Origin: Pseudomonadota bacterium
GTDB lineage: Bacteria; Pseudomonadota; Alphaproteobacteria; Rhodobacterales; Rhodobacteraceae
Length of the DNA stretch: 64,000 bases
Direction: 5' to 3'
Assembly: GCA_020161615.1 (NCBI GenBank)
Contig: JAIUPD010000003.1
Location: forward strand, 462,507 to 526,506
Of this stretch, positions 1-64,000 are shown one piece after another. A program made the position numbers and the translations under genes. Within the stretch, counting starts at the first letter, position 1; every line of letters starts with the position of its first letter. A model generated the notes under the pieces. That model was not told where the DNA came from and did not search any database. It saw nothing but the letters and a program-made list of their open reading frames with translations.

Positions 1-188
1 GCCGCCTGACCTCGGGCGGCTGGTCCGTGGCCTTCGGCAAGCAGATCGGCATGGGCTATGTCGAACCCGCGCTGGCCGAGGTGGGAACGAAGTTGAAGGT
101 GAAGATCCAGCTCAAGGAATGGGACGCCGTGGTTGTCGAGGACAGCCCCTATGACCCGACCAACGCCGTGATCCGCAAGGACGGGTGA
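1..188 (+). CDS. GcvT-like C-terminal barrel domain protein (3' end only)
   Basis: An open frame enters from the left edge and ends with TGA at 186-188, giving the last 61 residues of a protein. The piece begins RLTSGGWSVAFGKQIGMGYV and ends in a charged tail (SPYDP, IRKDG). The pattern T-S-G-G-x-S followed by G-M-G-Y-V is typical of the C-terminal beta-barrel of the aminomethyltransferase (GcvT) fold, found in glycine-cleavage T protein and in folate-dependent demethylating oxidoreductases such as dimethylglycine or sarcosine dehydrogenases. Which of these it is cannot be decided without the N-terminal part. A clear terminator follows about 55 bases downstream. Confidence 0.6.
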   Translation, partial: RLTSGGWSVAFGKQIGMGYVEPALAEVGTKLKVKIQLKEWDAVVVEDSPYDPTNAVIRKDG

Positions 189-242
189 GGGGCGCGCCAC
201 GCCGCAGGGAGCGTGCTCGCACACACTAACCCGAAACATAGG

Positions 243-268
243 AAGGGCCGCGCAAGCGGCCCTTTTTG
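243..268 (+). terminator. Rho-independent terminator after the GcvT-like gene
   Basis: A 7-bp stem GGGCCGC/GCGGCCC (245-251 with 256-262) is closed by a GCAA tetraloop and followed by five T (263-267). Two A before the stem can pair with the first T. The geometry is that of an intrinsic terminator for the gene ending at 188. Confidence 0.85.
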
Positions 269-306
269 CTGCCCGAGCCGGACCAGCGGTGCGCCCCGGG
301 GGCGTC

Positions 307-345
307 GGCTCAGGCGTCGACCTTGAGCGCAATCTGGACATCGAC
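307..345 (-). pseudogene. Possible C-terminal remnant of a lost gene
   Basis: On the minus strand, just beyond the terminator, a short frame reads LSVDVQIALKVDA and then TGA. Upstream (higher coordinates) it meets an in-frame stop and then the S41-like gene on the other strand. The alternating hydrophobic/charged pattern resembles the last beta strand of a secreted or periplasmic protein, but 13 residues are too few to name a family. One reading is the tail of a gene whose body was replaced when the neighbouring AT-richer gene arrived; chance is the alternative. Confidence 0.25.
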
Positions 346-369
346 GGATAATCATGCGCACCGTGACTC

Positions 370-1545
370 ATGCCCCTGACGCAAGACCTTGAGCAAATTC
401 TGGATCTTGTCCTGCCAACCGATCCCAGCTTTCGGCGGATCGAACCGGCGATGATCGACAGCTGCATCCGTGACGCCCGGCATCATGCCGTGGAAGGCTC
501 CAAAGAGGCTTTTCTGTTCTCAGCGATGCGCCTGCTCGCACTCCCCGACAACGGCCACACCCGGCTGATCCCGAACGATTCCATCTCGGTGCTTCCGCTG
601 AGGTTCGTCAGCGTCGGGACAGGCGTGCAGTTAACTGGCCCGGCGTCCGAAACGACTGCACCACGAGGAGAATTGATTGCCGTCAACGGCACAACATGGG
701 AGCAAATCGAAGCCGCCGCAGCGACATTTCTTGCGGGAACGCGCCAGAGGAAACGGGTCATCGGACCACTTCTTCTCGCATGGCCCTATGCATTGGCCCG
801 CCTGGGCTTTTCTTCAGGAAAGAACACGACCGAATATCGCGTGAAAGCCGAAGATGGGCAGATAACCGACTTTGAGTTGGAGAATGCGCACACGGTTCCT
901 GCCTCCATGCTTTACCCGAGAAATGAGCATGGCAAGGCTGACCCGTGCTGGAGACCCGGGAGATTCGCCGAGATCAAGGATTGGCAGGGGCTCGGGCTTT
1001 CAATTGTCCTGCCCAGTTTCTTCGATCCCGGCGAGTCCGCGCTGCAGATGGCCATTTCCGATGTGGCAGAGCATGTAAGAGCCTACCCGAACAAGAATAT
1101 CTTGATTGATATTCGCGGAAACACCGGCGGCGACTTCCTCAGAACGATGCCCTTGATCGACGCCATCTCTGAAAACACGAGCCGTCGGGTCGTCATGCTT
1201 GTCGACAAGTTCACGTTTTCCGCCGCGATCGTATTTGTCGCCATCCTCAACTACCGCCTGAGGCGCAGGCTCACCCTCATCGGGGAAGAAATGGGGGACG
1301 GCTTGACGTTTTTCGCCGAGGGAGGGCTGCTCGATCTGCCGGTCAGCGGCGCGGTCGTTCGATACTCATCAGCGTTTCACGACTGGGAGAACGGAACCAG
1401 CAACCAGACCACGCCGGCTGACATCGCGCGGCATTTGGTCCCGGCAGGAAAACTGACTTTGGATCGGGAATGGGTCGGAAGGCCAATGGCAGAGACTGCG
1501 CAAGAGGCGTTCTATCAACACGTTCTCAGGGCTCTGAACGATTAG
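370..1545 (+). CDS. S41-family peptidase-like protein
   Basis: This 391-residue protein has no signal peptide, so it is probably cytoplasmic. The C-terminal half resembles the S41 (C-terminal processing peptidase/tail-specific protease) fold: the strand ILIDIRGNTGGD near residue 245 matches the family's DLRGNxGG, and DKFTFSAAIVFVA near residue 280 matches the TxSSAE-type nucleophile segment, with Ser as the likely catalytic residue. No PDZ domain is evident. The N-terminal region has short motifs of S41-like hydrolases (GHTRL near residue 59). Its bases are visibly AT-richer than its neighbours and codons such as AAT, ATT and GAT are common, suggesting recent transfer. It stands alone, with no operon partner. 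Substrate unknown. Confidence 0.6.
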   Translation: MPLTQDLEQILDLVLPTDPSFRRIEPAMIDSCIRDARHHAVEGSKEAFLFSAMRLLALPDNGHTRLIPNDSISVLPLRFVSVGTGVQLTGPASETTAPRGELIAVNGTTWEQIEAAAATFLAGTRQRKRVIGPLLLAWPYALARLGFSSGKNTTEYRVKAEDGQITDFELENAHTVPASMLYPRNEHGKADPCWRPGRFAEIKDWQGLGLSIVLPSFFDPGESALQMAISDVAEHVRAYPNKNILIDIRGNTGGDFLRTMPLIDAISENTSRRVVMLVDKFTFSAAIVFVAILNYRLRRRLTLIGEEMGDGLTFFAEGGLLDLPVSGAVVRYSSAFHDWENGTSNQTTPADIARHLVPAGKLTLDREWVGRPMAETAQEAFYQHVLRALND

Positions 1546-1634
1546 CCGAAGCGCGGCGGCGTCCACGTGGCGGTTGCCTCGTCCCACCCGCCCCTGCCCT
1601 TGACAACCCGCTACTCCCCACCCACCCTCCCCTC

Positions 1635-2015
1635 ATGGCCTACAAACCCGACGGATACACCGACCTCGCCCCCTATCTTCCGGTCCCGGATGCCGAGGCC
1701 GCCTTGCTCTTCTGCGAAACGGTTTTCGGGGCCACGCGGCTCAGGGTTTTTCGCGGCGAGGGCGGGGGCGTCGGGCATGCGGAATGCCGGATCGGCGACA
1801 CGATCCTGATGATGGCGGAATTCGACGGGCCGCCGGCGATGCTGCATCTCTACCTTGCCGACCCCGATGCCGCCTTCGACCGCGCTCTGGCGGCAGGGGC
1901 CGAGGTGGTGCAGCCGATGATGGAAAAGGGCGATGGCGACCGGCGCGGCGGGTTCCGCGCCCCGGACGGCACGCAATGGTATGTCGCGCGACAAATGGAG
2001 GGGGGCGCCCCGTAG
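1635..2015 (+). CDS. VOC family (glyoxalase/bleomycin-resistance-like) protein
   Basis: A 126-residue single-domain protein. The start MAYKPDGYTDLAPYLPVPDA is the usual opening of PhnB/glyoxalase-like vicinal-oxygen-chelate proteins, followed by the beta-alpha-beta-beta-beta repeats (AALLFCETVFGA; IGDTILMMAEF; HLYLADPDAAFDRALAAGA; GFRAPDGTQWYVA). Conserved Asp/Glu and His residues could bind a divalent metal. The frame can be extended upstream to 1470, but that part overlaps the preceding gene and has no homologous look, so ATG 1635 was chosen. The specific substrate is unknown; members include dioxygenases, isomerases and resistance proteins. The stop codon lies within the first copy of a hairpin repeat. 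Confidence 0.75.
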   Translation: MAYKPDGYTDLAPYLPVPDAEAALLFCETVFGATRLRVFRGEGGGVGHAECRIGDTILMMAEFDGPPAMLHLYLADPDAAFDRALAAGAEVVQPMMEKGDGDRRGGFRAPDGTQWYVARQMEGGAP

Positions 2016-2153
2016 GGTGGGATTTCATCCCACCACACCGCCCCGGGACATTCCTGCCAAATTCTTAACGCGACAGCCTAACCCTTTGAAACCAAATACA
2101 CCGAAACCTGTCCCACGTATGGGACACCCCGTAGGGTGGGGTTTCACCCCACC
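2012..2153. repeat. Pair of GTAGGGTGGG hairpin repeats flanking a TGTCCCA palindrome
   Basis: Two copies of GTAGGGTGGGxTTTCAxCCCACC lie at 2012-2034 and 2131-2153. Each folds into an 8-bp stem with a TTC loop, and the single differing stem position is compensated (GGTGGGAT/ATCCCACC versus GGTGGGGT/ACCCCACC). Between them, at 2109-2126, is a perfect 7-bp palindrome TGTCCCA-CGTA-TGGGACA. The first copy starts inside the stop codon of the VOC gene and the second ends 11 bases before the stop of the convergent gene. They may act as bidirectional terminators or be copies of a dispersed intergenic element. A related piece (GTAGGGTGCGCGCCC, minus strand) lies near 59455-59475. Confidence 0.75.
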
Positions 2154-2164
2154 AGCGGGTCCCC

Positions 2165-4162
2165 TCACGCCCCGTCCGTCAGGTCCAGTTTCAGCCGCAG
2201 GAACCCGGCCCGGGTGAGGCCCCTCGCCTCGGGGTGGAAGGCCGCGATCTCGTCGAGATGGGCGCCCGCCCCCGGCCCCGTGTCGAAGATCACCGAGGTC
2301 CCCGGCATCGCCTTGAACCGGACCGAGCCCTGCCCGGCCCGCACCAGCGCCCCGTGGCGGGTCACGTATTGGCGCAGGATATCGCGGGTCACGCGCTCGT
2401 CCGCAAGCACCAGATTGCGGGCCTGCGCCCCGGCGAAACGGCCCGCGCCCCCTGCCCGGTAGCTGTTGGTGCACAGGATATAGCGCCCCTCGGGATCCAG
2501 CGGGCGGCCCTCGAGCATGACCGAAACCACCCGGTTCGCCCGGGGATCCGTCAGCGCGCCGGCGTGATCGTAGCGGGCGGGCTGCGACAGGTCGTAAACC
2601 ACATCGAGCGGGTCGATGACCTCGAAATTGTAGCCCGGAACCTCGGGGTTTCTGAGCGGCGTCCCTTGCGAGCCCGGTCGGACCCGGTTGAAGGCCGCGG
2701 CCGAGCGTTCCAGCCATTCCACCACCTCGGCCCCGGTCAGGCAGAGCGCGGCGATGGCATTCGGGAACGGGTAGAGATCGGCGATATGCCTCAGCGCCAC
2801 CGGCCCCTCGGGCACGTCGGTATAGCCCGCAGGCCCGCCCCGTCCGCCCGACTTGAAAGGAGCCACGGCCGAGAGGATCGGCAGTTCGGCAAGTTCGGGA
2901 TCGGCCAGGCGCTGGCGGACGTAATCGCGCTGCGCCTCGGCCACGACCTGCAGCGACCCCGTCACGCCGAGATGCGAGAAATAGGTATGCAGCGGCTCGC
3001 TGGTGCGGCCGACCGGACGGCGGATCGCGGCCAGCGTATCGGCATGGAGCCCCGCCACCGCCTCGGCGATGCGGCGGTCGGATTTCAGCCCGCCGGCGGG
3101 CAGGGCCCGCACCTCGGAGCGCGTGCCCAGCACCCGCCATTCGCCGCCCTCGCGCAGCAGCAGCAAGTCGATCAGCCCGACATGCGCCCCCCAGCAGCCG
3201 CCCATCACCGCCGGTTTGCCGCCGATCGTGCCGGTGGCGATATCGACATCCGGCATCGAGGAAAACATCGGCGAGGGGAAGATCAGATGGGTATGACCGG
3301 TCAGCAGCGCGTCGATCCCGGGGGTCCGCGCCAGGGGTACGGCGGCATTCTCCATCCCCTCGGCATAGCGGGCGCCGCCGATGCCGGTATGGGCGAGCGC
3401 CACGATCAGCTCGGCCCCCGCCTCGCGCATTTCGGGCACCCAGGCCCGGGCCGCCTGCACGATGTCGCGGGCCTGAAGCCGACCGTCCAGCGCGTGATTG
3501 TCCCAGTCGATCACCTGGGGCGGGGCGAAGCCGATCACGCCGATGCGGATCGGATGGGCAAAGCCCATCTCGTCGGTGACCATCCGGTCAAGGATCACAT
3601 AGGGTTTGACCAGCGTCCGGTCGTCGCGCGGACCGGCCCCGCAGCGCGTGCTCAGATTGGCCGAAACGACCGGAAAGGCAGCCCCCTCCAGCGTCGTCAT
3701 CAGGAAGTCGAGCCCGTAGTTGAATTCGTGGTTGCCGAGCGTGATCGCGTCGTAGCTCAGCGCGTTCATGGCCGCCATCACCGGGTGCAGGTCGCCGCGC
3801 CTCAGCCCGCGCTCATGGGCGACGTAATCGCCCATCGGCGTGCCCTGCAGGAAATCCCCGTTGTCGAAGAGCAGCGTGTTGGGCGCCTCGGCCCGGGCCT
3901 CGTCGATCAGCCGCGCTGCCGCGGCCAGTCCGATCCCCGCCAGGGGCCGGTCGGCATAGTAATCATAGGGCAAGAGATGCAGATGAAGATCCGTGGTTTC
4001 GATCAGACGCAGATGCACCCCACGTTGGCCGGTGGTCAGACCGCTGAAGGAAAGGGGGTTGAGCAACACATTGCCTCGAACGATCACGGTTTTCAGTTCC
4101 GGTGCAGCCTGTGGGTCGGAGGATACGCAGGCGCCCCGGTCACTCCTCTGGTTTGGGGGCAC
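2165..4162 (-). CDS. 2',3'-cyclic-nucleotide 2'-phosphodiesterase/3'-nucleotidase-like (CpdB family)
   Basis: A two-domain 5'-nucleotidase-superfamily protein of up to 665 residues. The N-terminal calcineurin-like metallophosphatase domain shows the metal motifs ETTDLHLHLLPYDYYADRP (DxH), NGDFLQGTPMGDY (GD), LGNHEFNYGLDF (GNHE) and LLTGHTHLIFP (GHTH). The C-terminal nucleotide-binding domain has FKSGGRGGPAGYTDV and the substrate-stacking region NSYRAGGAGRF. The family hydrolyses 2',3'-cyclic nucleotides and 3'-nucleotides for phosphate and nucleoside salvage. The longest frame starts with GTG at 4162; no convincing signal peptide is seen, and the first 40 residues have no homologous look. A GTG at 4069 with GAGG four bases upstream is an alternative. 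Divergent from nudC. Confidence 0.85.
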   Translation of the reverse strand: MPPNQRSDRGACVSSDPQAAPELKTVIVRGNVLLNPLSFSGLTTGQRGVHLRLIETTDLHLHLLPYDYYADRPLAGIGLAAAARLIDEARAEAPNTLLFDNGDFLQGTPMGDYVAHERGLRRGDLHPVMAAMNALSYDAITLGNHEFNYGLDFLMTTLEGAAFPVVSANLSTRCGAGPRDDRTLVKPYVILDRMVTDEMGFAHPIRIGVIGFAPPQVIDWDNHALDGRLQARDIVQAARAWVPEMREAGAELIVALAHTGIGGARYAEGMENAAVPLARTPGIDALLTGHTHLIFPSPMFSSMPDVDIATGTIGGKPAVMGGCWGAHVGLIDLLLLREGGEWRVLGTRSEVRALPAGGLKSDRRIAEAVAGLHADTLAAIRRPVGRTSEPLHTYFSHLGVTGSLQVVAEAQRDYVRQRLADPELAELPILSAVAPFKSGGRGGPAGYTDVPEGPVALRHIADLYPFPNAIAALCLTGAEVVEWLERSAAAFNRVRPGSQGTPLRNPEVPGYNFEVIDPLDVVYDLSQPARYDHAGALTDPRANRVVSVMLEGRPLDPEGRYILCTNSYRAGGAGRFAGAQARNLVLADERVTRDILRQYVTRHGALVRAGQGSVRFKAMPGTSVIFDTGPGAGAHLDEIAAFHPEARGLTRAGFLRLKLDLTDGA

Positions 4163-4236
4163 TCAATGGCACAAGTTAGGCGAAACGCTGGCTCGCACGG
4201 GGCAAGTATTGACAGCTTAGGGTTGCAATTCAACTG

Positions 4237-4271
4237 GGAAACACTCGAACCTCCCGCGTTGCGGTGTTTCC
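4237..4271. promoter_or_regulatory. Inverted repeat between cpdB-like gene and nudC
   Basis: The 157-base divergent region contains GGAAACAC (4237-4244) and its exact complement GTGTTTCC (4264-4271), separated by 19 bases. A TTGACA hexamer lies at 4209-4214 without a good -10 partner. The inverted repeat may be an operator for one or both divergent genes, or a transcript hairpin in the nudC leader. No regulator is identifiable from sequence. Confidence 0.35.
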
Positions 4272-4319
4272 TGCCGAATGAAAATGCCATAAACAGCCGA
4301 CAATCCAAAGGGGATAGCA

Positions 4320-5318
4320 GTGCCGCGCCAGATTGTCTTTGCTTCCGAATGGGATGACCGCCTGGCCGAGCGTCGCGCCGATGCCGCGGCGATGGCCGCG
4401 ATGCGGGCCGATTCGGCCAGTCGCGTGCTGCCGCTCTGGCGGGGTCGGCCGCTGATCGCGGGCACCGAGGCGGTGCAGGCCGTGTGGCTGGCGCCGGGCC
4501 ATCCGGTACTGGGCGATGCGGGCCCCGACTGGATCTTCCTCGGCCAGCACGAGGGCATCGCCCGCTTCGCCGCCGATACCTCGTCCTGGACCCCGGCCGG
4601 GATGGATGAGGCGGCGATGTCGGGCTTTTTCGACGCCACCGAATACCACCACCCGGCCCTGCCCGAGGATCACCGCTATGCCGAGCTGCGCGGGCTGATG
4701 ATGCGTCTGGGCGGGATCGAGGCCTCGATGGCCTCGACCGCGCGGGGGCTGATGAACTGGCATGCCTCGCACCGCTTCTGTTCGGCCTGTGGCCAGCCCA
4801 GCGTCGCGGCGCTGGCCGGATGGCAGCGCGTCTGCCCCGCCTGCCGCGCCGTGCATTTCCCGCGCACCGACCCGGTGGTCATCATGATCGTCGAACGGAA
4901 CGACCAGGTGCTGTTGGGCCGTTCGCCCGGCTGGCCCGAGGGGATGTATTCGACGCTGGCAGGCTTCGTCGAACCCGGCGAGTCGCTGGAGGCCGCGGTC
5001 CGCCGCGAGGTCTTCGAAGAGACGAGCGTGCGCGTCGGTCGGGTGGGCTATGTCGCCTCGCAGCCATGGCCCTGGCCCAATTCGCTGATGCTGGGCTGCG
5101 TGGCCGAGGCGCTGAGCGACGAGATCACCCTCGATCACGAGCTGGAAGACGCCGTCTGGCTGAGCCGGGCCGAGCTGGCGCAGATGCTGGCAGGCGAGCA
5201 TCCAAGCATCCGCCGCCCGCGCCGCGGCGCCATCGCCCAGGAATTGATGGTGCGCTGGCTGGAAGGCAGCATCGGTTTCGCGCCCAGCGGGACGGATCGC
5301 GCGGCCCATGCAGATTAA
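4320..5318 (+). CDS. nudC: NAD+ diphosphatase / NAD-capped RNA decapping hydrolase
   Basis: A 332-residue NudC-type Nudix hydrolase that cleaves NADH/NAD+ to NMN(H) and AMP and in characterised homologues removes NAD caps from RNA. An N-terminal NUDIX-like domain is followed by a four-Cys zinc ribbon near residues 153-175 (FCSACGQ ... CPACR) and a Nudix box near residues 215-237 (GFVEPGESLEAAVRREVFEE). The NudC-specific S-Q-P-W-P-F-P-x-S motif is present as SQPWPWPNSLML. The start is GTG at 4320, supported by AAGGGG seven bases upstream; an ATG start is not available. The 3' end overlaps the next gene by 11 bases, suggesting co-transcription. Confidence 0.92.
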   Translation: MPRQIVFASEWDDRLAERRADAAAMAAMRADSASRVLPLWRGRPLIAGTEAVQAVWLAPGHPVLGDAGPDWIFLGQHEGIARFAADTSSWTPAGMDEAAMSGFFDATEYHHPALPEDHRYAELRGLMMRLGGIEASMASTARGLMNWHASHRFCSACGQPSVAALAGWQRVCPACRAVHFPRTDPVVIMIVERNDQVLLGRSPGWPEGMYSTLAGFVEPGESLEAAVRREVFEETSVRVGRVGYVASQPWPWPNSLMLGCVAEALSDEITLDHELEDAVWLSRAELAQMLAGEHPSIRRPRRGAIAQELMVRWLEGSIGFAPSGTDRAAHAD

Positions 5319-5736
5319 GGCGACCCGGGATTTCGTCCGGCAGCGCGCGCAGGTGCTGGACAAGGCCCGCAGCCCCGAGCGGTTCGAGGATGTCATGGAC
5401 GGCCTGAATGTCCGTGCCCGCCGCACTGTCGGACCGCCCGCGCCCGCCTGGGATTGCAGGGTCCACTGGCACGACGCCGAACGCCGCTTCGCCGCCCGGC
5501 TGGAGGAAACTGCCCCGGGCCAGACGCTGCTCTTGTCGCTCGCCTCCGATCTGGCCGATGCGGCGGTCACGCTCGATTTCCACGACATGCCCGAGGGCGG
5601 TTGCCGGGTCATCGCAACGGCCGATATCACGGCCCACAAGGTGCTGGCCCGGCTGGCGCTGCAATCCCTGCGGCTGGTGCGCGGCAAGGGCGAGGACCGG
5701 CTGACCCGACTGATCGCGGCCCTGTGCAGGCCCTGA
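5308..5736 (+). CDS. SRPBCC-fold protein
   Basis: A 142-residue protein that starts inside the last codons of nudC (11-base overlap) and so is probably translationally coupled. It begins with an amphipathic helix (ATRDFVRQRAQVLDKARSP), followed by alternating strands and a long C-terminal helix (AHKVLARLALQSLRLVRGKG), which is the layout of START/SRPBCC ligand-binding proteins as commonly annotated in this family. No catalytic residue is evident. The ligand is unknown. It ends four bases before the convergent glpK, with no room for separate terminators. Confidence 0.6.
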   Translation: MQIKATRDFVRQRAQVLDKARSPERFEDVMDGLNVRARRTVGPPAPAWDCRVHWHDAERRFAARLEETAPGQTLLLSLASDLADAAVTLDFHDMPEGGCRVIATADITAHKVLARLALQSLRLVRGKGEDRLTRLIAALCRP

Positions 5737-5740
5737 CGCC

Positions 5741-7216
<1,476 letters not shown>

Positions 7217-7333
7217 GAAAATCTCCCTTTGGGGCGAAGGTGGCGCGCGGCGCGGGGGCCGTCAACACCTGCCGCGGAAAGGGATTCTTTACCCGGCGGC
7301 GCCATGCTGCGGGCGACCAAGGCGGAGAGGCGG

Positions 7334-8308
7334 ATGCAGCAGTTCTTTCGGTGGATCGGAACCGCGTTGCTGGCGGCGCTGCTTGCGGCGGGCATGGCCC
7401 GGGCCCAGGACAGCGGCCCCGCCGACCCGCTGCCGGAATTGCGCGACATCGGCCAGACGCTCGACTGGCAGGCCGTGGCCGAAGGGCCGCGCCCCGCCTC
7501 GGTGCCGCTGGGGCCGATGACGGCCCTCGGCGGAATCGCCGACTGGGCGCATGTCACCGGCGCGGGCAGCCGGACCTGGTACACCCGCCGCGGCACCCTG
7601 CGACAGATGGAGGCGATCTATCGTCGCCAGCGCGAGTTGCTGGAAAGCGCCGGGTTCGAGATCCGCACCGCCGGTTTCAGCGCCGACCGCACCGGCATGG
7701 GGGTCGGCAGCAACGCCTGGATCGGCCTCTATCTGGGGGCGAACCCCCTGCCCGAGGGGGCCCCCGCGCTCCAAGGTGCGGAAGAACCGGCGCAGGGCGC
7801 GCTGATCGCCTCACGCGAGGGGGCGGAGGGCACGCTCTGGGTGGTGATGCTGGTAACCCAGCCGAGGCCGCAGCAGATCGGCGTCCTTCTGGACCTCACC
7901 CAGACGCTGCGCAGCGACCCGCCGCCCGCGCTGGGACTGCAGGCGATGGATCGGGCAATCCGGCGGCAGGGGCGCGTGGTGCTGGACGGGCTGCGCTTCG
8001 ACGAGGCCGGGGCGCTGGCGCCTGACTCGGAGCCGGTGCTGAGCGCGCTGGCCCATTACCTGCGCGCCAACCAGCGGCAGGAATTCCGCCTGGTCGGCCA
8101 TACCGAAGAACGGGGCAGCCTGGCCGACGCCGCCCGCCTCTCGCAACGCCACGCCGAGGCGGTGATTGCCGCCCTGGTCGCACGTCACGGCGTCCAGCGC
8201 GATTCGCTGCGCGCCTTCGGTCTGGGGCCACTTTCGCCGCTCTTTCCCAACGATTCCGAGGCCGGGCGCGCCCGCAACCGCCGCGTGGAACTGGTCGCGG
8301 GCCCCTGA
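7334..8308 (+). CDS. OmpA-family outer-membrane/periplasmic protein
   Basis: A 324-residue exported protein. The start ATG 7334 was chosen because GGAGAGG lies just upstream and because it gives a clean signal peptide (MQQFFRWIGTALLAALLAAG, then ARAQD). The mature N-terminal region has no recognisable family. The last 120 residues form an OmpA C-terminal peptidoglycan-binding domain: LDGLRFDEAGALAPDSEPVL, FRLVGHTEERGSLADAARLS and FPNDSEAGRARNRRVELV, although the usual TD of the GxTD motif is TE here. It probably anchors the envelope to peptidoglycan non-covalently. An ATG at 7304 in the same frame would break the signal peptide. Divergent from glpK. Confidence 0.8.
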   Translation: MQQFFRWIGTALLAALLAAGMARAQDSGPADPLPELRDIGQTLDWQAVAEGPRPASVPLGPMTALGGIADWAHVTGAGSRTWYTRRGTLRQMEAIYRRQRELLESAGFEIRTAGFSADRTGMGVGSNAWIGLYLGANPLPEGAPALQGAEEPAQGALIASREGAEGTLWVVMLVTQPRPQQIGVLLDLTQTLRSDPPPALGLQAMDRAIRRQGRVVLDGLRFDEAGALAPDSEPVLSALAHYLRANQRQEFRLVGHTEERGSLADAARLSQRHAEAVIAALVARHGVQRDSLRAFGLGPLSPLFPNDSEAGRARNRRVELVAGP

Positions 8309-8390
8309 CCGCCCAACGCAACACCCCCGGGGGTGGCGCGCCCCGTGGTCGCACGGCGGGGCTGACGCGCCCAGGGTGACCGGTCGGGCG

Positions 8391-8555
8391 CGATAGGTCA
8401 GGTCCGACAAGCCGGGACGATGCGCCAATGGCGATAGGCTGTGCGCGATACGCAGGGGAGCACGCCAGGGCTGACAGGAGGAAGCGATACGCCCAGAGCT
8501 GCCGGACGGGGAGATAGGCCAAGAGCGATACGCCGGGAGACGACACGCCGGGGCA
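8391..8555. repeat. Degenerate tandem repeat, ~14-bp unit
   Basis: About eleven head-to-tail units of 12-15 bp resembling CGATACGCCGGGGA occupy the gap between the OmpA-family gene and the ureohydrolase. The clearest are 8418-8431, 8432-8445, 8446-8459, 8485-8498, 8512-8525, 8526-8540 and 8541-8555; less regular units extend to 8361 and past 8565. The unit length is not a multiple of three and no frame gives a sensible repeat protein, so the array looks non-coding. The rest of the 337-base gap (8309-8645) holds a doubled GGCAGATT near 8612-8634 and nothing else recognisable. Confidence 0.6.
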
Positions 8556-8645
8556 ATCCCCCCGCCATCACACGTCAGGGGTGACAAGCCCGCGCCCATC
8601 TGCTTCTCTGACGGCAGATTCCGTGGCGGCAGATTGGGGGCCAGA

Positions 8646-9599
8646 ATGACCGACTTCCAGCCCGTCTCGGGCTTTGTCCTGCCGCGCTTTGCGGGCATCC
8701 CCACCTTCATGCGCCTGCCGCATGTGCCGCTTGACGATCCGCGCCTCTCCGAGGTGCAGATCGGCCTGATCGGCGCCCCCTGGGACGGCGGCACCACCAA
8801 CCGCCCCGGCCCCCGTCACGGCCCGCGGCAGCTGCGCGACGCCTCGACCATGATCCGCGCCCAGCACGGGATCAGCGGCATCCGCCCCTTCGAAGCCGCG
8901 CGCTGCGCCGATCTGGGGGATGTCGCCCCGAACCCCGCCGATGTGCAGGACAGCCTGCGCCGGATGACCGCCTTCTACGCAAGGGTCCGCGAGGCCGGGA
9001 TCCTCCCGCTGACGGCCGGGGGCGATCACCTCTGCACCCTGCCGATCCTCCGGGCGCTGGCCCATGACCGGCCGCTCGGCATGGTGCATTTCGACAGCCA
9101 CACCGACCTCTTCCACAGCTATTTCGGCGGCCAGATGTACACCCATGGCACCCCCTTCCGCCGTGCCGTGGAAGAGGGGCTGCTGGACCCGCACCGCGTC
9201 TGCATGATCGGCATCCGCGGCACCGCCTATGACAGCGAGGATCGGGATTTCGCCCGGGCCGAGGGTATCCGGGTGATCCCGATCGAGGACTTCCACCGCC
9301 GCGGGGTCGAGGATGTGATGGTCGAGGCCCGCGCCATCGCCGGGGATGGCGAGACCTATGTCAGCTACGACATCGATTTCGTCGATCCGGCCTTCGCCCC
9401 CGGCACCGGCACGCCGGAAGTGGGCGGCCCGACCAGCTGGCAGGCGCTGGAATGCGCCCGCGGCCTGGCGGGCCTGCGCATCGTCGGCGCCGATCTGGTC
9501 GAGGTCTCGCCGCCCTTCGACCCGTCGGGCGCCACCGCCTTTCTCGGCGCGTCGCTCATGTTCGAGATGCTCTGCGCCATCGTGGCCGGGCAAGCCTAG
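8646..9599 (+). CDS. Ureohydrolase (agmatinase / guanidino-acid hydrolase family)
   Basis: A 317-residue member of the arginase/agmatinase superfamily that removes urea from a guanidino substrate using a dinuclear Mn centre. The metal-binding motifs are all present: GGDH near residue 125, FDSHTD near residue 149 (the DxHxD-type motif) and YDIDFVDPAFAPGTGTPEVG near residue 240 (the DxD plus PGxGTP motif). ATG 8646 is the first methionine matching the usual N terminus. Agmatinase, guanidinobutyrase and guanidinopropionase cannot be separated by these motifs, so no symbol is given. The next gene, an SDR oxidoreductase, follows after eight bases and is probably in the same operon. Confidence 0.85.
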   Translation: MTDFQPVSGFVLPRFAGIPTFMRLPHVPLDDPRLSEVQIGLIGAPWDGGTTNRPGPRHGPRQLRDASTMIRAQHGISGIRPFEAARCADLGDVAPNPADVQDSLRRMTAFYARVREAGILPLTAGGDHLCTLPILRALAHDRPLGMVHFDSHTDLFHSYFGGQMYTHGTPFRRAVEEGLLDPHRVCMIGIRGTAYDSEDRDFARAEGIRVIPIEDFHRRGVEDVMVEARAIAGDGETYVSYDIDFVDPAFAPGTGTPEVGGPTSWQALECARGLAGLRIVGADLVEVSPPFDPSGATAFLGASLMFEMLCAIVAGQA

Positions 9600-9607
9600 G
9601 AGAACCC

Positions 9608-10357
9608 ATGCAAAAAACCGCCCTCGTTACCGGCGCCGCCCGCGGCATCGGCCTGGCCACGACCGAGCTGTTCCTCGCCGCGGGCTGGCAGGTCGCCATG
9701 ATCGACCGCGATGTCCCGGCACTGGACAGCGCCAGCGCCACGCTCGACGGCGCGCGCGCCTTTTCTTGCGACGTCTCGGACCCGGGCGAGGTCGAGGCGA
9801 TGGTGGCCCGGGTCACCGAGCATTTCGGCCGCATCGACGCCCTGGTGAACAACGCGGGCGTCGCCGATTTCGGCCCGATCGAAGAGACCGATTTCCGGCG
9901 CTGGCGCAGGGTCATGGCCACCAATCTCGACGGTCCCTTCCTGGTCAGCCAGGCCTGCACGCCCGCGCTCAAGGCCAGCAGGGGCGCGATCCTCAACATC
10001 GCCTCGATCAGCGGGCTTCGGGCCTCGACCCTGCGGGTGGCCTATGGCACCTCGAAGGCTGCGGTCATCCATCTGACAAAACAGCAGGCGGCGGAACTGG
10101 GCGAATACGGTATCCGTGCCAATTGTGTCTGCCCGGGCCCGGTGCGCACCAAGCTCGCCATGGCGGTCCATACGCAGGAAATCATCGACGCCTATCACGA
10201 CGCGATTCCGCTGAACCGCTACGGTTCGGAACGCGAAATCGCCGAGGTCATCGTCTTTCTTTGCTCGGAGAAGGCGAGCTATGTCACCGGCCAGGTGGTC
10301 GCCGCCGATGGCGGGTTCGAGAGCACGGGCGTGGGCCTGCCGGCGCTGCGCCGCTGA
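9608..10357 (+). CDS. Short-chain dehydrogenase/reductase (SDR)
   Basis: A 249-residue classical SDR. The NAD(P)-binding motif TGAARGIG is at residues 7-14, the acidic residue after the second strand (MIDRDV) favours NAD(H), NNAG is near residue 82, and the catalytic triad appears as ASISG with YGTSK. The C terminus has the usual PGPVRTKLA and GQVVAADGG segments. It begins eight bases after the ureohydrolase, which suggests a linked catabolic role, for example oxidising an intermediate from a guanidino or amino compound. That link is inference from position only; the substrate is not predictable. Confidence 0.85.
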   Translation: MQKTALVTGAARGIGLATTELFLAAGWQVAMIDRDVPALDSASATLDGARAFSCDVSDPGEVEAMVARVTEHFGRIDALVNNAGVADFGPIEETDFRRWRRVMATNLDGPFLVSQACTPALKASRGAILNIASISGLRASTLRVAYGTSKAAVIHLTKQQAAELGEYGIRANCVCPGPVRTKLAMAVHTQEIIDAYHDAIPLNRYGSEREIAEVIVFLCSEKASYVTGQVVAADGGFESTGVGLPALRR

Positions 10358-10632
10358 CTGGTCTGCGGCGCAAGTGTATGTCCGGGGCCGAGGTCGCTTG
10401 CCTCCAGGGGGGCCGGACGGCTCCTCACCGCCCCCGGCCGGGCGCGGGGCGCGAAAAAGCCGCGTCTTTCGGCAAGTTGATGCGCCGGCCCCGCCCGGGC
10501 CGTGCCATCAGGCTTTCCATGACCGCCGCTTGACGCTATCCTGCCGGAAAAAATCCACGCCCGCGGGTCGGGCGGCAAGGACGCGCGGGCGCGGGGTCAA
10601 ACCCCGGTCACGCGCCGGGGCACGAGGGCAGA

Positions 10633-11817
10633 ATGGGTCGAGAGTTCACCAAAACCATCCCGCGACCGGCGGCGACCTCTGCCGTGGCGCTGTCGCTGGT
10701 GTTGGCGCTGGGCGCCTGCCAGATGACGCAGAGCACGGCCGAGGGCGCGCCGGTGACCACCTCTGCCCCCGCCTCCTCGGGTCCCGGGCAGCGGGTGATC
10801 GAACGCGATGTCGAGGCGCCCGAGGTCTTCGAGGTGCAGGAGCCCGGCCTCTGGGACGGGCGGCCCTCGCTCGGCGGGGTCTGGGTGGCGCATCCGACCG
10901 CCCGCGACCCCGAACGCGTGATGATCCGCAATACCCGCACCGGCGCCACGGTGATCGGTGCCCTGTTCCGGCGCGAACGCGAGAATCCCGGCCCGCGCTT
11001 TCAGGTCTCGTCCGAAGCGGCGAATGCCTTGGGCATCCTGGCGGGCGCGCCCACCGAGATCCAGGTGACCGCGCTGCGCCTGCAACGCGTCGAGATGGAG
11101 ATCGATCCCGAACCCGCGACCGCTGCCACCGAGACGCTGGCCCTCGCCCCGGTGACGCCCCCCGCGGCGGACACGACGGCCGTCCCCGCGCCGACTGCCC
11201 AGGCCCAGGGCCAGGTGGCCATCCTCGACGAACCGCAGCCGCGCCGCCGCCTGCGCGACCTGTTCCGCCGCGGCGAGACCCCGCCCGAATCCGCGCCCAT
11301 CGCCCAGACCGCCCTCGCCCCGGCCGAAGGCGTGGCGACCGTGGCCGCCGGCGCTGCCGCCGCGGTTCCGCCCGCTGCGAGCCCGCCGGCGATCGTGCCG
11401 ACCGAGCCGCCCCGCCGCACGCTGCGCGACCTCTTCCGCCGTCGCCAGCCCGCGCCCGATACCACGCTGATCCCCCTGCCGGACGCGACCGCGGCCCCCG
11501 CCGCCGCGACGCAGCCCCTGCAGGCGACCGGCACGCAGCCGGTGCCCGTCACGGCCACCGCGCCCGCTGCGCCGACGCCCCGCATCGACCGGCCTTTCGT
11601 GCAGATCGGCATCTTCAGCGTCGAACAGAACGCGGTGAACGCCCGCGCCCAGATGCTTGCCGCCGGCCTCAGCGCCGAAATCCGCCGCGGCCGGGTCGGC
11701 GAGAACGACTTCTGGCGCGTGGTTGTCGGTCCCGCCACCTCGACCACCGAACGCGGGCAGTTCCTGCAACGCGTGCGCGGGCTGGGTTTTGCCGATGCCT
11801 ATGCGGTCCAGCGCTGA
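10633..11817 (+). CDS. RlpA-like lipoprotein with DPBB and SPOR domains
   Basis: A 394-residue predicted lipoprotein: a hydrophobic signal (VALSLVLALGAC) ends in the lipobox L-G-A-C at about residue 28. Residues ~60-155 (LWDGRPSLGGVWVAHPTA ... AGAPTEIQVTAL) match a double-psi beta-barrel of RlpA type. A long Ala/Pro/Thr-rich linker follows, carrying two copies of a short Arg-rich motif (RRRLRDLFRRG and RRTLRDLFRRR) about 60 residues apart. The last 75 residues (FVQIGIFSVEQNAVNARAQM ... GFADAYAVQR) are a SPOR domain that binds denuded septal peptidoglycan. With dacC next, a role in septal wall processing is likely. Confidence 0.8.
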   Translation: MGREFTKTIPRPAATSAVALSLVLALGACQMTQSTAEGAPVTTSAPASSGPGQRVIERDVEAPEVFEVQEPGLWDGRPSLGGVWVAHPTARDPERVMIRNTRTGATVIGALFRRERENPGPRFQVSSEAANALGILAGAPTEIQVTALRLQRVEMEIDPEPATAATETLALAPVTPPAADTTAVPAPTAQAQGQVAILDEPQPRRRLRDLFRRGETPPESAPIAQTALAPAEGVATVAAGAAAAVPPAASPPAIVPTEPPRRTLRDLFRRRQPAPDTTLIPLPDATAAPAAATQPLQATGTQPVPVTATAPAAPTPRIDRPFVQIGIFSVEQNAVNARAQMLAAGLSAEIRRGRVGENDFWRVVVGPATSTTERGQFLQRVRGLGFADAYAVQR

Positions 11818-11921
11818 GGTGATTTGAAACCCCTTGCCGAATGCGGCTAAGGTGGCGCGGCCCGCGCCCGGCCGCGCCACGCGTGCCGGACCCGCGGCAC
11901 GCTTGCCCGAAGGAGAACACG

Positions 11922-13073
11922 ATGCCCTTGATGCGCCTGCTGATCGCCGCGGCCCTGCTGCTGGCTGGCACCGTCGCCGGCCTTGCCCAGTCGCCCTATG
12001 GCGGCCGCGCGCCCAATTACTTCATTCTCGATGTGGCCTCGGGTCAGGTTCTGGCGCAGCAAAACGCCGATATCCCGCTGCCGCCCGCCTCGATGTCGAA
12101 GCTGATGACGCTGGCCATGCTGCTCGACGCGCTGGATCAGGGCCGCATCGCGCTGGACACGACCTGGAGCGTCTCGGAACGGGCGCATGCCATGGGCGGC
12201 TCGTCGATGTTCCTAGAAACCCGGGACCGGCCGACGACCGAGGATCTGATTCGCGGCCTGGCCGTCGTCTCGGGCAATGATGCCTCCGTCGTCATCGCCG
12301 AGGGGCTGGGCGGGACCGAGGATTCCTTTGCGCAGATGGCCCAGGCCCGCGCCGAACAGATCGGCATGACCCAGACCACCATCGCCAATTCCTCGGGCTG
12401 GCCCGATCCGCGCCACCGCATGAGCCTGCACGACCTGGGCATTCTGGGTCGCTATCTGATGATCGAACACGCCGAATATTATCATTACCTGGCTGAGACC
12501 GAGTTCACCTGGAACGACATCACGCAGCCGAACCGGCTGCCGCTTCTGTCGGCCGGGATCGGCATGGACGGGCTGAAGACCGGCCATACCGAAGAAGCCG
12601 GCTATTCGATGGTGGGCTCGGCCCATCAGGGTAACCGGCGGATCATCTTCGTCTTCTCGGGCCTGAACTCGATGGGCGAGCGCGCCGAAGAGGCCGAGCG
12701 TATCGTCAACTGGGCCTTCCGCCAGTTCGTCGAGCGTGAGGTGCTGGAAAGCGGCCAGGCGATTGCCGAGGCCGAGGTCTGGCTGGGCACCGCGCCCACC
12801 GTGCCGCTGGTCGCCCCGCAAGGCCTGACGGTGCTGATGCCGGCCATCGAGCAGGGCGCGGTCAGCGCGCGGGTCGAATACGACGGCCCCCTCGCCGCAC
12901 CGGTGCAGGAGGGCGCCGAGGTCGCCCGCCTGATCGTCGAGGTGCCGGGCCTGCCCGACCCCTACACGATGCCGCTGGTGGCCGGGGCCACGGTGCCCGA
13001 GGGCGGGATCGTGCCGCGCATGCGGACCGCTGCCATGGTGCTGGGCAACCAATTGGGCCTGACCGCACCGTGA
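11922..13073 (+). CDS. dacC: D-alanyl-D-alanine carboxypeptidase (PBP5/6-type)
   Basis: A 383-residue low-molecular-mass penicillin-binding protein that trims the terminal D-Ala of peptidoglycan stem peptides in the periplasm. The signal peptide is MPLMRLLIAAALLLAGTVAG with cleavage near AQS. Active-site motifs are all visible: SMSK near residue 57, SGN near 116 and KTG near 217. A C-terminal PBP5-like beta domain (residues ~275-370) follows. AAGGAG lies eight bases before ATG 11922. The end overlaps the tmk start by four bases (GTGA), making translational coupling likely. Could equally be called dacA or dacF; the symbol denotes the family. Confidence 0.9.
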   Translation: MPLMRLLIAAALLLAGTVAGLAQSPYGGRAPNYFILDVASGQVLAQQNADIPLPPASMSKLMTLAMLLDALDQGRIALDTTWSVSERAHAMGGSSMFLETRDRPTTEDLIRGLAVVSGNDASVVIAEGLGGTEDSFAQMAQARAEQIGMTQTTIANSSGWPDPRHRMSLHDLGILGRYLMIEHAEYYHYLAETEFTWNDITQPNRLPLLSAGIGMDGLKTGHTEEAGYSMVGSAHQGNRRIIFVFSGLNSMGERAEEAERIVNWAFRQFVEREVLESGQAIAEAEVWLGTAPTVPLVAPQGLTVLMPAIEQGAVSARVEYDGPLAAPVQEGAEVARLIVEVPGLPDPYTMPLVAGATVPEGGIVPRMRTAAMVLGNQLGLTAP

Positions 13074-13708
13074 CCGCCCCGGTGAGCGCCGGACGGGGCG
13101 CCTTCATCACCTTCGAAGGGATTGACGGATCGGGCAAATCGACCCAGGCGCGGCTGCTGGCCGAGGCGCTGCGCGGTTCGGGGCGCGAGGTGGTGCTGAC
13201 CCGCGAGCCGGGCGGCTCGCCCGGGGCCGAAGAGATCCGCCGCCTGGTGCTGGAAGGCGATCCCGAGCGCTGGTCGGCCGAGACCGAGATCCTGCTCTTC
13301 ACCGCCGCCCGCCGCGACCATCTGGAGCGCACCATCGAGCCGGCGCTGGCCGGGGGTCAGATCGTGGTCTGCGACCGGTTCGCCGATTCGACGCGGATGT
13401 ATCAGGGGTTGTCGCGCGGGGATCTGCGGGCGCTGGTCGACCAGCTGCACGCGCTGATGATCGGGCGCGAGCCGGATCTGACATTGCTGATCGACATGGA
13501 TCCCGAGGTGGGTCTCGCGCGCGCCAAGGGACGGCGCGGCACCGAAGAACGGTTCGAGGATTTCGGCCCCGAATTGCAGCGCCGGATGCGCGCGGGGTTC
13601 CTGGCGCTGGCGGCCGAGTTTCCGGCCCGTTTCCGGGTGATCGACGGCGCCCGCCCGGTCGAGGCGGTGGCGGCCGATGTGCTGGCGACCGTCCGGGCCG
13701 CGCTATGA
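13070..13708 (+). CDS. tmk: Thymidylate kinase
   Basis: dTMP kinase of 212 residues, essential for dTTP synthesis. The P-loop FEGIDGSGKST is at the N terminus, followed by the DR motif (VVCDRFADSTRMYQG) that binds dTMP and a lid segment (AKGRRGTEERFEDFG). The start codon is GTG, overlapping the dacC stop as GTGA, and the stop overlaps the holB start as ATGA. The tmk-holB pairing is common across bacteria and links dTTP supply with replisome parts. Confidence 0.95.
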   Translation: MTAPVSAGRGAFITFEGIDGSGKSTQARLLAEALRGSGREVVLTREPGGSPGAEEIRRLVLEGDPERWSAETEILLFTAARRDHLERTIEPALAGGQIVVCDRFADSTRMYQGLSRGDLRALVDQLHALMIGREPDLTLLIDMDPEVGLARAKGRRGTEERFEDFGPELQRRMRAGFLALAAEFPARFRVIDGARPVEAVAADVLATVRAAL

Positions 13709-14808
13709 GCGAGGCGCCAGAAGCCGACCGCATCGCCGGTGCCCCCCATCCGCGCGACACCGCCCGCCTTTTCGGGCAGGAGGCCGCGGAACGCCGGTTC
13801 CTCGATTCCTTCGGTCAGGGGCGGCTGCACCACGGCTGGCTGATCACCGGCCCGCGCGGCATCGGCAAGGCGACGCTGGCCTGGCGGCTGGCCCGGTTCC
13901 TGCTGGCCGAGGAGCCGGGCGGCGGCCTCTTCGGTCCGCCCGAGACGCTGGATGTGGACCCCGACCACCCGGTCGCGCACCGCATCGCCGCCGGCTCGGA
14001 ACCCGGGCTGCTGCCCATTCGCCGGGCGGCGGATGAGAAGACCGGGCGGCTGAAAAGCCAGATCACGGTGGATGAAGTCAGGAAGCTGCGCGATTTCTTC
14101 GGCATGTCCTCGGCCGAGGGCGGGCGCCGCGTGGTCATCGTCGACAGCGCCGACGAGATGAACCCGAGCGCCGCCAACGCCCTGCTGAAGCTGCTGGAAG
14201 AACCGCCCGCCGGTGCCATGCTGCTCCTGGTCTCGCACCAGCCCTCGCGTCTCTTGCCGACGATCCGCTCGCGCTGCCGGGAACTGCGCTTGCAGCCGCT
14301 GGGCCCCGCGGACATGGGCCGCGCGCTGGAACAAGCGATGGGCGAAGCCGAGGAATCCGAGGCGCTGACCGCGCTGTCGGGCGGGTCGGTTGGTGAGGCG
14401 ATCCGGGTCGCCTCGGGGGGTGGCTTGGAGCTTTATGCGGAAATAGTGGCACTTCTGGCCGAATATCCGCAGATGGACCGGGCAAGAATATTGAAATTGT
14501 GCAACTCGCTGGGCACTCGCGAGGCTGAACCACGCTTTGACCTGACCGTCCGGCTGCTGGATCTGGCGCTGGCGCGGCTGGCCCGCGCCGGTGCCACCGG
14601 CCAACCCCTGCCCGAGGCCGCGCCGGGCGAATCCCGCCTGCACGCCCGCCTTGCCCCCGATCCCCGCGCTGCCCGGCACTGGGCCGAGATGGCGGCCGAT
14701 CTGGGCGCGCGGGCGCGGGGCGGACGGGCGGTCAACCTTGACCCCGGCGCGCTGGTGCTGGATATGTTCCTGCGACTGGAATCCGCGGCGCGCCCGGCGA
14801 GTGGATAA
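13705..14808 (+). CDS. holB: DNA polymerase III delta' subunit
   Basis: A 367-residue clamp-loader subunit of the AAA+ family. The N-terminal half shows the variant P-loop GPRGIGKATLAWRLARFLL, the sensor/arginine region (VVIVDSADEMNPSAANALLK, LLEEPP) and the SRC-like motif IRSRCRELRL. Unlike E. coli delta', the P-loop is nearly canonical (GxxGxGK), as in many alphaproteobacteria. It works with DnaX and HolA to load the beta clamp. Starts at ATGA with tmk. The following tatD gene begins 14 bases downstream, so the operon probably continues. Confidence 0.9.
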   Translation: MSEAPEADRIAGAPHPRDTARLFGQEAAERRFLDSFGQGRLHHGWLITGPRGIGKATLAWRLARFLLAEEPGGGLFGPPETLDVDPDHPVAHRIAAGSEPGLLPIRRAADEKTGRLKSQITVDEVRKLRDFFGMSSAEGGRRVVIVDSADEMNPSAANALLKLLEEPPAGAMLLLVSHQPSRLLPTIRSRCRELRLQPLGPADMGRALEQAMGEAEESEALTALSGGSVGEAIRVASGGGLELYAEIVALLAEYPQMDRARILKLCNSLGTREAEPRFDLTVRLLDLALARLARAGATGQPLPEAAPGESRLHARLAPDPRAARHWAEMAADLGARARGGRAVNLDPGALVLDMFLRLESAARPASG

Positions 14809-14822
14809 ATGCCGGACCCCCG

Positions 14823-15611
14823 ATGACGCCCCTTCTTGTTGACAGCCACACCCATCTCGACTTCCCCGATTTCGACGGCGAGCATGACGCGCTCCTGCAA
14901 CGCGCCCGCGAGGCCGGGGTCACGCGCATGGTCAGTATCTGCACGCGGCTGGACCGCGAGCCGATCGTGCGGGCGCTGGCCGAGACTTACCCGGAAGTCT
15001 ATTACGCCGCCGGGATCCATCCGATGCGGGCGGGCGAAGAGCCGCTGGTCGCGCTGGAGGATCTGACGCGGCTGGCCGCGCATCCGAAATTCGTCGGCAT
15101 CGGCGAAACGGGCCTCGATTACCATTACACGCCCGAAAGCGCGCCGATCCAGCAAGCCAGCCTGCGCATCCATATCGAGGCCGCGCGCCAGACCGGCCTG
15201 CCGCTGATCATCCATGCCCGCGACGCGGACGAGGACATGGCCCGCATCCTGACCGAGGAATACCGCGCAGGCGCTTATACCTGCGTGATGCATTGCTTCT
15301 CGTCCGGGCCGGACCTGGCCGCCGCCGCGCTGGATCTGGGGTTCTACCTCTCAGCCTCGGGCATCGCCGCCTTCCCGAAATCGACGGCTTTGCGCGAGAT
15401 CTTTGCCAGCGCGCCCGTGGACCGTATTCTGGTCGAGACCGACGCACCCTATCTGGCCCCGCCCCCCTATCGCGGCAAGCGCAACGAGCCCGCCTATACC
15501 GCCCATACCGCCCGCAAGCTGGCCGAGGTCTGGGGCCTGAGTTTCGAGGATTTCGCCCGCCAGACGACGGCGAATTTCGACCGTCTCTTTACCAAGGCGC
15601 ATCCGGCATGA
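14823..15611 (+). CDS. tatD: TatD-family metal-dependent deoxyribonuclease
   Basis: A 262-residue TIM-barrel hydrolase. Metal ligands are visible as VDSHTHLDF at the N terminus, IGETGLDYHY near residue 97, IIHARDADED near 130, MHCFSS near 155 and ETDAPYLAP near 205. TatD/YcfH proteins are Mg-dependent 3'-5' exonucleases involved in DNA repair. The paralogue YcfH commonly lies beside holB, as here, so the symbol is a family label. The end overlaps the next gene by ATGA. Confidence 0.9.
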   Translation: MTPLLVDSHTHLDFPDFDGEHDALLQRAREAGVTRMVSICTRLDREPIVRALAETYPEVYYAAGIHPMRAGEEPLVALEDLTRLAAHPKFVGIGETGLDYHYTPESAPIQQASLRIHIEAARQTGLPLIIHARDADEDMARILTEEYRAGAYTCVMHCFSSGPDLAAAALDLGFYLSASGIAAFPKSTALREIFASAPVDRILVETDAPYLAPPPYRGKRNEPAYTAHTARKLAEVWGLSFEDFARQTTANFDRLFTKAHPA

Positions 15612-16408
15612 GCGACATCCTTCGCGCCACGATCCTCGGTTGCGGCTCGTCGGGCGGGGTTCCGCGGCTGGGCGGCGACTGGGGCGCCTGCGATCCCATG
15701 AACCCGCGCAACCGCCGCAGCCGCTGCTCGCTGCTGCTGGAGCGCATCGGCGCCAAGGGCACGACGCGGGTGCTGATCGACACCTCGCCCGACATGCGCC
15801 AGCAACTCTTGGACGCGGGAATCGGCACGCTGGATGCCGTGGTCTTCACCCATGCGCACGCCGACCATGTGCATGGGATCGACGATCTGCGCATGATCGT
15901 CTTCAACACCCGGCGTCGCCTGCCGGTCTGGGCCGATCCCTCGACCCAGGACGCGCTGCTCAGCCGCTTCGGCTATGCCTTCGTGCAGCCCGAGGGCTCG
16001 CCCTATCCGCCGATCTGCGACCTGCACACGATCCGCGGGGACCTGACGATCGAGGGCGCGGGCGGCCCGCTGACGCTCACGCCCTTCGAGGTCGATCACG
16101 GCAGCATCGACGCCCTCGGTTTCCGCATCGGCGATCTGGCCTATCTGCCCGATGTGGTCCGCATCCCCGATCCGGTCTGGCCGGTGCTGGAGGGGCTGGA
16201 ATGCTGGATCCTCGACGCGCTGCGCTACAAGCCGCATCCGACCCACGCCCATGTCGCCCTGGCGCTGGAATGGATCGAACGGGCGGCGCCGCGGCGGGCA
16301 GTGCTGACCAACATGCATGTCGACATCGACCACAGCGTGATCGAATCCGAGACCCCGGACCATATTTCGGCCGCCTATGACGGCATGGTCATCGAGCTGG
16401 CCCTCTAG
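15608..16408 (+). CDS. MBL-fold metallo-hydrolase (PhnP-like)
   Basis: A 266-residue metallo-beta-lactamase-fold protein. The N terminus LGCGSSGGVPRLGG and the metal motif THAHADHVHGIDDLR (HxHxDH) match the PhnP/RNase Z-like branch of phosphodiesterases; later ligands are EVDHGS near residue 160 and NMHVDIDH near 238. ATG 15608 overlaps the tatD stop by four bases. In characterised PhnP the substrate is a cyclic ribosyl phosphate, but the location here in a replication/repair operon without phn genes means the substrate is unknown. Confidence 0.85.
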   Translation: MSDILRATILGCGSSGGVPRLGGDWGACDPMNPRNRRSRCSLLLERIGAKGTTRVLIDTSPDMRQQLLDAGIGTLDAVVFTHAHADHVHGIDDLRMIVFNTRRRLPVWADPSTQDALLSRFGYAFVQPEGSPYPPICDLHTIRGDLTIEGAGGPLTLTPFEVDHGSIDALGFRIGDLAYLPDVVRIPDPVWPVLEGLECWILDALRYKPHPTHAHVALALEWIERAAPRRAVLTNMHVDIDHSVIESETPDHISAAYDGMVIELAL

Positions 16409-16426
16409 GCCCGCAGAAAGGCGGCC

Positions 16427-17356
16427 ATGCAGGCGCTTGTCCAGGTCATCCTTCCCGTCTTTCTGGTGGTGGGCGCGGGCTATCTGGCCGCCTGGCGCGG
16501 CTGGATGACCGCGGGCGGCGTCGACGGGCTGATGAAATTCGCCCAAGGGATCGCCATCCCGATGCTGCTGTTCCTGGCGATGATGCGGCTCGACCTGGCC
16601 CATGTCTTCGATTGGCGGCTGCTGGTCAGCTTCTATGGCGGCGCCATCTCGGGCTTTGTCGCGGGGCTTCTGGGCGCACGGTTCCTGTTCGGACGCGAGT
16701 GGGAAGACGCGGTGGCGGTGGGCTTCATCTGCCTCTTCTCGAACTCGATGCTGCTGGGCGTGCCGATCACCGAACGCGCCTATGGCACCGAGGCGCTGGC
16801 GCCGAATTACATCATCGTCGCCTTCCACGCGCCGCTTTGCTACCTGATCGGCATCACGGCGATGGAGGGGGTGAAGGCCCGGGGCGCGGGCCTTGGCCGG
16901 ACGGCGATGAAGGCGCTGAACGGGCTCTGGCACAACCCGCTGGTCATCGGCATCGCCCTGGGGGCGGCGGTGAACCTGAGCGGGCTGACCCTGCCCGGCG
17001 TCGTGGTCGATGCGGTCGAGCTGATCTCGCGCGCGGGGTTGCCCGCGGCGCTGTTCGGGCTGGGCGGCGTGCTCTTCCGCTACCGGCCCGAGGGCGATCT
17101 GCGCCTCATCGCCTATGTCGTGGTGATCTCGCTGGCCCTGCATCCGACGATCACCTGGGGGCTGGGCCGGTTCTTCGCGCTGGACCATGGCCCGTTCCGC
17201 TCGGCGGTGCTGACCGCGGGCATGGCGCCCGGGGTCAACGCCTATCTCTTCGCCGACATGTACGGCCGCGCCAAGCGGATCGCGGCGTCGAGCGTGCTGA
17301 TCGCCACCGCGCTCTGCATCCTCACCGCCTGGGGCTGGATGACGCTGCTGGCCTGA
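16427..17356 (+). CDS. AEC-family auxin-efflux-like transporter
   Basis: A 309-residue inner-membrane protein with eight to ten hydrophobic segments (first: ALVQVILPVFLVVGAGYLAA) and the loop-interrupted second half typical of the AEC family (VIGIALGAAVNLSGLTLPGV; AVLTAGMAPGVNAYLFADMY). Members export auxin-like compounds or exchange dicarboxylates such as malate or malonate. The substrate cannot be read from sequence. It follows the MBL gene by 18 bases with an AGAAAGGCGG ribosome-binding site and ends four bases from the convergent nadE. Confidence 0.85.
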   Translation: MQALVQVILPVFLVVGAGYLAAWRGWMTAGGVDGLMKFAQGIAIPMLLFLAMMRLDLAHVFDWRLLVSFYGGAISGFVAGLLGARFLFGREWEDAVAVGFICLFSNSMLLGVPITERAYGTEALAPNYIIVAFHAPLCYLIGITAMEGVKARGAGLGRTAMKALNGLWHNPLVIGIALGAAVNLSGLTLPGVVVDAVELISRAGLPAALFGLGGVLFRYRPEGDLRLIAYVVVISLALHPTITWGLGRFFALDHGPFRSAVLTAGMAPGVNAYLFADMYGRAKRIAASSVLIATALCILTAWGWMTLLA

Positions 17357-17360
17357 CCCG

Positions 17361-19019
17361 TCAGGAAGGGTCGCGCCAGCGGTTGACCATCGGATAGCGC
17401 CGGTCCAGCCAGAAGGCCCGCGTCGTCAGCCGCGTGCCCGGGGCCGATTGGAAGCGCTTCCACTCGCTGATGTAAAGGAGGTGCTCAACCTTCTTCACCG
17501 TCTCGCGCGCGAAGCCTTCGGCGACCAGTTCTTCGACTGACAGCTCGCGCTCGACCAGCCCGTCGAGGATCGCATCCAGCACCGGATAGGGCGGCAGGCT
17601 GTCCTCGTCCTTCTGATCCTCGCGCAGCTCGGCCGAGGGCGGCTTGTCGATGACACGCGGCGGGATCACCTCGCCCGCAGGGGCCAACATCCAGGGCCGG
17701 TGGTTCAGGTTGCGCCAGCGGCAGGTCTCGAAGACGCGGGTCTTGTAGAGGTCCTTGATCGGGTTGTAGCCGCCGTTCATGTCGCCATAGATCGTGGCGT
17801 AACCCACAGCCATTTCCGACTTGTTGCCCGTGGTCAGCAGCATGGCACCGGTCTTGTTCGAGATCGCCATCAGCAACAGGCCCCGGAGACGCGACTGGAT
17901 ATTCTCCTCCGTCACATCGGGGGCGAGGCCGGCGAAGAGAGGGCCCAAAGCCTCGGTCACCGCCGCGCGCGGCCCGCTGATCGGCACGGTATCGAGCTTC
18001 GTCCCCAGCGCCCGCGCCACCGCCTCGGCATCCTCCAGCGAATGGGCCGAGGTGTATTCCGAGGGCAGCATCAGGCAATGCACGTTCTCAGGCCCCAGCG
18101 CATCCGCCGCAATCGTCGCCACCAGCGCCGAATCGATCCCGCCCGACAGGCCCAGCAGGACCCGCTTGAAGCCCGATTTGTGCAGGTAGTCGCGGGTCCC
18201 CACGACCATGGCGTGATAATCCCGCTCCCAATCCTCGGGCATCGGGGCCTTCTCGCCCGGCAGCGCGCGCCAGCCTTCGGCCGTCTCCTCGAAATCGACA
18301 TGAACCAGCGTCTCGAGGAAGCCGGGCAGCAGATGGGTCAGATGCCCGCCGGGGTTCAGCACGAAGGAAGTCCCGTCAAAGACCTGATCGTCCTGCCCGC
18401 CCACCATGTTCAGATAGACCATCGGCAGACCGGTCTCGATGACCCGGCTGACCATCAGCCCCATGCGGGTGTCGAACCGGCCCCGCGAATAGGGCGAGCC
18501 ATTGGGGACCAGCAGGATCTCGGCCCCGGATTCGGCCTGCGCCTCGGCCACATCCTCGTGCCAGGCATCCTCGCAGATCGGCGTGCCGATGCGGATCGGG
18601 CCGACCCGGTAGGGGCCGGAAATGTCGGCAGGGGTGAAAAGCCGCTTCTCGTCGAAGACCAGGTCGTTGGGCAGATGATGCTTCTTCACCACCGCCGCGA
18701 TCCGGCCGCCCGCCAGGATGTAATAGACGTTGTAGAGCTTGCCGCCCTCGATCAGCGGCCCGCCGATGCCCAGCGCCGGCCCCTCGGCGCAGGCCCGGGC
18801 CAGCGCCTCGACCTCGGCCATGGCGGCGCGGGCGAAGGCCGGTTTCATCACCAGATCCTGCGTCTGGTAGCCGGTGATGAACATTTCGGGGAAAGCGATC
18901 ATCGCCGCCCCCGCGGCCCTGGCCTCGGCCCAGGCGTCACGCGCCTGCGCGGCATTGGCGGCAAGCGCGCCGACCACGGGATTCAACTGGGCCAGGGTCA
19001 GGCGGAAGGTCTGGGTCAT
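17361..19019 (-). CDS. nadE: Glutamine-dependent NAD+ synthetase
   Basis: A 552-residue two-domain enzyme that amidates nicotinic-acid adenine dinucleotide to NAD+, the last step of NAD synthesis. The N-terminal nitrilase-type glutaminase domain carries the Glu-Lys-Cys triad (FPEMFITGY, KKHHLPNDLVFDE, PICEDAWHED). The C-terminal synthetase domain has the PP-loop LGLSGGIDSALVATIAADA and the NAD synthetase signature NKSEMAVGYATIYGDMNG. ATG 19019 was preferred over an in-frame codon at 19067, because MTQTFRLTLAQLNPVVGAL is the normal N terminus. Convergent with the AEC gene. Confidence 0.95.
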   Translation of the reverse strand: MTQTFRLTLAQLNPVVGALAANAAQARDAWAEARAAGAAMIAFPEMFITGYQTQDLVMKPAFARAAMAEVEALARACAEGPALGIGGPLIEGGKLYNVYYILAGGRIAAVVKKHHLPNDLVFDEKRLFTPADISGPYRVGPIRIGTPICEDAWHEDVAEAQAESGAEILLVPNGSPYSRGRFDTRMGLMVSRVIETGLPMVYLNMVGGQDDQVFDGTSFVLNPGGHLTHLLPGFLETLVHVDFEETAEGWRALPGEKAPMPEDWERDYHAMVVGTRDYLHKSGFKRVLLGLSGGIDSALVATIAADALGPENVHCLMLPSEYTSAHSLEDAEAVARALGTKLDTVPISGPRAAVTEALGPLFAGLAPDVTEENIQSRLRGLLLMAISNKTGAMLLTTGNKSEMAVGYATIYGDMNGGYNPIKDLYKTRVFETCRWRNLNHRPWMLAPAGEVIPPRVIDKPPSAELREDQKDEDSLPPYPVLDAILDGLVERELSVEELVAEGFARETVKKVEHLLYISEWKRFQSAPGTRLTTRAFWLDRRYPMVNRWRDPS

Positions 19020-19089
19020 CGCGGGTCTATCCTCTGCACCCGAGCTACATAGCAGGCTCACCGCCAAGGAAAAGCACCCCCTGCCCGTT

Positions 19090-19108
19090 CATTCTGCCGG
19101 AAATACGC
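19090..19108. repeat. CATTCTGCCxGAAATACGC intergenic repeat, copy 1
   Basis: The 19-mer CATTCTGCCGGAAATACGC lies upstream of nadE and is followed by a G-rich run with a GGGGGCCTGCCCCC hairpin. A near-identical 19-mer is at 38124-38142 (one base different), and the reverse-oriented relatives GCGTATTTTCGGCAAAGTGA (52401-52420) and GCGTATTTTTGGCAAAGTGA (59361-59380) share its GCGTATTT core. The rest of the 19020-19256 gap shows no gene. Confidence 0.6.
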
Positions 19109-19256
19109 AGGGGTGGGCGCCGGGAGGGGGCCTGCCCCCTTCCGGCCGGGGGGTGCGGGGGTGAGCGGCGTCTCGGAAACGCGCCAGTGGCGCGCCTCTC
19201 GCCGCGAACGCCGCGCCCGTGGCGCGGCCGGACCTTGCCGCCCGCTTCGCCCCGTG

Positions 19257-19601
19257 TCAGAGCCGGATCACGTAATCCTTGAGCATCGTCTCGAAGACCT
19301 CCCAGACGCCCGAGAGCCCCGGCCGGATCACCACTGTATCCCCCGCCTTCAGTTCCATGACCGTGCCGTCGTCGCAGGTCAGCACCGCACGCCCCTCATG
19401 CACGCGGATGTATTCCCATTCTTCGTAATGGAACCGCCAGGCCCCCGGCGTGGATTGCCAGAGCCCGGCGTAAAGCCCGTCCCGCTCCTCGAAATCCCAG
19501 CTGGTATGCACGGGATCGCCCGAGACCAGTTTCGCGGGATCGGGCCGGGTCTCGACCGGGGCCACGCCCCCCTTGGTCATACGGAAGATCAGATCGCTCA
19601 T
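19257..19601 (-). CDS. Small cupin-domain protein
   Basis: A 114-residue single-domain cupin of the Cupin_3/DUF861 type. The beta-barrel core reads [20 protein letters not shown], then [22 protein letters not shown], which corresponds to the two cupin motifs; the metal-ligand histidines are mostly replaced (one His in FHYEE). The group includes ureidoglycolate-related and sugar-binding cupins, but many are uncharacterised. It stands divergently from the crotonase gene, sharing a 135-base upstream region, so the two may be co-regulated. Confidence 0.8.
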
Positions 19602-19736
19602 CGGCCTCTCCGTTGCAAAGCGCCCCGCAGCATGCCCGGCGCCGGCCCGGCCGACAAGCGCCCGATCAGGACGCAGCGTCTTGTCTGGACTTCGCCCCGG
19701 CCCCGCCCCACCCTGCCCGCCAAACCGGAGGACATC

Positions 19737-20537
19737 ATGAAATCACTCGACGCGCTCGACCTCACCTTCACCACACTCACCGTGGACGGGGACGGCATCG
19801 CCACGCTCAGCCTCAACCGGCCCGAGAAGCGCAACGCGCTGAACGCCGCCACGGTGGACGAGTTGATCGACATCTTCACCGTGATCCCCCGCGCGGGGGT
19901 CCGGGCCGTGGTGCTGCGCGCCGAGGGGACGCATTTCTGCGCCGGGCTCGATCTGGTGGAACACCATCAGGAAGACCGCCGGCCCGAGGATTTCATGCAT
20001 GTCTGCCTGCGCTGGCACGAGGCCTTCAACAAGATGGAATACGGCGGCGTGCCGGTCATCGCCGCGCTGAAGGGCGCGGTCGTCGGCGGCGGGCTGGAAC
20101 TGGCCTCCTCCGCCCATGTCCGCATCGCCGATGCCACGACCTATTTCGCCCTGCCCGAGGGCCAGCGCGGCCTCTTCACCGGCGGGGGGGCGACGATCCG
20201 GGTCGCCGATCTGGTCGGCAAGGCCCGGATGATCGACATGATGCTGACGGGCCGCGTCTATCAGGGCGACGAGGCGATTTCCGTGGGCCTCGCGCAATAC
20301 CTTGTCGAGGACAGCGAGGCCAAGGCCTATGCCCTGGCCCGTGCCGCCGCCTCGAACCCGCCCCTGTCGAATTTCGCCATCTGCTCGGCGATCAGCCACA
20401 TGCAGAACATGTCGGCGCTCGACGCGGCCTATGCCGAATCGGTGGTGGCGGGGATCGTCAACACCCAACCCGCCAGCCGCGCCCGCCTCGCCGCCTTCGC
20501 CGACAAGAGTGCCGCGCGCGTGCGTCCGAACGAATAG
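19737..20537 (+). CDS. Crotonase / enoyl-CoA hydratase family protein
   Basis: A 266-residue crotonase-fold enzyme. [20 protein letters not shown] opens the fold; the oxyanion-hole strands are [10 protein letters not shown] and [20 protein letters not shown]; a Glu in [13 protein letters not shown] sits at the catalytic position used by hydratases. Substrate specificity (enoyl-CoA hydration, dehalogenation, decarboxylation) cannot be settled. GGAGG lies six bases before ATG 19737. It is alone on this strand and is followed by a large inverted repeat. Confidence 0.85.
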
Positions 20538-20574
20538 CCGGGCCGCCTGCCGAGGCTTGGGACGGAGGAGCGGG

Positions 20575-20834
20575 GGGCCAGCCCCCCGCTCCCCCCGCTC
20601 AAGGGGGTTTTCCACCCCCTTGAGAAACCCCCGAGGATATTTGAAGCGCAAAGAAGGCGGCTTGCCGCCGTCATGATTTTCATCTTTGCGCTTCAAATAT
20701 CCTCGGGGGGTGAATTGGCCGCAGGCTAAGAGGGGGGCAGAAGGCCCCCCTTCTTCGGCGCGGCGGCACGCCGCGCCGCTGGTCGCCCGAGGCGCAAGCG
20801 GCAGCGGGCAACGAGGGCGAAACTCCTCTCCCGT
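20575..20834. repeat. Two head-to-head copies of the composite intergenic repeat
   Basis: A perfect 27-bp inverted repeat has arms at 20628-20654 and 20683-20709 (both contain AGCGCAAAGA or its complement and CCTCGGGGG), separated by 28 bases that include GGCGGC-TT-GCCGCC. Outside the left arm, 20599-20625 folds as CTCAAGGGGG/CCCCCTTGAG with loop TTTTCCA (TGGAAAA on the other strand), then a GGGGGGCCAGCCCCCC stretch. Outside the right arm run a GC-rich palindromic stretch and the module GCGGGCAACGAGGGCGAAAC (20804-20823). So one full copy points right and a partial copy points left, between the ends of the crotonase and amidase genes. Confidence 0.85.
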
Positions 20835-22262
20835 TCAGCCACGCTCCATCCGCGCCCAGAGCCGGGGCGCCATCGGGCCGACCGCCGCCTCGATCGCCGC
20901 CATCGCCTCGACCACCAGATCCTCGCGCCAGCGCCGGCCGACGATCTGCACCCCGATCGGCTGCGGCCCCGCCTCCAGCGCCGCCAGCCCGGCCGGCACG
21001 TTCCCTGCCGGCAGGCCGAGGAAGTTCATCGAGGTCGACCACACCGCCGAGCCCATCACCTCGGCCACGCCCTCTGCCCCCTCGACATCGCGGCCCGGGG
21101 CGAAGAAGGGCCGGGGCAGGAACGGCGTCAGGATCAGCGGATAATCCTCGAGCAGCAGCGACCATTGCCGGGCGAACCCCGTGCGCGCGGCGATGGCGCG
21201 CAGGTAATCGTCCGGCTCATAGGGCGGGAAGGCCGCGAAATATTCGGCGAAGATGCCCTTGATCGTCTCGGACCCCATGCGCTGGATATCGGCGCCCATC
21301 ATCGCCTGCGTCTCGGTCATCAGCGCGCGGAGAGCCGTCTCGGCCAGGGGACGCAAGGCGGGGGGCGTGATCTCCTCGACCTGATAGCCCGCCTCCTTGA
21401 GCGCGGCGCGCGCCTGGTCAAGGGCCGCCGAGACCTCGGGATGCAGCGGGAAGTCCAGCGTCTCGCGGGTGAAACCCACCGTCACCGGCCCATCAAGCGC
21501 CGCGCCTTTCCAGGGCAGCGGCACGTGGAACGGGTCGCGCGGATCGGGGCGGATCATCACCGGCATGGCCAGCGCCAGGTCACGCGCCGACCGCGCGATC
21601 AGGCCCTGCACCGACATCGCCTGCGCCAGCATCCCGCGCTCGGCCTTCTGCGAGGGGTTCCAGGCCGGCACCCGCCCCAGCCCCGGCTTCACCGTCACCG
21701 CCCCATTGGCCGCGGCCGGGTAGCGCAGCGATCCGGCGATGTCGTTGCCCTGGGCCAGCGCCCCCATCCCCGCCATCACCGCGGATCCCGCCCCGCCCGA
21801 GGACCCGCCGGCCGAGACATGCCGCCCCCAGGGGTTCCAGGTGCGGCCGTGGAGCGGGTTGTCGGTATCGACCCGGAAAGAAAACTCGGGCGTGTTCGTC
21901 CGTCCGATCAACACCGCCCCGGCCTCGAGCAGGTTGCGCACCAGCGGCGCATCCTCGGGCGCGAGGTGATCCTGCAGCGCCGGCAGCCCGTTCGAACTGG
22001 CATGCCCCTTCTGGTCGATGTTGATCTTGATGGTGACCGGCACGCCATGGAGCGGGCCTTTCGGTCCCTCGGCAGCATCGAGCGCGCGGGCCCGGGTCAG
22101 GGCGGAAGCCGAGAGATCCTCGACCACGGCGTTGAGCGCGGGATTGGTCGCCTGCATCCGCTCGACGGCGGCGATGACGGCTTCTTCGGCCGAAACCTCG
22201 CCCGCCCGTGTCAGGGCCGAGAGTTCGGTGGCGGTCAATTGCCAGAGGGGGGTGTCGGCCAT
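20835..22262 (-). CDS. Amidase (amidase-signature family)
   Basis: A 475-residue amidase-signature hydrolase. The Lys of the Ser-cisSer-Lys triad is in [13 protein letters not shown] near residue 78, the Gly/Ser-rich signature is [20 protein letters not shown] near 150-170, and the nucleophile Ser is in [15 protein letters not shown] near 177. Length and start ([21 protein letters not shown]) fit. The first Gly of the usual DxGGSxR motif is Ala here (DIAGSLR), which is tolerated in the family. GatA is excluded because gatB/gatC are absent and the C-terminal region differs. Substrate unknown. Confidence 0.88.
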
Positions 22263-22405
22263 CGTCGCTCCGGGGTTGGGTCGGCCGCAGACTAGGCCGG
22301 AGGCGGCGCCCGGCGCAATGGCTTAGGCCCCGCGCAGGCCACCGGGGGCTTGCCGCGGCGGGGCGGGCTTTCTATACCCCGCCCAAAGCCGCGCGCGAGG
22401 CCGCC

Positions 22406-23347
22406 ATGACCTTCACCCATCGCCATCTCCTCGGGATCGAGCCGCTGCACCCGGCCGAGATCACCGCCATCCTCGACCTTGCCGACGATTACGTCGCGCT
22501 GAACCGCTCGGGCGACAAGCATTCCGACGCGCTGAAGGGCCTGACCCAGATCAACATGTTCTTCGAGAATTCGACGCGCACCCAGGCCTCGTTCGAACTG
22601 GCCGGCAAGCGGCTGGGCGCCGATGTGATGAACATGGCGATGCAGAGTTCGAGCGTGAAGAAGGGCGAGACGCTGATCGACACGGCGCTGACCCTGAACG
22701 CCATGCACCCCGACCTGCTGGTGGTGCGCCACCCCTCCTCGGGCGCGGTGGACCTGCTGGCGCAGAAGGTCAATTGCGCGGTGCTGAACGCGGGCGACGG
22801 CAAGCACGAGCATCCGACGCAGGCGCTGCTCGACGCGCTGACCATCCGGCGCAAGAAGGGTCGGCTGCACCGGCTGAGCGTGGCGATCTGCGGCGATATC
22901 GCCCATAGCCGGGTGGCGCGCTCGAACCTGATCCTGCTGGGCAAGATGGAGAACCGGGTGCGCCTGATCGGCCCGCCGACGCTGATGCCGGCGGGCGTGT
23001 CGGAATTCGGCTGCGAGGTCTTCGACGACATGCGCGAGGGGCTGGAAGGCGCCGATGTGGTGATGATGCTGCGGCTGCAGAAAGAACGGATGGACGGCGG
23101 CTTTATCCCCTCCGAGCGGGAATATTACCACCGCTACGGCCTCGACGCCGAGAAACTGGCCTTTGCCAAGCCCGACGCCATCGTCATGCACCCGGGGCCG
23201 ATGAACCGGGGGGTGGAGATCGACGGCACGATCGCCGACGACATCAACCGCTCGGTGATTCAGGAGCAGGTGGAGATGGGCGTGGCGGTGCGGATGGCGG
23301 CGATGGACCTGCTGGCGCGCAACCTGCGCGCGGCGCGCGCGGCCTGA
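22406..23347 (+). CDS. pyrB: Aspartate carbamoyltransferase catalytic subunit
   Basis: A 313-residue transcarbamylase catalysing the committed step of pyrimidine synthesis. The carbamoyl-phosphate motif [13 protein letters not shown] is near residue 53 (the usual second R is Q, common in alphaproteobacteria), [11 protein letters not shown] near 137, and the C-terminal [12 protein letters not shown] near 263. ATG 22406 is a good start although the ribosome-binding site is weak (CGCGAGG). pyrC is not adjacent in this window: the composite repeat and PH-domain genes follow, so the usual pyrB-pyrC pair is split here or pyrC lies elsewhere. Confidence 0.95.
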
Positions 23348-23352
23348 AGTCC

Positions 23353-23660
23353 GGCGAGAGGCTTCGCCCTCGTTCCCCGCTGCCGCGGGCAACCAGCGGC
23401 GCGGGGCTCGTCCACCGGACGATCCCCTGATCGCGCCTCCCCCTCCTGGCCCGCGTCCTGATCCCGCCCGTCGCTTGTGTTGCGGGCGTTCGGGCCTGGG
23501 CCCTCACCCTCGCGGCTATTCGGAGCGCAAAGAAGACGGCTCAACGCGCTCTTCACCTTCATCTTTGTTCTGGAAATATCCTCGGGGGTTTCCAAAGGGG
23601 TCCCGAGGGTCCCCTTTGGCGGGGGGCGCGGGGGGCTGGCCCCCCGCTTCCGCCCGACCT
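23353..23660. repeat. Composite intergenic repeat, diverged pair
   Basis: In this 408-base gap the minus-strand module GAACGAGGGCGAAGCCTCT lies at 23357-23375. Then GGAGCGCAAAGAAGACGGC (23522-23540) is a diverged left-pointing arm, followed by the right-pointing arm ending AATATCCTCGGGGG (23575-23588), a hairpin CCAAAGGGG/CCCCTTTGG (23592-23619) and the GGGGGGCTGGCCCCCC stretch. The order and opposition match the pair at 20.6 kb, but the arms are no longer perfect complements. No gene is apparent here. Confidence 0.7.
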
Positions 23661-23755
23661 CGCCACCCGCCCCCGGTCCCGGAAGAGCCCCCCCATTCGG
23701 GGGGGTTGTCGCACGCCCGGGGGCGCGGCATCGTGCGGGGATCGATGATTACCCG

Positions 23756-24328
23756 ATGGGTCAAAGGATTGCGTGGATGCGGGCGGCCCCCTTCTTGGAC
23801 GATTTCCTGATCCCCGGCGAGGTTCTGCTCTGGCACGGTCGGCCGCGGCAGGGGTTCCTGTGGCGCGTTGCCGGGCAGGCGCTGTGGGCGACGGGGGCGG
23901 CGTTGTGTCTCGCCCTCGGGCTCTGGCTGCTCGATCTGCCCGGGCTGATGGCTGGATCGTCCCGCGGCGGCCTGCCGCTGGCGGGCGGCGCGCTGCTGCT
24001 GCTGGGATCCGTCCTGATCCTCGGCCGGCTGGTCGCCGACCGGCGCCGACGCGCCCGGACCTACTACGCCCTGACCGACCGGGCGGCGCTGATCCTCGAG
24101 GATCGCGCTGGTGGCTGGCACCTCTCGCGTTGTACCAAAGGCCAGATGCGCCGGATGCAGCTGGTCAAGGGCGATCCCGGAACGCTCTGGTTCGGCCAGA
24201 TCCATGCCGCCGATCCCCGGGGCGCTGTCATCGCCGGGCGCAGCCCTCGCCTCGGGTTTCGCCATATCGACGACGCGCGCCGGGTCTGGGACCTGATGGC
24301 GCCCCACCGCAAGGAGATCGCGGGATGA
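23756..24328 (+). CDS. PH-domain (bPH) membrane protein, first of a pair
   Basis: A 190-residue protein. An N-terminal segment FLDDFLIPGEVLLWHGRPRQ is the classic lead-in of bacterial PH-domain proteins, followed by two transmembrane helices (ATGAALCLALGLWLLDLPGL and LAGGALLLLGSVLILGRLVA) and a C-terminal PH-like beta domain (YYALTDRAALILEDRAGGW ... RHIDDARRVWDLM). Function is unknown; the family is thought to sit on the inner membrane face. The start is ATG 23756, with no strong ribosome-binding site; an ATG at 23777 in the same frame is possible. The stop overlaps the next gene by ATGA. Confidence 0.7.
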   Translation: MGQRIAWMRAAPFLDDFLIPGEVLLWHGRPRQGFLWRVAGQALWATGAALCLALGLWLLDLPGLMAGSSRGGLPLAGGALLLLGSVLILGRLVADRRRRARTYYALTDRAALILEDRAGGWHLSRCTKGQMRRMQLVKGDPGTLWFGQIHAADPRGAVIAGRSPRLGFRHIDDARRVWDLMAPHRKEIAG

Positions 24329-24918
24329 GCATACCCCAGGGTTGGGAAGGCATTCTGGAAGAAGGCGAGACGATCCTCTGGCAGGGACGGCCGGTCACCG
24401 GCGTCCGGCTGCGGGATTTCCTGGGGCTTCCCCTGGTCTTCGGCCTGTTCTTCACCGGCTTTTCCCTGGTCTGGATCGCCATGGCCCGGCTGATGACCCA
24501 GGGCGAGGATTTCTCGGTCTTCCCGCTCTTCGGCCTGCCCTTCCTGCTGGTCGGGCTCTATGTCGCCTTCGGCCTGCCGTTCGGGAAGGATTACCTTCGC
24601 AAGCGCAGCTGGTACACGCTGAGCGACCGCAAGGCCTATGTCGCGACGGAACTCTTCGGCAAGCGGCGGCTCAAGGCCGTCCCCTATGCCGAGATGAACA
24701 TCCTCGAACTCGAGGACGGCACGCCCGGCAGCGTGACCTTCAAGCGCGAGATCACCGTCAGCCAGTACACCCGGCGCAACCGCAGTGGCGGGCGGAGCCG
24801 GCGCAGCCAGACCACGACCACCAACATCGGCTTCGAGCGGATCGAGGATGCGCGCACCGTCTACCGGATGATCGCGGCGCGGCGGGACCCTGTCCGGGCG
24901 CAGGCGGCACAGGGCTGA
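24325..24918 (+). CDS. PH-domain (bPH) membrane protein, second of a pair
   Basis: A 197-residue paralogue of the preceding gene with the same plan: lead-in GWEGILEEGETILWQGRPVT, two transmembrane helices (FLGLPLVFGLFFTGFSLVWI; LFGLPFLLVGLYVAFGLPFG), then a PH-like domain (WYTLSDRKAYVATELFGKRR ... FERIEDARTVYRMI). A basic, Ser/Thr-rich insert (RRNRSGGRSRRSQTTTT) interrupts the second domain and is absent from the first copy. ATGA overlap implies coupled translation, so the two probably form a hetero-oligomer; this last point is inference. Confidence 0.75.
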   Translation: MSIPQGWEGILEEGETILWQGRPVTGVRLRDFLGLPLVFGLFFTGFSLVWIAMARLMTQGEDFSVFPLFGLPFLLVGLYVAFGLPFGKDYLRKRSWYTLSDRKAYVATELFGKRRLKAVPYAEMNILELEDGTPGSVTFKREITVSQYTRRNRSGGRSRRSQTTTTNIGFERIEDARTVYRMIAARRDPVRAQAAQG

Positions 24919-24997
24919 ACGGCCCGCGCCGACCGGCCACCGGAAACTCCGCGCCGAAGGGGTTGTTGCGGCCGGGGGGGCGCCCTACATCGGGGCG

Positions 24998-25807
24998 ATG
25001 AGCGCGCCCCTGTCCTTGCCTGCCCGGCTTTTCCGCCGCCCCAAAAGGGTGAACATCGTCCGTCTACAGGGCATGATCGCCGCCGGCGGCCGCGGGCGCC
25101 TGTCGGACGAGGCGGTGGCGCCGCTGCTGGAACGCGCCTTCCGCGCCGGCAAGCCGCTGGCGGTGGGTCTGCTGATCAACTCACCCGGCGGCTCGCCGGT
25201 GCAATCGGCGCTGATCGGCGCCCGCATCCGGCGGCTGGCGGAAGAGACGGAGACCCCGGTCCATGCCTTTGTCGAGGATGCCGCGGCCTCGGGCGGCTAT
25301 TGGATCGCCTCGGCCGCCGACACGATCCATTGCGACGCGGCCTCGATCCTGGGCTCGATCGGCGTGATTTCCTCGGGCTTCGGCCTGCAGGAGGCGATCG
25401 GCAAGCTGGGGATCGAGCGGCGGGTGCACACGGCCGGACGCTCGAAAAGCCAGCTCGATCCGTTCCGGCCGGAAAACCCCGAGGATGTGGCGCGGCTCGA
25501 TGCGCTTCTGGAAGAGCTGCACGGGGTCTTCACCGAGCAGGTGCGCAGCAGGCGCGGCAACAGGCTCAGCACCGAAACGGACCTCTTCGACGGCCGCTAC
25601 TGGCTGGGGCGCGAGGCGGTGCGGCTGGGCCTTGCCGACGGGATCGGCCACGCCGTGCCCGTGCTGAAAGAGCGCTACGGCGACAAGATCCGGTTCCGCG
25701 TCTTCGGCCCCCGCCGCAGGCTGCTGTCGCGCTTCGGCCTCAGCCTGGCGCAGGACGCGCTGGCCGGGGTCGAGGAAGCCGCGCTCTGGTCGCGGCTGGG
25801 CCTCTGA
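24998..25807 (+). CDS. S49-family serine peptidase (SohB/SppA-like)
   Basis: A 269-residue SppA-type peptidase of the short (single-domain) class. The nucleophile region AAASGGYWIASAADTIHC (Ser near residue 97) and the general-base region TAGRSKSQLDPFRP (Lys near 149) are intact; LINSPGGSPVQSALIGARI forms the substrate groove. There is no membrane helix or signal peptide, unlike signal-peptide peptidase A, so the enzyme is predicted to be cytoplasmic or peripheral. It is followed by a membrane-anchored zinc-ribbon microprotein with a 1-base overlap, which could supply the missing membrane link (inference). Confidence 0.87.
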   Translation: MSAPLSLPARLFRRPKRVNIVRLQGMIAAGGRGRLSDEAVAPLLERAFRAGKPLAVGLLINSPGGSPVQSALIGARIRRLAEETETPVHAFVEDAAASGGYWIASAADTIHCDAASILGSIGVISSGFGLQEAIGKLGIERRVHTAGRSKSQLDPFRPENPEDVARLDALLEELHGVFTEQVRSRRGNRLSTETDLFDGRYWLGREAVRLGLADGIGHAVPVLKERYGDKIRFRVFGPRRRLLSRFGLSLAQDALAGVEEAALWSRLGL

Positions 25808-26010
25808 TGCTGCTGCGCGTCGTCATCCTTTTCCTGATCTTCATCGTCGTCATGGCGATGATCCAGAAGGCCCTGCGCCCGGGCCGCCGCATCGGCGGCG
25901 CCGGCCCCATGGCCACGCTGGACAGATTGCGCTGCCCGACCTGCAAGCGCGTGAACCTCTCCCAGGAACCGGCGCCCTGCGCGCGCCCCGATTGCCGGTA
26001 CAAGACATGA
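25807..26010 (+). CDS. Membrane-anchored zinc-ribbon microprotein
   Basis: A 67-residue protein: one N-terminal membrane helix (LLRVVILFLIFIVVMAMI) followed by a short basic stretch and a zinc-ribbon-like C terminus with CPTCK and CARPDC, four Cys in two pairs about 15 residues apart. The start TGATG overlaps the peptidase stop by one base, and the stop overlaps the exchanger start by ATGA, so all three genes appear coupled. Family function is not known to me. Confidence 0.7.
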   Translation: MLLRVVILFLIFIVVMAMIQKALRPGRRIGGAGPMATLDRLRCPTCKRVNLSQEPAPCARPDCRYKT

Positions 26011-26939
26011 TGATCGATCTTCTGATGGTGGCCGGCGGCCTTGTGCTGCTGGTGCTGGCTGGCGATGCGCTGGTCAAGGGCGCGGTGAACCTGAGCCTCA
26101 GGCTGGGGGTGCCGGCGCTGATCGTCGGCCTGACGGTGGTAGCCTTCGGCACCTCGGCGCCGGAACTGCTGGTCTCGGTCGAGGCGGTGATCAACGATGC
26201 CCCGGCGCTGGCCCTGGGCAATGTCATCGGCTCGAACATCGCCAATATCCTTCTGGTGCTGGGCATTCCCGCGCTGATCTCGGTGGTGCCGGTCTCACGC
26301 GAATTGACGCATGATTTCCTGGTCATGATGGGGGCCTCGGTCCTGTTCATCGCGCTGGCCTGGGTCGGTCCCTTCGGCTGGATGCACGGGCTGGCGCTGC
26401 TGGCGGGGCTGGGGGCGATGCTGTGGAACAGCTACAGCCGTGCCCAGGCCCACCGGGCCAGCACCGAGCTGGATCTGGAGGGCGCCGATGCCAGCATCTC
26501 GGGCCTGAAGATCGCGCTTTATCTGGTGGGCGGTCTGATCGGCCTGCCGGTCGGCGCGAACCTGCTGGTCAACGGCGCCACCTCCATCGCCACGGCGCTG
26601 GGGGTCAGCGAGGCGGTGATCGGCCTGACGCTGGTCGCTGTCGGCACGTCGCTGCCTGAACTCGCCACCACCATCGCCGCCGCGATCCGCAAGGAGGCGG
26701 GCGTGGCCATGGGCAATGTCATCGGCTCCAACATCTTCAACCTGCTGGGGATCATCGGCATCGCCTCGCTGGTCGGGCCGATCCCGGTCCCCGAACAGAT
26801 GCTGCGCGTCGACCTCTGGGTCATGCTGGCCGTCTCGGCGCTGCTGGGCATCTTCGTGCTGACCGGCCGCAGCATCGGCAAGCTTGCGGGCGTCGGATTG
26901 ATCGCGCTCTATGGCGGCTATCTGGTTTCCCTTTTCTGA
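26007..26939 (+). CDS. Calcium/sodium antiporter (CaCA family, YrbG-like)
   Basis: A 310-residue inner-membrane exchanger with about ten transmembrane helices arranged as two homologous halves. Each half carries the alpha-repeat: GTSAPELLVSVEA with GNVIGSNIANIL in the first, GTSLPELATTIAA with GNVIGSNIFNLL in the second; the Glu in each PEL motif is the expected ion ligand. An internal acidic loop (STELDLEGADAS) separates them. It exchanges Na+ or H+ against Ca2+. The start is ATG 26007 by ATGA overlap with the microprotein gene. Confidence 0.92.
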   Translation: MMIDLLMVAGGLVLLVLAGDALVKGAVNLSLRLGVPALIVGLTVVAFGTSAPELLVSVEAVINDAPALALGNVIGSNIANILLVLGIPALISVVPVSRELTHDFLVMMGASVLFIALAWVGPFGWMHGLALLAGLGAMLWNSYSRAQAHRASTELDLEGADASISGLKIALYLVGGLIGLPVGANLLVNGATSIATALGVSEAVIGLTLVAVGTSLPELATTIAAAIRKEAGVAMGNVIGSNIFNLLGIIGIASLVGPIPVPEQMLRVDLWVMLAVSALLGIFVLTGRSIGKLAGVGLIALYGGYLVSLF

Positions 26940-26946
26940 GGCGGAC

Positions 26947-27729
26947 ATGGCGGGCAAGGCACTTATCACCGGCGCGGGGCATCGGCTGGGCGCGGCCATG
27001 GCACGGGAACTGGCCGGGCGCGGCTGGGACGTGGCGCTGCATTACGCCAGTTCGCGCGAGGGGGCCGAGACGGTGGCGGCCGAATGCCGGGTGCTGGGCG
27101 CCACGGCCGTGACCCTGCAAGCGGATCTGCTGGACGAGGGCGCGACGCAAGCCCTGCTGCCCGCCGCCGCCGAGGCTCTGGGCGGGCCGCTGACCCTGCT
27201 GATCAACAACGCCTCGATCTTCGAATACGACACGCTCGGCACCGCCACCCGGCGCGGCTGGGACCGGCATATGGAATCGAACCTGCGCGCGCCCTTCGTC
27301 CTGACCCAGGCCTTCGCCGTCCAGGCACCCGAAGCGGCGACGGATGCGCGGGGCGAGCCGGTGGCGACCGGTCTTGTGATCAACATGATCGACCAGCGGG
27401 TGTTGAAACCGACGCCCGAATTCATGACCTATACACTGGCCAAGATGGGCCTATGGGCGCTGACCCGGACCTCGGCCCAGGCCCTCGCCCCCGCCATCCG
27501 CGTCAATGCCATCGGCCCGGGCCCCACCCTGAAAGGCGCTCGCCAAACCGAGGCGCATTTCACGCGCCAGCGCGCCAATACCGTACTGGGCCGGGGCTCG
27601 GACCCCGAGGATATCACCGCCGCGCTGGCCTATCTTCTGGACGCCAAGGCCGTCACCGGGCAGCTGATCTGCGTCGACGGCGGCCAGCATCTGGGCTGGC
27701 GGACGCCCGACATCATCGGGGTGGAATAA
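26947..27729 (+). CDS. Pteridine-reductase-like SDR (FolM/PTR1-like)
   Basis: A 260-residue SDR whose glycine motif TGAGHRLG has the Arg-containing TGx3RxG form of pteridine reductases (PTR1 and E. coli FolM), which favours NADPH. NNAS replaces NNAG, and the active-site Tyr-Lys are in YTLAK. The usual Ser on the preceding strand is replaced by Asp (NMIDQ), another trait of PTR1/FolM. FolM makes tetrahydromonapterin, so a role in pterin or folate reduction is likely. It follows the exchanger by seven bases. folP and folE2 lie elsewhere in the window. Confidence 0.75.
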   Translation: MAGKALITGAGHRLGAAMARELAGRGWDVALHYASSREGAETVAAECRVLGATAVTLQADLLDEGATQALLPAAAEALGGPLTLLINNASIFEYDTLGTATRRGWDRHMESNLRAPFVLTQAFAVQAPEAATDARGEPVATGLVINMIDQRVLKPTPEFMTYTLAKMGLWALTRTSAQALAPAIRVNAIGPGPTLKGARQTEAHFTRQRANTVLGRGSDPEDITAALAYLLDAKAVTGQLICVDGGQHLGWRTPDIIGVE

Positions 27730-28029
27730 CCCCCCGCGGGCAGACCCCGCGTCACCTTGTCCACCGCAAATCTTACTGTCACATTCTCGTTAAGAAATCC
27801 CTAGAGATTTCAGGACCTTGCATCCGCTTCATATTTTTATCAAGCCATTTCAATGCCTTGAGAAATCGCCTATAAATTAGGCAGTTCACGGAATCGGGCC
27901 GGAAACAAGGATTTTTCACCGATCACGGCCTGGCCTCCACAGGCTTATCCACAGATTCCGTGGAAACCTTTGCCCTTGAACTCAGGGGCGCTAGAGTGCA
28001 ACGAGCGAGCAGAATCACCAGACCGACCC
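27730..28029. promoter_or_regulatory. AT-rich uvrC upstream region with a perfect DnaA box
   Basis: This 300-base gap is much richer in A and T than the rest of the window. It contains TTATCCACA (27945-27953), an exact match to the DnaA box consensus, a 16-bp imperfect palindrome AAATCCCTAGAGATTT (27795-27810), and a TATAAA at 27871 that could serve as a -10 but lacks a convincing -35. The box may mark DnaA control of uvrC or a replication-related site; a single box is not enough to call an origin. No coding potential seen. Confidence 0.5.
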
Positions 28030-29880
28030 ATGACCGAGACCCCTGAACTGACCGGTCACGCGCTGATCGCCAGCTATGTCCGCACCCTCGACGGCTCGCC
28101 CGGTGTCTACCGGATGCTGGATGCCGAGGCGCGGGTGCTTTACGTCGGCAAGGCCCGCAATCTGAAGGCGCGGGTGTCGAATTATGCGCGCCCCTCGGGG
28201 CATTCGGGCCGCATCGCCCGGATGATCCACGAGACGCGCTCGATGATGTTCCTGACCACGCGCACCGAGACCGAGGCGCTGCTTCTGGAACAGAACCTGA
28301 TCAAGCAGTTGAAACCCGTCTACAACGTGCTGCTCAGGGACGACAAAAGTTTCCCCAACATCCTGATCGCCAAGGATCATCCCTTTCCGCAGATCCGCAA
28401 GCACCGCGGCAAGCGGACCGGGCGGGGCAGCTATTTCGGCCCTTTCGCCAGCGCGGGCGCCGTGAACCGGACGCTGAACCAGTTGCAGAAGGTGTTCCTG
28501 CTGCGCTCTTGCGCCGATTCCTCGTTCAACAATCGCACCCGGCCCTGCCTGCTCTACCAGATCAAGCGTTGTTCGGGCCCCTGCGTCGACCTGATCTCGC
28601 CCGAGGATTACCAGACGCTCGTTTCGGATGCCGAGCGGTTCCTCTCGGGCAAGACCTCGCATATCCAGGCCGACCTGGCACAGCAGATGCAGGAGGCCTC
28701 CGAGGCCATGGAATTCGAACGCGCGGCCGCGCTGCGCGACCGGATCCGCGCGCTGACCGCCGTGCAGCAGGGCCAAGGGATCAACCCCCGGGGCGTCGAG
28801 GAAGCGGATGTCATCGCGCTGCATCTGGAGAAGGGGCAGGCCTGCGTGCAGGTCTTCTTCATCCGTGCGAACCAGTCCTGGGGCAACAAGGATTTCTATC
28901 CCCGCACCGGCTCGGGTGCCGAGGAGGGCGAGATCCTGGAAGCCTTCCTCGCGCAATTCTACGACGACAAGCCGCCGCCCCGGCAGATCCTGCTGTCTCA
29001 TCCCATCGACAACGAGGATCTGATCCACGAACTCCTCAGCGCCCGCGCCGGCCGCAATGTCGAATTGCGCGTGCCGCAGCGGGGCGAGAAGGCCGAACTG
29101 GTTGAAAACGCGGCCCGCAACGCCCGGGAATCGCTGGGCCGCAAGATGTCGGAAAGCGCCGCGCAATCGCGGCTGCTGGAGGGGCTGGCCGAGGCTTTCG
29201 ATCTGGACGAAGCCCCGAAACGCATCGAGATCTACGACAACTCGCATATTCAGGGCGCCCATGCCGTCGGCGCCATGGTGGTCGCGGGGCCCGAGGGCTG
29301 GCTCAAGAACCAGTACCGCAAGTTCACCATCAAGACCGCGCCGGGCGACGATTTCGGCATGATGAAAGAGGTGCTGACCCGGCGGTTCGAGCGCCTGCTG
29401 AAGGAAGATCCCGGCCGCGTGACCGAGGCCTGGCCGGACCTGCTGCTGATCGACGGCGGCGCCGGACAGATCAGTGCCGTGGCCGAGGTTCTGGCGGAAC
29501 TGGGCGTCGACGATGTGCCCTTTGTCGGCGTTGCCAAGGGCGTCGACCGCGATCTGGGGCGCGAGGAATTCCACCGCCCCGGCGCCCGGCCCTTCGCGCT
29601 GCGCCATAACGACCCGGTGCTCTATTTCATCCAGCGCCTGCGGGACGAGGCCCACCGTTTCGCCATCGGCACCCACCGCGCGGCGCGCGCCAAGGCCACG
29701 ACCAGCACGCCGCTGGACGAGGTTCCGGGCATCGGCGCTGCCCGCAAACGCGCGCTCTTGCAGCATTTCGGCTCGGCCAAGGCGGTGACGCGGGCGGGGC
29801 TGGCCGATCTGATGGCGGTGCCCGGGATCAGCCAGGCCATGGCCGAAACTGTCTACAATTTCTTCCATACCGGCAGTTGA
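28030..29880 (+). CDS. uvrC: UvrABC excinuclease subunit C
   Basis: A 616-residue nucleotide-excision-repair nuclease that cuts on both sides of a lesion marked by UvrB. The N-terminal GIY-YIG domain ([29 protein letters not shown]) makes the 3' cut, a UVR motif near residue 215 ([20 protein letters not shown]) binds UvrB, and the RNase H-like endonuclease domain ([32 protein letters not shown]) makes the 5' cut. A helix-hairpin-helix pair ends the protein ([17 protein letters not shown]). ATG 28030 was preferred over an upstream in-frame ATG that lacks homologous residues. Confidence 0.96.
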
Positions 29881-29955
29881 TACGGCGCTGCGGGTAACCT
29901 TGCGGAAAGACTCCGGCGACATTCTGGCGGCTCACCCAGCCCCGGATTCGCGATC

Positions 29956-31326
29956 ATGATGCAGGCCACGCCGACCCCCAGCCACGCCGGTGCCCCGAAG
30001 GATACCGGACAGGAAGTCCCGTTCGAAATGGGCGAACTGGTCTATTCCCGGACCGATGAACGCGGCGTGATCCTCGCCGCGAACGATGTGTTCGAGCGTT
30101 TGGGCGGTTTTGCCTACAGCGAAATGATCGGTGCCCCACACAAGATCGTCCGCCATCCCGACATGCCGAAGGCCTTCTTCCACATCTTCTGGCAATATCT
30201 GAAGGCGGGCGAGCCGGCGGTGGGCTATGTCAAGAACCGCTCGAAGGACGGGCGCCATTACTGGGTCCTGGCCGCCGCCATCCCCTATGACGGCGGTTAT
30301 TTCTCGGTGCGGATGCGGCCGTCCTCGGCCATTTTCCACACGATTCGCGCCGAATACGCCCGCCTGCGCCGCCGGGAGGAGACGGAGAAGCTTTCGGCCG
30401 AGGCCTCGGCCGAGATCCTGCTCTCCCGGCTGAAGGAGCTGGGCTATCATTCCTATCCCGAATTCATGAGCCAGGCGCTGCACCAGGAATCGCTGGCGCG
30501 CGACGCGGCGCTGGGCAAGCCGCCGGACAAGGTGGCGACGCATCTGTCGGGCCTGGTGACGGCCCTGAACGACGCGCTGAAGGAACAAACACGGCTGGTA
30601 AGCCTCTTCGACAGTCTGAAGCTGCTGCCGGTCAACATGCGCCTGATCGCCGCCCGTCTGGAACCGCAGGGCGGTCCGATCAGCCAGATCTCGATGAACT
30701 ACAAGACCTCTTTCGACAATATCTCGGAAAAGCTGTCGAAATTCGTCACTGGCGAAGGGAATATCTGCGGCCAGATGGACATCGCCGTGCGCCGCAGCCT
30801 GATCCTGAGCAATTGCGCCCGGCTGCACCTGGAAATGGCCCGCCATATCCGCAAGCCCGACCGCACCCCGCCCGAGGTCGAGCGGCGCGAGGAATACCAG
30901 ATCGTCGAGACTCTCGGCCAGAGCAGCCATGCAAGGGTGCAGATCTCGCTGAACGAGGCACTGCGGCTGGCGGCGGCGCTGATCGCCTCGGCCTTCGAGA
31001 TCCGGCGCCTCGTGCTGGGGCTGGACACGATCCGCATCCTGGGCCGGGTCGAAAGCCGCCGCGACCATGTGTCCGAAGTGGCCTGTTCGGCGACGCTGGA
31101 CCAGATCGACGCTGTCCAGGCCGAGATTTCCGAAAGCCTGCAGAGCCTGTCGAATCTGGCGGTGGCCATCCAGACGGGCCTGTCGCTGATCAATGTCTCC
31201 CGCCGCCCCGAGGGCGAAACGACCGCGCAACCCGGCCCCCCGACAGCCGGCGCCCCCCGTGCCGCCCGCGCGGCATCCCCGCCCCCGCAAGCCGCCCCGC
31301 CAACCCGCCGGGTCGCCGCGGAATAG
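29956..31326 (+). CDS. Aer-type PAS-domain sensor without an MCP output domain
   Basis: A 456-residue soluble protein. Residues ~25-125 are a PAS domain of the Aer subtype: VYSRTDERGVILAANDVFER, then APHKIVRHPDMPKAFF and VKNRSKDGRHYWVLA, segments that in Aer hold FAD for redox sensing. The rest is predicted mostly helical with Leu/Ala heptads (residues ~140-400) and a disordered Ala/Pro tail. It has neither a HAMP domain, membrane helices nor the highly conserved methyl-accepting signalling tip, so it is not a normal chemoreceptor. It sits between uvrC and pgsA, which are usually closer. Redox sensing by an unknown output is the best guess. Confidence 0.7.
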   Translation: MMQATPTPSHAGAPKDTGQEVPFEMGELVYSRTDERGVILAANDVFERLGGFAYSEMIGAPHKIVRHPDMPKAFFHIFWQYLKAGEPAVGYVKNRSKDGRHYWVLAAAIPYDGGYFSVRMRPSSAIFHTIRAEYARLRRREETEKLSAEASAEILLSRLKELGYHSYPEFMSQALHQESLARDAALGKPPDKVATHLSGLVTALNDALKEQTRLVSLFDSLKLLPVNMRLIAARLEPQGGPISQISMNYKTSFDNISEKLSKFVTGEGNICGQMDIAVRRSLILSNCARLHLEMARHIRKPDRTPPEVERREEYQIVETLGQSSHARVQISLNEALRLAAALIASAFEIRRLVLGLDTIRILGRVESRRDHVSEVACSATLDQIDAVQAEISESLQSLSNLAVAIQTGLSLINVSRRPEGETTAQPGPPTAGAPRAARAASPPPQAAPPTRRVAAE

Positions 31327-31790
31327 CCGGCCGACGGGCGCCGGCCCGACCGGGACCGGGGTCCCGGCGCGCGGCGCGCCGGATGGCCACCCGTGCCCGG
31401 AAGCGATGAGGGCGGCGCCAGCGCAGTGCGGGGCTGCCTGCCCCGTCCGGTCGGCGGCGGGGCGCACCGGGTCTTGCCCCTGCGCGCCGTCATGGCCCTC
31501 CAGCGGGACCTTGGTCCGGCTATGCTCGGCGCGGGGCCAAGGACGGTCCGCCGACTGACGGGAACCGGAACGGGGCGCTGCCGCGCGACACCCGCCCCGC
31601 CCGGAACGGCGATGAGACCGGCGAAGACCCAGCCCCAGCGCGGCGGCCGTCCCGCGCACCCCACGCCGCGCCATGCCCCCGGCCGCTCCCCTTCCCGGCC
31701 TTAGGCCTCACCCTGCGTCGCGCCGCCCAGTGCGAGGCTCGCCGGAACTGGCCTCTTTTCCCCGCGCGGCGCTTGGGCTACGAACAGGCC
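31327..31790. other. 464-base gap with no recognised gene
   Basis: Very GC-rich sequence between the PAS gene and pgsA. Several open frames exist but none has a ribosome-binding site or a protein-like composition; they look like the usual spurious frames of GC-rich DNA. A GGGACC-GG-GGTCCC palindrome lies near 31353-31366. No promoter of standard form is clear. Confidence 0.5.
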
Positions 31791-32459
31791 ATGCGCTGGA
31801 CCATACCCAACACGCTGACCTTCCTGCGTCTGATCGCCGCCCCCGGGGTCGCGATCATGTTCCTCTATTTCGCCCGCCCCTGGGCGGACTGGTTCGCGCT
31901 GGTCCTGTTCCTCGTGGCCGCGATCACCGATTATTTCGACGGCTATCTGGCGCGGCTGTGGCGGCAGGAAAGCCGCATGGGTGCCATGCTGGACCCGATC
32001 GCCGACAAGGCAATGGTGGTCATCGCGCTGCTGGTACTGACCGGCTATTCCGGCATGGACCCCTATCTGATCCTGCCCGCCACGGTGATCCTGTTCCGCG
32101 AGGTCTTCGTCTCGGGGCTTCGCGAATATCTGGGCAATACCTCGCGCCTGCTGGCCGTCACCAAGCTGGCGAAATGGAAGACCACGGCGCAGATGGTGGC
32201 GATCTCGACGCTCTTTGCCGCGCTCGGACTCGAATATGTCCGCGAACAGGCGCTGGCCCGCAACCGCCAGATCATCACCCAGATGAGCGATGCCGGAATC
32301 GATTCCGACCTCAATGTGCTCTCGATCGCCAATCTGGGCGGCGAGGCCGTCTGGAACATCGGCCTGGTGCTGATCTGGATCGCCGCGGCGCTGACCGCGA
32401 TCACCGGCTGGGACTATCTGCGCAAGGCCCTGCCCTTCCTCAAGGACAGTGGCGAATGA
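31791..32459 (+). CDS. pgsA: CDP-diacylglycerol-glycerol-3-phosphate 3-phosphatidyltransferase
   Basis: A 222-residue CDP-alcohol phosphatidyltransferase that makes phosphatidylglycerol phosphate in the inner membrane. The family signature D-x2-DG-x2-AR-x8-G-x3-D-x3-D is complete (DYFDGYLAR ... GAMLDPIADK, residues ~47-70), and five to six membrane helices surround it. The N terminus MRWTIPNTLTFLRLIAAPG is typical. The stop overlaps moaD by ATGA, giving the pgsA-moaD-moaE unit seen in related genomes. Confidence 0.94.
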   Translation: MRWTIPNTLTFLRLIAAPGVAIMFLYFARPWADWFALVLFLVAAITDYFDGYLARLWRQESRMGAMLDPIADKAMVVIALLVLTGYSGMDPYLILPATVILFREVFVSGLREYLGNTSRLLAVTKLAKWKTTAQMVAISTLFAALGLEYVREQALARNRQIITQMSDAGIDSDLNVLSIANLGGEAVWNIGLVLIWIAAALTAITGWDYLRKALPFLKDSGE

Positions 32460-32707
32460 GCGTGACCATCCTCTATTTTGCCTGGCTGCGCGAACGCATC
32501 GGCCTGCCGCGCGAGACGGTCGAGACCCGGGCCGCCACCGTGGCCGGCCTGGTCGAGGAACTGCGCGCCCGGGAGGAGCGCTATGCGCTGGCCTTCGCCG
32601 ACCTCAAGGCGGTGCGGGTGGCGCTGGATCAGGAATTGTCGGATTTCGACGCGCCCCTGGCCGGCGTGCGCGAGATCGCCTTCTTCCCGCCGATGACCGG
32701 GGGCTGA
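32456..32707 (+). CDS. moaD: Molybdopterin synthase small subunit
   Basis: An 83-residue ubiquitin-fold sulfur carrier ending in the obligatory Gly-Gly (PPMTGG). The C-terminal Gly is adenylated and thiocarboxylated, then donates sulfur to precursor Z in the complex with MoaE. The fold-defining segments ILYFAWLRERIGLPRETVE and VRVALDQELSDFDAPLAGVR are present. Overlaps pgsA by ATGA and precedes moaE by three bases. Confidence 0.93.
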   Translation: MSVTILYFAWLRERIGLPRETVETRAATVAGLVEELRAREERYALAFADLKAVRVALDQELSDFDAPLAGVREIAFFPPMTGG

Positions 32708-32710
32708 GCC

Positions 32711-33151
32711 ATGACGGTCCGGGTCCAGGCCGAACCCTTCGACTATGGCGCGGAATGCAACGCCTTCGCGGCCGCTTGCGGCGGGGCCGGGGCGGTGGTG
32801 ACCTTCTGCGGGCTGGTGCGCGACGAGGACGGGCGCCTGAGCGGCATGGAGATCGAGCATTACCCAGGCATGACCGAGCGCGCGCTGGCCGGGATCGAGG
32901 CCGAGGCCCGGGCCCGCTGGTCGCTGACCGAGGCGCTGATCCTGCACCGCCACGGGCCGATGGCGCCGGGCGAGGCGATCATGATGGTCGCCACGGCCTC
33001 GCGCCACCGGGGCGACGCCTTCGCCGCCGCGGAATTCCTGATGGATTACCTGAAATCCCGCGCGCCCTTCTGGAAAAAGGAATTCGGCACCGACGGCGAG
33101 GCTTGGGTAGCGGCCCGGGACGAGGACGAGGACCAGCTCAAACGCTGGTGA
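32711..33151 (+). CDS. moaE: Molybdopterin synthase catalytic subunit
   Basis: A 146-residue MoaE that adds two sulfurs to cyclic pyranopterin monophosphate with MoaD as donor. Conserved parts are VVTFCGLVRDED, EIEHYPGMTERALAGIEAEA, ILHRHGPMAPGEAIMMVATA, SRHRGDAFAAAEFLMDYLK (with the catalytic Arg/His pair) and the catalytic Lys segment RAPFWKKEF. The stop codon sits in a small hairpin GTGAGT-AACC-ACTCAC (33148-33163) at the junction with the convergent gene, without a T-run. Confidence 0.94.
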   Translation: MTVRVQAEPFDYGAECNAFAAACGGAGAVVTFCGLVRDEDGRLSGMEIEHYPGMTERALAGIEAEARARWSLTEALILHRHGPMAPGEAIMMVATASRHRGDAFAAAEFLMDYLKSRAPFWKKEFGTDGEAWVAARDEDEDQLKRW

Positions 33152-33179
33152 GTAACCACTCACACACCGTCGCCCTGCC

Positions 33180-33809
33180 CTATTTGTTGCTCTGCGCGTT
33201 GGCGGGGGCGGCGCCGAACACCACCGGTAGCGAAAATTCGGCCGTCTGGCCGCTGGCCCGGTCCACGACATGCGTTCGCAGCGTGAAGGGCCCCTCGGCA
33301 CCAGTCACCCGATAGGTCAGATGGAAGAAGCCATCGACGGGTTGGCTGAAACTGTCCAGCTGTACCTCGCCCATCGGGATCATGGCGTCGGTCATCTGCC
33401 GCCCCTCGGGGCTGTCGAGCGTGAAGGACACATCGAACAGCAGCCGGTTGGCGCCATTGGCGAGCGGCGTCATCGAGAAGCCGTAGACCTCGACATAGGC
33501 ATAGACGGGCTCGCCCAGAGCATAGACATTGGTCGGGCGCGGCTCGAACATGCCATAGCCCTCGGCCGGCAGCAGGGTCAGGCGCGGATTGGTCACGCCG
33601 AAACCCGCTTCGCCCGTGACATGACGCAGGAAAAGGCGGGCGGCGGCGACGGCCTCGGGCCCGCGGCCGGTGGCTAGAAGCTGCTCGATGGCGGCGGCGG
33701 CCTCGGTCAGGTCCTGGGCGGGGGCGATCCCCGGCAGGGCCATCACCGCCGCGAGCGCAAGCGCCGGAAGGGTCCGAAGCCGGACCCGGGACCGGGATCG
33801 GTTGCTCAT
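33180..33809 (-). CDS. Exported protein of unknown function
   Basis: A 209-residue protein with a twin-Arg-rich N terminus and a signal peptide (LRTLPALALAAVMALPGIAP, cleaved near AQD). The mature part starts with a helical segment (LTEAAAAIEQLLATGRGPEA), then a beta-rich region with aromatic residues (VYALGEPVYAYVEVYGFSM; FFHLTYRVTGAEGPFTLRTH). No catalytic motif or known domain is recognised. ATG 33809 was chosen for the signal peptide; the frame extends upstream into the next gene. Likely periplasmic. It belongs to a run of three minus-strand envelope genes. Confidence 0.6.
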   Translation of the reverse strand: MSNRSRSRVRLRTLPALALAAVMALPGIAPAQDLTEAAAAIEQLLATGRGPEAVAAARLFLRHVTGEAGFGVTNPRLTLLPAEGYGMFEPRPTNVYALGEPVYAYVEVYGFSMTPLANGANRLLFDVSFTLDSPEGRQMTDAMIPMGEVQLDSFSQPVDGFFHLTYRVTGAEGPFTLRTHVVDRASGQTAEFSLPVVFGAAPANAQSNK

Positions 33810-33936
33810 CGTGAAGTCCTGTGCGGCGTGAACATGGGCCCTACTCTGCCCGGGGCCGCGACACCGGGCAAGTCCCGCTCTCGCCCTTTTGTAGCGACCG
33901 AATGGCGGCAGCACCGGCGTTGCCCTGAAGCCCCGG

Positions 33937-34260
33937 TCAGTTGCCGCGCGCCTCGAGCTGGTGGCGCAGCATGTCCGATTCATGGCGCGCGTTGCGCAGC
34001 CCTTCCATCGCCGCGCGCAGCTCGGCCTGAAGCTGTGCCATCTCGCGGCCGACTTCCTCGTCGCGCTGGTGGATATAGGCGATGGCCTGGTCGCGCGTCT
34101 CCTCGGCCTCGTGCAGCGATTGCGCCATGCGCTCCAGCTCGCCCAGATCGGCCTGGGTGACGCGGGTGAAGCGGTGGATCAGCCAGTTCACGAACCATCC
34201 CAGCGCGAAAGCCGCGGTCAGAACGATCACGGTCACGATGACGAATTCGGTTCGGTTCAT
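33937..34260 (-). CDS. Single-pass membrane coiled-coil protein
   Basis: A 107-residue protein: an N-terminal transmembrane helix (FVIVTVIVLTAAFALGWFVN) followed by a long amphipathic coiled coil from residue ~35 to the end (LGELERMAQSLHEAEETRDQ ... LRNARHESDMLRHQLEARGN). No enzyme motif. The layout (inner-membrane anchor plus cytoplasmic or periplasmic coil) and its place next to the BON/OmpA protein suggest a structural or partner role in the envelope; this is inference. Confidence 0.65.
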   Translation of the reverse strand: MNRTEFVIVTVIVLTAAFALGWFVNWLIHRFTRVTQADLGELERMAQSLHEAEETRDQAIAYIHQRDEEVGREMAQLQAELRAAMEGLRNARHESDMLRHQLEARGN

Positions 34261-34283
34261 GAGGGGCGTCTCCGGGCGGCAGG

Positions 34284-36278
34284 CTATTGGGATTCGGTCG
34301 GGGTCTCGTCGCTCGCCTCTTCGTCGCCCGAGCCGATGGTCGGCGCATCGGCGCCCTGGCTTCCGGGGCGCGGACGCGGGCGGATCGTGTCGGCGTCCGG
34401 GGAATGTATATCGAAGGTGAGCTGGGCTTCCAGTGCCGGATCGATCGGTTCGGGCGGTGCCTCGGGACGGATCAGGCGGAATTCGATGCGGCGGTTGGCC
34501 TCGCGCCCGGCCTCGGTGCCGTTGTCGGCGATGGGATCGGCCGCGCCATAGCCCTGCGCCACCAGCGAGGCGACCAGCACGCGCCGGGCAAGAAGCGCGT
34601 TGATCACCGCCTCGGCCCGGGCCTGGCTGAGGTTGAGGTTGGTCTCCTCACGCCCCTGGCTGTCGGTATAACCCGCCACCTCGAAGGGCAGCTCGCCGCA
34701 TTCGCGCAGCACATCGGCGATGCGGTCGATGACCGGGGCCGAGGCGCTGTTGATCTCGGTCGCGCCGGGGTCGAAGGTGATCTTGGTTTCGCGCTGGATG
34801 TCGTGGATCCGGGCCTCGCAATTGTCGGGCGTGGGCGCATTGGCCACCGGGTCCAGCGCTTCGTCGTAGCGGACCTGCACGTCGATCCGCGCCTCGCTGC
34901 CCAGCCCCTGCAGCAGCGCCTGGGTGACCTGGCTGCGCGCATCGGGGTTGCCCGAGACGCCGCTGATCCGCACGCGGTCGGCGCGGACCAGTGCCTCGCC
35001 ATGGTGCAATTCGGCCAGGGCCTCGATCACCGTGAGCACCCGCACCGCCCAACCCGCGGGCAGTTCGGGATCGAGCCGCGCGCCGATCTCCACCGCGTCG
35101 CGGCCGAACCGGGCGTTGGCAAAGGCGCTGACGGCAGCGCGGATCCTCTCGTCGGGCAGACGCCCGGCCAGCGACAGTTGCCCCTCTTCGGTCAGGCGCA
35201 ACTGCACCTCGGGCGCGGCATCCGCGTCGGGCTCGACCTCGGGCGGCGGGTCGAGGTGGCGGGCCGAGAGGCTGAAAGCCTCGGGCAGCGCGGTTTCCAG
35301 CGTGCCGACCGCGCGGTCGAAATCGCTGCCGGAGACGGTATGCGGGATGGCCAGGATCACCGTCCCGTCGGAAATGGTCAGGTTCCCCTCGCCCAGCGAG
35401 GACAGCGCGGCGATGGCCAGCGCAGCGCTTTCCCCCCAGCGCGGGCTGGGCGCGCCCAGCGCCAGCGGACAGACCAGCCGCCGGGTGAAACCTTCGCGGG
35501 CCAGCGCAGTGGCGATGGTCTGCTGCGCCTCCTCCGTATCGGCGTTGCAGGCGCCGACATGCAGCACGCCCCCCTCGGCATCGACGCGCAGCAGGAAAGG
35601 CGCGGCGACCGGGCGCGGCGCGATCAGGTCGAGCGTCAGGACCTGGCCCCGGGGTGCCATGCCGCGCAGCTCCTCTTCCAGGCTGCGGCGTTGCTCGGGC
35701 CCGTCGACCAGCGCCTCGACCTCGATGCGCCCGGCAGTGACGGAAATGCGCCCGACCTCGAACTTCTCCAGCGCGGCGACGGCGAAATCGGTGGCCGCGA
35801 CCCAGCCACCCGGCACGGCGTAATCCGAGGTCTGCAGCAGATCCTCGATCGTCAGCTCCGGCAGCGCATCGCGCAGGCGCTCGGCGATGGGCGCGCGACC
35901 GGGCCGCGCCGGTACCAGGCCGATGACCGACAGATCGTCGCGGTTGCGCATCATCTCGACCCGGAACACCGGGGCGACGGTGGCGTTGCGCTGGGTCACG
36001 GCGATGGTTTCCGAGATCCGTGTGGCATCCACCACCCCGCCCGCGACCTGCAAGGCGTTGATCCGCGCGCTTTCATCGGGCGCGGTGCCCGCCAGCGTCA
36101 CGTCGAGCCCGTCCAGCGTCACCTGCACCCAGCCGATATGCGCCTGGGCAAAGGCCTGCTGCAGCGCTTCGGCGGTCCGCCGTTCCAGCAGGGCGACCAG
36201 CAAGAGCGCCGTCCCCAGGGCCAGCACCGCCGCCGCCACGAAGGCCGCGATCGAAACGAGCAGGGTTTTTCGTGACAT
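34284..36278 (-). CDS. BON-repeat and OmpA-domain envelope protein
   Basis: A 664-residue protein with an uncleaved-looking N-terminal membrane helix (LLVSIAAFVAAAVLALGTAL). Several BON-like units follow (for example VQVTLDGLDVTLAGTAPDES near residue 52 and LRLTEEGQLSLAGRLPDERI near 370), then an OmpA C-terminal peptidoglycan-binding domain at residues ~500-610 (KITFDPGATEINSASAPVID; VAGYTDSQGREETNLNLSQA; GYGAADPIADNGTEAGREAN). The tail is acidic and Pro-rich. It is probably anchored in the inner membrane and spans the periplasm to peptidoglycan, a trait of the so-called OmpA/MotB-domain linkers. Ends just before the coiled-coil gene (23 bases). Confidence 0.8.
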   Translation of the reverse strand: MSRKTLLVSIAAFVAAAVLALGTALLLVALLERRTAEALQQAFAQAHIGWVQVTLDGLDVTLAGTAPDESARINALQVAGGVVDATRISETIAVTQRNATVAPVFRVEMMRNRDDLSVIGLVPARPGRAPIAERLRDALPELTIEDLLQTSDYAVPGGWVAATDFAVAALEKFEVGRISVTAGRIEVEALVDGPEQRRSLEEELRGMAPRGQVLTLDLIAPRPVAAPFLLRVDAEGGVLHVGACNADTEEAQQTIATALAREGFTRRLVCPLALGAPSPRWGESAALAIAALSSLGEGNLTISDGTVILAIPHTVSGSDFDRAVGTLETALPEAFSLSARHLDPPPEVEPDADAAPEVQLRLTEEGQLSLAGRLPDERIRAAVSAFANARFGRDAVEIGARLDPELPAGWAVRVLTVIEALAELHHGEALVRADRVRISGVSGNPDARSQVTQALLQGLGSEARIDVQVRYDEALDPVANAPTPDNCEARIHDIQRETKITFDPGATEINSASAPVIDRIADVLRECGELPFEVAGYTDSQGREETNLNLSQARAEAVINALLARRVLVASLVAQGYGAADPIADNGTEAGREANRRIEFRLIRPEAPPEPIDPALEAQLTFDIHSPDADTIRPRPRPGSQGADAPTIGSGDEEASDETPTESQ

Positions 36279-36348
36279 GGAGCATCCGTATCGGCAGCCC
36301 GGCCGGGCCTGTCAGGCCTGACCTAGCCGCATCGGGGGGGCGATGCAA

Positions 36349-37353
36349 TCACACCAGCAGGGCAGCGGCAAGAATCAGCACAACGATCAGCCCGGCATCC
36401 CGGTTCGAGCGGAAAAGCCCCAGCAACACACCGGAATCATGGATATTCAGCCGGCGCAACTGCCAGTTGAGATGCGCGCCGAAGGCCCAGGCCCCGGCCA
36501 GCGTCAGCGACAGCAACAGTGGCTGGGCCAGGGGGGCAAGCGCGTAGATGATCGCCAGCGACATCAGGACGACCGAGGCGACCAGGAACCCCCTGAGCCA
36601 GTTCTCGGTATTCTCGCCGAAAAGCCGGGCGGTGGATTTGACGCCGATCAACGCATCATCCTCGCGGTCCTGATGGGCATAGATCGTGTCATAGAACAGC
36701 GTCCAGGCGATGCCCGCGACATAGAGCACCACGGCAGGCCAGTCGAGGTGCCCGGCCTGCGCCGTCCAGCCCAGCAGCGCACCCCAGTTGAAGGCCAGCC
36801 CCAGAAACGCCTGCGGCCACCAGGTGAAGCGTTTGGCGAAGGGATAGATCGCGACCGGCAGCAGCGCCAGCACGCCGAGGAAGATCGCGGCGCCGTTGAA
36901 GGTCAGCAGCAGCAGGAACGAGGCCACCATCTGGATCGCCATCCAGATCAGCGCCTCGCGCACCGTCACCGCGCCCGAGGCCAGCGGCCGGTTGCGCGTG
37001 CGCTCGACCTTGTCGTCGATGTCGCGGTCGGTGATGTCGTTCCAGGTGCAGCCCGCGCCCCGCATCAGGAACGCGCCCAGCGCCATGGCGATCATCAGCC
37101 AGAGCGTGCCCAGACCCCGTGTCTCGGGATAGGCCAGCGCCGCCAGCAGCACGCCCCACCAGCAGGGCAGCAGCAGAAGCCAGGTGCCGATCGGCCGGTC
37201 GGCCCGGCTGAGCCTGAGATAGGGTTTCAGATCGTCGGGCGCCTTGGTGTCGACCCAGTTGTCCGCAACCCGGTCCTGGATCGCGCGATCCTCGGCAGAT
37301 CCCTCCTGCCGCTCGGGCGCGCCGCCCTCTGGTGTTTGCCCTGACCCGGTCAT
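36349..37353 (-). CDS. ubiA: 4-hydroxybenzoate polyprenyltransferase
   Basis: A 334-residue inner-membrane prenyltransferase that attaches the polyprenyl tail in ubiquinone synthesis. About eight to nine membrane helices are present with the two Mg/diphosphate-binding Asp-rich motifs: NDITDRDIDDKV (first, near residue 108) and YAHQDREDD (second, near 230). The N-terminal 40 residues are hydrophilic. ATG 37353 is 12 bases from the divergent rsmE start. The frame continues upstream as a long antisense frame through rsmE, which is not coding. Confidence 0.93.
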   Translation of the reverse strand: MTGSGQTPEGGAPERQEGSAEDRAIQDRVADNWVDTKAPDDLKPYLRLSRADRPIGTWLLLLPCWWGVLLAALAYPETRGLGTLWLMIAMALGAFLMRGAGCTWNDITDRDIDDKVERTRNRPLASGAVTVREALIWMAIQMVASFLLLLTFNGAAIFLGVLALLPVAIYPFAKRFTWWPQAFLGLAFNWGALLGWTAQAGHLDWPAVVLYVAGIAWTLFYDTIYAHQDREDDALIGVKSTARLFGENTENWLRGFLVASVVLMSLAIIYALAPLAQPLLLSLTLAGAWAFGAHLNWQLRRLNIHDSGVLLGLFRSNRDAGLIVVLILAAALLV

Positions 37354-37365
37354 ACACTCCCGTCC

Positions 37366-38118
37366 ATGCCTAGCGACTTGTCCCGGAACGATCCCCGCCC
37401 CAGGGTGCGCCTCTATGTAGAGCAAGCGCCGGGCCAAGGGCAACACATCGCGATGACGCAGGAGCAGGCCCATTACCTGGGCAATGTCATGCGCCTGTCC
37501 GAGGGGGCCGAGGTTGCCGTTTTCGACGGCAGATCGGGCGAATGGCGGGCCCGGATCGCCGCGATCTCCCGGCGCGGCGGCACGCTGACCTGCGAAGCGA
37601 TGGTCGCGCCACAGCTCGATCCGCCCGACCTGTGGCTGCTGTTCGCGCCGATCAAGAAGGCGCGGACCGATTTCATCGTCGAAAAGGCGGTCGAAATGGG
37701 GGCGGCCCGCATCCTGCCGGTGCAGACCGAGTTCACCAATGCCGAGCGCATCCGCCGCGACCGCCTGCAGGCCCATGCCATCGAGGCGGCCGAGCAATCG
37801 GGCGGCACCTTCGTGCCCGAGGTGGCGGAGCTTCAGCGCCTCGACCGGCTGCTGGCCGACTGGCCTGCGGGGCGCAGCCTCTGGTGGGCCGACGAAAGCC
37901 TGGCCGGGGCCGAGCTTGCCGACCCCGCCCCCGCCCCCGCCGCCATCCTGATCGGCCCCGAAGGCGGTTTTTCCCCTGCCGAACGTGCGCGGCTCAAGGC
38001 GCTGCCGCAGATCCGCCGCCTCTCGCTCGGCCCGCGGATCCTGCGCGCCGATACCGCGGCGGTGGCAGCGCTGACCCTCTGGCAGGCCCGCCATGGCGAC
38101 TGGCCGCGCCAGAGCTGA
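37366..38118 (+). CDS. rsmE: 16S rRNA (uracil-1498-N3)-methyltransferase
   Basis: A 250-residue SPOUT methyltransferase that methylates U1498 of 16S rRNA. An N-terminal PUA-like domain (RLYVEQAPGQG ... HYLGNVMRLSEGAEVAVFDG) is followed by the knotted C-terminal domain with KKARTDFIVEKAVEMGAARI, EQSGGTFVPEV, and the SAM-binding loop LIGPEGGFSPAERARL plus LSLGPRILRADTAAVAAL. Divergent from ubiA with only 12 bases between start codons. Confidence 0.94.
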   Translation: MPSDLSRNDPRPRVRLYVEQAPGQGQHIAMTQEQAHYLGNVMRLSEGAEVAVFDGRSGEWRARIAAISRRGGTLTCEAMVAPQLDPPDLWLLFAPIKKARTDFIVEKAVEMGAARILPVQTEFTNAERIRRDRLQAHAIEAAEQSGGTFVPEVAELQRLDRLLADWPAGRSLWWADESLAGAELADPAPAPAAILIGPEGGFSPAERARLKALPQIRRLSLGPRILRADTAAVAALTLWQARHGDWPRQS

Positions 38119-38123
38119 CCCTT

Positions 38124-38142
38124 CATTCTGCCCGAAATACGC
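38124..38142. repeat. CATTCTGCCxGAAATACGC intergenic repeat, copy 2
   Basis: CATTCTGCCCGAAATACGC starts six bases after the rsmE stop and differs from the copy at 19090-19108 at one position. The rest of the gap to the GNAT gene (38143-38310) is a GC-rich stretch with GGGCGGGCGGGAGC and no visible gene. Confidence 0.6.
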
Positions 38143-38310
38143 CTGCGACACCGCCACAAGCGCCGCCGTCGCCGGATTGCGACGGGCCGCGCGCGGGGCG
38201 GGCGGGCGGGAGCGCGCGGCCCGCCGCGGCCCGGCCTTTCCACGGGCCCCTCCCTTTACACAGCCGCCGAAACCCGCCATCCCTCGCTGACCCCCTCCGA
38301 GGCCCGCCCG

Positions 38311-39174
38311 ATGACCGACATGAACCCGGCCCGCGACGCCGACCTGCCCGAGGTCGAGGCCTTCCTCGCGGATCATGCCCCGACCTCGATGCTGCTGCGC
38401 GCCAATCTCAGGCGCTACGGACTGGGCGACAGGCGCAGCCCGCGCGCCGTCTCGCTGGTGCTGCTGCGCGACAACGGGCGCATCACCGGCCTTCTCGGCA
38501 TGACCAACGCGGGCTTCGCCATGCTGCAGGCGCCCGCGGCCGGGGGCGACGAATGGCGGGACCTCGCGCGCTGGCTGGGCGGACGGCGGCTTGCGGGGCT
38601 GACCGGCGAAAGCGGCCAGGCCGCGGCGCTGATCGCCGCCCTGGGCCTGCCCGAATCCGCCTTCCTCCACCGCGCGACCGAGCCGCTCTACCATCTCGAC
38701 CTCGCCGCGCTCGACCTCTCGACGCTGGCCCCCGGCACGATCCGTCGCCCGCGCGAGCGGGACCGCGACCTGCTGACCGCCTGGTATACGGGTTTCGAGG
38801 CCAGCGCGCTGAACACGCCCCCTGCCCTGGCCGCCGACCGTGGGGCCGACCGGGCGGATCTGGCCATCGACGGCGATCACGTGCGCCTGTTCGAGCGGGA
38901 CGAAACCCCGCTCGCCATGACCGCCTTCAACGCCGAATTGCCCGGGATCGTGCAGGTCGGCGGCGTCTATACCCCGCCCGAGGGCCGCAACCGCCGCGCC
39001 GCCCGCAGCGCCGTCGGCCTGCATCTGGCCGAGGCGCGGCGCTATGGCGTGCGGCAGGCGGTGCTGGCCGCCGCCTCGCCCGCGGCCTGCCGCAGCTACG
39101 AGGCCCTGGGCTTCCGCCCCGTCGGCCAGATGACCCTGGCGCTGCTGCACGCCCCGGCGGGGGCCGCGCCATGA
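38311..39174 (+). CDS. GNAT-family N-acetyltransferase
   Basis: A 287-residue protein with a GNAT domain in its C-terminal half: VQVGGVYTPPEGRNRRAARS is the acetyl-CoA pyrophosphate loop (Q/RxxGxG/A variant), followed by VGLHLAEARRYG and AACRSYEALGFRPVGQM (motif B). The N-terminal half (DADLPEVEAFLADHAPTSML) looks like a degenerate first GNAT repeat, as in two-domain acetyltransferases. Substrate unknown. It overlaps the next gene by ATGA and is inserted between rsmE and gshA, which are often adjacent in relatives. Confidence 0.82.
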   Translation: MTDMNPARDADLPEVEAFLADHAPTSMLLRANLRRYGLGDRRSPRAVSLVLLRDNGRITGLLGMTNAGFAMLQAPAAGGDEWRDLARWLGGRRLAGLTGESGQAAALIAALGLPESAFLHRATEPLYHLDLAALDLSTLAPGTIRRPRERDRDLLTAWYTGFEASALNTPPALAADRGADRADLAIDGDHVRLFERDETPLAMTAFNAELPGIVQVGGVYTPPEGRNRRAARSAVGLHLAEARRYGVRQAVLAAASPAACRSYEALGFRPVGQMTLALLHAPAGAAP

Positions 39175-39686
39175 CCCGCTTCATCCGCCCCGCCGCCCGC
39201 GCCGCGCTCCGTCGATGGGCCGAAACCGGCGCGGCGCTGGCGCTGGTGCTGGCCGGACTCTGGTGGGGCTTTTCCGGCCCGGGCCCGGTGCATTGGCTGG
39301 GCTGGGCGCTGGCGCTGCTGGGCGTCGGGCTGACCATCGGTGCGGTGCAGCGCGCGCTTTTCGCCGCGGGTGGCCTCGGCTCGGGGCTGATCGAGGTCGT
39401 CGAGGGCGAGGTGCGCTATTTCGGCCCGCGCGGCGGCGGGGTGCTGGCGCTCGACCTCATGGTCGCGCTCTCGCTCAGCGCCGATGCCGCCTATTGGCTG
39501 GTCGAGGGCAAGGACGGCACGGTGCTGGTCATCCCCCGCGCGGCCTCGGGTCACGAGGCGCTGTTCGATGCCTTTGCCGCGCTGCCGGGCTTCGACATGG
39601 CGCGGCTGCTGCGCATGGTGGCGCAGGGTCCGGCGCCCCGGGCGCGGCTGGTGTGGCGACATCCCGATCGGCGCCTCTTGACTTGA
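39171..39686 (+). CDS. Two-helix membrane protein of unknown function
   Basis: A 171-residue protein with two transmembrane helices (GAALALVLAGLWWGFSG; WLGWALALLGVGLTIGAV) and a cytoplasmic beta domain (GLIEVVEGEVRYFGPRGGGV, SADAAYWLVEGKDGTVLVIP), a plan that resembles the PH-domain proteins at 23.8-24.9 kb but without clear motif identity. It starts by ATGA overlap with the GNAT gene and lies 57 bases before gshA. Confidence 0.65.
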   Translation: MTRFIRPAARAALRRWAETGAALALVLAGLWWGFSGPGPVHWLGWALALLGVGLTIGAVQRALFAAGGLGSGLIEVVEGEVRYFGPRGGGVLALDLMVALSLSADAAYWLVEGKDGTVLVIPRAASGHEALFDAFAALPGFDMARLLRMVAQGPAPRARLVWRHPDRRLLT

Positions 39687-39743
39687 GCCGTGACGCGAGA
39701 CAGGTCTGGGGTCCACAGAGACCCAGCCGGAGCGCCTTTTCCC

Positions 39744-41114
39744 ATGTCCATCCCCCAGTCCGGCGGCGGGCCGATCGAGCATCGCGACCAATTGGCCGAA
39801 TACCTCGCCTCGGGCTGCAAGCCCGAAAGCGACTGGCGCATCGGCACCGAGCACGAGAAATTCGGCTATTGCAAGGACAGCCTGCAACCCCTGCCCTATG
39901 ACGGCGAGCGGTCGATCCGCATGGTGCTGGAGGGGTTACGCGACCGCTACGGCTGGCAGCCGGTTCTGGAAGGCGACAAGCTGATCGGCCTGACGCGGGA
40001 CGGCGCCAATGTCAGCCTGGAGCCGGGCGGGCAGCTGGAACTCTCGGGCGCGCCGCTCGAATCGATCCACCAGACCTGCGACGAGGTGAACGAACACCTG
40101 CGCGAGGTGAAATCCATTGCCGATGCGGTCGGCGTGGGCTTCATCGGCCTCGGCGCCGCGCCGGTCTGGACGCATGAGCAGATGCCGCTGATGCCCAAGG
40201 GCCGCTACCGGCTGATGGACGGCTACATGCAGAAAGTGGGCACCCACGGCACGCAGATGATGCGGCGCACCTGCACCGTGCAGGTCAACCTCGACTTCGC
40301 GTCCGAGGCCGATATGGTGCAGAAGCTGCGCGTGTCGCTGGCGCTGCAATCGGTCGCCACCGCGCTTTTCGCCAATTCCCCTTTCTTCGAGGGCAAGGAG
40401 AACGGCCACAAATCCTGGCGCTCGCGCATCTGGCGCGACCTTGACCCTGCCCGCACCGGCACTCTGCCCTTCGCCTTCGAGGATGGGATGGGCTTCGAGC
40501 GTTATGTGGATTACGCGCTCGATGTGCCGATGTATTTCGTCTACCGCGACGGCAAGTATATCAATGCCCTGGGCCAGTCCTTCCGCGATTTCCTCAAGGG
40601 CCAGCTGCCAGCCCTGCCGGGCGAGGTGCCGACGCTTTCGGATTGGGCCGATCACCTGACGACCATCTTCCCCGAGGCGCGGCTGAAGAAATACCTGGAG
40701 ATGCGCGGGGCCGATGGCGGCCAGTGGCGCCGCCTCTGCGCGCTGCCGGCCTTCTGGGTCGGGTTGCTCTACGACCAGTCGTCGCTCGATGCCGCCTGGG
40801 ACCTGTGCAAGCACTGGGATGCGGAAACCCGTGAGGCGCTGCGCAAGGCCGCCAGCATCGACGGGCTGCAGGCCGAGACGCATGGCGTCAACATGCTGAC
40901 CCTCGCGCGGGAACTGGTGGGTATCGCCGAGGCCGGGCTCAAGGCACGCGCGCGCCCGGGTGCCGGCGGCCTGATCCCCGACGAGACGCATTTCCTCAAT
41001 GCGCTGAAGGAAAGCGTCGAGACGGGTATGGTGCCTGCCGACGAGTTGCTGGCCCATTACCGGGGCGACTGGCAGGGCGACCTGAGCCGGATCTACGCCG
41101 AATACAGCTATTGA
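39744..41114 (+). CDS. gshA: Glutamate-cysteine ligase
   Basis: A 456-residue GCS2/plant-type enzyme, catalysing the first and limiting step of glutathione synthesis. Conserved parts are WRIGTEHEKFGY near residue 31, VSLEPGGQLELSG near 91, YMQKVGTHGTQMMRRTCTVQ near 160, and DYALDVPMYFVYR near 255. Plant-type enzymes can be redox-controlled by disulfides; Cys residues are present (for example CKDSLQ and RTCTVQ) but no conclusion is drawn. ATG 39744 follows CCGGAGCG. A hairpin GCCGGG-ACAAA-CCCGGC (41115-41131) follows the stop but lacks a T-run. Confidence 0.94.
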   Translation: MSIPQSGGGPIEHRDQLAEYLASGCKPESDWRIGTEHEKFGYCKDSLQPLPYDGERSIRMVLEGLRDRYGWQPVLEGDKLIGLTRDGANVSLEPGGQLELSGAPLESIHQTCDEVNEHLREVKSIADAVGVGFIGLGAAPVWTHEQMPLMPKGRYRLMDGYMQKVGTHGTQMMRRTCTVQVNLDFASEADMVQKLRVSLALQSVATALFANSPFFEGKENGHKSWRSRIWRDLDPARTGTLPFAFEDGMGFERYVDYALDVPMYFVYRDGKYINALGQSFRDFLKGQLPALPGEVPTLSDWADHLTTIFPEARLKKYLEMRGADGGQWRRLCALPAFWVGLLYDQSSLDAAWDLCKHWDAETREALRKAASIDGLQAETHGVNMLTLARELVGIAEAGLKARARPGAGGLIPDETHFLNALKESVETGMVPADELLAHYRGDWQGDLSRIYAEYSY

Positions 41115-41153
41115 GCCGGGACAAACCCGGCCCAATTGCTGCGCCGGATCCGG

Positions 41154-41516
41154 TCAATAGCTGAACGGGTTCGGCCCGAATTCGTTGTCGCCCGGGTCGC
41201 TTTCGCGGATCATCCAGATGATCAGGACGATGATCCCGACCAGCGGGATCAGCGACAGGAACAGCCACCAGCCCGAGCGGCCGACGTCATGCAGGCGCCG
41301 GACGCTGACGGCGAGGCCGGGCAGCAGGATCACCAGCGAAAAGATGCCCGAGATCAGGCCGTTGCCATTGCCGAAGACGGCATAGTCGATGGCCGAGAAC
41401 ACGATCGTCCCCAGAAGGACGAACAGCACCCAATACCAGTATTCCGAGCGCGGGGCCCGGCCCTGGAAGGTGACGAACTTGGAAAAGCAGGTGGAAACGG
41501 CGGTGGAAAAATTCAT
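41154..41516 (-). CDS. DUF805 membrane protein
   Basis: A 120-residue inner-membrane protein of the DUF805 family. The family marks are FQGRAPRSEYWYW at the N terminus, four membrane helices, the RRLHDVGRSGWWLF motif after the third, and a hydrophilic end (RESDPGDNEFGPNP). Function is unknown in general. ATG 41516 is the first plausible start. Convergent with gshA. Confidence 0.88.
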   Translation of the reverse strand: MNFSTAVSTCFSKFVTFQGRAPRSEYWYWVLFVLLGTIVFSAIDYAVFGNGNGLISGIFSLVILLPGLAVSVRRLHDVGRSGWWLFLSLIPLVGIIVLIIWMIRESDPGDNEFGPNPFSY

Positions 41517-41643
41517 CGTTGGCAATCCCAGCAGCGGCACCCCATCGTGCCGCGCCCGATCCTAGGCCTTGTTCTGGCCAAATCAACGGGAATGCGCGCC
41601 CGAAGCGGGGCGCGCATGACGGCCAATCGGACCCTGTGCGGGC

Positions 41644-43158
41644 TCAGCCGGCCTTGGCGCGGAATTCGCGCATCAGGAAGTCGGGGACATGGTCGCCCAT
41701 GCCGACAACCGGCGCGTCGTCGCGATTGCGGTCGCGGTCGCGGCGGCCACGGCCATTGCGGTCGGACCGCTCGCCGCGCTGCTCGTCGCGGGCGGGCTTG
41801 ACGCTGGCCAGTTCCGCCACCGGCGCCGGGGCGGCGGCCACGGGGGCCTCCACGACGGCCTCGGCAACAGCCTCGACCGGCGCGGCGGCCGTCTCACGCG
41901 GGGGACGCTCGCCCCGCGGCTTGCGCTCGCCCCGCCGCGGACGTTCGGGCCGGTCGCCGTCGCGCTTGCACTCGGGACGCGCCGAGGATTCGGCGGCGGC
42001 TTCGGCGAAACCTTCGGGCGGCACGCCGCGCGGCAGTTTCTTCTGCAGAAGCGCCTCGATGGCGGCGAGGTATTTGTCGTCCGAGGGCGTGGCGATGGTG
42101 AAGGCCTTGCCCGAACGCCCTGCCCGGCCGGTGCGGCCGATGCGGTGGACATAATCCTCGGCGTGGCTAGGCACGTCGAAGTTGAAGACATGGCTCACGG
42201 CCGGAATATCCAGCCCGCGCGCCGCCACGTCCGAGGCGATCAGCAACCGCACCGTCCCGTCGCGGAACCCGTCGAGCGTGCGCGTGCGCACCGACTGATC
42301 CAGATCGCCATGGATCGGCGAGGCGTTGAACCCGTGCTTTTTCAGCGACTTGGCCACGACATCCACGTCGATCTTGCGGTTGCAGAAGATGATCGCGTTG
42401 GTGCAGGCGTCGCCCTCGGCCTCGATCAGCGAGCGCAGCATGGCGCGTTTCTCGCCGAAGGCGCGGTCGCGGCGGGTCGGCGTCAGTTCGATCAGCTGCT
42501 GTTCGATGGTCTCGGCGGTGGTCGCCTGACGCGCCACCTCGACCCGGGCCGGGTTCGACAGGAACATGTTGGTGATGCGCTCGATCTCGGGCGCCATGGT
42601 CGCCGAGAAGAACAGCGTCTGCCGGGTGAAGGGGGTCAGCTGGAAGATGCGCTCGATATCGGGGATGAAGCCCATGTCGAGCATCCGGTCAGCCTCGTCC
42701 ACGACCATGACTTCCACGCCGGTGAGCAAAAGCTTGCCGCGTTCGAAATGGTCGAGCAGGCGGCCGGGCGTCGCGATCAGCACGTCGACGCCACGGTCGA
42801 TCAGCTTGTCCTGTTCGGTGAACGAGACGCCGCCGATCAGCAGGGCCTTGGTCAACTTGGTATATTTCGCGTAGACGTCGAAATTCTCGGCCACCTGGGC
42901 GGCCAGTTCGCGCGTCGGCGCCAGCACCAGCGAGCGCGGCATCCGGGCCCGGGCGCGGCCCCGCGACAGGCGCGTGATCAGCGGCAGGGTGAACGAGGCA
43001 GTCTTGCCGGTGCCCGTCTGGGCGATGCCCAGCACGTCGCGGCCTTCCAGCGCCTCGGGGATCGCCTGCGCCTGGATCGGCGTGGGATTGTCATAGCCGG
43101 CTTCGGCAACGGCCTTGAGGACCTTGGGGTCCAGCTTCAGATCGGTAAACTTGGTCAT
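41644..43158 (-). CDS. DEAD-box ATP-dependent RNA helicase (RhlE-like)
   Basis: A 504-residue RNA helicase. All motifs are intact: Q motif (YDNPTPIQAQAIPEALEGRD), I AQTGTGKT, Ia PTRELAAQ, Ib TPGR, II DEADRMLDMGF, III SAT, IV IIFCNRK, V SDVAARGLDI and VI HRIGRTGRAG. After residue ~385 comes a tail of about 120 residues with two Arg-rich parts (RPERPRRGERKPRGERPP and RSDRNGRGRRDRDRNRDD) around an Ala/Pro/Val segment, typical of RNA-binding extensions. RhlE-type helicases act in ribosome assembly, RNA decay and cold adaptation. ATG 43158 starts the domain; the longer frame upstream lacks homology. Confidence 0.92.
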   Translation of the reverse strand: MTKFTDLKLDPKVLKAVAEAGYDNPTPIQAQAIPEALEGRDVLGIAQTGTGKTASFTLPLITRLSRGRARARMPRSLVLAPTRELAAQVAENFDVYAKYTKLTKALLIGGVSFTEQDKLIDRGVDVLIATPGRLLDHFERGKLLLTGVEVMVVDEADRMLDMGFIPDIERIFQLTPFTRQTLFFSATMAPEIERITNMFLSNPARVEVARQATTAETIEQQLIELTPTRRDRAFGEKRAMLRSLIEAEGDACTNAIIFCNRKIDVDVVAKSLKKHGFNASPIHGDLDQSVRTRTLDGFRDGTVRLLIASDVAARGLDIPAVSHVFNFDVPSHAEDYVHRIGRTGRAGRSGKAFTIATPSDDKYLAAIEALLQKKLPRGVPPEGFAEAAAESSARPECKRDGDRPERPRRGERKPRGERPPRETAAAPVEAVAEAVVEAPVAAAPAPVAELASVKPARDEQRGERSDRNGRGRRDRDRNRDDAPVVGMGDHVPDFLMREFRAKAG

Positions 43159-43497
43159 ATGCGTCCGTGGTTTGCGGCATCGGGCCGCAAGGAAGGGATG
43201 GGACGCCAGATTCCGCGCCCCGGCAGCGGTCGGGCCGCTGGTAAAAGCGGCGGCCAATGGCGCGCCCTACCCCGAATCTGCCTTTGGGTCAATGTCTACA
43301 GGCGGATTCATCTTCATACGGGTTCCAGCGGGGCAAGATTCTACCTATGCGGGAGAACGCGGCATGATCGAGGCAGAATCCGGCCCCGCGGTCGTCGTTA
43401 ACGCGCAATTAACCTTTTTTCCGCCCCACCCGGTCCCCGAACCGGTCTCAATTCGGGTCGAAAAAGAACCATCCGCGAAAGCGCAGAGGTCGGTTCC
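43159..43497. other. Divergent regulatory region, helicase / diguanylate cyclase
   Basis: A 339-base gap with no gene. On the plus strand the second half is AT-richer (GTTAACGCGCAATTAACC at 43397-43414 contains two GTTAA-type half sites in opposite orientation). CCGAACCGGTCTCAATTCGG (43437-43456) forms an imperfect palindrome about 40 bases before the cyclase start. These are possible operators; promoters of standard form are not obvious. Confidence 0.4.
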
Positions 43498-44382
43498 ATG
43501 AATGCCCGCGTTTCCCTTGACGATCCCGAGTTCGCCGCCAGCACCGCGGCCGAGGTTCCCTTGATGCTGAATACCCCGATCCAGGCCGCCCTTCCCGCCC
43601 CGGCCCAGTTCGCCGCCGTCACCGACCTCATCAAATCCGTCTTCAACGTTCCCGCCGTCTCGGTCGCGCTGCATGGGGCGCCCGCCAATGCCGAGGGCGG
43701 CGTCTATCGGTCCTTTCTGGAAATCCCGCTGATCAAGGACGAGGTGGTGATCGGTTCGCTCCGGGTGCTGGACAGCGCCGAGCGGGATTTTTCCGACCGC
43801 GATTGCCAGCTTCTCGAGGGGTTCGCCAAGCTGGTCGTCGACCAGGTGGAACTCTGGGGCGAGGCCAGCCGCGACGTGCTGACCGGCGCCATGACCCGCC
43901 GCGCCTTTTCCGACACGCTGCGCAAGAGCTTCGCCGCCCGCGCCCGGGCGCATGCCAAGGCCTCGCTGGTGATCTTCGACCTCGACCATTTCAAGCGGAT
44001 CAACGACACCTGGGGCCATGCCGCGGGCGATGCGGTGCTGAAGGCCGTGGCGCGTTGCGTGCTGCGTGAGCTGCGGGTCGAGGACAGTTTCGGCCGCATC
44101 GGCGGCGAGGAATTCGCCGTCCTCGTCGCCAATGCCGATGCCGCCATCGCCTCGGATGTGGCCGAGCGCGTGCGCCGGGCCATCGAGCGCCTGTCGATCC
44201 CGGGCTATCCCCAGATCCCGGTCAGCGCCAGCTTCGGCGTGGCCGAGGCGACGGATGCGGTCCTCGATGTCGAGGATTGGACCGACAGGGCCGATGCCCA
44301 GCTTTACACGGCCAAGGAAAACGGCCGCAACCGGGTCTGCGTGGCGAACGAGGCGACACCGCGGGCGGCCATGGTGAACTGA
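43498..44382 (+). CDS. Diguanylate cyclase with degenerate GAF-like sensor
   Basis: A 294-residue protein. Residues ~25-125 resemble a truncated GAF domain (FAAVTDLIKSVFNVPAVSVA, VIGSLRVLDSAERDFSDRDC). The GGDEF domain covers ~128-285: DVLTGAMTRRAF, FDLDHFKRINDTWGHAAGD, and the active-site GGEEF near residue 201. The allosteric I-site RxxD is present as RVED exactly five residues before GGEEF, so product inhibition by c-di-GMP is expected. No EAL domain. It is soluble. The input signal is unknown. Confidence 0.9.
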   Translation: MNARVSLDDPEFAASTAAEVPLMLNTPIQAALPAPAQFAAVTDLIKSVFNVPAVSVALHGAPANAEGGVYRSFLEIPLIKDEVVIGSLRVLDSAERDFSDRDCQLLEGFAKLVVDQVELWGEASRDVLTGAMTRRAFSDTLRKSFAARARAHAKASLVIFDLDHFKRINDTWGHAAGDAVLKAVARCVLRELRVEDSFGRIGGEEFAVLVANADAAIASDVAERVRRAIERLSIPGYPQIPVSASFGVAEATDAVLDVEDWTDRADAQLYTAKENGRNRVCVANEATPRAAMVN

Positions 44383-44416
44383 CCCGCCCCGGGCACCTGG
44401 GCCTCTTGAAAAGCCG

Positions 44417-44441
44417 CGCCCGCCGGGGCGTGTTTTTCTTT
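44417..44441 (+). terminator. Terminator after the diguanylate cyclase gene
   Basis: CGCCC (44417-44421), loop GCCG, GGGCG (44426-44430), then TGTTTTTCTTT. A short but clear GC hairpin with a T-run. It isolates the cyclase gene from the small-protein genes, and its T-run touches the first TTGAACC element. Confidence 0.7.
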
Positions 44442-44470
44442 GAACCGCAGGCCTGCCCGGCGCGACCCAT
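44440..44470 (+). promoter_or_regulatory. Promoter-like element P1 of the small-protein cluster
   Basis: TTGAACC (44440-44446), 17 bases, GACCCAT (44464-44470). The same pair with the same spacing occurs at 44700-44730 and 44969-44999. The first base of GAC is 44 bases before the ATG of the 31-residue gene. It resembles an alternative sigma-factor promoter rather than a sigma-70 one (no TATAAT-like -10). Confidence 0.55.
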
Positions 44471-44507
44471 GGTTGTTCAGTCCATCCCTCCTGCCCAGGA
44501 ACCCATC

Positions 44508-44603
44508 ATGAGCCCCACCACCGCCAAATCCCTGCTGACCCAGCCGCGCCCCGCGCCCACCACCCCGCGCCGCCCGATCCTGACGCTGTTCGGCAAGCGC
44601 TGA
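44508..44603 (+). CDS. 31-residue small protein
   Basis: ATG at 44508, preceded by CAGGA about nine bases upstream, encodes MSPTTAKSLLTQPRPAPTTP followed by RRPILTLFGKR and TGA. It is basic (six Arg/Lys, no acidic residue), Pro/Thr-rich, with a short hydrophobic C-terminal motif ILTLF. No known family. The case for it being real is its own promoter-like element upstream and a strong terminator 28 bases downstream, which leaves no other gene for this transcript to serve; a non-coding RNA is the alternative. Confidence 0.5.
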   Translation: MSPTTAKSLLTQPRPAPTTPRRPILTLFGKR

Positions 44604-44631
44604 ATCCTCCTCTTCCCTCCCCTCGTTGACT

Positions 44632-44660
44632 GGGCCGCCCTCGGGGCGGCCCTTCTTTTT
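44632..44660 (+). terminator. Terminator after the 31-residue gene
   Basis: GGGCCGCC (44632-44639) and GGCGGCCC (44645-44652) form an 8-bp perfect stem with a five-base loop, followed by TTCTTTTT. A textbook intrinsic terminator. Confidence 0.88.
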
Positions 44661-44699
44661 CGCCCGCCCCCCGGTTCGGTCGTCGCCGGCCGCCCCCGA

Positions 44700-44730
44700 T
44701 TGAACCCCAACCGCCGGTCCCGCGACACAG
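44700..44730 (+). promoter_or_regulatory. Promoter-like element P2 of the small-protein cluster
   Basis: TTGAACC (44700-44706), 17 bases, GACACAG (44724-44730). Same architecture as P1 and P3, 30 bases before the ATG of the 35-residue gene. It starts 40 bases after the preceding terminator. Confidence 0.5.
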
Positions 44731-44753
44731 ACGTATCAACCCCGGAGAGTGCC

Positions 44754-44861
44754 ATGTTCCGCCTCGATACCGCTGCCACGCTGCTCCGCCAGATCGGCGT
44801 CCCGCCCCGCGGCGCGCGCCTGCGCCAGATCCCGCTGGCCATCCCGGTCCGCAGCCGCTGA
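44754..44861 (+). CDS. 35-residue small protein
   Basis: ATG 44754 with GGAGAG seven to twelve bases upstream encodes a 35-residue basic protein starting MFRLDTAATLLRQIGVPPRG and ending IPLAIPVRSR. It could form a short amphipathic helix (residues 5-15), then an Arg/Pro-rich segment. One acidic and seven Arg residues. No family recognised. It has its own promoter-like element and terminator, as its neighbours do. Confidence 0.5.
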   Translation: MFRLDTAATLLRQIGVPPRGARLRQIPLAIPVRSR

Positions 44862-44894
44862 CCCCCGGCTGCCGGCCCTGACCGCGCCCCTGCA

Positions 44895-44925
44895 CGCCCC
44901 CGCTCTCCGGGGGCGTTTCGCATTT
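44895..44925 (+). terminator. Terminator after the 35-residue gene
   Basis: CGCCCCCG (44895-44902) pairs with CGGGGGCG (44908-44915) around loop CTCTC, followed by TTTCGCATTTT. The stem is strong; the T-run is broken. Confidence 0.75.
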
Positions 44926-44968
44926 TCCGCCCCGCGCCAGCCAATACCGCAAGGCTCTGCCGAAATCT

Positions 44969-44999
44969 TTGAACCGGATCCGGGATCGCCACGACCCAT
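44969..44999 (+). promoter_or_regulatory. Promoter-like element P3 of the small-protein cluster
   Basis: TTGAACC (44969-44975), 17 bases, GACCCAT (44993-44999). Both boxes are identical to those of P1, extended to CTTTGAACCG and CGACCCATxG. It stands 45 bases before the ATG of the 66-residue gene. Confidence 0.55.
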
Positions 45000-45037
45000 T
45001 GCCATAGAGATGCTGCTCCCAACCCAAGGATGCCCCG

Positions 45038-45238
45038 ATGACCCGCGCTGCCCTCGCCTTCGCCACCCTGCTCACCCTCTCGCTCAACGGCTCGCTCGCC
45101 GCCGCCTCGGTCCCCGTGGCCTGCAACACCCAGGGCGTCTGCGCGATCTCGCTGCGCATGCTGACGCCGCCTCCGGCCCGCCCCGCCGACCTCGCCCAGC
45201 GCGCCGCGCTCCTGCTGCCCGCCGCGGGCCAACGCTGA
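45038..45238 (+). CDS. 66-residue predicted secreted peptide with a Cys pair
   Basis: The 66-residue product starts MTRAALAFATLLTLSLNGSL, a signal peptide with likely cleavage after AAA near residue 23. The mature part of about 43 residues has two Cys (ACNTQGVC), a conserved MLTPPPARPADL segment and an Ala/Leu-rich end. It is a paralogue of the gene at 45375: both share LLTLSLNGS, the Cys pair and MLTPPPARPADL, and their DNA is nearly identical over those parts. Preceded by an AAGGATG-like site. Function unknown; predicted periplasmic or exported. Confidence 0.65.
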   Translation: MTRAALAFATLLTLSLNGSLAAASVPVACNTQGVCAISLRMLTPPPARPADLAQRAALLLPAAGQR

Positions 45239-45265
45239 CCCTTTCCTCCTGCCGCCCTCCCTCCG

Positions 45266-45295
45266 CCGCGCTCTGTCCCCGGAGCGCGGTTTTTT
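45266..45295 (+). terminator. Terminator after the 66-residue gene
   Basis: CCGCGCTC (45266-45273) pairs with GAGCGCGG (45282-45289) around an eight-base loop, followed by TTTTTT (45290-45295). A strong intrinsic terminator immediately before the fourth promoter. Confidence 0.9.
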
Positions 45296-45306
45296 CTTGT
45301 TTCCGG

Positions 45307-45332
45307 GGAACTTGCGGCGAGCGGGTGCCGTT
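45307..45332 (+). promoter_or_regulatory. EcfG-type promoter-like element P4
   Basis: GGAAC (45307-45311), 17 bases, CGTT (45329-45332). This is an exact match to the GGAAC-N16-17-CGTT consensus of the alphaproteobacterial general-stress sigma factor EcfG. The other three elements fit a relaxed form of it: TGAAC-N17-CGAC. It lies 46 bases before the ATG of the 63-residue gene. Confidence 0.55.
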
Positions 45333-45374
45333 GTTCCTGCAACAAGGACGAAACGAACCGACAGGATCGCCGCC

Positions 45375-45566
45375 ATGACCCGTACCGCCCTGGCCCTCGC
45401 CGCCCTGCTCACCCTCTCGCTCAACGGCTCCATCGCCGTCGCGGCGGTTGCCGCCTGCACCGGCGGCAGCACCTGCTCCGTGCCGCTGGGCATGCTGACG
45501 CCGCCCCCGGCCCGCCCGGCCGACCTCCCGCGCGAGGTGGCGATGCCGCTCCCTGCCGGCGGCTGA
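45375..45566 (+). CDS. 63-residue predicted secreted peptide with a Cys pair
   Basis: The product starts MTRTALALAALLTLSLNGSI, a signal peptide likely cleaved near AVAA. The mature part contains ACTGGSTC, then VPLGMLTPPPARPADL and a short Pro/Gly-rich end. It is a tandem paralogue of the 66-residue peptide, with the two Cys spaced one residue differently. The frame is open upstream to 45297, but the signal peptide places the start at ATG 45375. It ends 49 bases before prfC and may be read through into it, as no terminator is visible. Confidence 0.65.
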   Translation: MTRTALALAALLTLSLNGSIAVAAVAACTGGSTCSVPLGMLTPPPARPADLPREVAMPLPAGG

Positions 45567-45615
45567 GCGCAGGCGCCCAGTGGACAGGCGGGGCGCTTTC
45601 GGCTAGTGCGCGCGC

Positions 45616-47214
45616 ATGCTGGACAATCGCCCCACCCTGCCGCCCGAAATCGCCCGCCGCCGGACCTTTGCGATCATCTCGCATCCCGACGCCGGCAAGA
45701 CCACGCTGACCGAGAAGTTCCTGCTTTTCGGCGGGGCGATCCAGATGGCGGGCCAGGTGCGCGCCAAGGGCGAGGCGCGGCGCACGCGCTCGGACTTCAT
45801 GCAGATGGAAAAGGACCGGGGCATTTCCGTCTCGGCCTCGGCCATGTCCTTCGATTTCGAGAGTTGGCGTTTCAACCTGGTCGACACGCCCGGCCACTCG
45901 GATTTCTCGGAAGATACCTATCGCACGCTGACTGCGGTGGACGCGGCCATCATGGTGATCGACGGCGCCAAGGGCGTGGAGAGCCAGACGCAGAAACTCT
46001 TCGAGGTCTGCCGGCTCAGGGACCTGCCGATCCTGACCTTCTGCAACAAGATGGACCGCGAGGCCCGCGACACATTCGAGATCATCGACGAGATCCAGGA
46101 AAACCTGGCCATCGACGTGACCCCGGCGTCCTGGCCCATCGGTCAGGGCCGCGATTTCCTGGGTTGCTACGACATCCTGCACGACCGGCTGGAACTGATG
46201 GACCGCGCCGACCGCAACCGGGTGGGCGAGTCGATCAAGATCAAGGGGCTGGACGATCCGAAACTCGCCCAGCACATTCCGGCGGCGATGCTGGAGACGC
46301 TGAAGGAAGAGCTGGAGATGGCCCGCGCCCTCCTGCCCGCCTTCGACCGCGAGCAGGTGCTGAACGGCTCGATGACGCCGATCTGGTTCGGCTCGGCGAT
46401 CAATTCCTTCGGCGTGCGCGAACTCATGGCCGGCATGGCCGAATTCGGCCCGGCGCCGCAGCCCCTGACCACCGACAAGCGCCAGGTCGGCCCGGAGGAG
46501 GAGAAGGTCACCGGCTTCGTCTTCAAGGTCCAGGCCAACATGGACCCCAAGCACCGCGACCGCGTGGCCTTCGTGCGCCTCGCCTCGGGGCATTTCCAGC
46601 GCGGGATGAAGCTGATGCATGTCCGCTCGGGCAAGCCGATGGCGATCACCAATCCGGTCCTCTTCCTCGCCGCCGACCGCGAACTGACCGAGGAAGCCTG
46701 GGCCGGCGACATCATGGGCATCCCGAACCACGGGCAGCTTCGCATCGGCGACACGCTGACCGAGGGCGAGGCGATGCGCTTCACCGGCATCCCCTCCTTC
46801 GCGCCGGAACTCCTGCAAAATGTCCGCGCGGGCGACCCGATGAAGGCCAAGCATCTGGAAAAGGCGCTGATGCAATTCGCCGAGGAAGGCGCGGCCAAGG
46901 TCTTCAAACCCTCGATCGGCTCGGGCTTCATCGTCGGCGTGGTCGGCGCCCTGCAATTCGAGGTGCTGGCCAGCCGGATCGAGCTGGAATACGGCCTGCC
47001 GGTGCGCTTCGAGCCGTCGCAATTCACCTCGGCGCGCTGGATCTCGGGCGACAAGGCCGAGGTCGAGAAGGTGGTCAACGTGAACAAGCAGCACATTGCC
47101 ACGGATCACGACGGCGATCTGGTGTACCTGACCCGCCTGCAATGGGACATCGACCGGATCGGCCGTGACCATCCGGGCGTGAAACTGACCGCGACCAAGG
47201 AAATGATGGTCTGA
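45616..47214 (+). CDS. prfC: Peptide chain release factor 3
   Basis: A 532-residue GTPase that recycles RF1/RF2 after peptide release. G motifs: SHPDAGKTTLTEK (G1), DRGISVSASA (G2), DTPGHSDFSEDTYR (G3), NKMDRE (G4). Domain II (EEEKVTGFVFKVQANMDPKH) and domain III (LQFEVLASRIELEYGLPVRF) follow in the usual order. ISVS rather than ISVT in switch I is normal in RF3. A bulged hairpin GGGTGTTCCC/GGGACACCC (47221-47244) follows the gene without a T-run. Confidence 0.96.
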   Translation: MLDNRPTLPPEIARRRTFAIISHPDAGKTTLTEKFLLFGGAIQMAGQVRAKGEARRTRSDFMQMEKDRGISVSASAMSFDFESWRFNLVDTPGHSDFSEDTYRTLTAVDAAIMVIDGAKGVESQTQKLFEVCRLRDLPILTFCNKMDREARDTFEIIDEIQENLAIDVTPASWPIGQGRDFLGCYDILHDRLELMDRADRNRVGESIKIKGLDDPKLAQHIPAAMLETLKEELEMARALLPAFDREQVLNGSMTPIWFGSAINSFGVRELMAGMAEFGPAPQPLTTDKRQVGPEEEKVTGFVFKVQANMDPKHRDRVAFVRLASGHFQRGMKLMHVRSGKPMAITNPVLFLAADRELTEEAWAGDIMGIPNHGQLRIGDTLTEGEAMRFTGIPSFAPELLQNVRAGDPMKAKHLEKALMQFAEEGAAKVFKPSIGSGFIVGVVGALQFEVLASRIELEYGLPVRFEPSQFTSARWISGDKAEVEKVVNVNKQHIATDHDGDLVYLTRLQWDIDRIGRDHPGVKLTATKEMMV

Positions 47215-47486
47215 CGGGCCGGGTGTTCCCCGCACGGGACACCCGCCTTCCCCACGATATCAAGCCCTCGACCCGGCCCGCTGACGTTTCGGCAGGCTCG
47301 TCCTGCGCCCCCGATCCCGCTTGCGCCCCCGCCCGGCGAGGCGCATCGTCGCGGCGCAAGACGGACCCGGCTCAGGCGCCCCGCCCGCCTGCTGCCTGAC
47401 GAGGGCCCTGGCCCAGCGGCCCGGCCCTCCCGCGCATCGGCCCGCCCCGCATCCGCCGGGCGGGGGCTCGAAAAAGGAATCCCACC

Positions 47487-47618
47487 ATGGGCAAGGGCGA
47501 TAGCAAACGCGGCAACAAGGAAGCCAAGAAACCGAAGAAGGAAAAGCCGAAGGTGCTCGCCACGGCGAATTTCACCGGCGGCAAGACGACCACCATCGCC
47601 GGCAAGGCGGTGAAGTAA
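47487..47618 (+). CDS. 43-residue Lys-rich microprotein
   Basis: ATG 47487, with AAAAAGGA eight bases upstream, encodes a 43-residue protein starting MGKGDSKRGNKEAKKPKKEK and ending TIAGKAVK. The N-terminal half is almost all Lys, Glu, Pro and Gly; the C-terminal half is Thr/Gly/Ala-rich. Similar short proteins with a GDSKRGNKEAKKPKKEK-like N terminus occur in other alphaproteobacteria as conserved hypotheticals. A nucleic-acid-binding role is possible from the charge but unproven. The 272 bases between prfC and it hold only the hairpin noted at prfC. Confidence 0.75.
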   Translation: MGKGDSKRGNKEAKKPKKEKPKVLATANFTGGKTTTIAGKAVK

Positions 47619-47630
47619 CCCCCGCCCCGC

Positions 47631-47798
47631 TCATCTTTGCGCTGAAAATATCCTCGGGGGTTCCCAAAGGGGGTGGAAAACCCCCTTTGGCGGGGGGGGT
47701 GCGGGGGGCGGCGCCCCCCGCTTCCGGCGCGGCAAGGCCGCGCCGCCGGTCGCCCGGGGCGCCCGCGTTAGCGGGCAACGAGGGCGAAACCTCTCCCC
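47631..47798. repeat. Composite intergenic repeat, single forward copy
   Basis: The cleanest copy. TCATCTTTGCGCTGAAAATA begins at 47631 and leads to ATCCTCGGGGG (47650-47660); the hairpin CCAAAGGGGG/CCCCCTTTGG with loop TGGAAAA is at 47664-47690; then GCGGGGGGCGGCGCCCCCCG (47701-47720), CGGCGCGGC/GCCGCGCCG (47725-47744) and the end module GCGGGCAACGAGGGCGAAAC (47771-47790). It begins 12 bases after the microprotein stop and ends just before the stop of the convergent dehydrogenase. Confidence 0.85.
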
Positions 47799-47808
47799 CG
47801 CCTGACGC

Positions 47809-48795
47809 TTACAGCATCCCCGGCAGCACCTGATCCGGCGGCCGGTGCCCGTCGGCGAAGGTCTTGATGTTCAGGATCACCTTCTCGCCCATCTCGACCC
47901 GTCCCTCCAGCGTGGCCGAGCCCATATGCGGCAGCAGCACCACATTTGGTAGTTCCCTCAACCGCGGGTTCACCTCGGCCCCGCGTTCGAAGACATCGAG
48001 CCCCGCGCCGCCCAGTTCCCCCGCCCTCAGCATCCGGGTCAGCGCGTTCTCGTCGATCACCTCCCCGCGTGAGGTGTTGACGATCACCGCCGAGGGCTTC
48101 ATCAGCTTTAGCCGCCGGGCGTTCATCAGATGGAAGGTCGAGGGCGTGTGCGGGCAGTTGATCGAGATCACATCCATCCGCGCCACCATCTGGTCGAGGC
48201 TTTCCCAATAGCTGGCCTCCAGCGGCGCCTCGACCTCGGCGCGCAGGCGCTTGCGGTTGTGGTAATGGATCTGCATGCCGAAGGCCTGCGCGCGCCGTGC
48301 CACCGCCTGGCCGATCCGCCCCATGCCCAGGATCCCCAGCCGCTTGCCGCCGATCCGCCCGCCCAGATGCGCCATCGGCGACCAGCCGGACCAGCCGCCC
48401 GCCTGCATCACCGCCAGCCCCTCGGGGATGCGCCGCGTCACCGCCAGCATCAGCGCGATGGTCATGTCGGCGGTATCCTCGGTCACCACGCCCGGGGTGT
48501 TCGAGACCAGGATCCCGCGCTGGCGGGCCGATTGCACGTCGATATGGTCGATCCCCGCCCCGTAATTGGCGATGAGTTTCAGCCTCTCGCCCGCCCCGGC
48601 CAGGAGCCCCGCGTCGATATGGTCGGTCAGCGTCGGCACCAGCACATCGGCGCGCGCCATCGCCGCCAGCAATTCCTCGCGGCTCATCGGCCGGTCGTCA
48701 TCCCTCAACTCGGCGTCGAACAATTCCTTCAGCCGCGTTTCCACCGGGTCGGGCAGGCGTCGCGTGACCACCACACTCAGGCGCTTGAGGGGCAT
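47809..48795 (-). CDS. D-2-hydroxyacid dehydrogenase (glyoxylate reductase-like)
   Basis: A 328-residue NAD(P)-dependent D-2-hydroxyacid dehydrogenase. The nucleotide motif is LGILGMGRIGQAVARRAQAF (GxGxxG), followed by HNRKR, where Arg replaces the Asp of NAD enzymes and points to NADPH. The catalytic Arg (NTSRGEVID), Glu (EVNPRLRE region) and His (LPHMGSAT) are present. Substrates in this group include glyoxylate and hydroxypyruvate. ATG 48795 was chosen because MPLKRLSVVVTRRLPDPVE is the normal start. Confidence 0.88.
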   Translation of the reverse strand: MPLKRLSVVVTRRLPDPVETRLKELFDAELRDDDRPMSREELLAAMARADVLVPTLTDHIDAGLLAGAGERLKLIANYGAGIDHIDVQSARQRGILVSNTPGVVTEDTADMTIALMLAVTRRIPEGLAVMQAGGWSGWSPMAHLGGRIGGKRLGILGMGRIGQAVARRAQAFGMQIHYHNRKRLRAEVEAPLEASYWESLDQMVARMDVISINCPHTPSTFHLMNARRLKLMKPSAVIVNTSRGEVIDENALTRMLRAGELGGAGLDVFERGAEVNPRLRELPNVVLLPHMGSATLEGRVEMGEKVILNIKTFADGHRPPDQVLPGML

Positions 48796-48884
48796 GGACT
48801 TCTCCTTGGGTCTTTCAAATCGGGCCGCTTGCTGGCAAAGTGGCGCAGAGCGAACCGAGGCACAAGCCATCCGAAGAACCCCGC

Positions 48885-48901
48885 GCGAAATTAAATTTCG
48901 C
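48885..48901. promoter_or_regulatory. Perfect palindrome in a divergent promoter region
   Basis: GCGAAATTAAATTTCGC has 8-bp arms around one central A. It stands between the divergent dehydrogenase and SH3-protein genes in an otherwise GC-rich region, about 90 bases upstream of the first and 62 bases upstream of the second. The symmetry and position suggest an operator for a dimeric regulator. Confidence 0.5.
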
Positions 48902-48962
48902 AGTCAATGAACGGGGGCCGGGGGCATCATCAGACCTGCGCAAGCAGGCCGGGCAGGACCGA

Positions 48963-49517
48963 ATGCGCAAAGCGATTGCGATCGTCGTCTGGGCGGCCAT
49001 CGTCCCCCTTGCTGGCAGCGCGGGGGGCGATGAGGTCATCGCCACCCAGACCGCCGCCACCCCGCCCCCCGCCGCGAGTTCCGCCCCGGCCGTGGGCCCC
49101 GAGACGGGGCTGCCCCTGCCGCGCTATGTCTCGCTCAAGACCTCGCGCGGGCGGGCACGGCGCGGGCCGTCGGACACCCACCGCGTCGACTGGATCTATA
49201 CGCTGCGCGACCTGCCGCTGCGGGTGACGGGCGAATTCGAGCATTGGCGCCGGGTCGAGGATTCCGAGGGCGAGGGCGGCTGGATCCATTACTCTCTGCT
49301 CTCGGGCGTGCGCACCGTGCTGGTCACGCAGGACATGACGCCGCTGCGCGCCCTGCCCCAGTCCAGCGCGACCGAGCTTGCCTATCTGGAGGCGGGCGTG
49401 GTGGCGCGGATCATGGAATGCTCCCTCGGCTGGTGCCGGGTCAGTGTCGAGGGCAGCCGTGGCTGGCTGGAGACATCGGCCGTCTGGGGCGTCGACCCGG
49501 ACGAGGAGCTACATTGA
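48963..49517 (+). CDS. SH3-domain exported protein
   Basis: A 184-residue protein with a signal peptide (AIAIVVWAAIVPLAGSAGGD) and a bacterial SH3-like region of the DUF1058 type: LPRYVSLKTSRGRARRGPSD near residue 54, WRRVEDSEGEGGWIHYSLLS, then a second half (ELAYLEAGVVARIMECSLGW) ending in SRGWLETSAVWGV. Two Cys (ECSLGWC) could form a disulfide. Such proteins usually bind cell-wall components. ATG 48963 gives the signal peptide; a start at 48840 would bury it. Confidence 0.8.
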   Translation: MRKAIAIVVWAAIVPLAGSAGGDEVIATQTAATPPPAASSAPAVGPETGLPLPRYVSLKTSRGRARRGPSDTHRVDWIYTLRDLPLRVTGEFEHWRRVEDSEGEGGWIHYSLLSGVRTVLVTQDMTPLRALPQSSATELAYLEAGVVARIMECSLGWCRVSVEGSRGWLETSAVWGVDPDEELH

Positions 49518-49563
49518 CGGGCGGTGCTGGACGCCGCCCGGGCGCGGCGCTAGCCTGCCTTCC

Positions 49564-51540
49564 ATGCAGCCGGATTCCCATGAGAAACTGACCCGCGCCG
49601 GGTTGAACCTGATCCAGCAGGCGCTGTCCATTTTCGACAGCGACCTGCGCCTCGCCGTCTGCAATCCCCGCTATCAGGAGATGTTCGGCCTGCCCGATGC
49701 GCTGGTCCGCCCCGGCGCCTCGTTCGAGGAGACGATCCGCTTTCTGGTGCGGCGCGGCGAATACGGCCCGCCCGGCGATGTCGAGGAGGCGGTGCGCCTC
49801 AGGGTCGAGACGGCGCGCGATTTCCGCCCGCATTACATGGAGCGCCAGCGGGCCAACGGCCGCTGGGTTTCGGTCGAAGGCGCGCCGCTGGCGCAGGGCG
49901 GCTGGGTCACGGTCTATACCGACATCACCGAAATCAAGCTGCAGGAGCAATTGCTGCGCGCGCGCTCCGAGGAACTCTCGGGCCAGCTGCTGGCCCATGC
50001 CGAGCGGCTGGGGCTGGCCAACCGGCAACTCGCCTCGACCAATGCGATGCTCGAGGAGACGCAGCGCGAATTGACCGAGATGGAGGCGCGCACCCGTCTG
50101 GTGACCGAGATGATGCCGGCGCATATCGCCCATCTCGACCGCAACCTCGTCTATACCTATTCCAACCGGCGCCTGTCGTCGCTGGTGCCGGGCGTGCCCG
50201 CCAATGTCGTCGGCATGCGCTTCGAGGAGGCGGTCGGTCCCCAGTTGCACGCCGCCCTCATCGCCGACATGCGGCGCACCCTGCAGGGCGAGGATGCGGT
50301 GCGGGAGTTGACGCATGAGGACAGCGGGCGGCGGATCCGCGTGGTGATGACCCCCGACCCGCGCAATGCCTCCGATGGGCAGGAGGGCGGGGTCTATCTG
50401 CTGACCACCGACATCACGGCCGAGACCCAGGCCCGCGCCGCCCTGATGCAGACCCGCAAGCGCGAGGTGGCGGCGCAGCTCACCTCGGGCCTCGCGCATG
50501 ATTTCTCGAACCTCCTGACCATCATCCTGGGGCTGCAGGACAAGCTCGCCCGCCTGCCCGGCCTGCCGCCCGAGGCGGCCGAGGCCGTGCGTGCCACCCA
50601 GGCCGCGGCCCGGCGCGGCGGGACATTGCTCAGGCGGATCGGCGAGATGTCGGGCGCGCGGGTGCTGAACCCCCAGTCCACGGATCTGGAGCCGCTGCTG
50701 GACGATCTGCGGATGATGGCCTCGCCCTCGCTGCCCGCGGGCATGCGGCTTTCCATCGCGCTGGAACCCGGCCTCGGGCGGGTCATGCTGGACCCCGGCG
50801 CGACGCAGGACGCGCTGTTGAACCTGATCCTCAACGCCCGCGACGCCATCGGCTGCAGCGAGGAGGGCGGCGGCCAGATCCGCCTTTCGGCCCGCCGCGT
50901 GCAGGATACCTGGCTGGAGCTTGCGGTCGAGGATGACGGGCCGGGCTTCACCGACGAGGCGCTGAAACGCGGGCTCGACCCGTTCTTTACCACGAAGGGG
51001 GCCGAGGGCTCGGGCCTCGGGCTGGCGATGGTCTATGATCAGGCCTCGCTCGCCGGCGGCACGGTGCGGCTGGCCAACCGGCCCGAGGGCGGCGCCCGGG
51101 TCACGCTGCGCCTGCCGCTGCGCCCGGCGGCCGACCCCGCACCGGACGAGACGCGGCTGGTGCTGCTGGTCGAGGACAGCGCCGAGATCCGCATGCTGGT
51201 GCGCGAGATGCTGGTGGGCCTGGGCCATAGGGTGATCGAGGCGGAAACGGCCGAGGATGCCCGCGCCCTGGCGCTGCTGCCCGAGATCGGCCTGGTGCTG
51301 TCGGACATCCAGCTGAAGGGCGTGGAAACCGGCCCCGACCTGCTGGCCCGGCTGCGCGGCCTGCGCCCGGGGCTGGCGATGGCGCTGATGACCTCGCTGC
51401 CGCCCTCGGACCCGCTGCGCGCGCGGGCAGCCCGGGACGCCGCCGTGCTGGCCAAACCCTTCAGCCCCGCCGAACTTGACGCCTTCCTGCGCAGCGCCGC
51501 CTCGGCTATGCCGGGGGCCGAACGCGCCGCCCTGCCCTAA
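49564..51540 (+). CDS. Hybrid PAS sensor histidine kinase with C-terminal receiver
   Basis: A 658-residue cytoplasmic sensor. Two PAS domains (QALSIFDSDLRLAVCNPRYQ near residue 20; HIAHLDRNLVYTYSNRRLSS near 185) flank a coiled-coil segment (~120-175). The kinase core has the H box TSGLAHDFSNLLTIILG (His near 310), N box LNLILNARDAIG, and G boxes EDDGPGF and EGSGLGLAMVYD. A receiver domain ends the protein with the phospho-acceptor Asp in LVLSDIQLKG. No transmembrane helix. The response regulator follows nine bases downstream, so the pair forms a multistep relay. Signal unknown. Confidence 0.9.
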   Translation: MQPDSHEKLTRAGLNLIQQALSIFDSDLRLAVCNPRYQEMFGLPDALVRPGASFEETIRFLVRRGEYGPPGDVEEAVRLRVETARDFRPHYMERQRANGRWVSVEGAPLAQGGWVTVYTDITEIKLQEQLLRARSEELSGQLLAHAERLGLANRQLASTNAMLEETQRELTEMEARTRLVTEMMPAHIAHLDRNLVYTYSNRRLSSLVPGVPANVVGMRFEEAVGPQLHAALIADMRRTLQGEDAVRELTHEDSGRRIRVVMTPDPRNASDGQEGGVYLLTTDITAETQARAALMQTRKREVAAQLTSGLAHDFSNLLTIILGLQDKLARLPGLPPEAAEAVRATQAAARRGGTLLRRIGEMSGARVLNPQSTDLEPLLDDLRMMASPSLPAGMRLSIALEPGLGRVMLDPGATQDALLNLILNARDAIGCSEEGGGQIRLSARRVQDTWLELAVEDDGPGFTDEALKRGLDPFFTTKGAEGSGLGLAMVYDQASLAGGTVRLANRPEGGARVTLRLPLRPAADPAPDETRLVLLVEDSAEIRMLVREMLVGLGHRVIEAETAEDARALALLPEIGLVLSDIQLKGVETGPDLLARLRGLRPGLAMALMTSLPPSDPLRARAARDAAVLAKPFSPAELDAFLRSAASAMPGAERAALP

Positions 51541-51549
51541 GGATTCCCG

Positions 51550-52254
51550 ATGACGCAGCCCCATGTCGCCATCCTCGACGACGAGGCCGAAATCCGCCGC
51601 ATCCTGGCCGATGCGTTGACCGAGGCGGGGTTCCGCACGTCGACCTTCTCGCGGGCGACGGAGTTCGAGGCAGCGCTGAAACGGACGGCGCCCGATGTAT
51701 GCCTGGTCGATCTGGGACTGCCCGACCGCGACGGGCTGGCGCTGGTGCACCGGCTTGCGCTGGAATCGGGGGCGACGATCATCATCATCTCGGGCCGGGC
51801 GGCGGCCTCCGACCGGGTGACGGGGCTGGAACTGGGGGCCGACGATTACATCATCAAACCCTTCGAACCCGCCGAGGTGGTGGCCCGGATCCGCGCCCGG
51901 CTGCGGAAATCGCGTCCCGCGGCCGAGGCGGGCGGCTCGGTCGCGCGCTTCAACGGCTGGGAGGCGCAGTTCGACCGCTACCTGCTGATCGGACCGGACG
52001 GAACGGACGTCCCCTTCAGCCATGCCGAGGGCGAGGTGCTGCGCCTGTTCCTCGAGGCGCCGAAGCGGCTGATTTCGCGGACGCAGATGCAGGAATCACT
52101 GGGGGGCGCGGCGGGCGAGAGCTTCGACCGGGCGATGGATGTGCGGATCTCGCGGCTTCGCGCGAAACTGGGCGAGGACCCGAAGAACCCGCGCCTGATC
52201 AAGACGATCTATGGCGCAGGCTACATCTTCCTCGGCGATGTGAGCTGGCACTGA
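51550..52254 (+). CDS. OmpR-family response regulator
   Basis: A 234-residue regulator. The receiver has the acidic pair (LDDEAEIRRIL), phospho-acceptor Asp in DVCLVDLGLPDRDG near residue 53, and the Lys in DDYIIKPFEPAEV. A C-terminal winged helix follows (FSHAEGEVLRLFLEAPKRLI ... SRLRAKLGEDPKNPRLIKTI YG region), so it binds DNA. It is the probable partner of the hybrid kinase. Its targets are unknown. Confidence 0.92.
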   Translation: MTQPHVAILDDEAEIRRILADALTEAGFRTSTFSRATEFEAALKRTAPDVCLVDLGLPDRDGLALVHRLALESGATIIIISGRAAASDRVTGLELGADDYIIKPFEPAEVVARIRARLRKSRPAAEAGGSVARFNGWEAQFDRYLLIGPDGTDVPFSHAEGEVLRLFLEAPKRLISRTQMQESLGGAAGESFDRAMDVRISRLRAKLGEDPKNPRLIKTIYGAGYIFLGDVSWH

Positions 52255-52400
52255 CGGCGCCGGGCCGCAGGCTCTCGCCCACCCGCCCCGCCTGCGGCCC
52301 GCCGCCTGCCTTGCCCGGGCCGCCCGGAGGAGACCCGGCAAGCGGGTGGCAAGCGCCCCGCACAGGCCGGACCCTCGGAGCGGGCAGACTGGGTGGAGTT

Positions 52401-52420
52401 GCGTATTTTCGGCAAAGTGA
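52401..52420. repeat. GCGTATTTTxGGCAAAGTGA repeat, copy A
   Basis: GCGTATTTTCGGCAAAGTGA lies 146 bases after the response-regulator stop. The same 20-mer with one changed base is at 59361-59380, also directly downstream of a regulator gene (lexA). It shares GCGTATTT with the CATTCTGCC repeats in reverse orientation. Confidence 0.65.
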
Positions 52421-52456
52421 AAAGGCGCGCCGGATCGCCCCTGCCTGACCGCCCCT

Positions 52457-52641
52457 TGTCATCTTCGTTCCGCAAATATCCTCGGGGGTCCGGGGGTGGA
52501 AAACCCCCGGGGCCGCCGCGGGTGTCCCGTTCCTGCCTGGTCGCGCCCCCACCGCCCCCTGGGGCTGCGCATGAATGCGCAGCCCTCCTCGCCCGGGGAG
52601 CCCGTGGCAGCGGGGGACGAGGGCGAAACCTCTCCCCCTTT
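52457..52641. repeat. Composite intergenic repeat, forward copy
   Basis: TCATCTTCGTTCCGCAAATA (52459-52478) leads to TCCTCGGGGG; the hairpin CCGGGGG/CCCCCGG with loop TGGAAAA (52490-52510) and a GC-rich stretch follow, with an additional palindrome CTGCGCATGAATGCGCAG (52565-52582), then the end module GGGGGACGAGGGCGAAACCT (52612-52631). Together with copy A it fills the 477-base gap 52255-52731; no gene is apparent there. Confidence 0.8.
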
Positions 52642-52731
52642 CGGCATGAAACCGCAACAGGGCTGAAACAATCCCCGGTCAGCCTGCCAGCTTCCTTGCC
52701 AAGAGCGTTCCGATCTGATTCTCAGGGGGCC

Positions 52732-53700
52732 ATGAACCGCCGCATCCATCCAGAACCGCGCCTCGACCGGCCGCGCCCGTCGGGCGTCCTGCCGCTGGCG
52801 GGTTCCGCCCATGTCTGGTGGCACCCGGGCACCCTGCCCTCGGCCGAGGCCGCCCGCATCGCCGCACCAAAGCCCGTTCTGCCCGGCCTGCCCGCCGACC
52901 GTCCGCTGGTCATGGGCATCCTCAACACCACGCCCGACAGTTTCAGCGACGGCGGCACGCTCTCGGGGCTGGAGGATGCGCTGGCCCGGGCCCGGGCCAT
53001 GGTCGCGGCCGGGGCCGATATCCTCGACATCGGCGGCGAATCGACCCGGCCGGGCGCGGCCGAAGTCCCGGTGGACGAGGAAATCGCCCGCACCGCGCCC
53101 CTGATCCGGGCGCTCCGAGCAGACGGCATCGCCACGCCCGTCTCCATCGACACCCGCAAGGCCCGCGTCGCCGCGGCGGCGATCGAGGCGGGGGCGGACA
53201 TCATCAACGATGTCTCGGCCCTGACCTGGGACCCCGATCTGGCCCGCGTCACCGCCGAGGCCGGGGTGCCGATCTGCCTGATGCATGCCCAGGGCACGCC
53301 GCAGACCATGCAGGCCGATCCCCGCTATGACGATGTGCTGGTCGAGGTCTATGACTGGCTGGCCGCCCGCATGGATCATGCCGTGGCCCAGGGAATCGCG
53401 CCCGAGCGGCTGATCACCGATCCCGGCATCGGTTTCGGCAAGACCCAGCGGCACAACCTGACCTTGCTGCAGGGGCTTTCCCTGTTCCATTCGCTGGGGG
53501 CGCCGGTTCTGCTCGGCGCCTCGCGCAAGCGCTTCATCGGCACCATTTCGGGGGTCGAGGTCGCGGCGGATCGGCTGGCGGGTTCGCTGGCCGTGGCCCT
53601 GCAGGCCGCAGGCCAGGGCGCGCAGATCCTGCGCGTCCACGATGTTTCAGAAACTATTCAGGCGCTGGCGCTCTGGCGTGCGCTGGCTTCGGAGGATTGA
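52732..53700 (+). CDS. folP: Dihydropteroate synthase
   Basis: A 322-residue TIM-barrel enzyme joining p-aminobenzoate to dihydropterin pyrophosphate in folate synthesis. Signatures [15 protein letters not shown] near residue 61, [14 protein letters not shown] near 97, and [23 protein letters not shown] and GASRKRFIG later. An N-terminal extension of about 55 residues ([15 protein letters not shown]) precedes the barrel, a common feature in this family of bacteria. The upstream open frame to 52393 runs through repeats and is not coding. glmM starts two bases after the stop. Confidence 0.94.
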
Positions 53701-53702
53701 TT

Positions 53703-55046
53703 ATGACGAGAAAGCTCTTTGGGACGGACGGGGTGCGGGGCCAGGCGAACAGCTGGCCGATGACGGCCGAACTGGCCTTGAAACTGGGCGCCGCCGCCGG
53801 GCGCTATTTCCGCCAGGACGGCAAGAACGGCCACCGGGTGGTGATCGGCAAGGACACGCGGCTGAGCTGCTACATGCTGGAGAACGCGCTGACCGCGGGC
53901 CTGACCTCGACGGGCATGAACGTCCTGCTGCTCGGCCCGGTGCCGACGCCTGCCGTGGGCTTCCTCACCCGCTCGATGCGCGCGGATGTCGGCATCATGA
54001 TCTCGGCCAGCCACAACCCGGCCACCGACAATGGCATCAAGTTCTTCGGTCCCGACGGGTTCAAGCTCTCTGACGAGGCCGAGGCCGAGATCGAGGCGAT
54101 CCTCGAAGGCGAATGCTTGCTGGCCGCCCCGGGCGACATCGGCCGCGCCAAGCGGATCGAGGACGGCCGCGGCCGCTATGTCGAATACGCCAAGACCACC
54201 CTGCCCCGGGGCGCGCGCCTGAGTGGGCTCAAGGTCGTGGTCGATTGCGCCAATGGCGCCGCCTACAAGGCCGCGCCCGAGGTGCTGTGGGAACTTGGCG
54301 CCGAGGTCATCCCGCTGGGCGTCAGCCCCAACGGGCGCAACATCAATGACGGCGTGGGCTCGACCAAGCCGCAGCTCGCCGCCGAGACGGTCGTGGCGCA
54401 TGGTGCCGATATCGGTATCTGCCTGGATGGCGATGCCGACCGGGTCTTGATCCTGGACGAGCACGGCCAGGTCGCGGATGGCGATCAGATCATGGCGCTT
54501 TTCGCCAGCCGCTGGGCCGCGGAGGAGCGTCTGAACGACGGGACGCTGGTGGCGACGGTCATGTCGAACCTCGGCCTGGAGCGTTTCCTTCAGGGCCAGG
54601 GCCTACATCTGGAACGCACCAACGTGGGCGACCGCTATGTGGTCGAGCGGATGCGCAACCGGGGCTTCAACTTGGGCGGCGAGCAATCGGGCCATATCGT
54701 CATGACCGATTACGCCACCACCGGCGACGGCCTCATCGCCGGGCTGCAATTCCTGCTGGCCATGGCCGAGACCGGCAAGCCTGCCTCGGCCCTGACCCGC
54801 CAGTTCGACCCGGTGCCGCAGCAATTGCGCAACGTCCGCTATGGCGCCGGTCAGGCGCCGATGGAGGCCGCCGCCGTCAAGGCCGCGGTGCGCGATGCCG
54901 AGGCGCGGCTCACCGGACGCGGGCGGCTTCTGATCCGCAAGTCCGGCACCGAGCCCTTGGTCCGTGTCATGGCCGAATGCGAGGACCCCGCCCTTCTGGA
55001 CGAGATCCTCAGCGGCATCGTCGCCGAGATCGAGGCCGCGCTGTAA
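53703..55046 (+). CDS. glmM: Phosphoglucosamine mutase
   Basis: A 447-residue phosphohexomutase converting glucosamine-6-P to glucosamine-1-P for peptidoglycan precursors. The catalytic phospho-Ser is in [20 protein letters not shown] near residue 102; the Mg loop is [10 protein letters not shown] near 243; the sugar loop is GGEQSGHIV near 330; the phosphate loop is [15 protein letters not shown] near 412. folP-glmM adjacency is widespread in bacteria. ATG 53703 was chosen over an in-frame TTG two codons earlier. Confidence 0.96.
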
Positions 55047-55119
55047 GGCCCCGCACGGGATTGGCGGCTTTCCTTCGCCGCGTTCTGGCGCTAGTCAGGA
55101 CGCGCAAGGAGGGCCCGCC

Positions 55120-55932
55120 ATGGCAAGCATTCTCGACCGGATCAAGGCCTACAAGCTGGAGGAAGTCGCCGCCGCCAAGGCCCGGCTGCCGCTTTCCGCG
55201 CTTGAGGATCGGGCCCGCGCCGCCTCCGCCCCGCGTGGTTTCGCCGCTGCCTTGACCCGGGCCTCGGCCACCGGCTACGGGCTGATTGCCGAGATCAAGA
55301 AGGCGAGCCCTTCGAAGGGCCTCATCCGCGCCGATTTCGACCCGCCGGCGCTCGCCCGCGCCTATCAGGCGGGGGGCGCGACCTGCCTCTCGGTGCTGAC
55401 CGACGCCCCCAGCTTTCAGGGCGCCCCCGAATTCCTGACCGCGGCCCGCGCGGCGGTCGATCTGCCCTGCCTGCGCAAGGATTTTCTCTATGACAGCTAT
55501 CAGGTGGCCGAGGCCCGCGCCTGGGGCGCCGATTGCATCCTGATTATCATGGCCTCGGTCTCGGACGTGCAGGCGGCCGAGCTGGAAGAGGCGGCGCTGG
55601 GCTGGGGCATGGATGTGCTGATCGAGGTGCATGACGGTGCCGAGTTGGACCGCGCGCTGGCCCTGAAATCGCCGCTGATCGGCGTCAACAACCGCAACCT
55701 GAACACCTTCGAAATGTCGCTCGACACCACCCGCATGCTGGCCGCGCGGGTGCCCGCCGGTCGGACGCTGGTCTGCGAAAGCGGCCTCTTCACCCCCGCC
55801 GATCTGGCCGACATGGCCGGCCACGGGGCGCGCTGTTTCCTCATTGGCGAAAGCCTGATGCGGCAGGCGGATGTGACGGCCGCGACCCGCGCCCTGCTGG
55901 CCGATCCCGCGCCCGCCCGGATCGCGTCATGA
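55120..55932 (+). CDS. trpC: Indole-3-glycerol phosphate synthase
   Basis: A 270-residue TIM barrel catalysing ring closure in tryptophan synthesis. Key parts: [40 protein letters not shown] (catalytic Lys and substrate loop), [31 protein letters not shown] and [18 protein letters not shown] lies eight bases before ATG 55120. trpG and trpD are not upstream here; folP-glmM are. It overlaps moaC by ATGA. Confidence 0.95.
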
Positions 55933-56411
55933 GTGGCCTCACCCATTTCGACGCCGAGGGCCGGGCGGTGATGGTCGATGTGTCCGAGAAACCCGTGACA
56001 TCGCGGGTTGCGACGGCCTCGGCGCATGTGGTCATGCAGCCCGAAACGCTGGCCCATGTCATCGCCGGCACGGCCAAGAAGGGCGACGTGCTGGGCGTCG
56101 CCCGTCTGGCGGGCATCATGGCCGCCAAGCAGACCAGCGCGCTGATCCCCCTCTGCCACCCGCTGCCGATCACCAAGGTCTCCGTGGATCTGGTCCCCGA
56201 CGAGGCCCTGCCCGGCGTCCGCATCACCGCCGAGGTGAAGACCACCGGCCAGACGGGGGTCGAGATGGAAGCCCTGACCGCCGCCTCCGTCGCCGCGCTC
56301 ACGGTCTACGACATGCTGAAAGCGGTCGAGAAAGGCATGGAAATCGGCGGCATCGCGGTGCTCCGCAAGGAAGGCGGCAAGTCCGGCACCTACGAGCGGG
56401 ACGCGGGATGA
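55929..56411 (+). CDS. moaC: Cyclic pyranopterin monophosphate synthase
   Basis: A 160-residue MoaC, which acts after MoaA to make precursor Z of molybdenum cofactor. Conserved parts: [20 protein letters not shown] near residue 18, [37 protein letters not shown] near 74, [20 protein letters not shown] and the catalytic Lys-Asp region [15 protein letters not shown]. Overlaps trpC at its start and the GIY-YIG gene at its stop, both by ATGA. Confidence 0.95.
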
Positions 56412-57307
56412 ATACGCGCGGCCGGTCGCTGGAACTCTTCTTCGTCGATGGGCGGCCAGACGGTATGCTGACGGCTGAGGTGTTCAACTGGACCGGGCAC
56501 GTCCTGCGCGCCCCCCGCACCCAGCTGCGCGAGGCGCTCGACCGTCGCGAGGCGGGCCACACCGGCGTCTACCTCCTGCTGGGTGAAGCCGAGGGCCGCA
56601 CACGGCTTTATGTCGGCGAGGCCGAGGATATGCGCGAGCGGATGCGAGGGCATGTTTCGGGCAAGGATTGGTGGGAGACGGTGGCGCTCATCTCCACAGC
56701 ATCGGACGCGCTTCATAAAGCCCATGTCAAATACCTGGAATCCCGCCTGGTCGAGATCGCCCGCGCGGTCGGCGCCGTCGACCTAGACAATAGTAACACG
56801 CCGACGCGCAGCAGCCTCTCCGAGGCCGCGACCGCCTCGATGGAGAGCTTCATCGAAACGCTGATGATGGTCCTGCCCGCGATCCGCATTGACGCATTCC
56901 TCGACAAGCGCCGGTCGATCGAGACCAAGGAAGCGTCGTCTCACACCTCGGCCGATCCCGTCTTCGAATTTCGGGTGCCACGACACGGAGTGGCCGCCAA
57001 GGCCACTTTGCGTGATGGCGAAATGATCGTTCATGCGGGGTCGGTCGTGCGGCCTGCGTGGGTCGGGGACCGCAAGCACAACACCCATTATTTTGTACTG
57101 CACGATGAACTCGTCGCCAACGGCACGATCCGCATGGAAGGCGACGCCGCAGTCATGGCAGCCGATTTCGCCTTCTCGAGCCCCTCGGCAGCAGCAGCCG
57201 TGGTCGCGGGCCGGTCTGCGAACGGACGTACCTCGTGGCTGCACGTCCCCAGTGGTCAGACCTACGCCGCCTGGGAGGAAGCACAAGTTAAGGAGACGCG
57301 CCCATGA
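56408..57307 (+). CDS. GIY-YIG nuclease-like protein with C-terminal DUF4357
   Basis: A 299-residue protein. Residues ~50-150 match a GIY-YIG-like fold: [20 protein letters not shown] (the GVY...YVG pair), [11 protein letters not shown], and a conserved later part [13 protein letters not shown] with the catalytic-type Glu. A helical linker ([20 protein letters not shown]) leads to a C-terminal DUF4357-type domain ([20 protein letters not shown] ... [19 protein letters not shown]). Function is unknown; related proteins are often near defence or DNA-processing genes. It overlaps moaC and moeA by ATGA at both ends and has slightly AT-richer spots. Confidence 0.75.
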
Positions 57308-58479
57308 TCGGCGTCGAGGAAGCGCAGGCGCTCTGCCTCGCCCTTGTTTCGGCCGCGCCCGAAACCGAGACCCTGCCGCTGGTTCAGGCCGCCGGCCGCG
57401 TCCTCGCCCGCCCCGTCGCGACCCCCCGGGCGCAGCCGCCCTTCGCCTCGGCGGCAATGGACGGCTACGCGGTTCGGGATGCCGAGGTGGCGATCGGCGC
57501 CCGGTTCACCCTGGTCGGCGAAAGCGCCGCCGGGCACCGGTGGGAGGGGCGCCTCGCCCCCGGCCAGGCGGTGCGGATCTTCACCGGCGCCCCGGTCCCC
57601 GAAGGCGCCGACCATGTGGTGATCCAGGAGGATGTGGTCCGCGAGGGCGATTCGCTCACGATCCAGCCCAACCTCGGCTCAGGCCCCAACATCCGCGCCG
57701 CCGGGGTGGATTTTCCCGCCGGTTTCACCCTGGCGGCGCCGCGGCGCCTGGGCCCTTCGGATCTGGCGCTGCTGGCGGCGATGAACGTGGCCGAGGTGAC
57801 CGTTTCCCGCCGCCCCCGCGTCGCGCTTCTGGCCACGGGTGACGAGTTGGTCATGCCCGGCGACGCCCCCGGCCCCGACCAGATCATCGCCTCCAACATC
57901 TTCGCGCTGAAGGCGATGGTCGACGCGGCGGGCGGCGAGGGCGTGATCCTGCCCATCGCCCCGGACCGCGAGGAGGCGCTGGAAGCCGCCATGGCCGAGA
58001 TGGCGACGGCCGATATCGCCGTGACCATCGGCGGCGCCTCGGTCGGGGATTACGACCTGGTGGGCAGGGTCGGTGCGGGCCTCGGCATGGAACGCGCCTT
58101 CTACAAGATCGCCATGCGGCCGGGAAAACCGCTGATCGCCGGCCGGCTGGGCGCCGTGCCCTATCTGGGGTTGCCGGGCAATCCCGTCTCGGCCATCGTC
58201 ACCGGGCATCTGTTCCTGGTGCCGCTGGTCCGGCGCTGGCAGGGCCTGGCCGAGGCGCTGCCGACCCGGCTGATGGCGCGGCTGGCGCAGGATGTGGGGC
58301 CGACAGGGCCGCGCACCCATTACATGCGGGCGGTCCTGAAGGACGGGGTGGTGACGCCCTTCGCCGAGCAGGATTCCTCGCTTCTGCGGGTGCTGTCGGA
58401 TGCCAATGTCCTGTTGGAACGTCCGCTGGGCGACCGGCCTCGCAAGGCGGGCGAAGAGGTTCCCGTGCTGCCGCTCTGA
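57304..58479 (+). CDS. moeA: Molybdopterin molybdenumtransferase
   Basis: A 391-residue MoeA that inserts molybdate into adenylylated molybdopterin. Conserved segments: PPFASAAMDGYAVRDAEV near residue 50, GQAVRIFTGAPVPEGADHVV near 88, VALLATGDELVMPG near 175, SNIFALKAMVDAAGGE, TIGGASVGDYDLV near 243 and MRPGKPLIAG near 270, LPGNPVSAIVTGHLF. Overlaps the GIY-YIG gene by ATGA. lexA follows with its own SOS promoter. Confidence 0.95.
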   Translation: MIGVEEAQALCLALVSAAPETETLPLVQAAGRVLARPVATPRAQPPFASAAMDGYAVRDAEVAIGARFTLVGESAAGHRWEGRLAPGQAVRIFTGAPVPEGADHVVIQEDVVREGDSLTIQPNLGSGPNIRAAGVDFPAGFTLAAPRRLGPSDLALLAAMNVAEVTVSRRPRVALLATGDELVMPGDAPGPDQIIASNIFALKAMVDAAGGEGVILPIAPDREEALEAAMAEMATADIAVTIGGASVGDYDLVGRVGAGLGMERAFYKIAMRPGKPLIAGRLGAVPYLGLPGNPVSAIVTGHLFLVPLVRRWQGLAEALPTRLMARLAQDVGPTGPRTHYMRAVLKDGVVTPFAEQDSSLLRVLSDANVLLERPLGDRPRKAGEEVPVLPL

Positions 58480-58487
58480 TCGCGGTG

Positions 58488-58516
58488 TTGACACAAAACG
58501 GGAACATGCGTAGAAC
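58488..58516 (+). promoter_or_regulatory. lexA promoter with alphaproteobacterial SOS box
   Basis: A -35 TTGACA (58488-58493) and -10 TAGAAC (58511-58516) are spaced 17 bases apart. The SOS box GAAC-N7-GAAC (58502-58505 and 58513-58516) overlaps the -10 exactly, so LexA would block its own promoter. GAAC-N7-GAAC equals the known GTTC-N7-GTTC LexA site of alphaproteobacteria read on the other strand. Confidence 0.9.
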
Positions 58517-58555
58517 AGGAGATAAACGCCTGACGTTTGCCTGCTGGAGGACGCG

Positions 58556-59254
58556 ATGCTCACCCGCAAACAGCTCGAACTTCTGGAACTGATCGACGCG
58601 CGCATGAAACGCGACGGCGTGCCGCCTTCGTTCGACGAGATGAAGGATGCGCTGAACCTGCGCTCGAAATCGGGGATCCACCGGCTGATCACCGCGCTGG
58701 AAGAACGCGGCTTCATCCGGCGGCTGGCGCATCGCGCCCGTGCCATCGAGGTGGTGCGCCTGCCCGAAGCGGCCGAGGGCCGGGTTGCCCGGGTGATCGA
58801 CGGCGGCGCCCCGCCCGCGGCCCCAGCCCCTGCCGCCCCCGCCCGGGCGATGGCAGTCAGCAGCGCCGGGGCGATGGACCTGCCGGTGATGGGCCGCATC
58901 GCCGCCGGCACGCCGATCGAGGCGATCTCGGAGGTGTCGCACCATATCGCCGTTCCGGGCTCGATGCTGGGCGGCAAGGGCGACCATTACGCGCTGGAGG
59001 TCCGCGGCGATTCGATGATCGAGGCCGGGATCCATGACGGCGACATCGTGGTGATCCGCGAACAGACGACGGCCGACAACGGCGACATCGTGGTGGCCCT
59101 GGTCGAGGGACAGGAAGCCACGCTCAAGCGGTTCCGCCGGCAACGCGGCATGATCGCGCTGGAAGCCGCGAACCCGGCCTATGAGACGCGCATGCTGCGC
59201 GACGACCAGGTGCAGGTGCAAGGCCGGCTGGTCGGGCTGATCCGCAGCTACTGA
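58556..59254 (+). CDS. lexA: SOS repressor LexA
   Basis: A 232-residue self-cleaving repressor. The N-terminal winged helix ([20 protein letters not shown] ... [20 protein letters not shown]) binds DNA; an Ala/Pro linker follows; the cleavage site Ala-Gly is in [11 protein letters not shown]; the catalytic Ser is in [13 protein letters not shown] and the Lys in [12 protein letters not shown]. It is slightly longer than E. coli LexA because of the Ala/Pro insert, as is usual in this class. GGAGG lies six bases before ATG 58556. Confidence 0.96.
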
Positions 59255-59360
59255 GGGCATCGCGACGCGGCGGGTGGGAGCGCGCCCACCCCGCGCGCCT
59301 CCCGCCGCGGAGAGGGTGGCGCTTGGGTTGACCCCGGGGGGCCAGCCCCCCGACCCCCCG

Positions 59361-59380
59361 GCGTATTTTTGGCAAAGTGA
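59361..59380. repeat. GCGTATTTTxGGCAAAGTGA repeat, copy B
   Basis: GCGTATTTTTGGCAAAGTGA follows a GGGGGGCCAGCCCCCC stretch (59336-59351) about 100 bases after lexA and differs from copy A (52401-52420) at one base. A minus-strand GTAGGGTGCGCGCCC (59457-59471) follows further on, related to the hairpin repeats at 2.0-2.2 kb. So three repeat families share the 675-base gap 59255-59929. Confidence 0.65.
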
Positions 59381-59662
59381 GGGGGAGAAGGCGCCGACGA
59401 ACGGTGCCCTGCGCGCACAACCGGCTTCTCGGAAGATTCCCTGAAATGTCCCGAAGGGCGCGCACCCTACGGACCATCGTCCCGGGGACAATAGCGCCGC
59501 GCATGCCGGATCGTCGGCGGGGCGCGCGCTGCAGGCCCACCCGGGTCCGGCCGGCCACAGAGGTGGCCGTCGCGAACGAACTGCCCCCGGGGTCGCGCGC
59601 CGAGGCGCCGGTTTCCCTGCTGCACTTCAGGACCGAAGACCGCGATCAGGTCCGCCCGCTCT

Positions 59663-59858
59663 TCCCTCTTCGTTCGTCAACTATCCTCGGGAGGATTTTC
59701 AAGGAGGGTGGAAAACCCTCCTTGAAGCAGGGGGCGCGGGAGGCGGCAGCCCCCCGCTCTTTGCGTTCTCTGGGGGCGGCAGCCCCCCGCCTTGCCTGTC
59801 ATCCCGGGGGATGCGGATGCTCCTCACCGCCGCTCGCCCGCGGCACGAGGGCGAAACC
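59663..59858. repeat. Composite intergenic repeat, diverged forward copy
   Basis: CCTCTTCGTTCGTCAACTAT (59665-59684) leads to CCTCGGGAGGA; the hairpin TTCAAGGAGGG/CCCTCCTTGAA with loop TGGAAAA is at 59698-59726; GGCAGCCCCCCGC stretches follow twice (59744-59756 and 59779-59791); the end module GGCACGAGGGCGAAACCGCG is at 59842-59861. The copy is the most diverged but keeps the loop and the end module. The open frames here do not look coding. Confidence 0.75.
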
Positions 59859-59929
59859 GCGCCATCCCGCCTTGCGCTCGGGGGATGGTTTGGGTCAGAT
59901 GGCGCCTGTTTCAGAGGACCGGAGACCCC

Positions 59930-60535
59930 ATGGCCCAGACGCCCCGCCAAGAGCCCTCGGCGCTCGTCAAGCAAGCGCTCGAATTCGGGCCGCTGCTCGT
60001 CTTCCTCGGCGTCTATCTGTGGATGCGCGACAGCACGGTCACCCTGGCCGGGCGCGACTATCAGGGCTTCGTCATCGCCGTCATCGCCTTCGTCCCGCTG
60101 CAACTCCTTGCCACGATCGCCATGCGCCTGCTGACCGGGCGGCTCAGCCGGATGCAGCTGACCACGCTGATCCTGGTGCTGATCCTGGGTCTTGCGACCG
60201 TGCTTCTGAATGACGAGCGGGTCTTCAAGATGAAATCGACCTTCATCTTCGGCCTCTTCGGTATCCTGCTGTTCATCGGGCTCTGGCGTGGGCAATCCTG
60301 GCTGGCCTTCGTGCTGGATCAGGCGCTGCCGCTCGACCGCGAGGGCTGGATGATCCTGACCCGCCGCATGGCCTGGTTCTTCCTCGCCTTCGCGGCGATG
60401 AACGAGGTGATCTGGCGCAATTTCTCGACCGATACCTATGTGCTGTGGGACACGTTCGGGCAGATGGCGGTGATGTTCGTCTTCCTGATCGGCAATTACC
60501 GCCTGATCGAGAAGCACTGGACCGGCGAGCGCTGA
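59930..60535 (+). CDS. Inner-membrane spanning protein YciB / septation protein A family
   Basis: A 201-residue protein with five to six membrane helices (LEFGPLLVFLGVYLWM; GFVIAVIAFVPLQLLATIAM; TTLILVLILGLATVLLND; FGLFGILLFIGLW; MAVMFVFLIGNYRLI). The family marks are LNDERVFKMKSTFIFGLFGI near residue 85 and AAMNEVIWRNFSTDTYVLWD near 150. YciB/IspZ is linked to envelope integrity and septation in several bacteria. GGAG lies about eight bases before ATG 59930. Confidence 0.88.
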   Translation: MAQTPRQEPSALVKQALEFGPLLVFLGVYLWMRDSTVTLAGRDYQGFVIAVIAFVPLQLLATIAMRLLTGRLSRMQLTTLILVLILGLATVLLNDERVFKMKSTFIFGLFGILLFIGLWRGQSWLAFVLDQALPLDREGWMILTRRMAWFFLAFAAMNEVIWRNFSTDTYVLWDTFGQMAVMFVFLIGNYRLIEKHWTGER

Positions 60536-60537
60536 CT

Positions 60538-61473
60538 TCAGGCCGGGCGCCGTCCCGGCAGCGGGATCTCAGCCCAGAACCGGCTCCAGCGCGGTTCGGG
60601 CGCCTGGTCGAGCGCGGCGCGCAATACTGGCAGGGTCAGCCGCTCGCGGTCATGGATCAGGCGGCGGTAAAGGCGGAAGACGCCCGGGCGCAGATAGACC
60701 GACCAATGGCAGATCCGCGCGGCCCGCGCCGCCAGCGGCAGGCCGAGGCCCCGAAGCGCCGCCGCCGTCGCCGGATGGTCGATCTGCACATCGAGCCAGT
60801 TCGCGGCCCCCGGCAGGCCCCGTCCCAGCGCGCCGTTGCGGCCGAGCGGCGAGAGGGCGCGTTCGAAGAGGAAATCGAAGAGGTCGTTTTCCCGCGTGGT
60901 GATGTTCACGAACTCGGCCCGGCGCCCGGCGGGACTGGCAAGCGCGGCTTCGGCCCGGCCGGTGAAATCGGCGCCCGCCAGCAGGATCACCCGGCCCACG
61001 GCCCCCTCGCCCACCAAGGGCACAGCGCCCAGGATCACCCGCGCGCCCAGCGAATGACCGAAGAGGTCAACGCGGCGCCCGGGATCGAGGCGGCGCACCA
61101 GATGGATGAGGCGGGCGAGCATCGGCGCCATGGCCAGGGCCTCGGCCGTGGCGCGCCAGAGCCGCCCGCTGCTGTCCCAGCCGAAGCCGATGCACAGGCC
61201 CAGCGGCTGACGCGGCCCGGGCAAGGCAAAGCCCAGCCGGCGCGGCCACGAAACGTTGCGGCTGCGGCCATGGCCCGGGCGGGCGGCGAGGATCAGGCGA
61301 TGGGGATCGCGGTCGGGGCAATCGGGGCGGTAGCCCTTGCCATGGACCATGACGACGACGGGGGCGCCCTTTGGCAGCAAGGCGAGGCGGCGGGCGATCT
61401 CGGCTTCCGGTCCCTGGCCGCTGCCGGCCAGCGACAGGCCGGAACGGGTGGCGGAGAGGGATAACAGCGTCAT
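60538..61473 (-). CDS. Alpha/beta-hydrolase-fold protein
   Basis: A 311-residue protein with the nucleophile elbow DLFGHSLGARVILGAVPLVG near residue 145 (GxSxG) and an N-terminal strand VVVMVHGKGYRP that forms the oxyanion hole. A later His in VNITTRENDLFDFLFE / QIDHPATAA segments could complete the triad. It has no signal peptide. The class includes many esterases and thioesterases; the substrate is unknown. Convergent with the YciB-like gene (two bases apart). Confidence 0.78.
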   Translation of the reverse strand: MTLLSLSATRSGLSLAGSGQGPEAEIARRLALLPKGAPVVVMVHGKGYRPDCPDRDPHRLILAARPGHGRSRNVSWPRRLGFALPGPRQPLGLCIGFGWDSSGRLWRATAEALAMAPMLARLIHLVRRLDPGRRVDLFGHSLGARVILGAVPLVGEGAVGRVILLAGADFTGRAEAALASPAGRRAEFVNITTRENDLFDFLFERALSPLGRNGALGRGLPGAANWLDVQIDHPATAAALRGLGLPLAARAARICHWSVYLRPGVFRLYRRLIHDRERLTLPVLRAALDQAPEPRWSRFWAEIPLPGRRPA

Positions 61474-61683
61474 CGCGGGGCCTCATCTCAAGCGTCAAAT
61501 CACGTCGTCGGTCCTTGTTTCTCGGGCATTCCGGGTTTCGACCCGGTTCCCGGGGCGTTCGGTGGTGTGTCGACCGTGGCGCGGTCGTCGTTCAGCCTGC
61601 ACGCCCTTGATGGACACAGGATGCAGAAGCCTGCGTCGCTAGGCGAACACGGGCGGCGGTTATCCGATAACCGGGCGGGAAGG

Positions 61684-62121
61684 TCAGAGCACCAGCTCGT
61701 AGGTGGTCAACATCGACCGGGCGCTTTCGGTTCCAGACGGGCGGGGGATCCCCCGGGCCTCGAGCGCGGCCTCGGTCAGCAGGGCGTAATCGACCAGCGC
61801 ACGGGCGACGCTCAGATCATCCTCGCCGATATAGTCGCGGAACGTCGCGAAGATCCGCGCATAGGTCAGCGCCAGATCCGCGTCGCTCATGGTCTGCAGG
61901 GCCGCCTCGACATCGAGCCGGGCCTCGGAGGTCATGCGCAACTCGGCCAGCGGCAGGGTCAGCGCGACCGGGGTTTCGACCACCGTCTGAGCCTGCGCCG
62001 TGTCGACAATTCGTCCGAACCCGAACATCGAGGCCCCGAACACCGAGGCCGCGAGGGCGAACGCCTGAAGGGAAACGCTCCCGTACTGGTCCAACACACT
62101 GTCAAGGAGTGCGGGTTTCAT
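61684..62121 (-). CDS. Small membrane-associated protein of unknown function
   Basis: A 145-residue protein. A hydrophobic helix at residues ~15-37 (VSLQAFALAASVFGASMFGF) may anchor it; the rest is acidic and helical (LRMTSEARLDVEAALQTMSD, DYIGEDDLSVARALVDYALL). No motif or family is recognised. ATG 62121 is the only plausible start. Between it and the hydrolase (61474-61683) no gene is seen. The divergent side holds the metZ promoter and riboswitch, 130 bases away. Confidence 0.55.
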   Translation of the reverse strand: MKPALLDSVLDQYGSVSLQAFALAASVFGASMFGFGRIVDTAQAQTVVETPVALTLPLAELRMTSEARLDVEAALQTMSDADLALTYARIFATFRDYIGEDDLSVARALVDYALLTEAALEARGIPRPSGTESARSMLTTYELVL

Positions 62122-62252
62122 CTGCGTCGTATCCGGTCATTCTTTCGTCACCGGGGCAAAATGTCGGGGAATCCGGGCGATTCGTGGGCAGCGCATGGGC
62201 CATTCGGGGGCCTTGTTGCGTCGTCAAGGGGACGGGCGCGGCCCTTGCGGCA

Positions 62253-62281
62253 TTGACCCGGCGGCCACTTGGGCGTATGCG
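62253..62281 (+). promoter_or_regulatory. Promoter of the SAM-II/metZ transcript
   Basis: TTGACC (62253-62258), 17 bases, TATGCG (62276-62281). A transcript from this promoter would start around 62287-62290, at the first base of the riboswitch. The -35 fits sigma-70 well and the -10 moderately. Confidence 0.65.
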
Positions 62282-62289
62282 GCGGACAT

Positions 62290-62337
62290 CGTGGGGGTTT
62301 GTGCCGGCTTGCGGCCCACGCAAAAGAAACCGCTAAA
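62290..62337 (+). ncRNA. SAM-II riboswitch
   Basis: P1 is CGTGGG (62290-62295) with CCCACG (62315-62320). The loop GGTTTGTGCCGGCTTGCGG contains the conserved TTTG and CCGGCTTGC segments. The 3' part AAAAGAAACCGCTAAAG supplies CCGC (62330-62333), which can pair with GCGG (62311-62314) to close the H-type pseudoknot, and the conserved CGCTAAA. This matches the known alphaproteobacterial SAM-II (metA/metZ) class. It binds S-adenosylmethionine and lowers expression of methionine-synthesis genes. An AAAGAGG sequence (62335-62341) sits at its 3' edge, but the metZ ATG is 77 bases further on. Confidence 0.88.
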
Positions 62338-62417
62338 GAGGCTGGGCATCGCGGATTGGCGACGCCCCCTCCTGCCGGCGTTGACAGTGCGGCTTCGGCC
62401 GCCGGGGAGACGACGGG

Positions 62418-63617
62418 ATGACCGCGAAGACGGGCGCAACCTCTGGATGGAAAAGCCGCACGGTGGCGGTGCATGGCGGCGCGCGGCGCAGCCAATACGG
62501 CGAGATGGCCGAGGCCATCTTCCTCACGCAGGGCTTTGCCTATCCCGATGCCGCGACCGCCGAGCGCCGCTTCGTCAAGTCGGGGCCCGATGAATTCATT
62601 TACGCCCGCTACGGCAATCCGACCGTCGCCGCCTTCGAGGACCGCATTGCCGCGCTCGAAGGGACCGAGGACGCCTTCGCCACGGCCAGCGGTATGGCCG
62701 CCGTCTCGGGGGCGCTAACCGCGCTGCTCAGGGCGGGCGACCGGGTGGTAGCGAGCCGCGCACTCTTCGGGTCATGCCTCTATGTGCTGGAGGACGTGCT
62801 GGGCCGCTTCGGCGTCCGTGTCGATTTCGTGGACGGCACCGATGCGGGACAATGGCAGGCAGCGCTCGCCACGCCCGCCACCGTCGTCTTCCTCGAAAGC
62901 GTCTCCAACCCGACGCTCGAGGTGATCGACCTGCCGCTGGTCTGCGATCTGGCCCACAAGGCCGGCGCGCTGGTCGTCGTGGACAACGCCTTTGCCACGC
63001 CGGTCTTCAGCCGCGCAGCCGAGGCGGGCGCCGACCTCATCGTCTATTCCGCGACCAAGCATATCGACGGTCAGGGCCGTTGTCTGGGCGGGGTGATCTG
63101 CGGCGCGCGCGACCTGATCCGTGGCAAGATCGAACCCTACATGAAGCACACGGGCGGGGCGCTCAGCCCCTTCAATGCCTGGGTCATGCTGAACGGGCTG
63201 ACCACGCTTGACATGAGGGTCAAGGCGCAGGCGGCCTCGGCCCAGGCGCTGGCCGAGGCGTTGGAGGGCCATGCCGCAATCGCCGCGGTCCTCTTCCCCG
63301 GCCTGCCCAGCCATCCGCAGCACGCGGTCGCCAAGGCCACGATGGGCGGTCCCGGCACGGTGCTGGCCTTCGACCTCAAGGGCGGCAAGGAAGCGGCTTT
63401 CGCCTTAATGGACGCGCTGCAGGTGGTGCTGATCTCGAACAACCTCGGCGATGCGCGCACCATCGCCACGCATCCGGCCACCACCACCCACCAGCGCCTG
63501 CCCGCCGAGCAGAAGGCGCTTTTGGGAATCACCCCCGGCCTGATCCGGCTGTCGGTGGGGCTGGAGGCGACCGAGGACCTGCTGGCCGACGTGATGGACG
63601 CCCTGTCGCGCCTTTAG
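62418..63617 (+). CDS. metZ: O-succinylhomoserine sulfhydrylase
   Basis: A 399-residue Cys/Met-metabolism PLP enzyme that makes homocysteine from O-succinylhomoserine and sulfide. The PLP Lys is in YSATKHIDGQGRCLGG near residue 212; FIYARYGNPTVAAFEDRIAA near 62, DNAFATPVFSRAAEAGADLI and the C-terminal RLSVGLEATEDLLADV are typical. MetZ is favoured over MetY/MetB by the start (AVHGGARRSQYGEMAEAIFL) and by the SAM-II leader. GGGGAG lies eight bases before ATG 62418. Confidence 0.9.
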   Translation: MTAKTGATSGWKSRTVAVHGGARRSQYGEMAEAIFLTQGFAYPDAATAERRFVKSGPDEFIYARYGNPTVAAFEDRIAALEGTEDAFATASGMAAVSGALTALLRAGDRVVASRALFGSCLYVLEDVLGRFGVRVDFVDGTDAGQWQAALATPATVVFLESVSNPTLEVIDLPLVCDLAHKAGALVVVDNAFATPVFSRAAEAGADLIVYSATKHIDGQGRCLGGVICGARDLIRGKIEPYMKHTGGALSPFNAWVMLNGLTTLDMRVKAQAASAQALAEALEGHAAIAAVLFPGLPSHPQHAVAKATMGGPGTVLAFDLKGGKEAAFALMDALQVVLISNNLGDARTIATHPATTTHQRLPAEQKALLGITPGLIRLSVGLEATEDLLADVMDALSRL

Positions 63618-63649
63618 GAAACGGTGGGCGGTGATCCAGAGCGCCGCCG

Positions 63650-63696
63650 CTTCGTATAAGCGTTGAATGCGCGTCATAACGGCTTACGTTACGAAG
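63650..63696. promoter_or_regulatory. Inverted repeat upstream of folE2-like gene
   Basis: CTTCGTA (63650-63656) and TACGAAG (63690-63696) are exact complements 33 bases apart, with TTGAAT (63663-63668) and CATAACGGCTTACGTTA between them. This region must hold the promoter of the folE2-like gene. FolE2 genes are often zinc-controlled through Zur, but the sequence does not match a known Zur box well. Confidence 0.35.
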
Positions 63697-63722
63697 CGCG
63701 CCGAACGGAGAGGGCGAAGCCA

Positions 63723-64000
63723 ATGAACATCTATCAGCCCATCGGGGACCGCGAACCCAGCCGCACCGAGGCCGAGGCCGCGCTCGATACCCTGCGCGCC
63801 TGGGCCAACCGCGCCAGCGATGACGAGATCGCGGGCCTGGACCCGCGGCTGCTGCGCCTGATCCCCGGCCTGCCCGATCCGGCCTATCCGGTCCTGGCGC
63901 GCGACTATCCGGCGCATTTCGTCCCTGACGAGGGCTACAAGCGCTCGATGCCGGACCTGCAGAACGGGCCCGCCAGCCTGATCCGCGGCGCCAATCGGCC
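63723..64000 (+). CDS. folE2: GTP cyclohydrolase FolE2 (5' end only)
   Basis: The first 92 codons of a gene that runs off the right edge, beginning MNIYQPIGDREPSRTEAEAA. The segments LDTLRAWANRASDDEIAGLD, YPVLARDYPAHF and SMPDLQNGPASLIRGANR agree with the N terminus of FolE2 of Rhodobacterales as I know it; the catalytic part lies outside. FolE2 is the metal-promiscuous alternative to FolE and makes dihydroneopterin triphosphate for folate. GGAGAGGGCGAAG precedes ATG 63723. Confidence 0.72.
   Translation, partial: MNIYQPIGDREPSRTEAEAALDTLRAWANRASDDEIAGLDPRLLRLIPGLPDPAYPVLARDYPAHFVPDEGYKRSMPDLQNGPASLIRGANR

Follow-up and report, generated by a model that had tools for sequence, protein, structure and literature searches.

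A small-gene cluster in Pararhodobacter as a likely ECF-sigma target array with one EcfG-type target

Results

The window analysed here, a 64,000-nucleotide stretch of DNA, comes from a genome of the genus Pararhodobacter (G000) and holds four small genes between a GAF-GGDEF diguanylate cyclase gene (43498..44382, +; Pfam GGDEF 1.2e-39, GAF 2.5e-5) and prfC, which encodes release factor 3 (45616..47214, +; Pfam RF3_C 1.6e-41, GTP_EFTU 1.2e-47). The ORF list gives them as s1 (44508..44603, 31 aa), s2 (44754..44861, 35 aa), s3 (45038..45238, 66 aa) and s4 (45375..45566, 63 aa), all on the + strand, and the same-strand row of 31, 35, 66 and 63 codons described in an earlier sequence-only reading is present in full. 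Absent from that reading was the relationship of s3 and s4, which are 63% identical and hence paralogues. By eye, s3 has a signal-peptide-like N-terminus; it also carries C-x5-C and SLRMLxPPPxRP. Searches of s1–s4 against Pfam and NCBIfam returned no family at E ≤ 1. SAM_alpha is the sole Rfam match over the gathering score in the 64-kb window, with no known sRNA family for the cluster, and loci L195, L196, L197 and L208 have no Rfam match over that score. No tandem repeats were found in 44300-45700.

With both strands of 43500-46500 scanned, seven terminator-like sites turn up; shuffled sequence gives 1.7 on average. Three of the seven lie on the + strand: a hairpin 3' of the cyclase gene (44415..44432), the s1 terminator (44632..44652) and the s3 terminator (45265..45290). 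P. aggregans (G010) also has a terminator behind s1; behind s3, none was found in that species or in G016. Behind s2 lies a GC-rich hairpin with a T-poor tail (44895..44915, +), recognised by eye and unlisted by the scan, which is probably a weak terminator or none, and s4 has no terminator ahead of prfC. Closure by terminators, proposed earlier for the cyclase gene and the first three small genes, therefore holds for the cyclase, s1 and s3 but not for s2.

A simple sigma-70 promoter scan of 43500-46500 found no site. The ECF-type element that we call motif A, in its exact form TTGAACC-N16-CGACC(C/T)A, is present at 44440..44469 (+) and 44969..44998 (+), both reading TTGAACC-N16-CGACCCA, as the putative promoters of s1 (exact in P. 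aggregans too) and s3. A one-mismatch copy (CGACACA) at 44700..44729 (+), degenerate in P. aggregans with three mismatches, is the probable promoter of s2. From the full TTGAACC to the start codon the distances are 68, 54 and 69 nt for s1, s2 and s3. The pattern TGAACC-N16-CGAC(A/C)(C/T)A, broadened so that the copy of s2 qualifies, occurs on the + strand at 44441, 44701 and 44970 and nowhere else in the window on either strand, and none of 5000 dinucleotide shuffles of 44383-45615 reached three copies. For the class with at most one mismatch, to which the s2 copy belongs, there are 53 matches against 13 for the reversed control, so the control is not empty. Motif A stands ahead of s3 in all eight s3-bearing genomes of the genus (five exact, two with one change, one with two). 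No motif A lies upstream of s4, which is therefore left out of the ECF-sigma regulon.

The s4 gene has instead a GGAAC-N17-CGTT box (motif B; pattern match at 45307..45332, +), a putative EcfG-type promoter. Ahead of s4, GGAAC-N16/17-(C/G)GTT occurs in all five genomes with an s4 copy, ending in CGTT in G000, G016 and G017 and in GGTT in G009 and G006; P. aggregans has no s4. The promoter of the general stress response is given as GGAAC-N16-CGTT in PMC7083833. Genome-wide, GGAAC-N16-CGTT is not enriched in G000 (36 sites versus 39 for the reversed pattern). The same genome encodes an ECF sigma factor that passes the NCBIfam PRK12546 cut-off, although that model does not bear the name EcfG; next to the sigma gene lie NepR- and PhyR-like ORFs recognised by reading rather than by a model. 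A promoter-like element for each small gene, as first proposed, is thus recovered as motif A at s1, s3 and, with one mismatch, s2 and as motif B at s4, although not as a sigma-70 type. Separate monocistronic units find support at s1 and s3, which have their own promoter element and terminator, and less at s2.

The distribution of motif A follows an ECF sigma gene that lies in the same genome away from the cluster (G000:C1:42607-43158). Across 18 Pararhodobacter genomes there are 48 exact sites and none of the reversed pattern. An orthologue of this sigma factor (at least 81% identical) is found in nine of the 18, split over two frames in G017. Motif A is present in 9/9 sigma-bearing and 1/9 sigma-less genomes of the genus (Fisher p = 4e-4) and, among 394 Rhodobacteraceae genomes with sigma presence set at E ≤ 1e-30, in 27 of the 43 that have the sigma factor and 10 of the 351 that do not (p = 1.4e-22), p-values that are overstated because species are not independent. 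The ten sigma-less family genomes that carry motif A have one site each. Every family genome whose sigma is at least 57% identical carries motif A (17/17), and the 16 of 43 sigma-bearing genomes that lack the exact form all fall below 57%. Of nine exact sites in G000, seven stand ahead of an ORF that has, on a loose definition, a Shine-Dalgarno sequence, the start codon lying 55-76 nt past the motif start, and two head terminator-closed units with no ORF. Over the loci examined, 62 of 87 distinct exact sites have an ORF of this kind behind them, against 250 of 870 random positions; at 13 of the 87 the rules used identify no ORF and no terminator.

The sigma operon comprises the ECF sigma, an anti-sigma factor with apparently one membrane span and a secreted-type S8 protease (subtilase). 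Exact motif A lies just 3' of this operon in all nine sigma-bearing genomes of the genus, and the motif A promoters there also precede conserved non-coding units. All 23 loci read combine sigma, anti-sigma, S8 protease and motif A; nine are from the genus and 14 from other genera, these 14 having been picked for a motif A site near the sigma gene. In G000 and G016 no exact motif A lies upstream of the sigma gene itself, so that the usual autoregulation is missing in these two genomes. A relationship between the prodomain-like parts of the anti-sigma and the subtilase was considered and is unsupported, as profile comparison finds no similarity (E 0.17); a PDB search with the anti-sigma profile gave one match, a COP-associated protein, at E 0.62.

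Homologues of s3/s4 occupy the same place in eight of the nine sigma-bearing Pararhodobacter genomes, with disrupted copies in one, G017. The sequence-only reading would have yielded to a lack of conservation in relatives; this objection fails for s3/s4, because the cyclase-[small genes]-prfC order with their homologues is shared by eight Pararhodobacter genomes, and their promoter elements are conserved as well. The objection may still apply to s1 and s2, which are found in two genomes only, G000 and P. aggregans, and are missing from P. marinus. Between these, s3 has a pN/pS of 0.33 (p = 0.0065, first 55 codons). The s2 homologue is 79% identical, with a 12-nt in-frame insertion and a pN/pS of 0.30 (p = 0.016). 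That of s1 is 90% identical, with a pN/pS of 0.42 (p = 0.25) and no significant purifying selection, and on this sequence evidence s1 is not proven to be coding. The last 17 codons and stop of s1 are identical at every base in this comparison, in which the pS of s3 is 0.25.

The s3/s4 alignment has 14 invariant columns in 11 sequences. A family-wide search with it matched 24 of 394 genomes at E ≤ 0.01, strongly in G000 and G016 only; the remaining 22, none better than E 1.3e-4, we treated as chance matches. A Novosphingobium MAG (L086) also matched, at 37% over 57 residues. In a small tree that excludes the disrupted G017 copies, s3 and s4 do not form two clean clades, and the G000 s4 falls among s3 copies with support 0.86.

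Discussion

Because motif A co-distributes with the sigma factor, the cluster is best read as an ECF-sigma target array, accompanied by one EcfG target, s4, an explanation that we consider likely. The locus thereby appears to be wired to two stress systems. An envelope signal would free the sigma factor, and RNA polymerase would then start at motif A promoters, giving short RNAs of roughly 190-290 nt. Those of s1 and s3 would end at their own terminators, whereas that of s2, behind the weakest promoter, would be less clearly ended. The same sigma factor would read the two terminator-closed non-coding units by its own operon and other small-protein genes across the genome. We infer sigma binding to motif A, production of the RNAs and peptides, and action of the proteins in the envelope. 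The s4 gene, a paralogue of s3, would be under the general-stress sigma factor EcfG, so that two secreted-type small proteins would answer two stress systems. Separate levels for the individual RNAs or peptides, as first suggested, are not the preferred reading: s1, s3 and perhaps s2 have a common promoter type and are therefore probably co-regulated by one sigma factor, and s4 by another. An odd row of hypothetical genes becomes in this way a testable regulon with a promoter word, a candidate sigma factor, an anti-sigma, a protease and a list of targets in Rhodobacteraceae, many of them small enough to slip past routine annotation. The s3/s4 pair would be a compact case of duplicated genes split between two stress sigma factors.

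The transcripts might themselves be the main products, as trans-acting sRNAs, with the s1 and s2 frames incidental or dual-purpose as in Pos19. The conserved ORF-less units that motif A heads beside the sigma operon fit this view, as does the base-for-base identity at the end of s1. So does the locus in G016, G009 and G006, where a GGAAC-N16/17-CGTT box is followed by a terminator-like hairpin with no recognisable shared ORF (by eye). The protein-level conservation of s3/s4 and the in-frame insertion and low pN/pS of s2 argue the other way, and the predicted fold of the s1 transcript is no better than shuffles (z -0.78), with nothing convincing besides the terminator. On balance we regard an array of this kind as unlikely. 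RpoHI/RpoHII promoters, the usual Rhodobacter stress type, share TTG in the -35 region with motif A, and G000 encodes three RpoH-like proteins (by eye). According to PMC3441632, R. sphaeroides RpoH promoters have TTG at -36 to -34, C-14 and A-12, from which motif A (TTG-N20-CGACC) differs in spacing and -10. Genus genomes without the ECF sigma have zero or one exact motif A, and the ORFs behind the G000 sites look by eye unlike heat-shock genes; we reject the RpoH assignment, which is very improbable, on spacing and distribution. A chance origin of the frames and motifs in GC-rich intergenic DNA, where spurious ORFs abound (42500-47500 is overlapped by 45 ORFs of 20 aa or longer), is scarcely credible given the shuffle result, the genus-wide synteny and the protein-level conservation, and is already refuted for s3 and s4, s1 being the weakest of the four.

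The ECF-sigma array could belong to a larger and undescribed Rhodobacteraceae stress circuit, which we put forward tentatively and with some doubt. Its membrane anti-sigma would end in a subtilase-propeptide-like domain, and the neighbouring secreted subtilase, whose catalytic residue set is complete, would sense or cleave the anti-sigma. The pair suggests a route of envelope sensing that we did not find described in the literature searched. The output would be mainly tiny secreted or membrane proteins, some of them arrayed, and two paired sRNAs. In Pararhodobacter the array would have been divided, with s1-s3 going to the ECF sigma and s4 to EcfG, after duplication of a secreted-peptide gene.

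The earlier statement that no such system is described stands, within the literature searched, for the layout and falls for the parts, each of a familiar type: ECF regulons that include small coding RNAs (Pos19-like) and the general stress response under EcfG. The CcsR sRNAs and DUF1127 gene of R. sphaeroides likewise combine a small gene driven by stress sigma factors with sRNAs bearing C-rich motifs. Here the layout differs, and s1–s4, with no Pfam or NCBIfam match, hence include no DUF1127. With the EcfG-NepR-PhyR response (PMC7083833, PMC5830050) the cluster shares the s4 box, which matches GGAAC-N16/17-CGTT, and in G000 NepR- and PhyR-like ORFs, identified by reading, lie next to an ECF sigma gene. 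What departs from an EcfG regulon is that the box at the locus is limited to s4 (and to non-coding stretches in some relatives), with no genome-wide enrichment. As in the E. coli sigma-E system with MicA, RybB and MicL (PMC8103513), there would be an envelope ECF sigma with a membrane anti-sigma and both protein and small-RNA targets. Unlike that system, the operon here has a subtilase gene, many putative targets are tiny proteins and the sRNA role is putative. The E. coli sigma-E promoter also differs from motif A. There is a likeness in kind to Pos19 (RSs0019) of R. sphaeroides, an RpoE-dependent small coding RNA of about 200 nt with the promoter TGATCC(N15)GCGTA (PMC5036791). On sequence features, the s1 and s3 units resemble it in belonging to a putative Rhodobacteraceae stress regulon and in having an ECF-type promoter, a predicted length of about 200 nt, a terminator and a short ORF. 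Pos19 is described there as a single gene, whereas an array lies here, behind promoters of another class, TTGAACC-N16-CGACC.

Results

Motif A (TTGAACC-N16-CGACCYA), an ECF-type promoter element, probably marks an ECF regulon with numerous tiny genes and RNAs among its predicted outputs, some of them grouped in arrays. In the window, which belongs to a Pararhodobacter genome of 4.87 Mb (G000), four short plus-strand frames, s1 to s4, lie in the gap from a GGDEF protein (cyclase) to prfC, and none of them has a Pfam or NCBIfam match at E ≤ 1. TTGAACC-N16-CGACCCA precedes s1 (44440, +) and s3 (44969, +), and a copy ending in CGACACA precedes s2 (44700, +). TGAACC-N16-CGACMYA matches three times on the plus strand and never on the minus strand of the whole window, and three copies were reached in none of 5,000 shuffles of the intergenic region. 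In P. aggregans D1-19 (G010) the boxes of s1 and s3 are conserved and their spacers diverge; the s2 copy has three mismatches there and is weak taken alone, because G000 holds 53 sites with up to one mismatch versus 13 for the reversed pattern. The element is found in the cyclase–s3 gap of all eight genus genomes having an s3 homologue: exact in G000, G010, strain CCB-MM2 (G016), Rhodobacter sp. NTK016B (G006) and G017, with one change at the seventh base in P. marinus CIC4N-9 (G009) and G005, and as CGTCTTA in P. oceanensis AM505 (G014).

Terminators, which the sequence-only reading had placed after the cyclase and each of the first three small genes, were detected by a terminator scan 3' of the cyclase, s1 and s3; s2 is followed only by a T-poor hairpin, and none was found between s4 and prfC. 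The one after s3 varies, being found in G000, G006 and G017 and not in G010 or G016. Right upstream of prfC lies TGGACA-N17-TAGTGC (45581–45609), likely its own promoter; by eye, several relatives have a similar stretch ahead of prfC. The window also holds a further lysine-rich ORF of 43 codons in the stretch separating prfC from the following gene region (47487–47618, +) and a SAM_alpha riboswitch (62281–62357, +; 55.6 bits).

Co-distribution points to one sigma factor. Exact motif A occurs 48 times in the 18 genus genomes versus 0 for the reversed control, and G000 has nine, two of them 2–3 kb past the 3' end of a gene for an ECF sigma (C1:42607–43158). Orthologues (81–100% identity) are carried by G000, G010, G006, G009, G016, G005, G014, G013 and G017, the best match in the remaining nine genomes being ≤34%; motif A is present in 9/9 of the former versus 1/9 of the latter (G003, a single site). 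Among 394 Rhodobacteraceae genomes, with the sigma called at E ≤ 1e-30, 43 have the sigma, 37 motif A and 27 both (Fisher 1.4e-22; 6e-21 minus the two genus rows), p-values that serve only as a guide since the species share ancestry. Sigma-bearing genomes hold 106 of the 116 sites, and the reversed pattern gives 16 matches across 15 genomes (counted by eye). Ten genomes have motif A without the sigma, at one site apiece, so chance suffices to explain these. Where the sigma is ≥57% identical, motif A is found in 17/17 genomes (87 sites), versus 10/26 (19 sites) for more distant sigmas. The G017 sigma gene (L204, 866–1416) and s3 copy (L040, 3191–3429) are each broken into two frames, which may reflect sequencing error or decay.

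Genes for the sigma, an anti-sigma and an S8 protease cluster with motif A in 23/23 loci, nine from the genus and 14 from other genera chosen for a motif close to the sigma, the latter drawn from 25 non-genus genomes having both. Genus loci carry one to three exact sites in the stretch from the S8 gene to a gene that, from its sequence, we take to be O-acetylhomoserine-sulfhydrylase-like. In neither G000 nor G016 was an exact motif A found upstream of the sigma gene; in G271 one lies upstream of the anti-sigma gene. The second gene matches NCBIfam 'antisigma' at E ≤ 1 in 22/23 members (best 3.5e-12; G000 2.6e-9, below the curated cut-off) and, in Pfam at the same threshold, zf-HC2 in 8 and RseA_N in 5 of the 23. 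Its product appears by eye to have a single membrane span, and conservation peaks C-terminally (GPSALGLY), where 8/23 members match, at E ≤ 1, the N-terminal prodomain of fervidolysin, which is a subtilase propeptide (1.3e-4 at best; G000 0.017, below the curated cut-off). The third gene encodes a subtilase (G016 copy, Pfam 1.9e-28) whose catalytic D, H, N and S, assigned by subtilase motifs, are invariant in 11/11 aligned sequences. Comparing the anti-sigma and subtilase profiles revealed no similarity. In L195, the G000 sigma locus, the anti-sigma gene (6003–6608, −; homologues in alignment A4), with its weakly subtilase-prodomain-like C-terminal domain, adjoins the secreted-type subtilase gene.

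The nine exact sites in G000 precede s1, s3, ORFs of 26, 103, 104, 288 and 335 aa and two ORF-less units. With one mismatch allowed, s2 and two further ORFs (46 and 56 aa) join the list, and many other sites of that kind look like chance. Of 87 distinct exact sites in the loci examined, 62 are followed in the next 30–170 nt by an ORF with a loosely defined Shine-Dalgarno (36 with a first ORF ≤110 aa), 12 by a terminator only and 13 by neither, versus such an ORF at 250/870 random positions in the same loci. P. aggregans also has the 26-aa ORF (pN/pS 0.20, one-sided p = 0.05), and 46-aa-like proteins occur, by eye, in G010, G016 and G017. In other genera, sites precede, among others, RTX-like repeats (by eye) and small secreted-type proteins.

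Two non-coding units of ~130–147 nt adjoining the sigma operon, some copies of which carry a promoter mismatch, are candidate sRNAs. The first is alignable in nine genomes, with GTCCCA invariant ahead of its terminator, and the second in eight, with two-sided changes in its terminator pairs; Rfam gave no match in the four loci searched. In G000 (L195, C1:38.2k–43.2k), and likewise in L196, L197, L198, L199, L204, L205, L207 and L208, these conserved ORF-less units are terminator-closed, have motif-A promoters and occupy the space from the S8 gene to the metabolic gene that follows; in G014 one of the two was found.

Searches of the open-access literature gave no description of the sigma, of its promoter or of a comparable layout, and Pos19 is the closest system found. 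PMC8999054 mentions subtilases in the neighbourhood of other ECF groups, ECF54 among them, for which action without an anti-sigma is proposed. The sigma may well already have a group number in the ECF classification.

The products of s3 and s4 are 63% identical, and the 11 aligned members share a signal-peptide-like N-terminus (by eye), a cysteine pair spaced by five or six residues and SLRMLxPPPxRP or a near variant. Against P. aggregans, pN/pS is 0.33 for s3 (p = 0.0065), 0.30 for s2 (p = 0.016) and 0.42 for s1 (p = 0.25; all one-sided). Homologues of s3/s4 occur in 8/9 sigma-bearing genus genomes, with disrupted copies in G017; none was found in G013, where the cyclase–prfC gap is about 160 bp. 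The best match in the nine sigma-less genus genomes has E 0.0156; the gap was read directly in four of these (L042, L045, L046, L047), and the stretch of L044 examined yielded no cyclase. Family-wide (394 genomes), strong matches came from the two genus members only.

The s4 box differs from motif A: GGAAC-N16/17-(C/G)GTT lies 58–84 nt upstream in 5/5 genomes having s4; these five sequences are homologous, so their shuffle frequencies cannot be multiplied into a probability. One G000 ECF sigma scores over the threshold that NCBIfam sets for PRK12546 (named only 'RNA polymerase sigma factor'); it adjoins ORFs reading as NepR and PhyR, with a GGAAC-N16/17-CGTT box between them, and because of this neighbourhood we take it as EcfG. 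PMC7083833 gives GGAAC-N16-CGTT as the GSR promoter, with GGTT a common variant of its −10. That box has no genome-wide enrichment in G000 (36 versus 39 reversed). In G016, G009 and G006 an extra GGAAC-N16/17-CGTT box lies inside the cyclase–s3 gap, ahead of a stretch closed by a terminator-like hairpin; in L037, L038 and L039 this stretch is ~100–250 nt long, with no shared ORF recognised, possibly an EcfG-dependent sRNA. L158 (G000:C6 near 69.1k) encodes another sigma of the presumed-EcfG type, a more distant one that scores 136.8 bits to PRK12546, below the cut-off.
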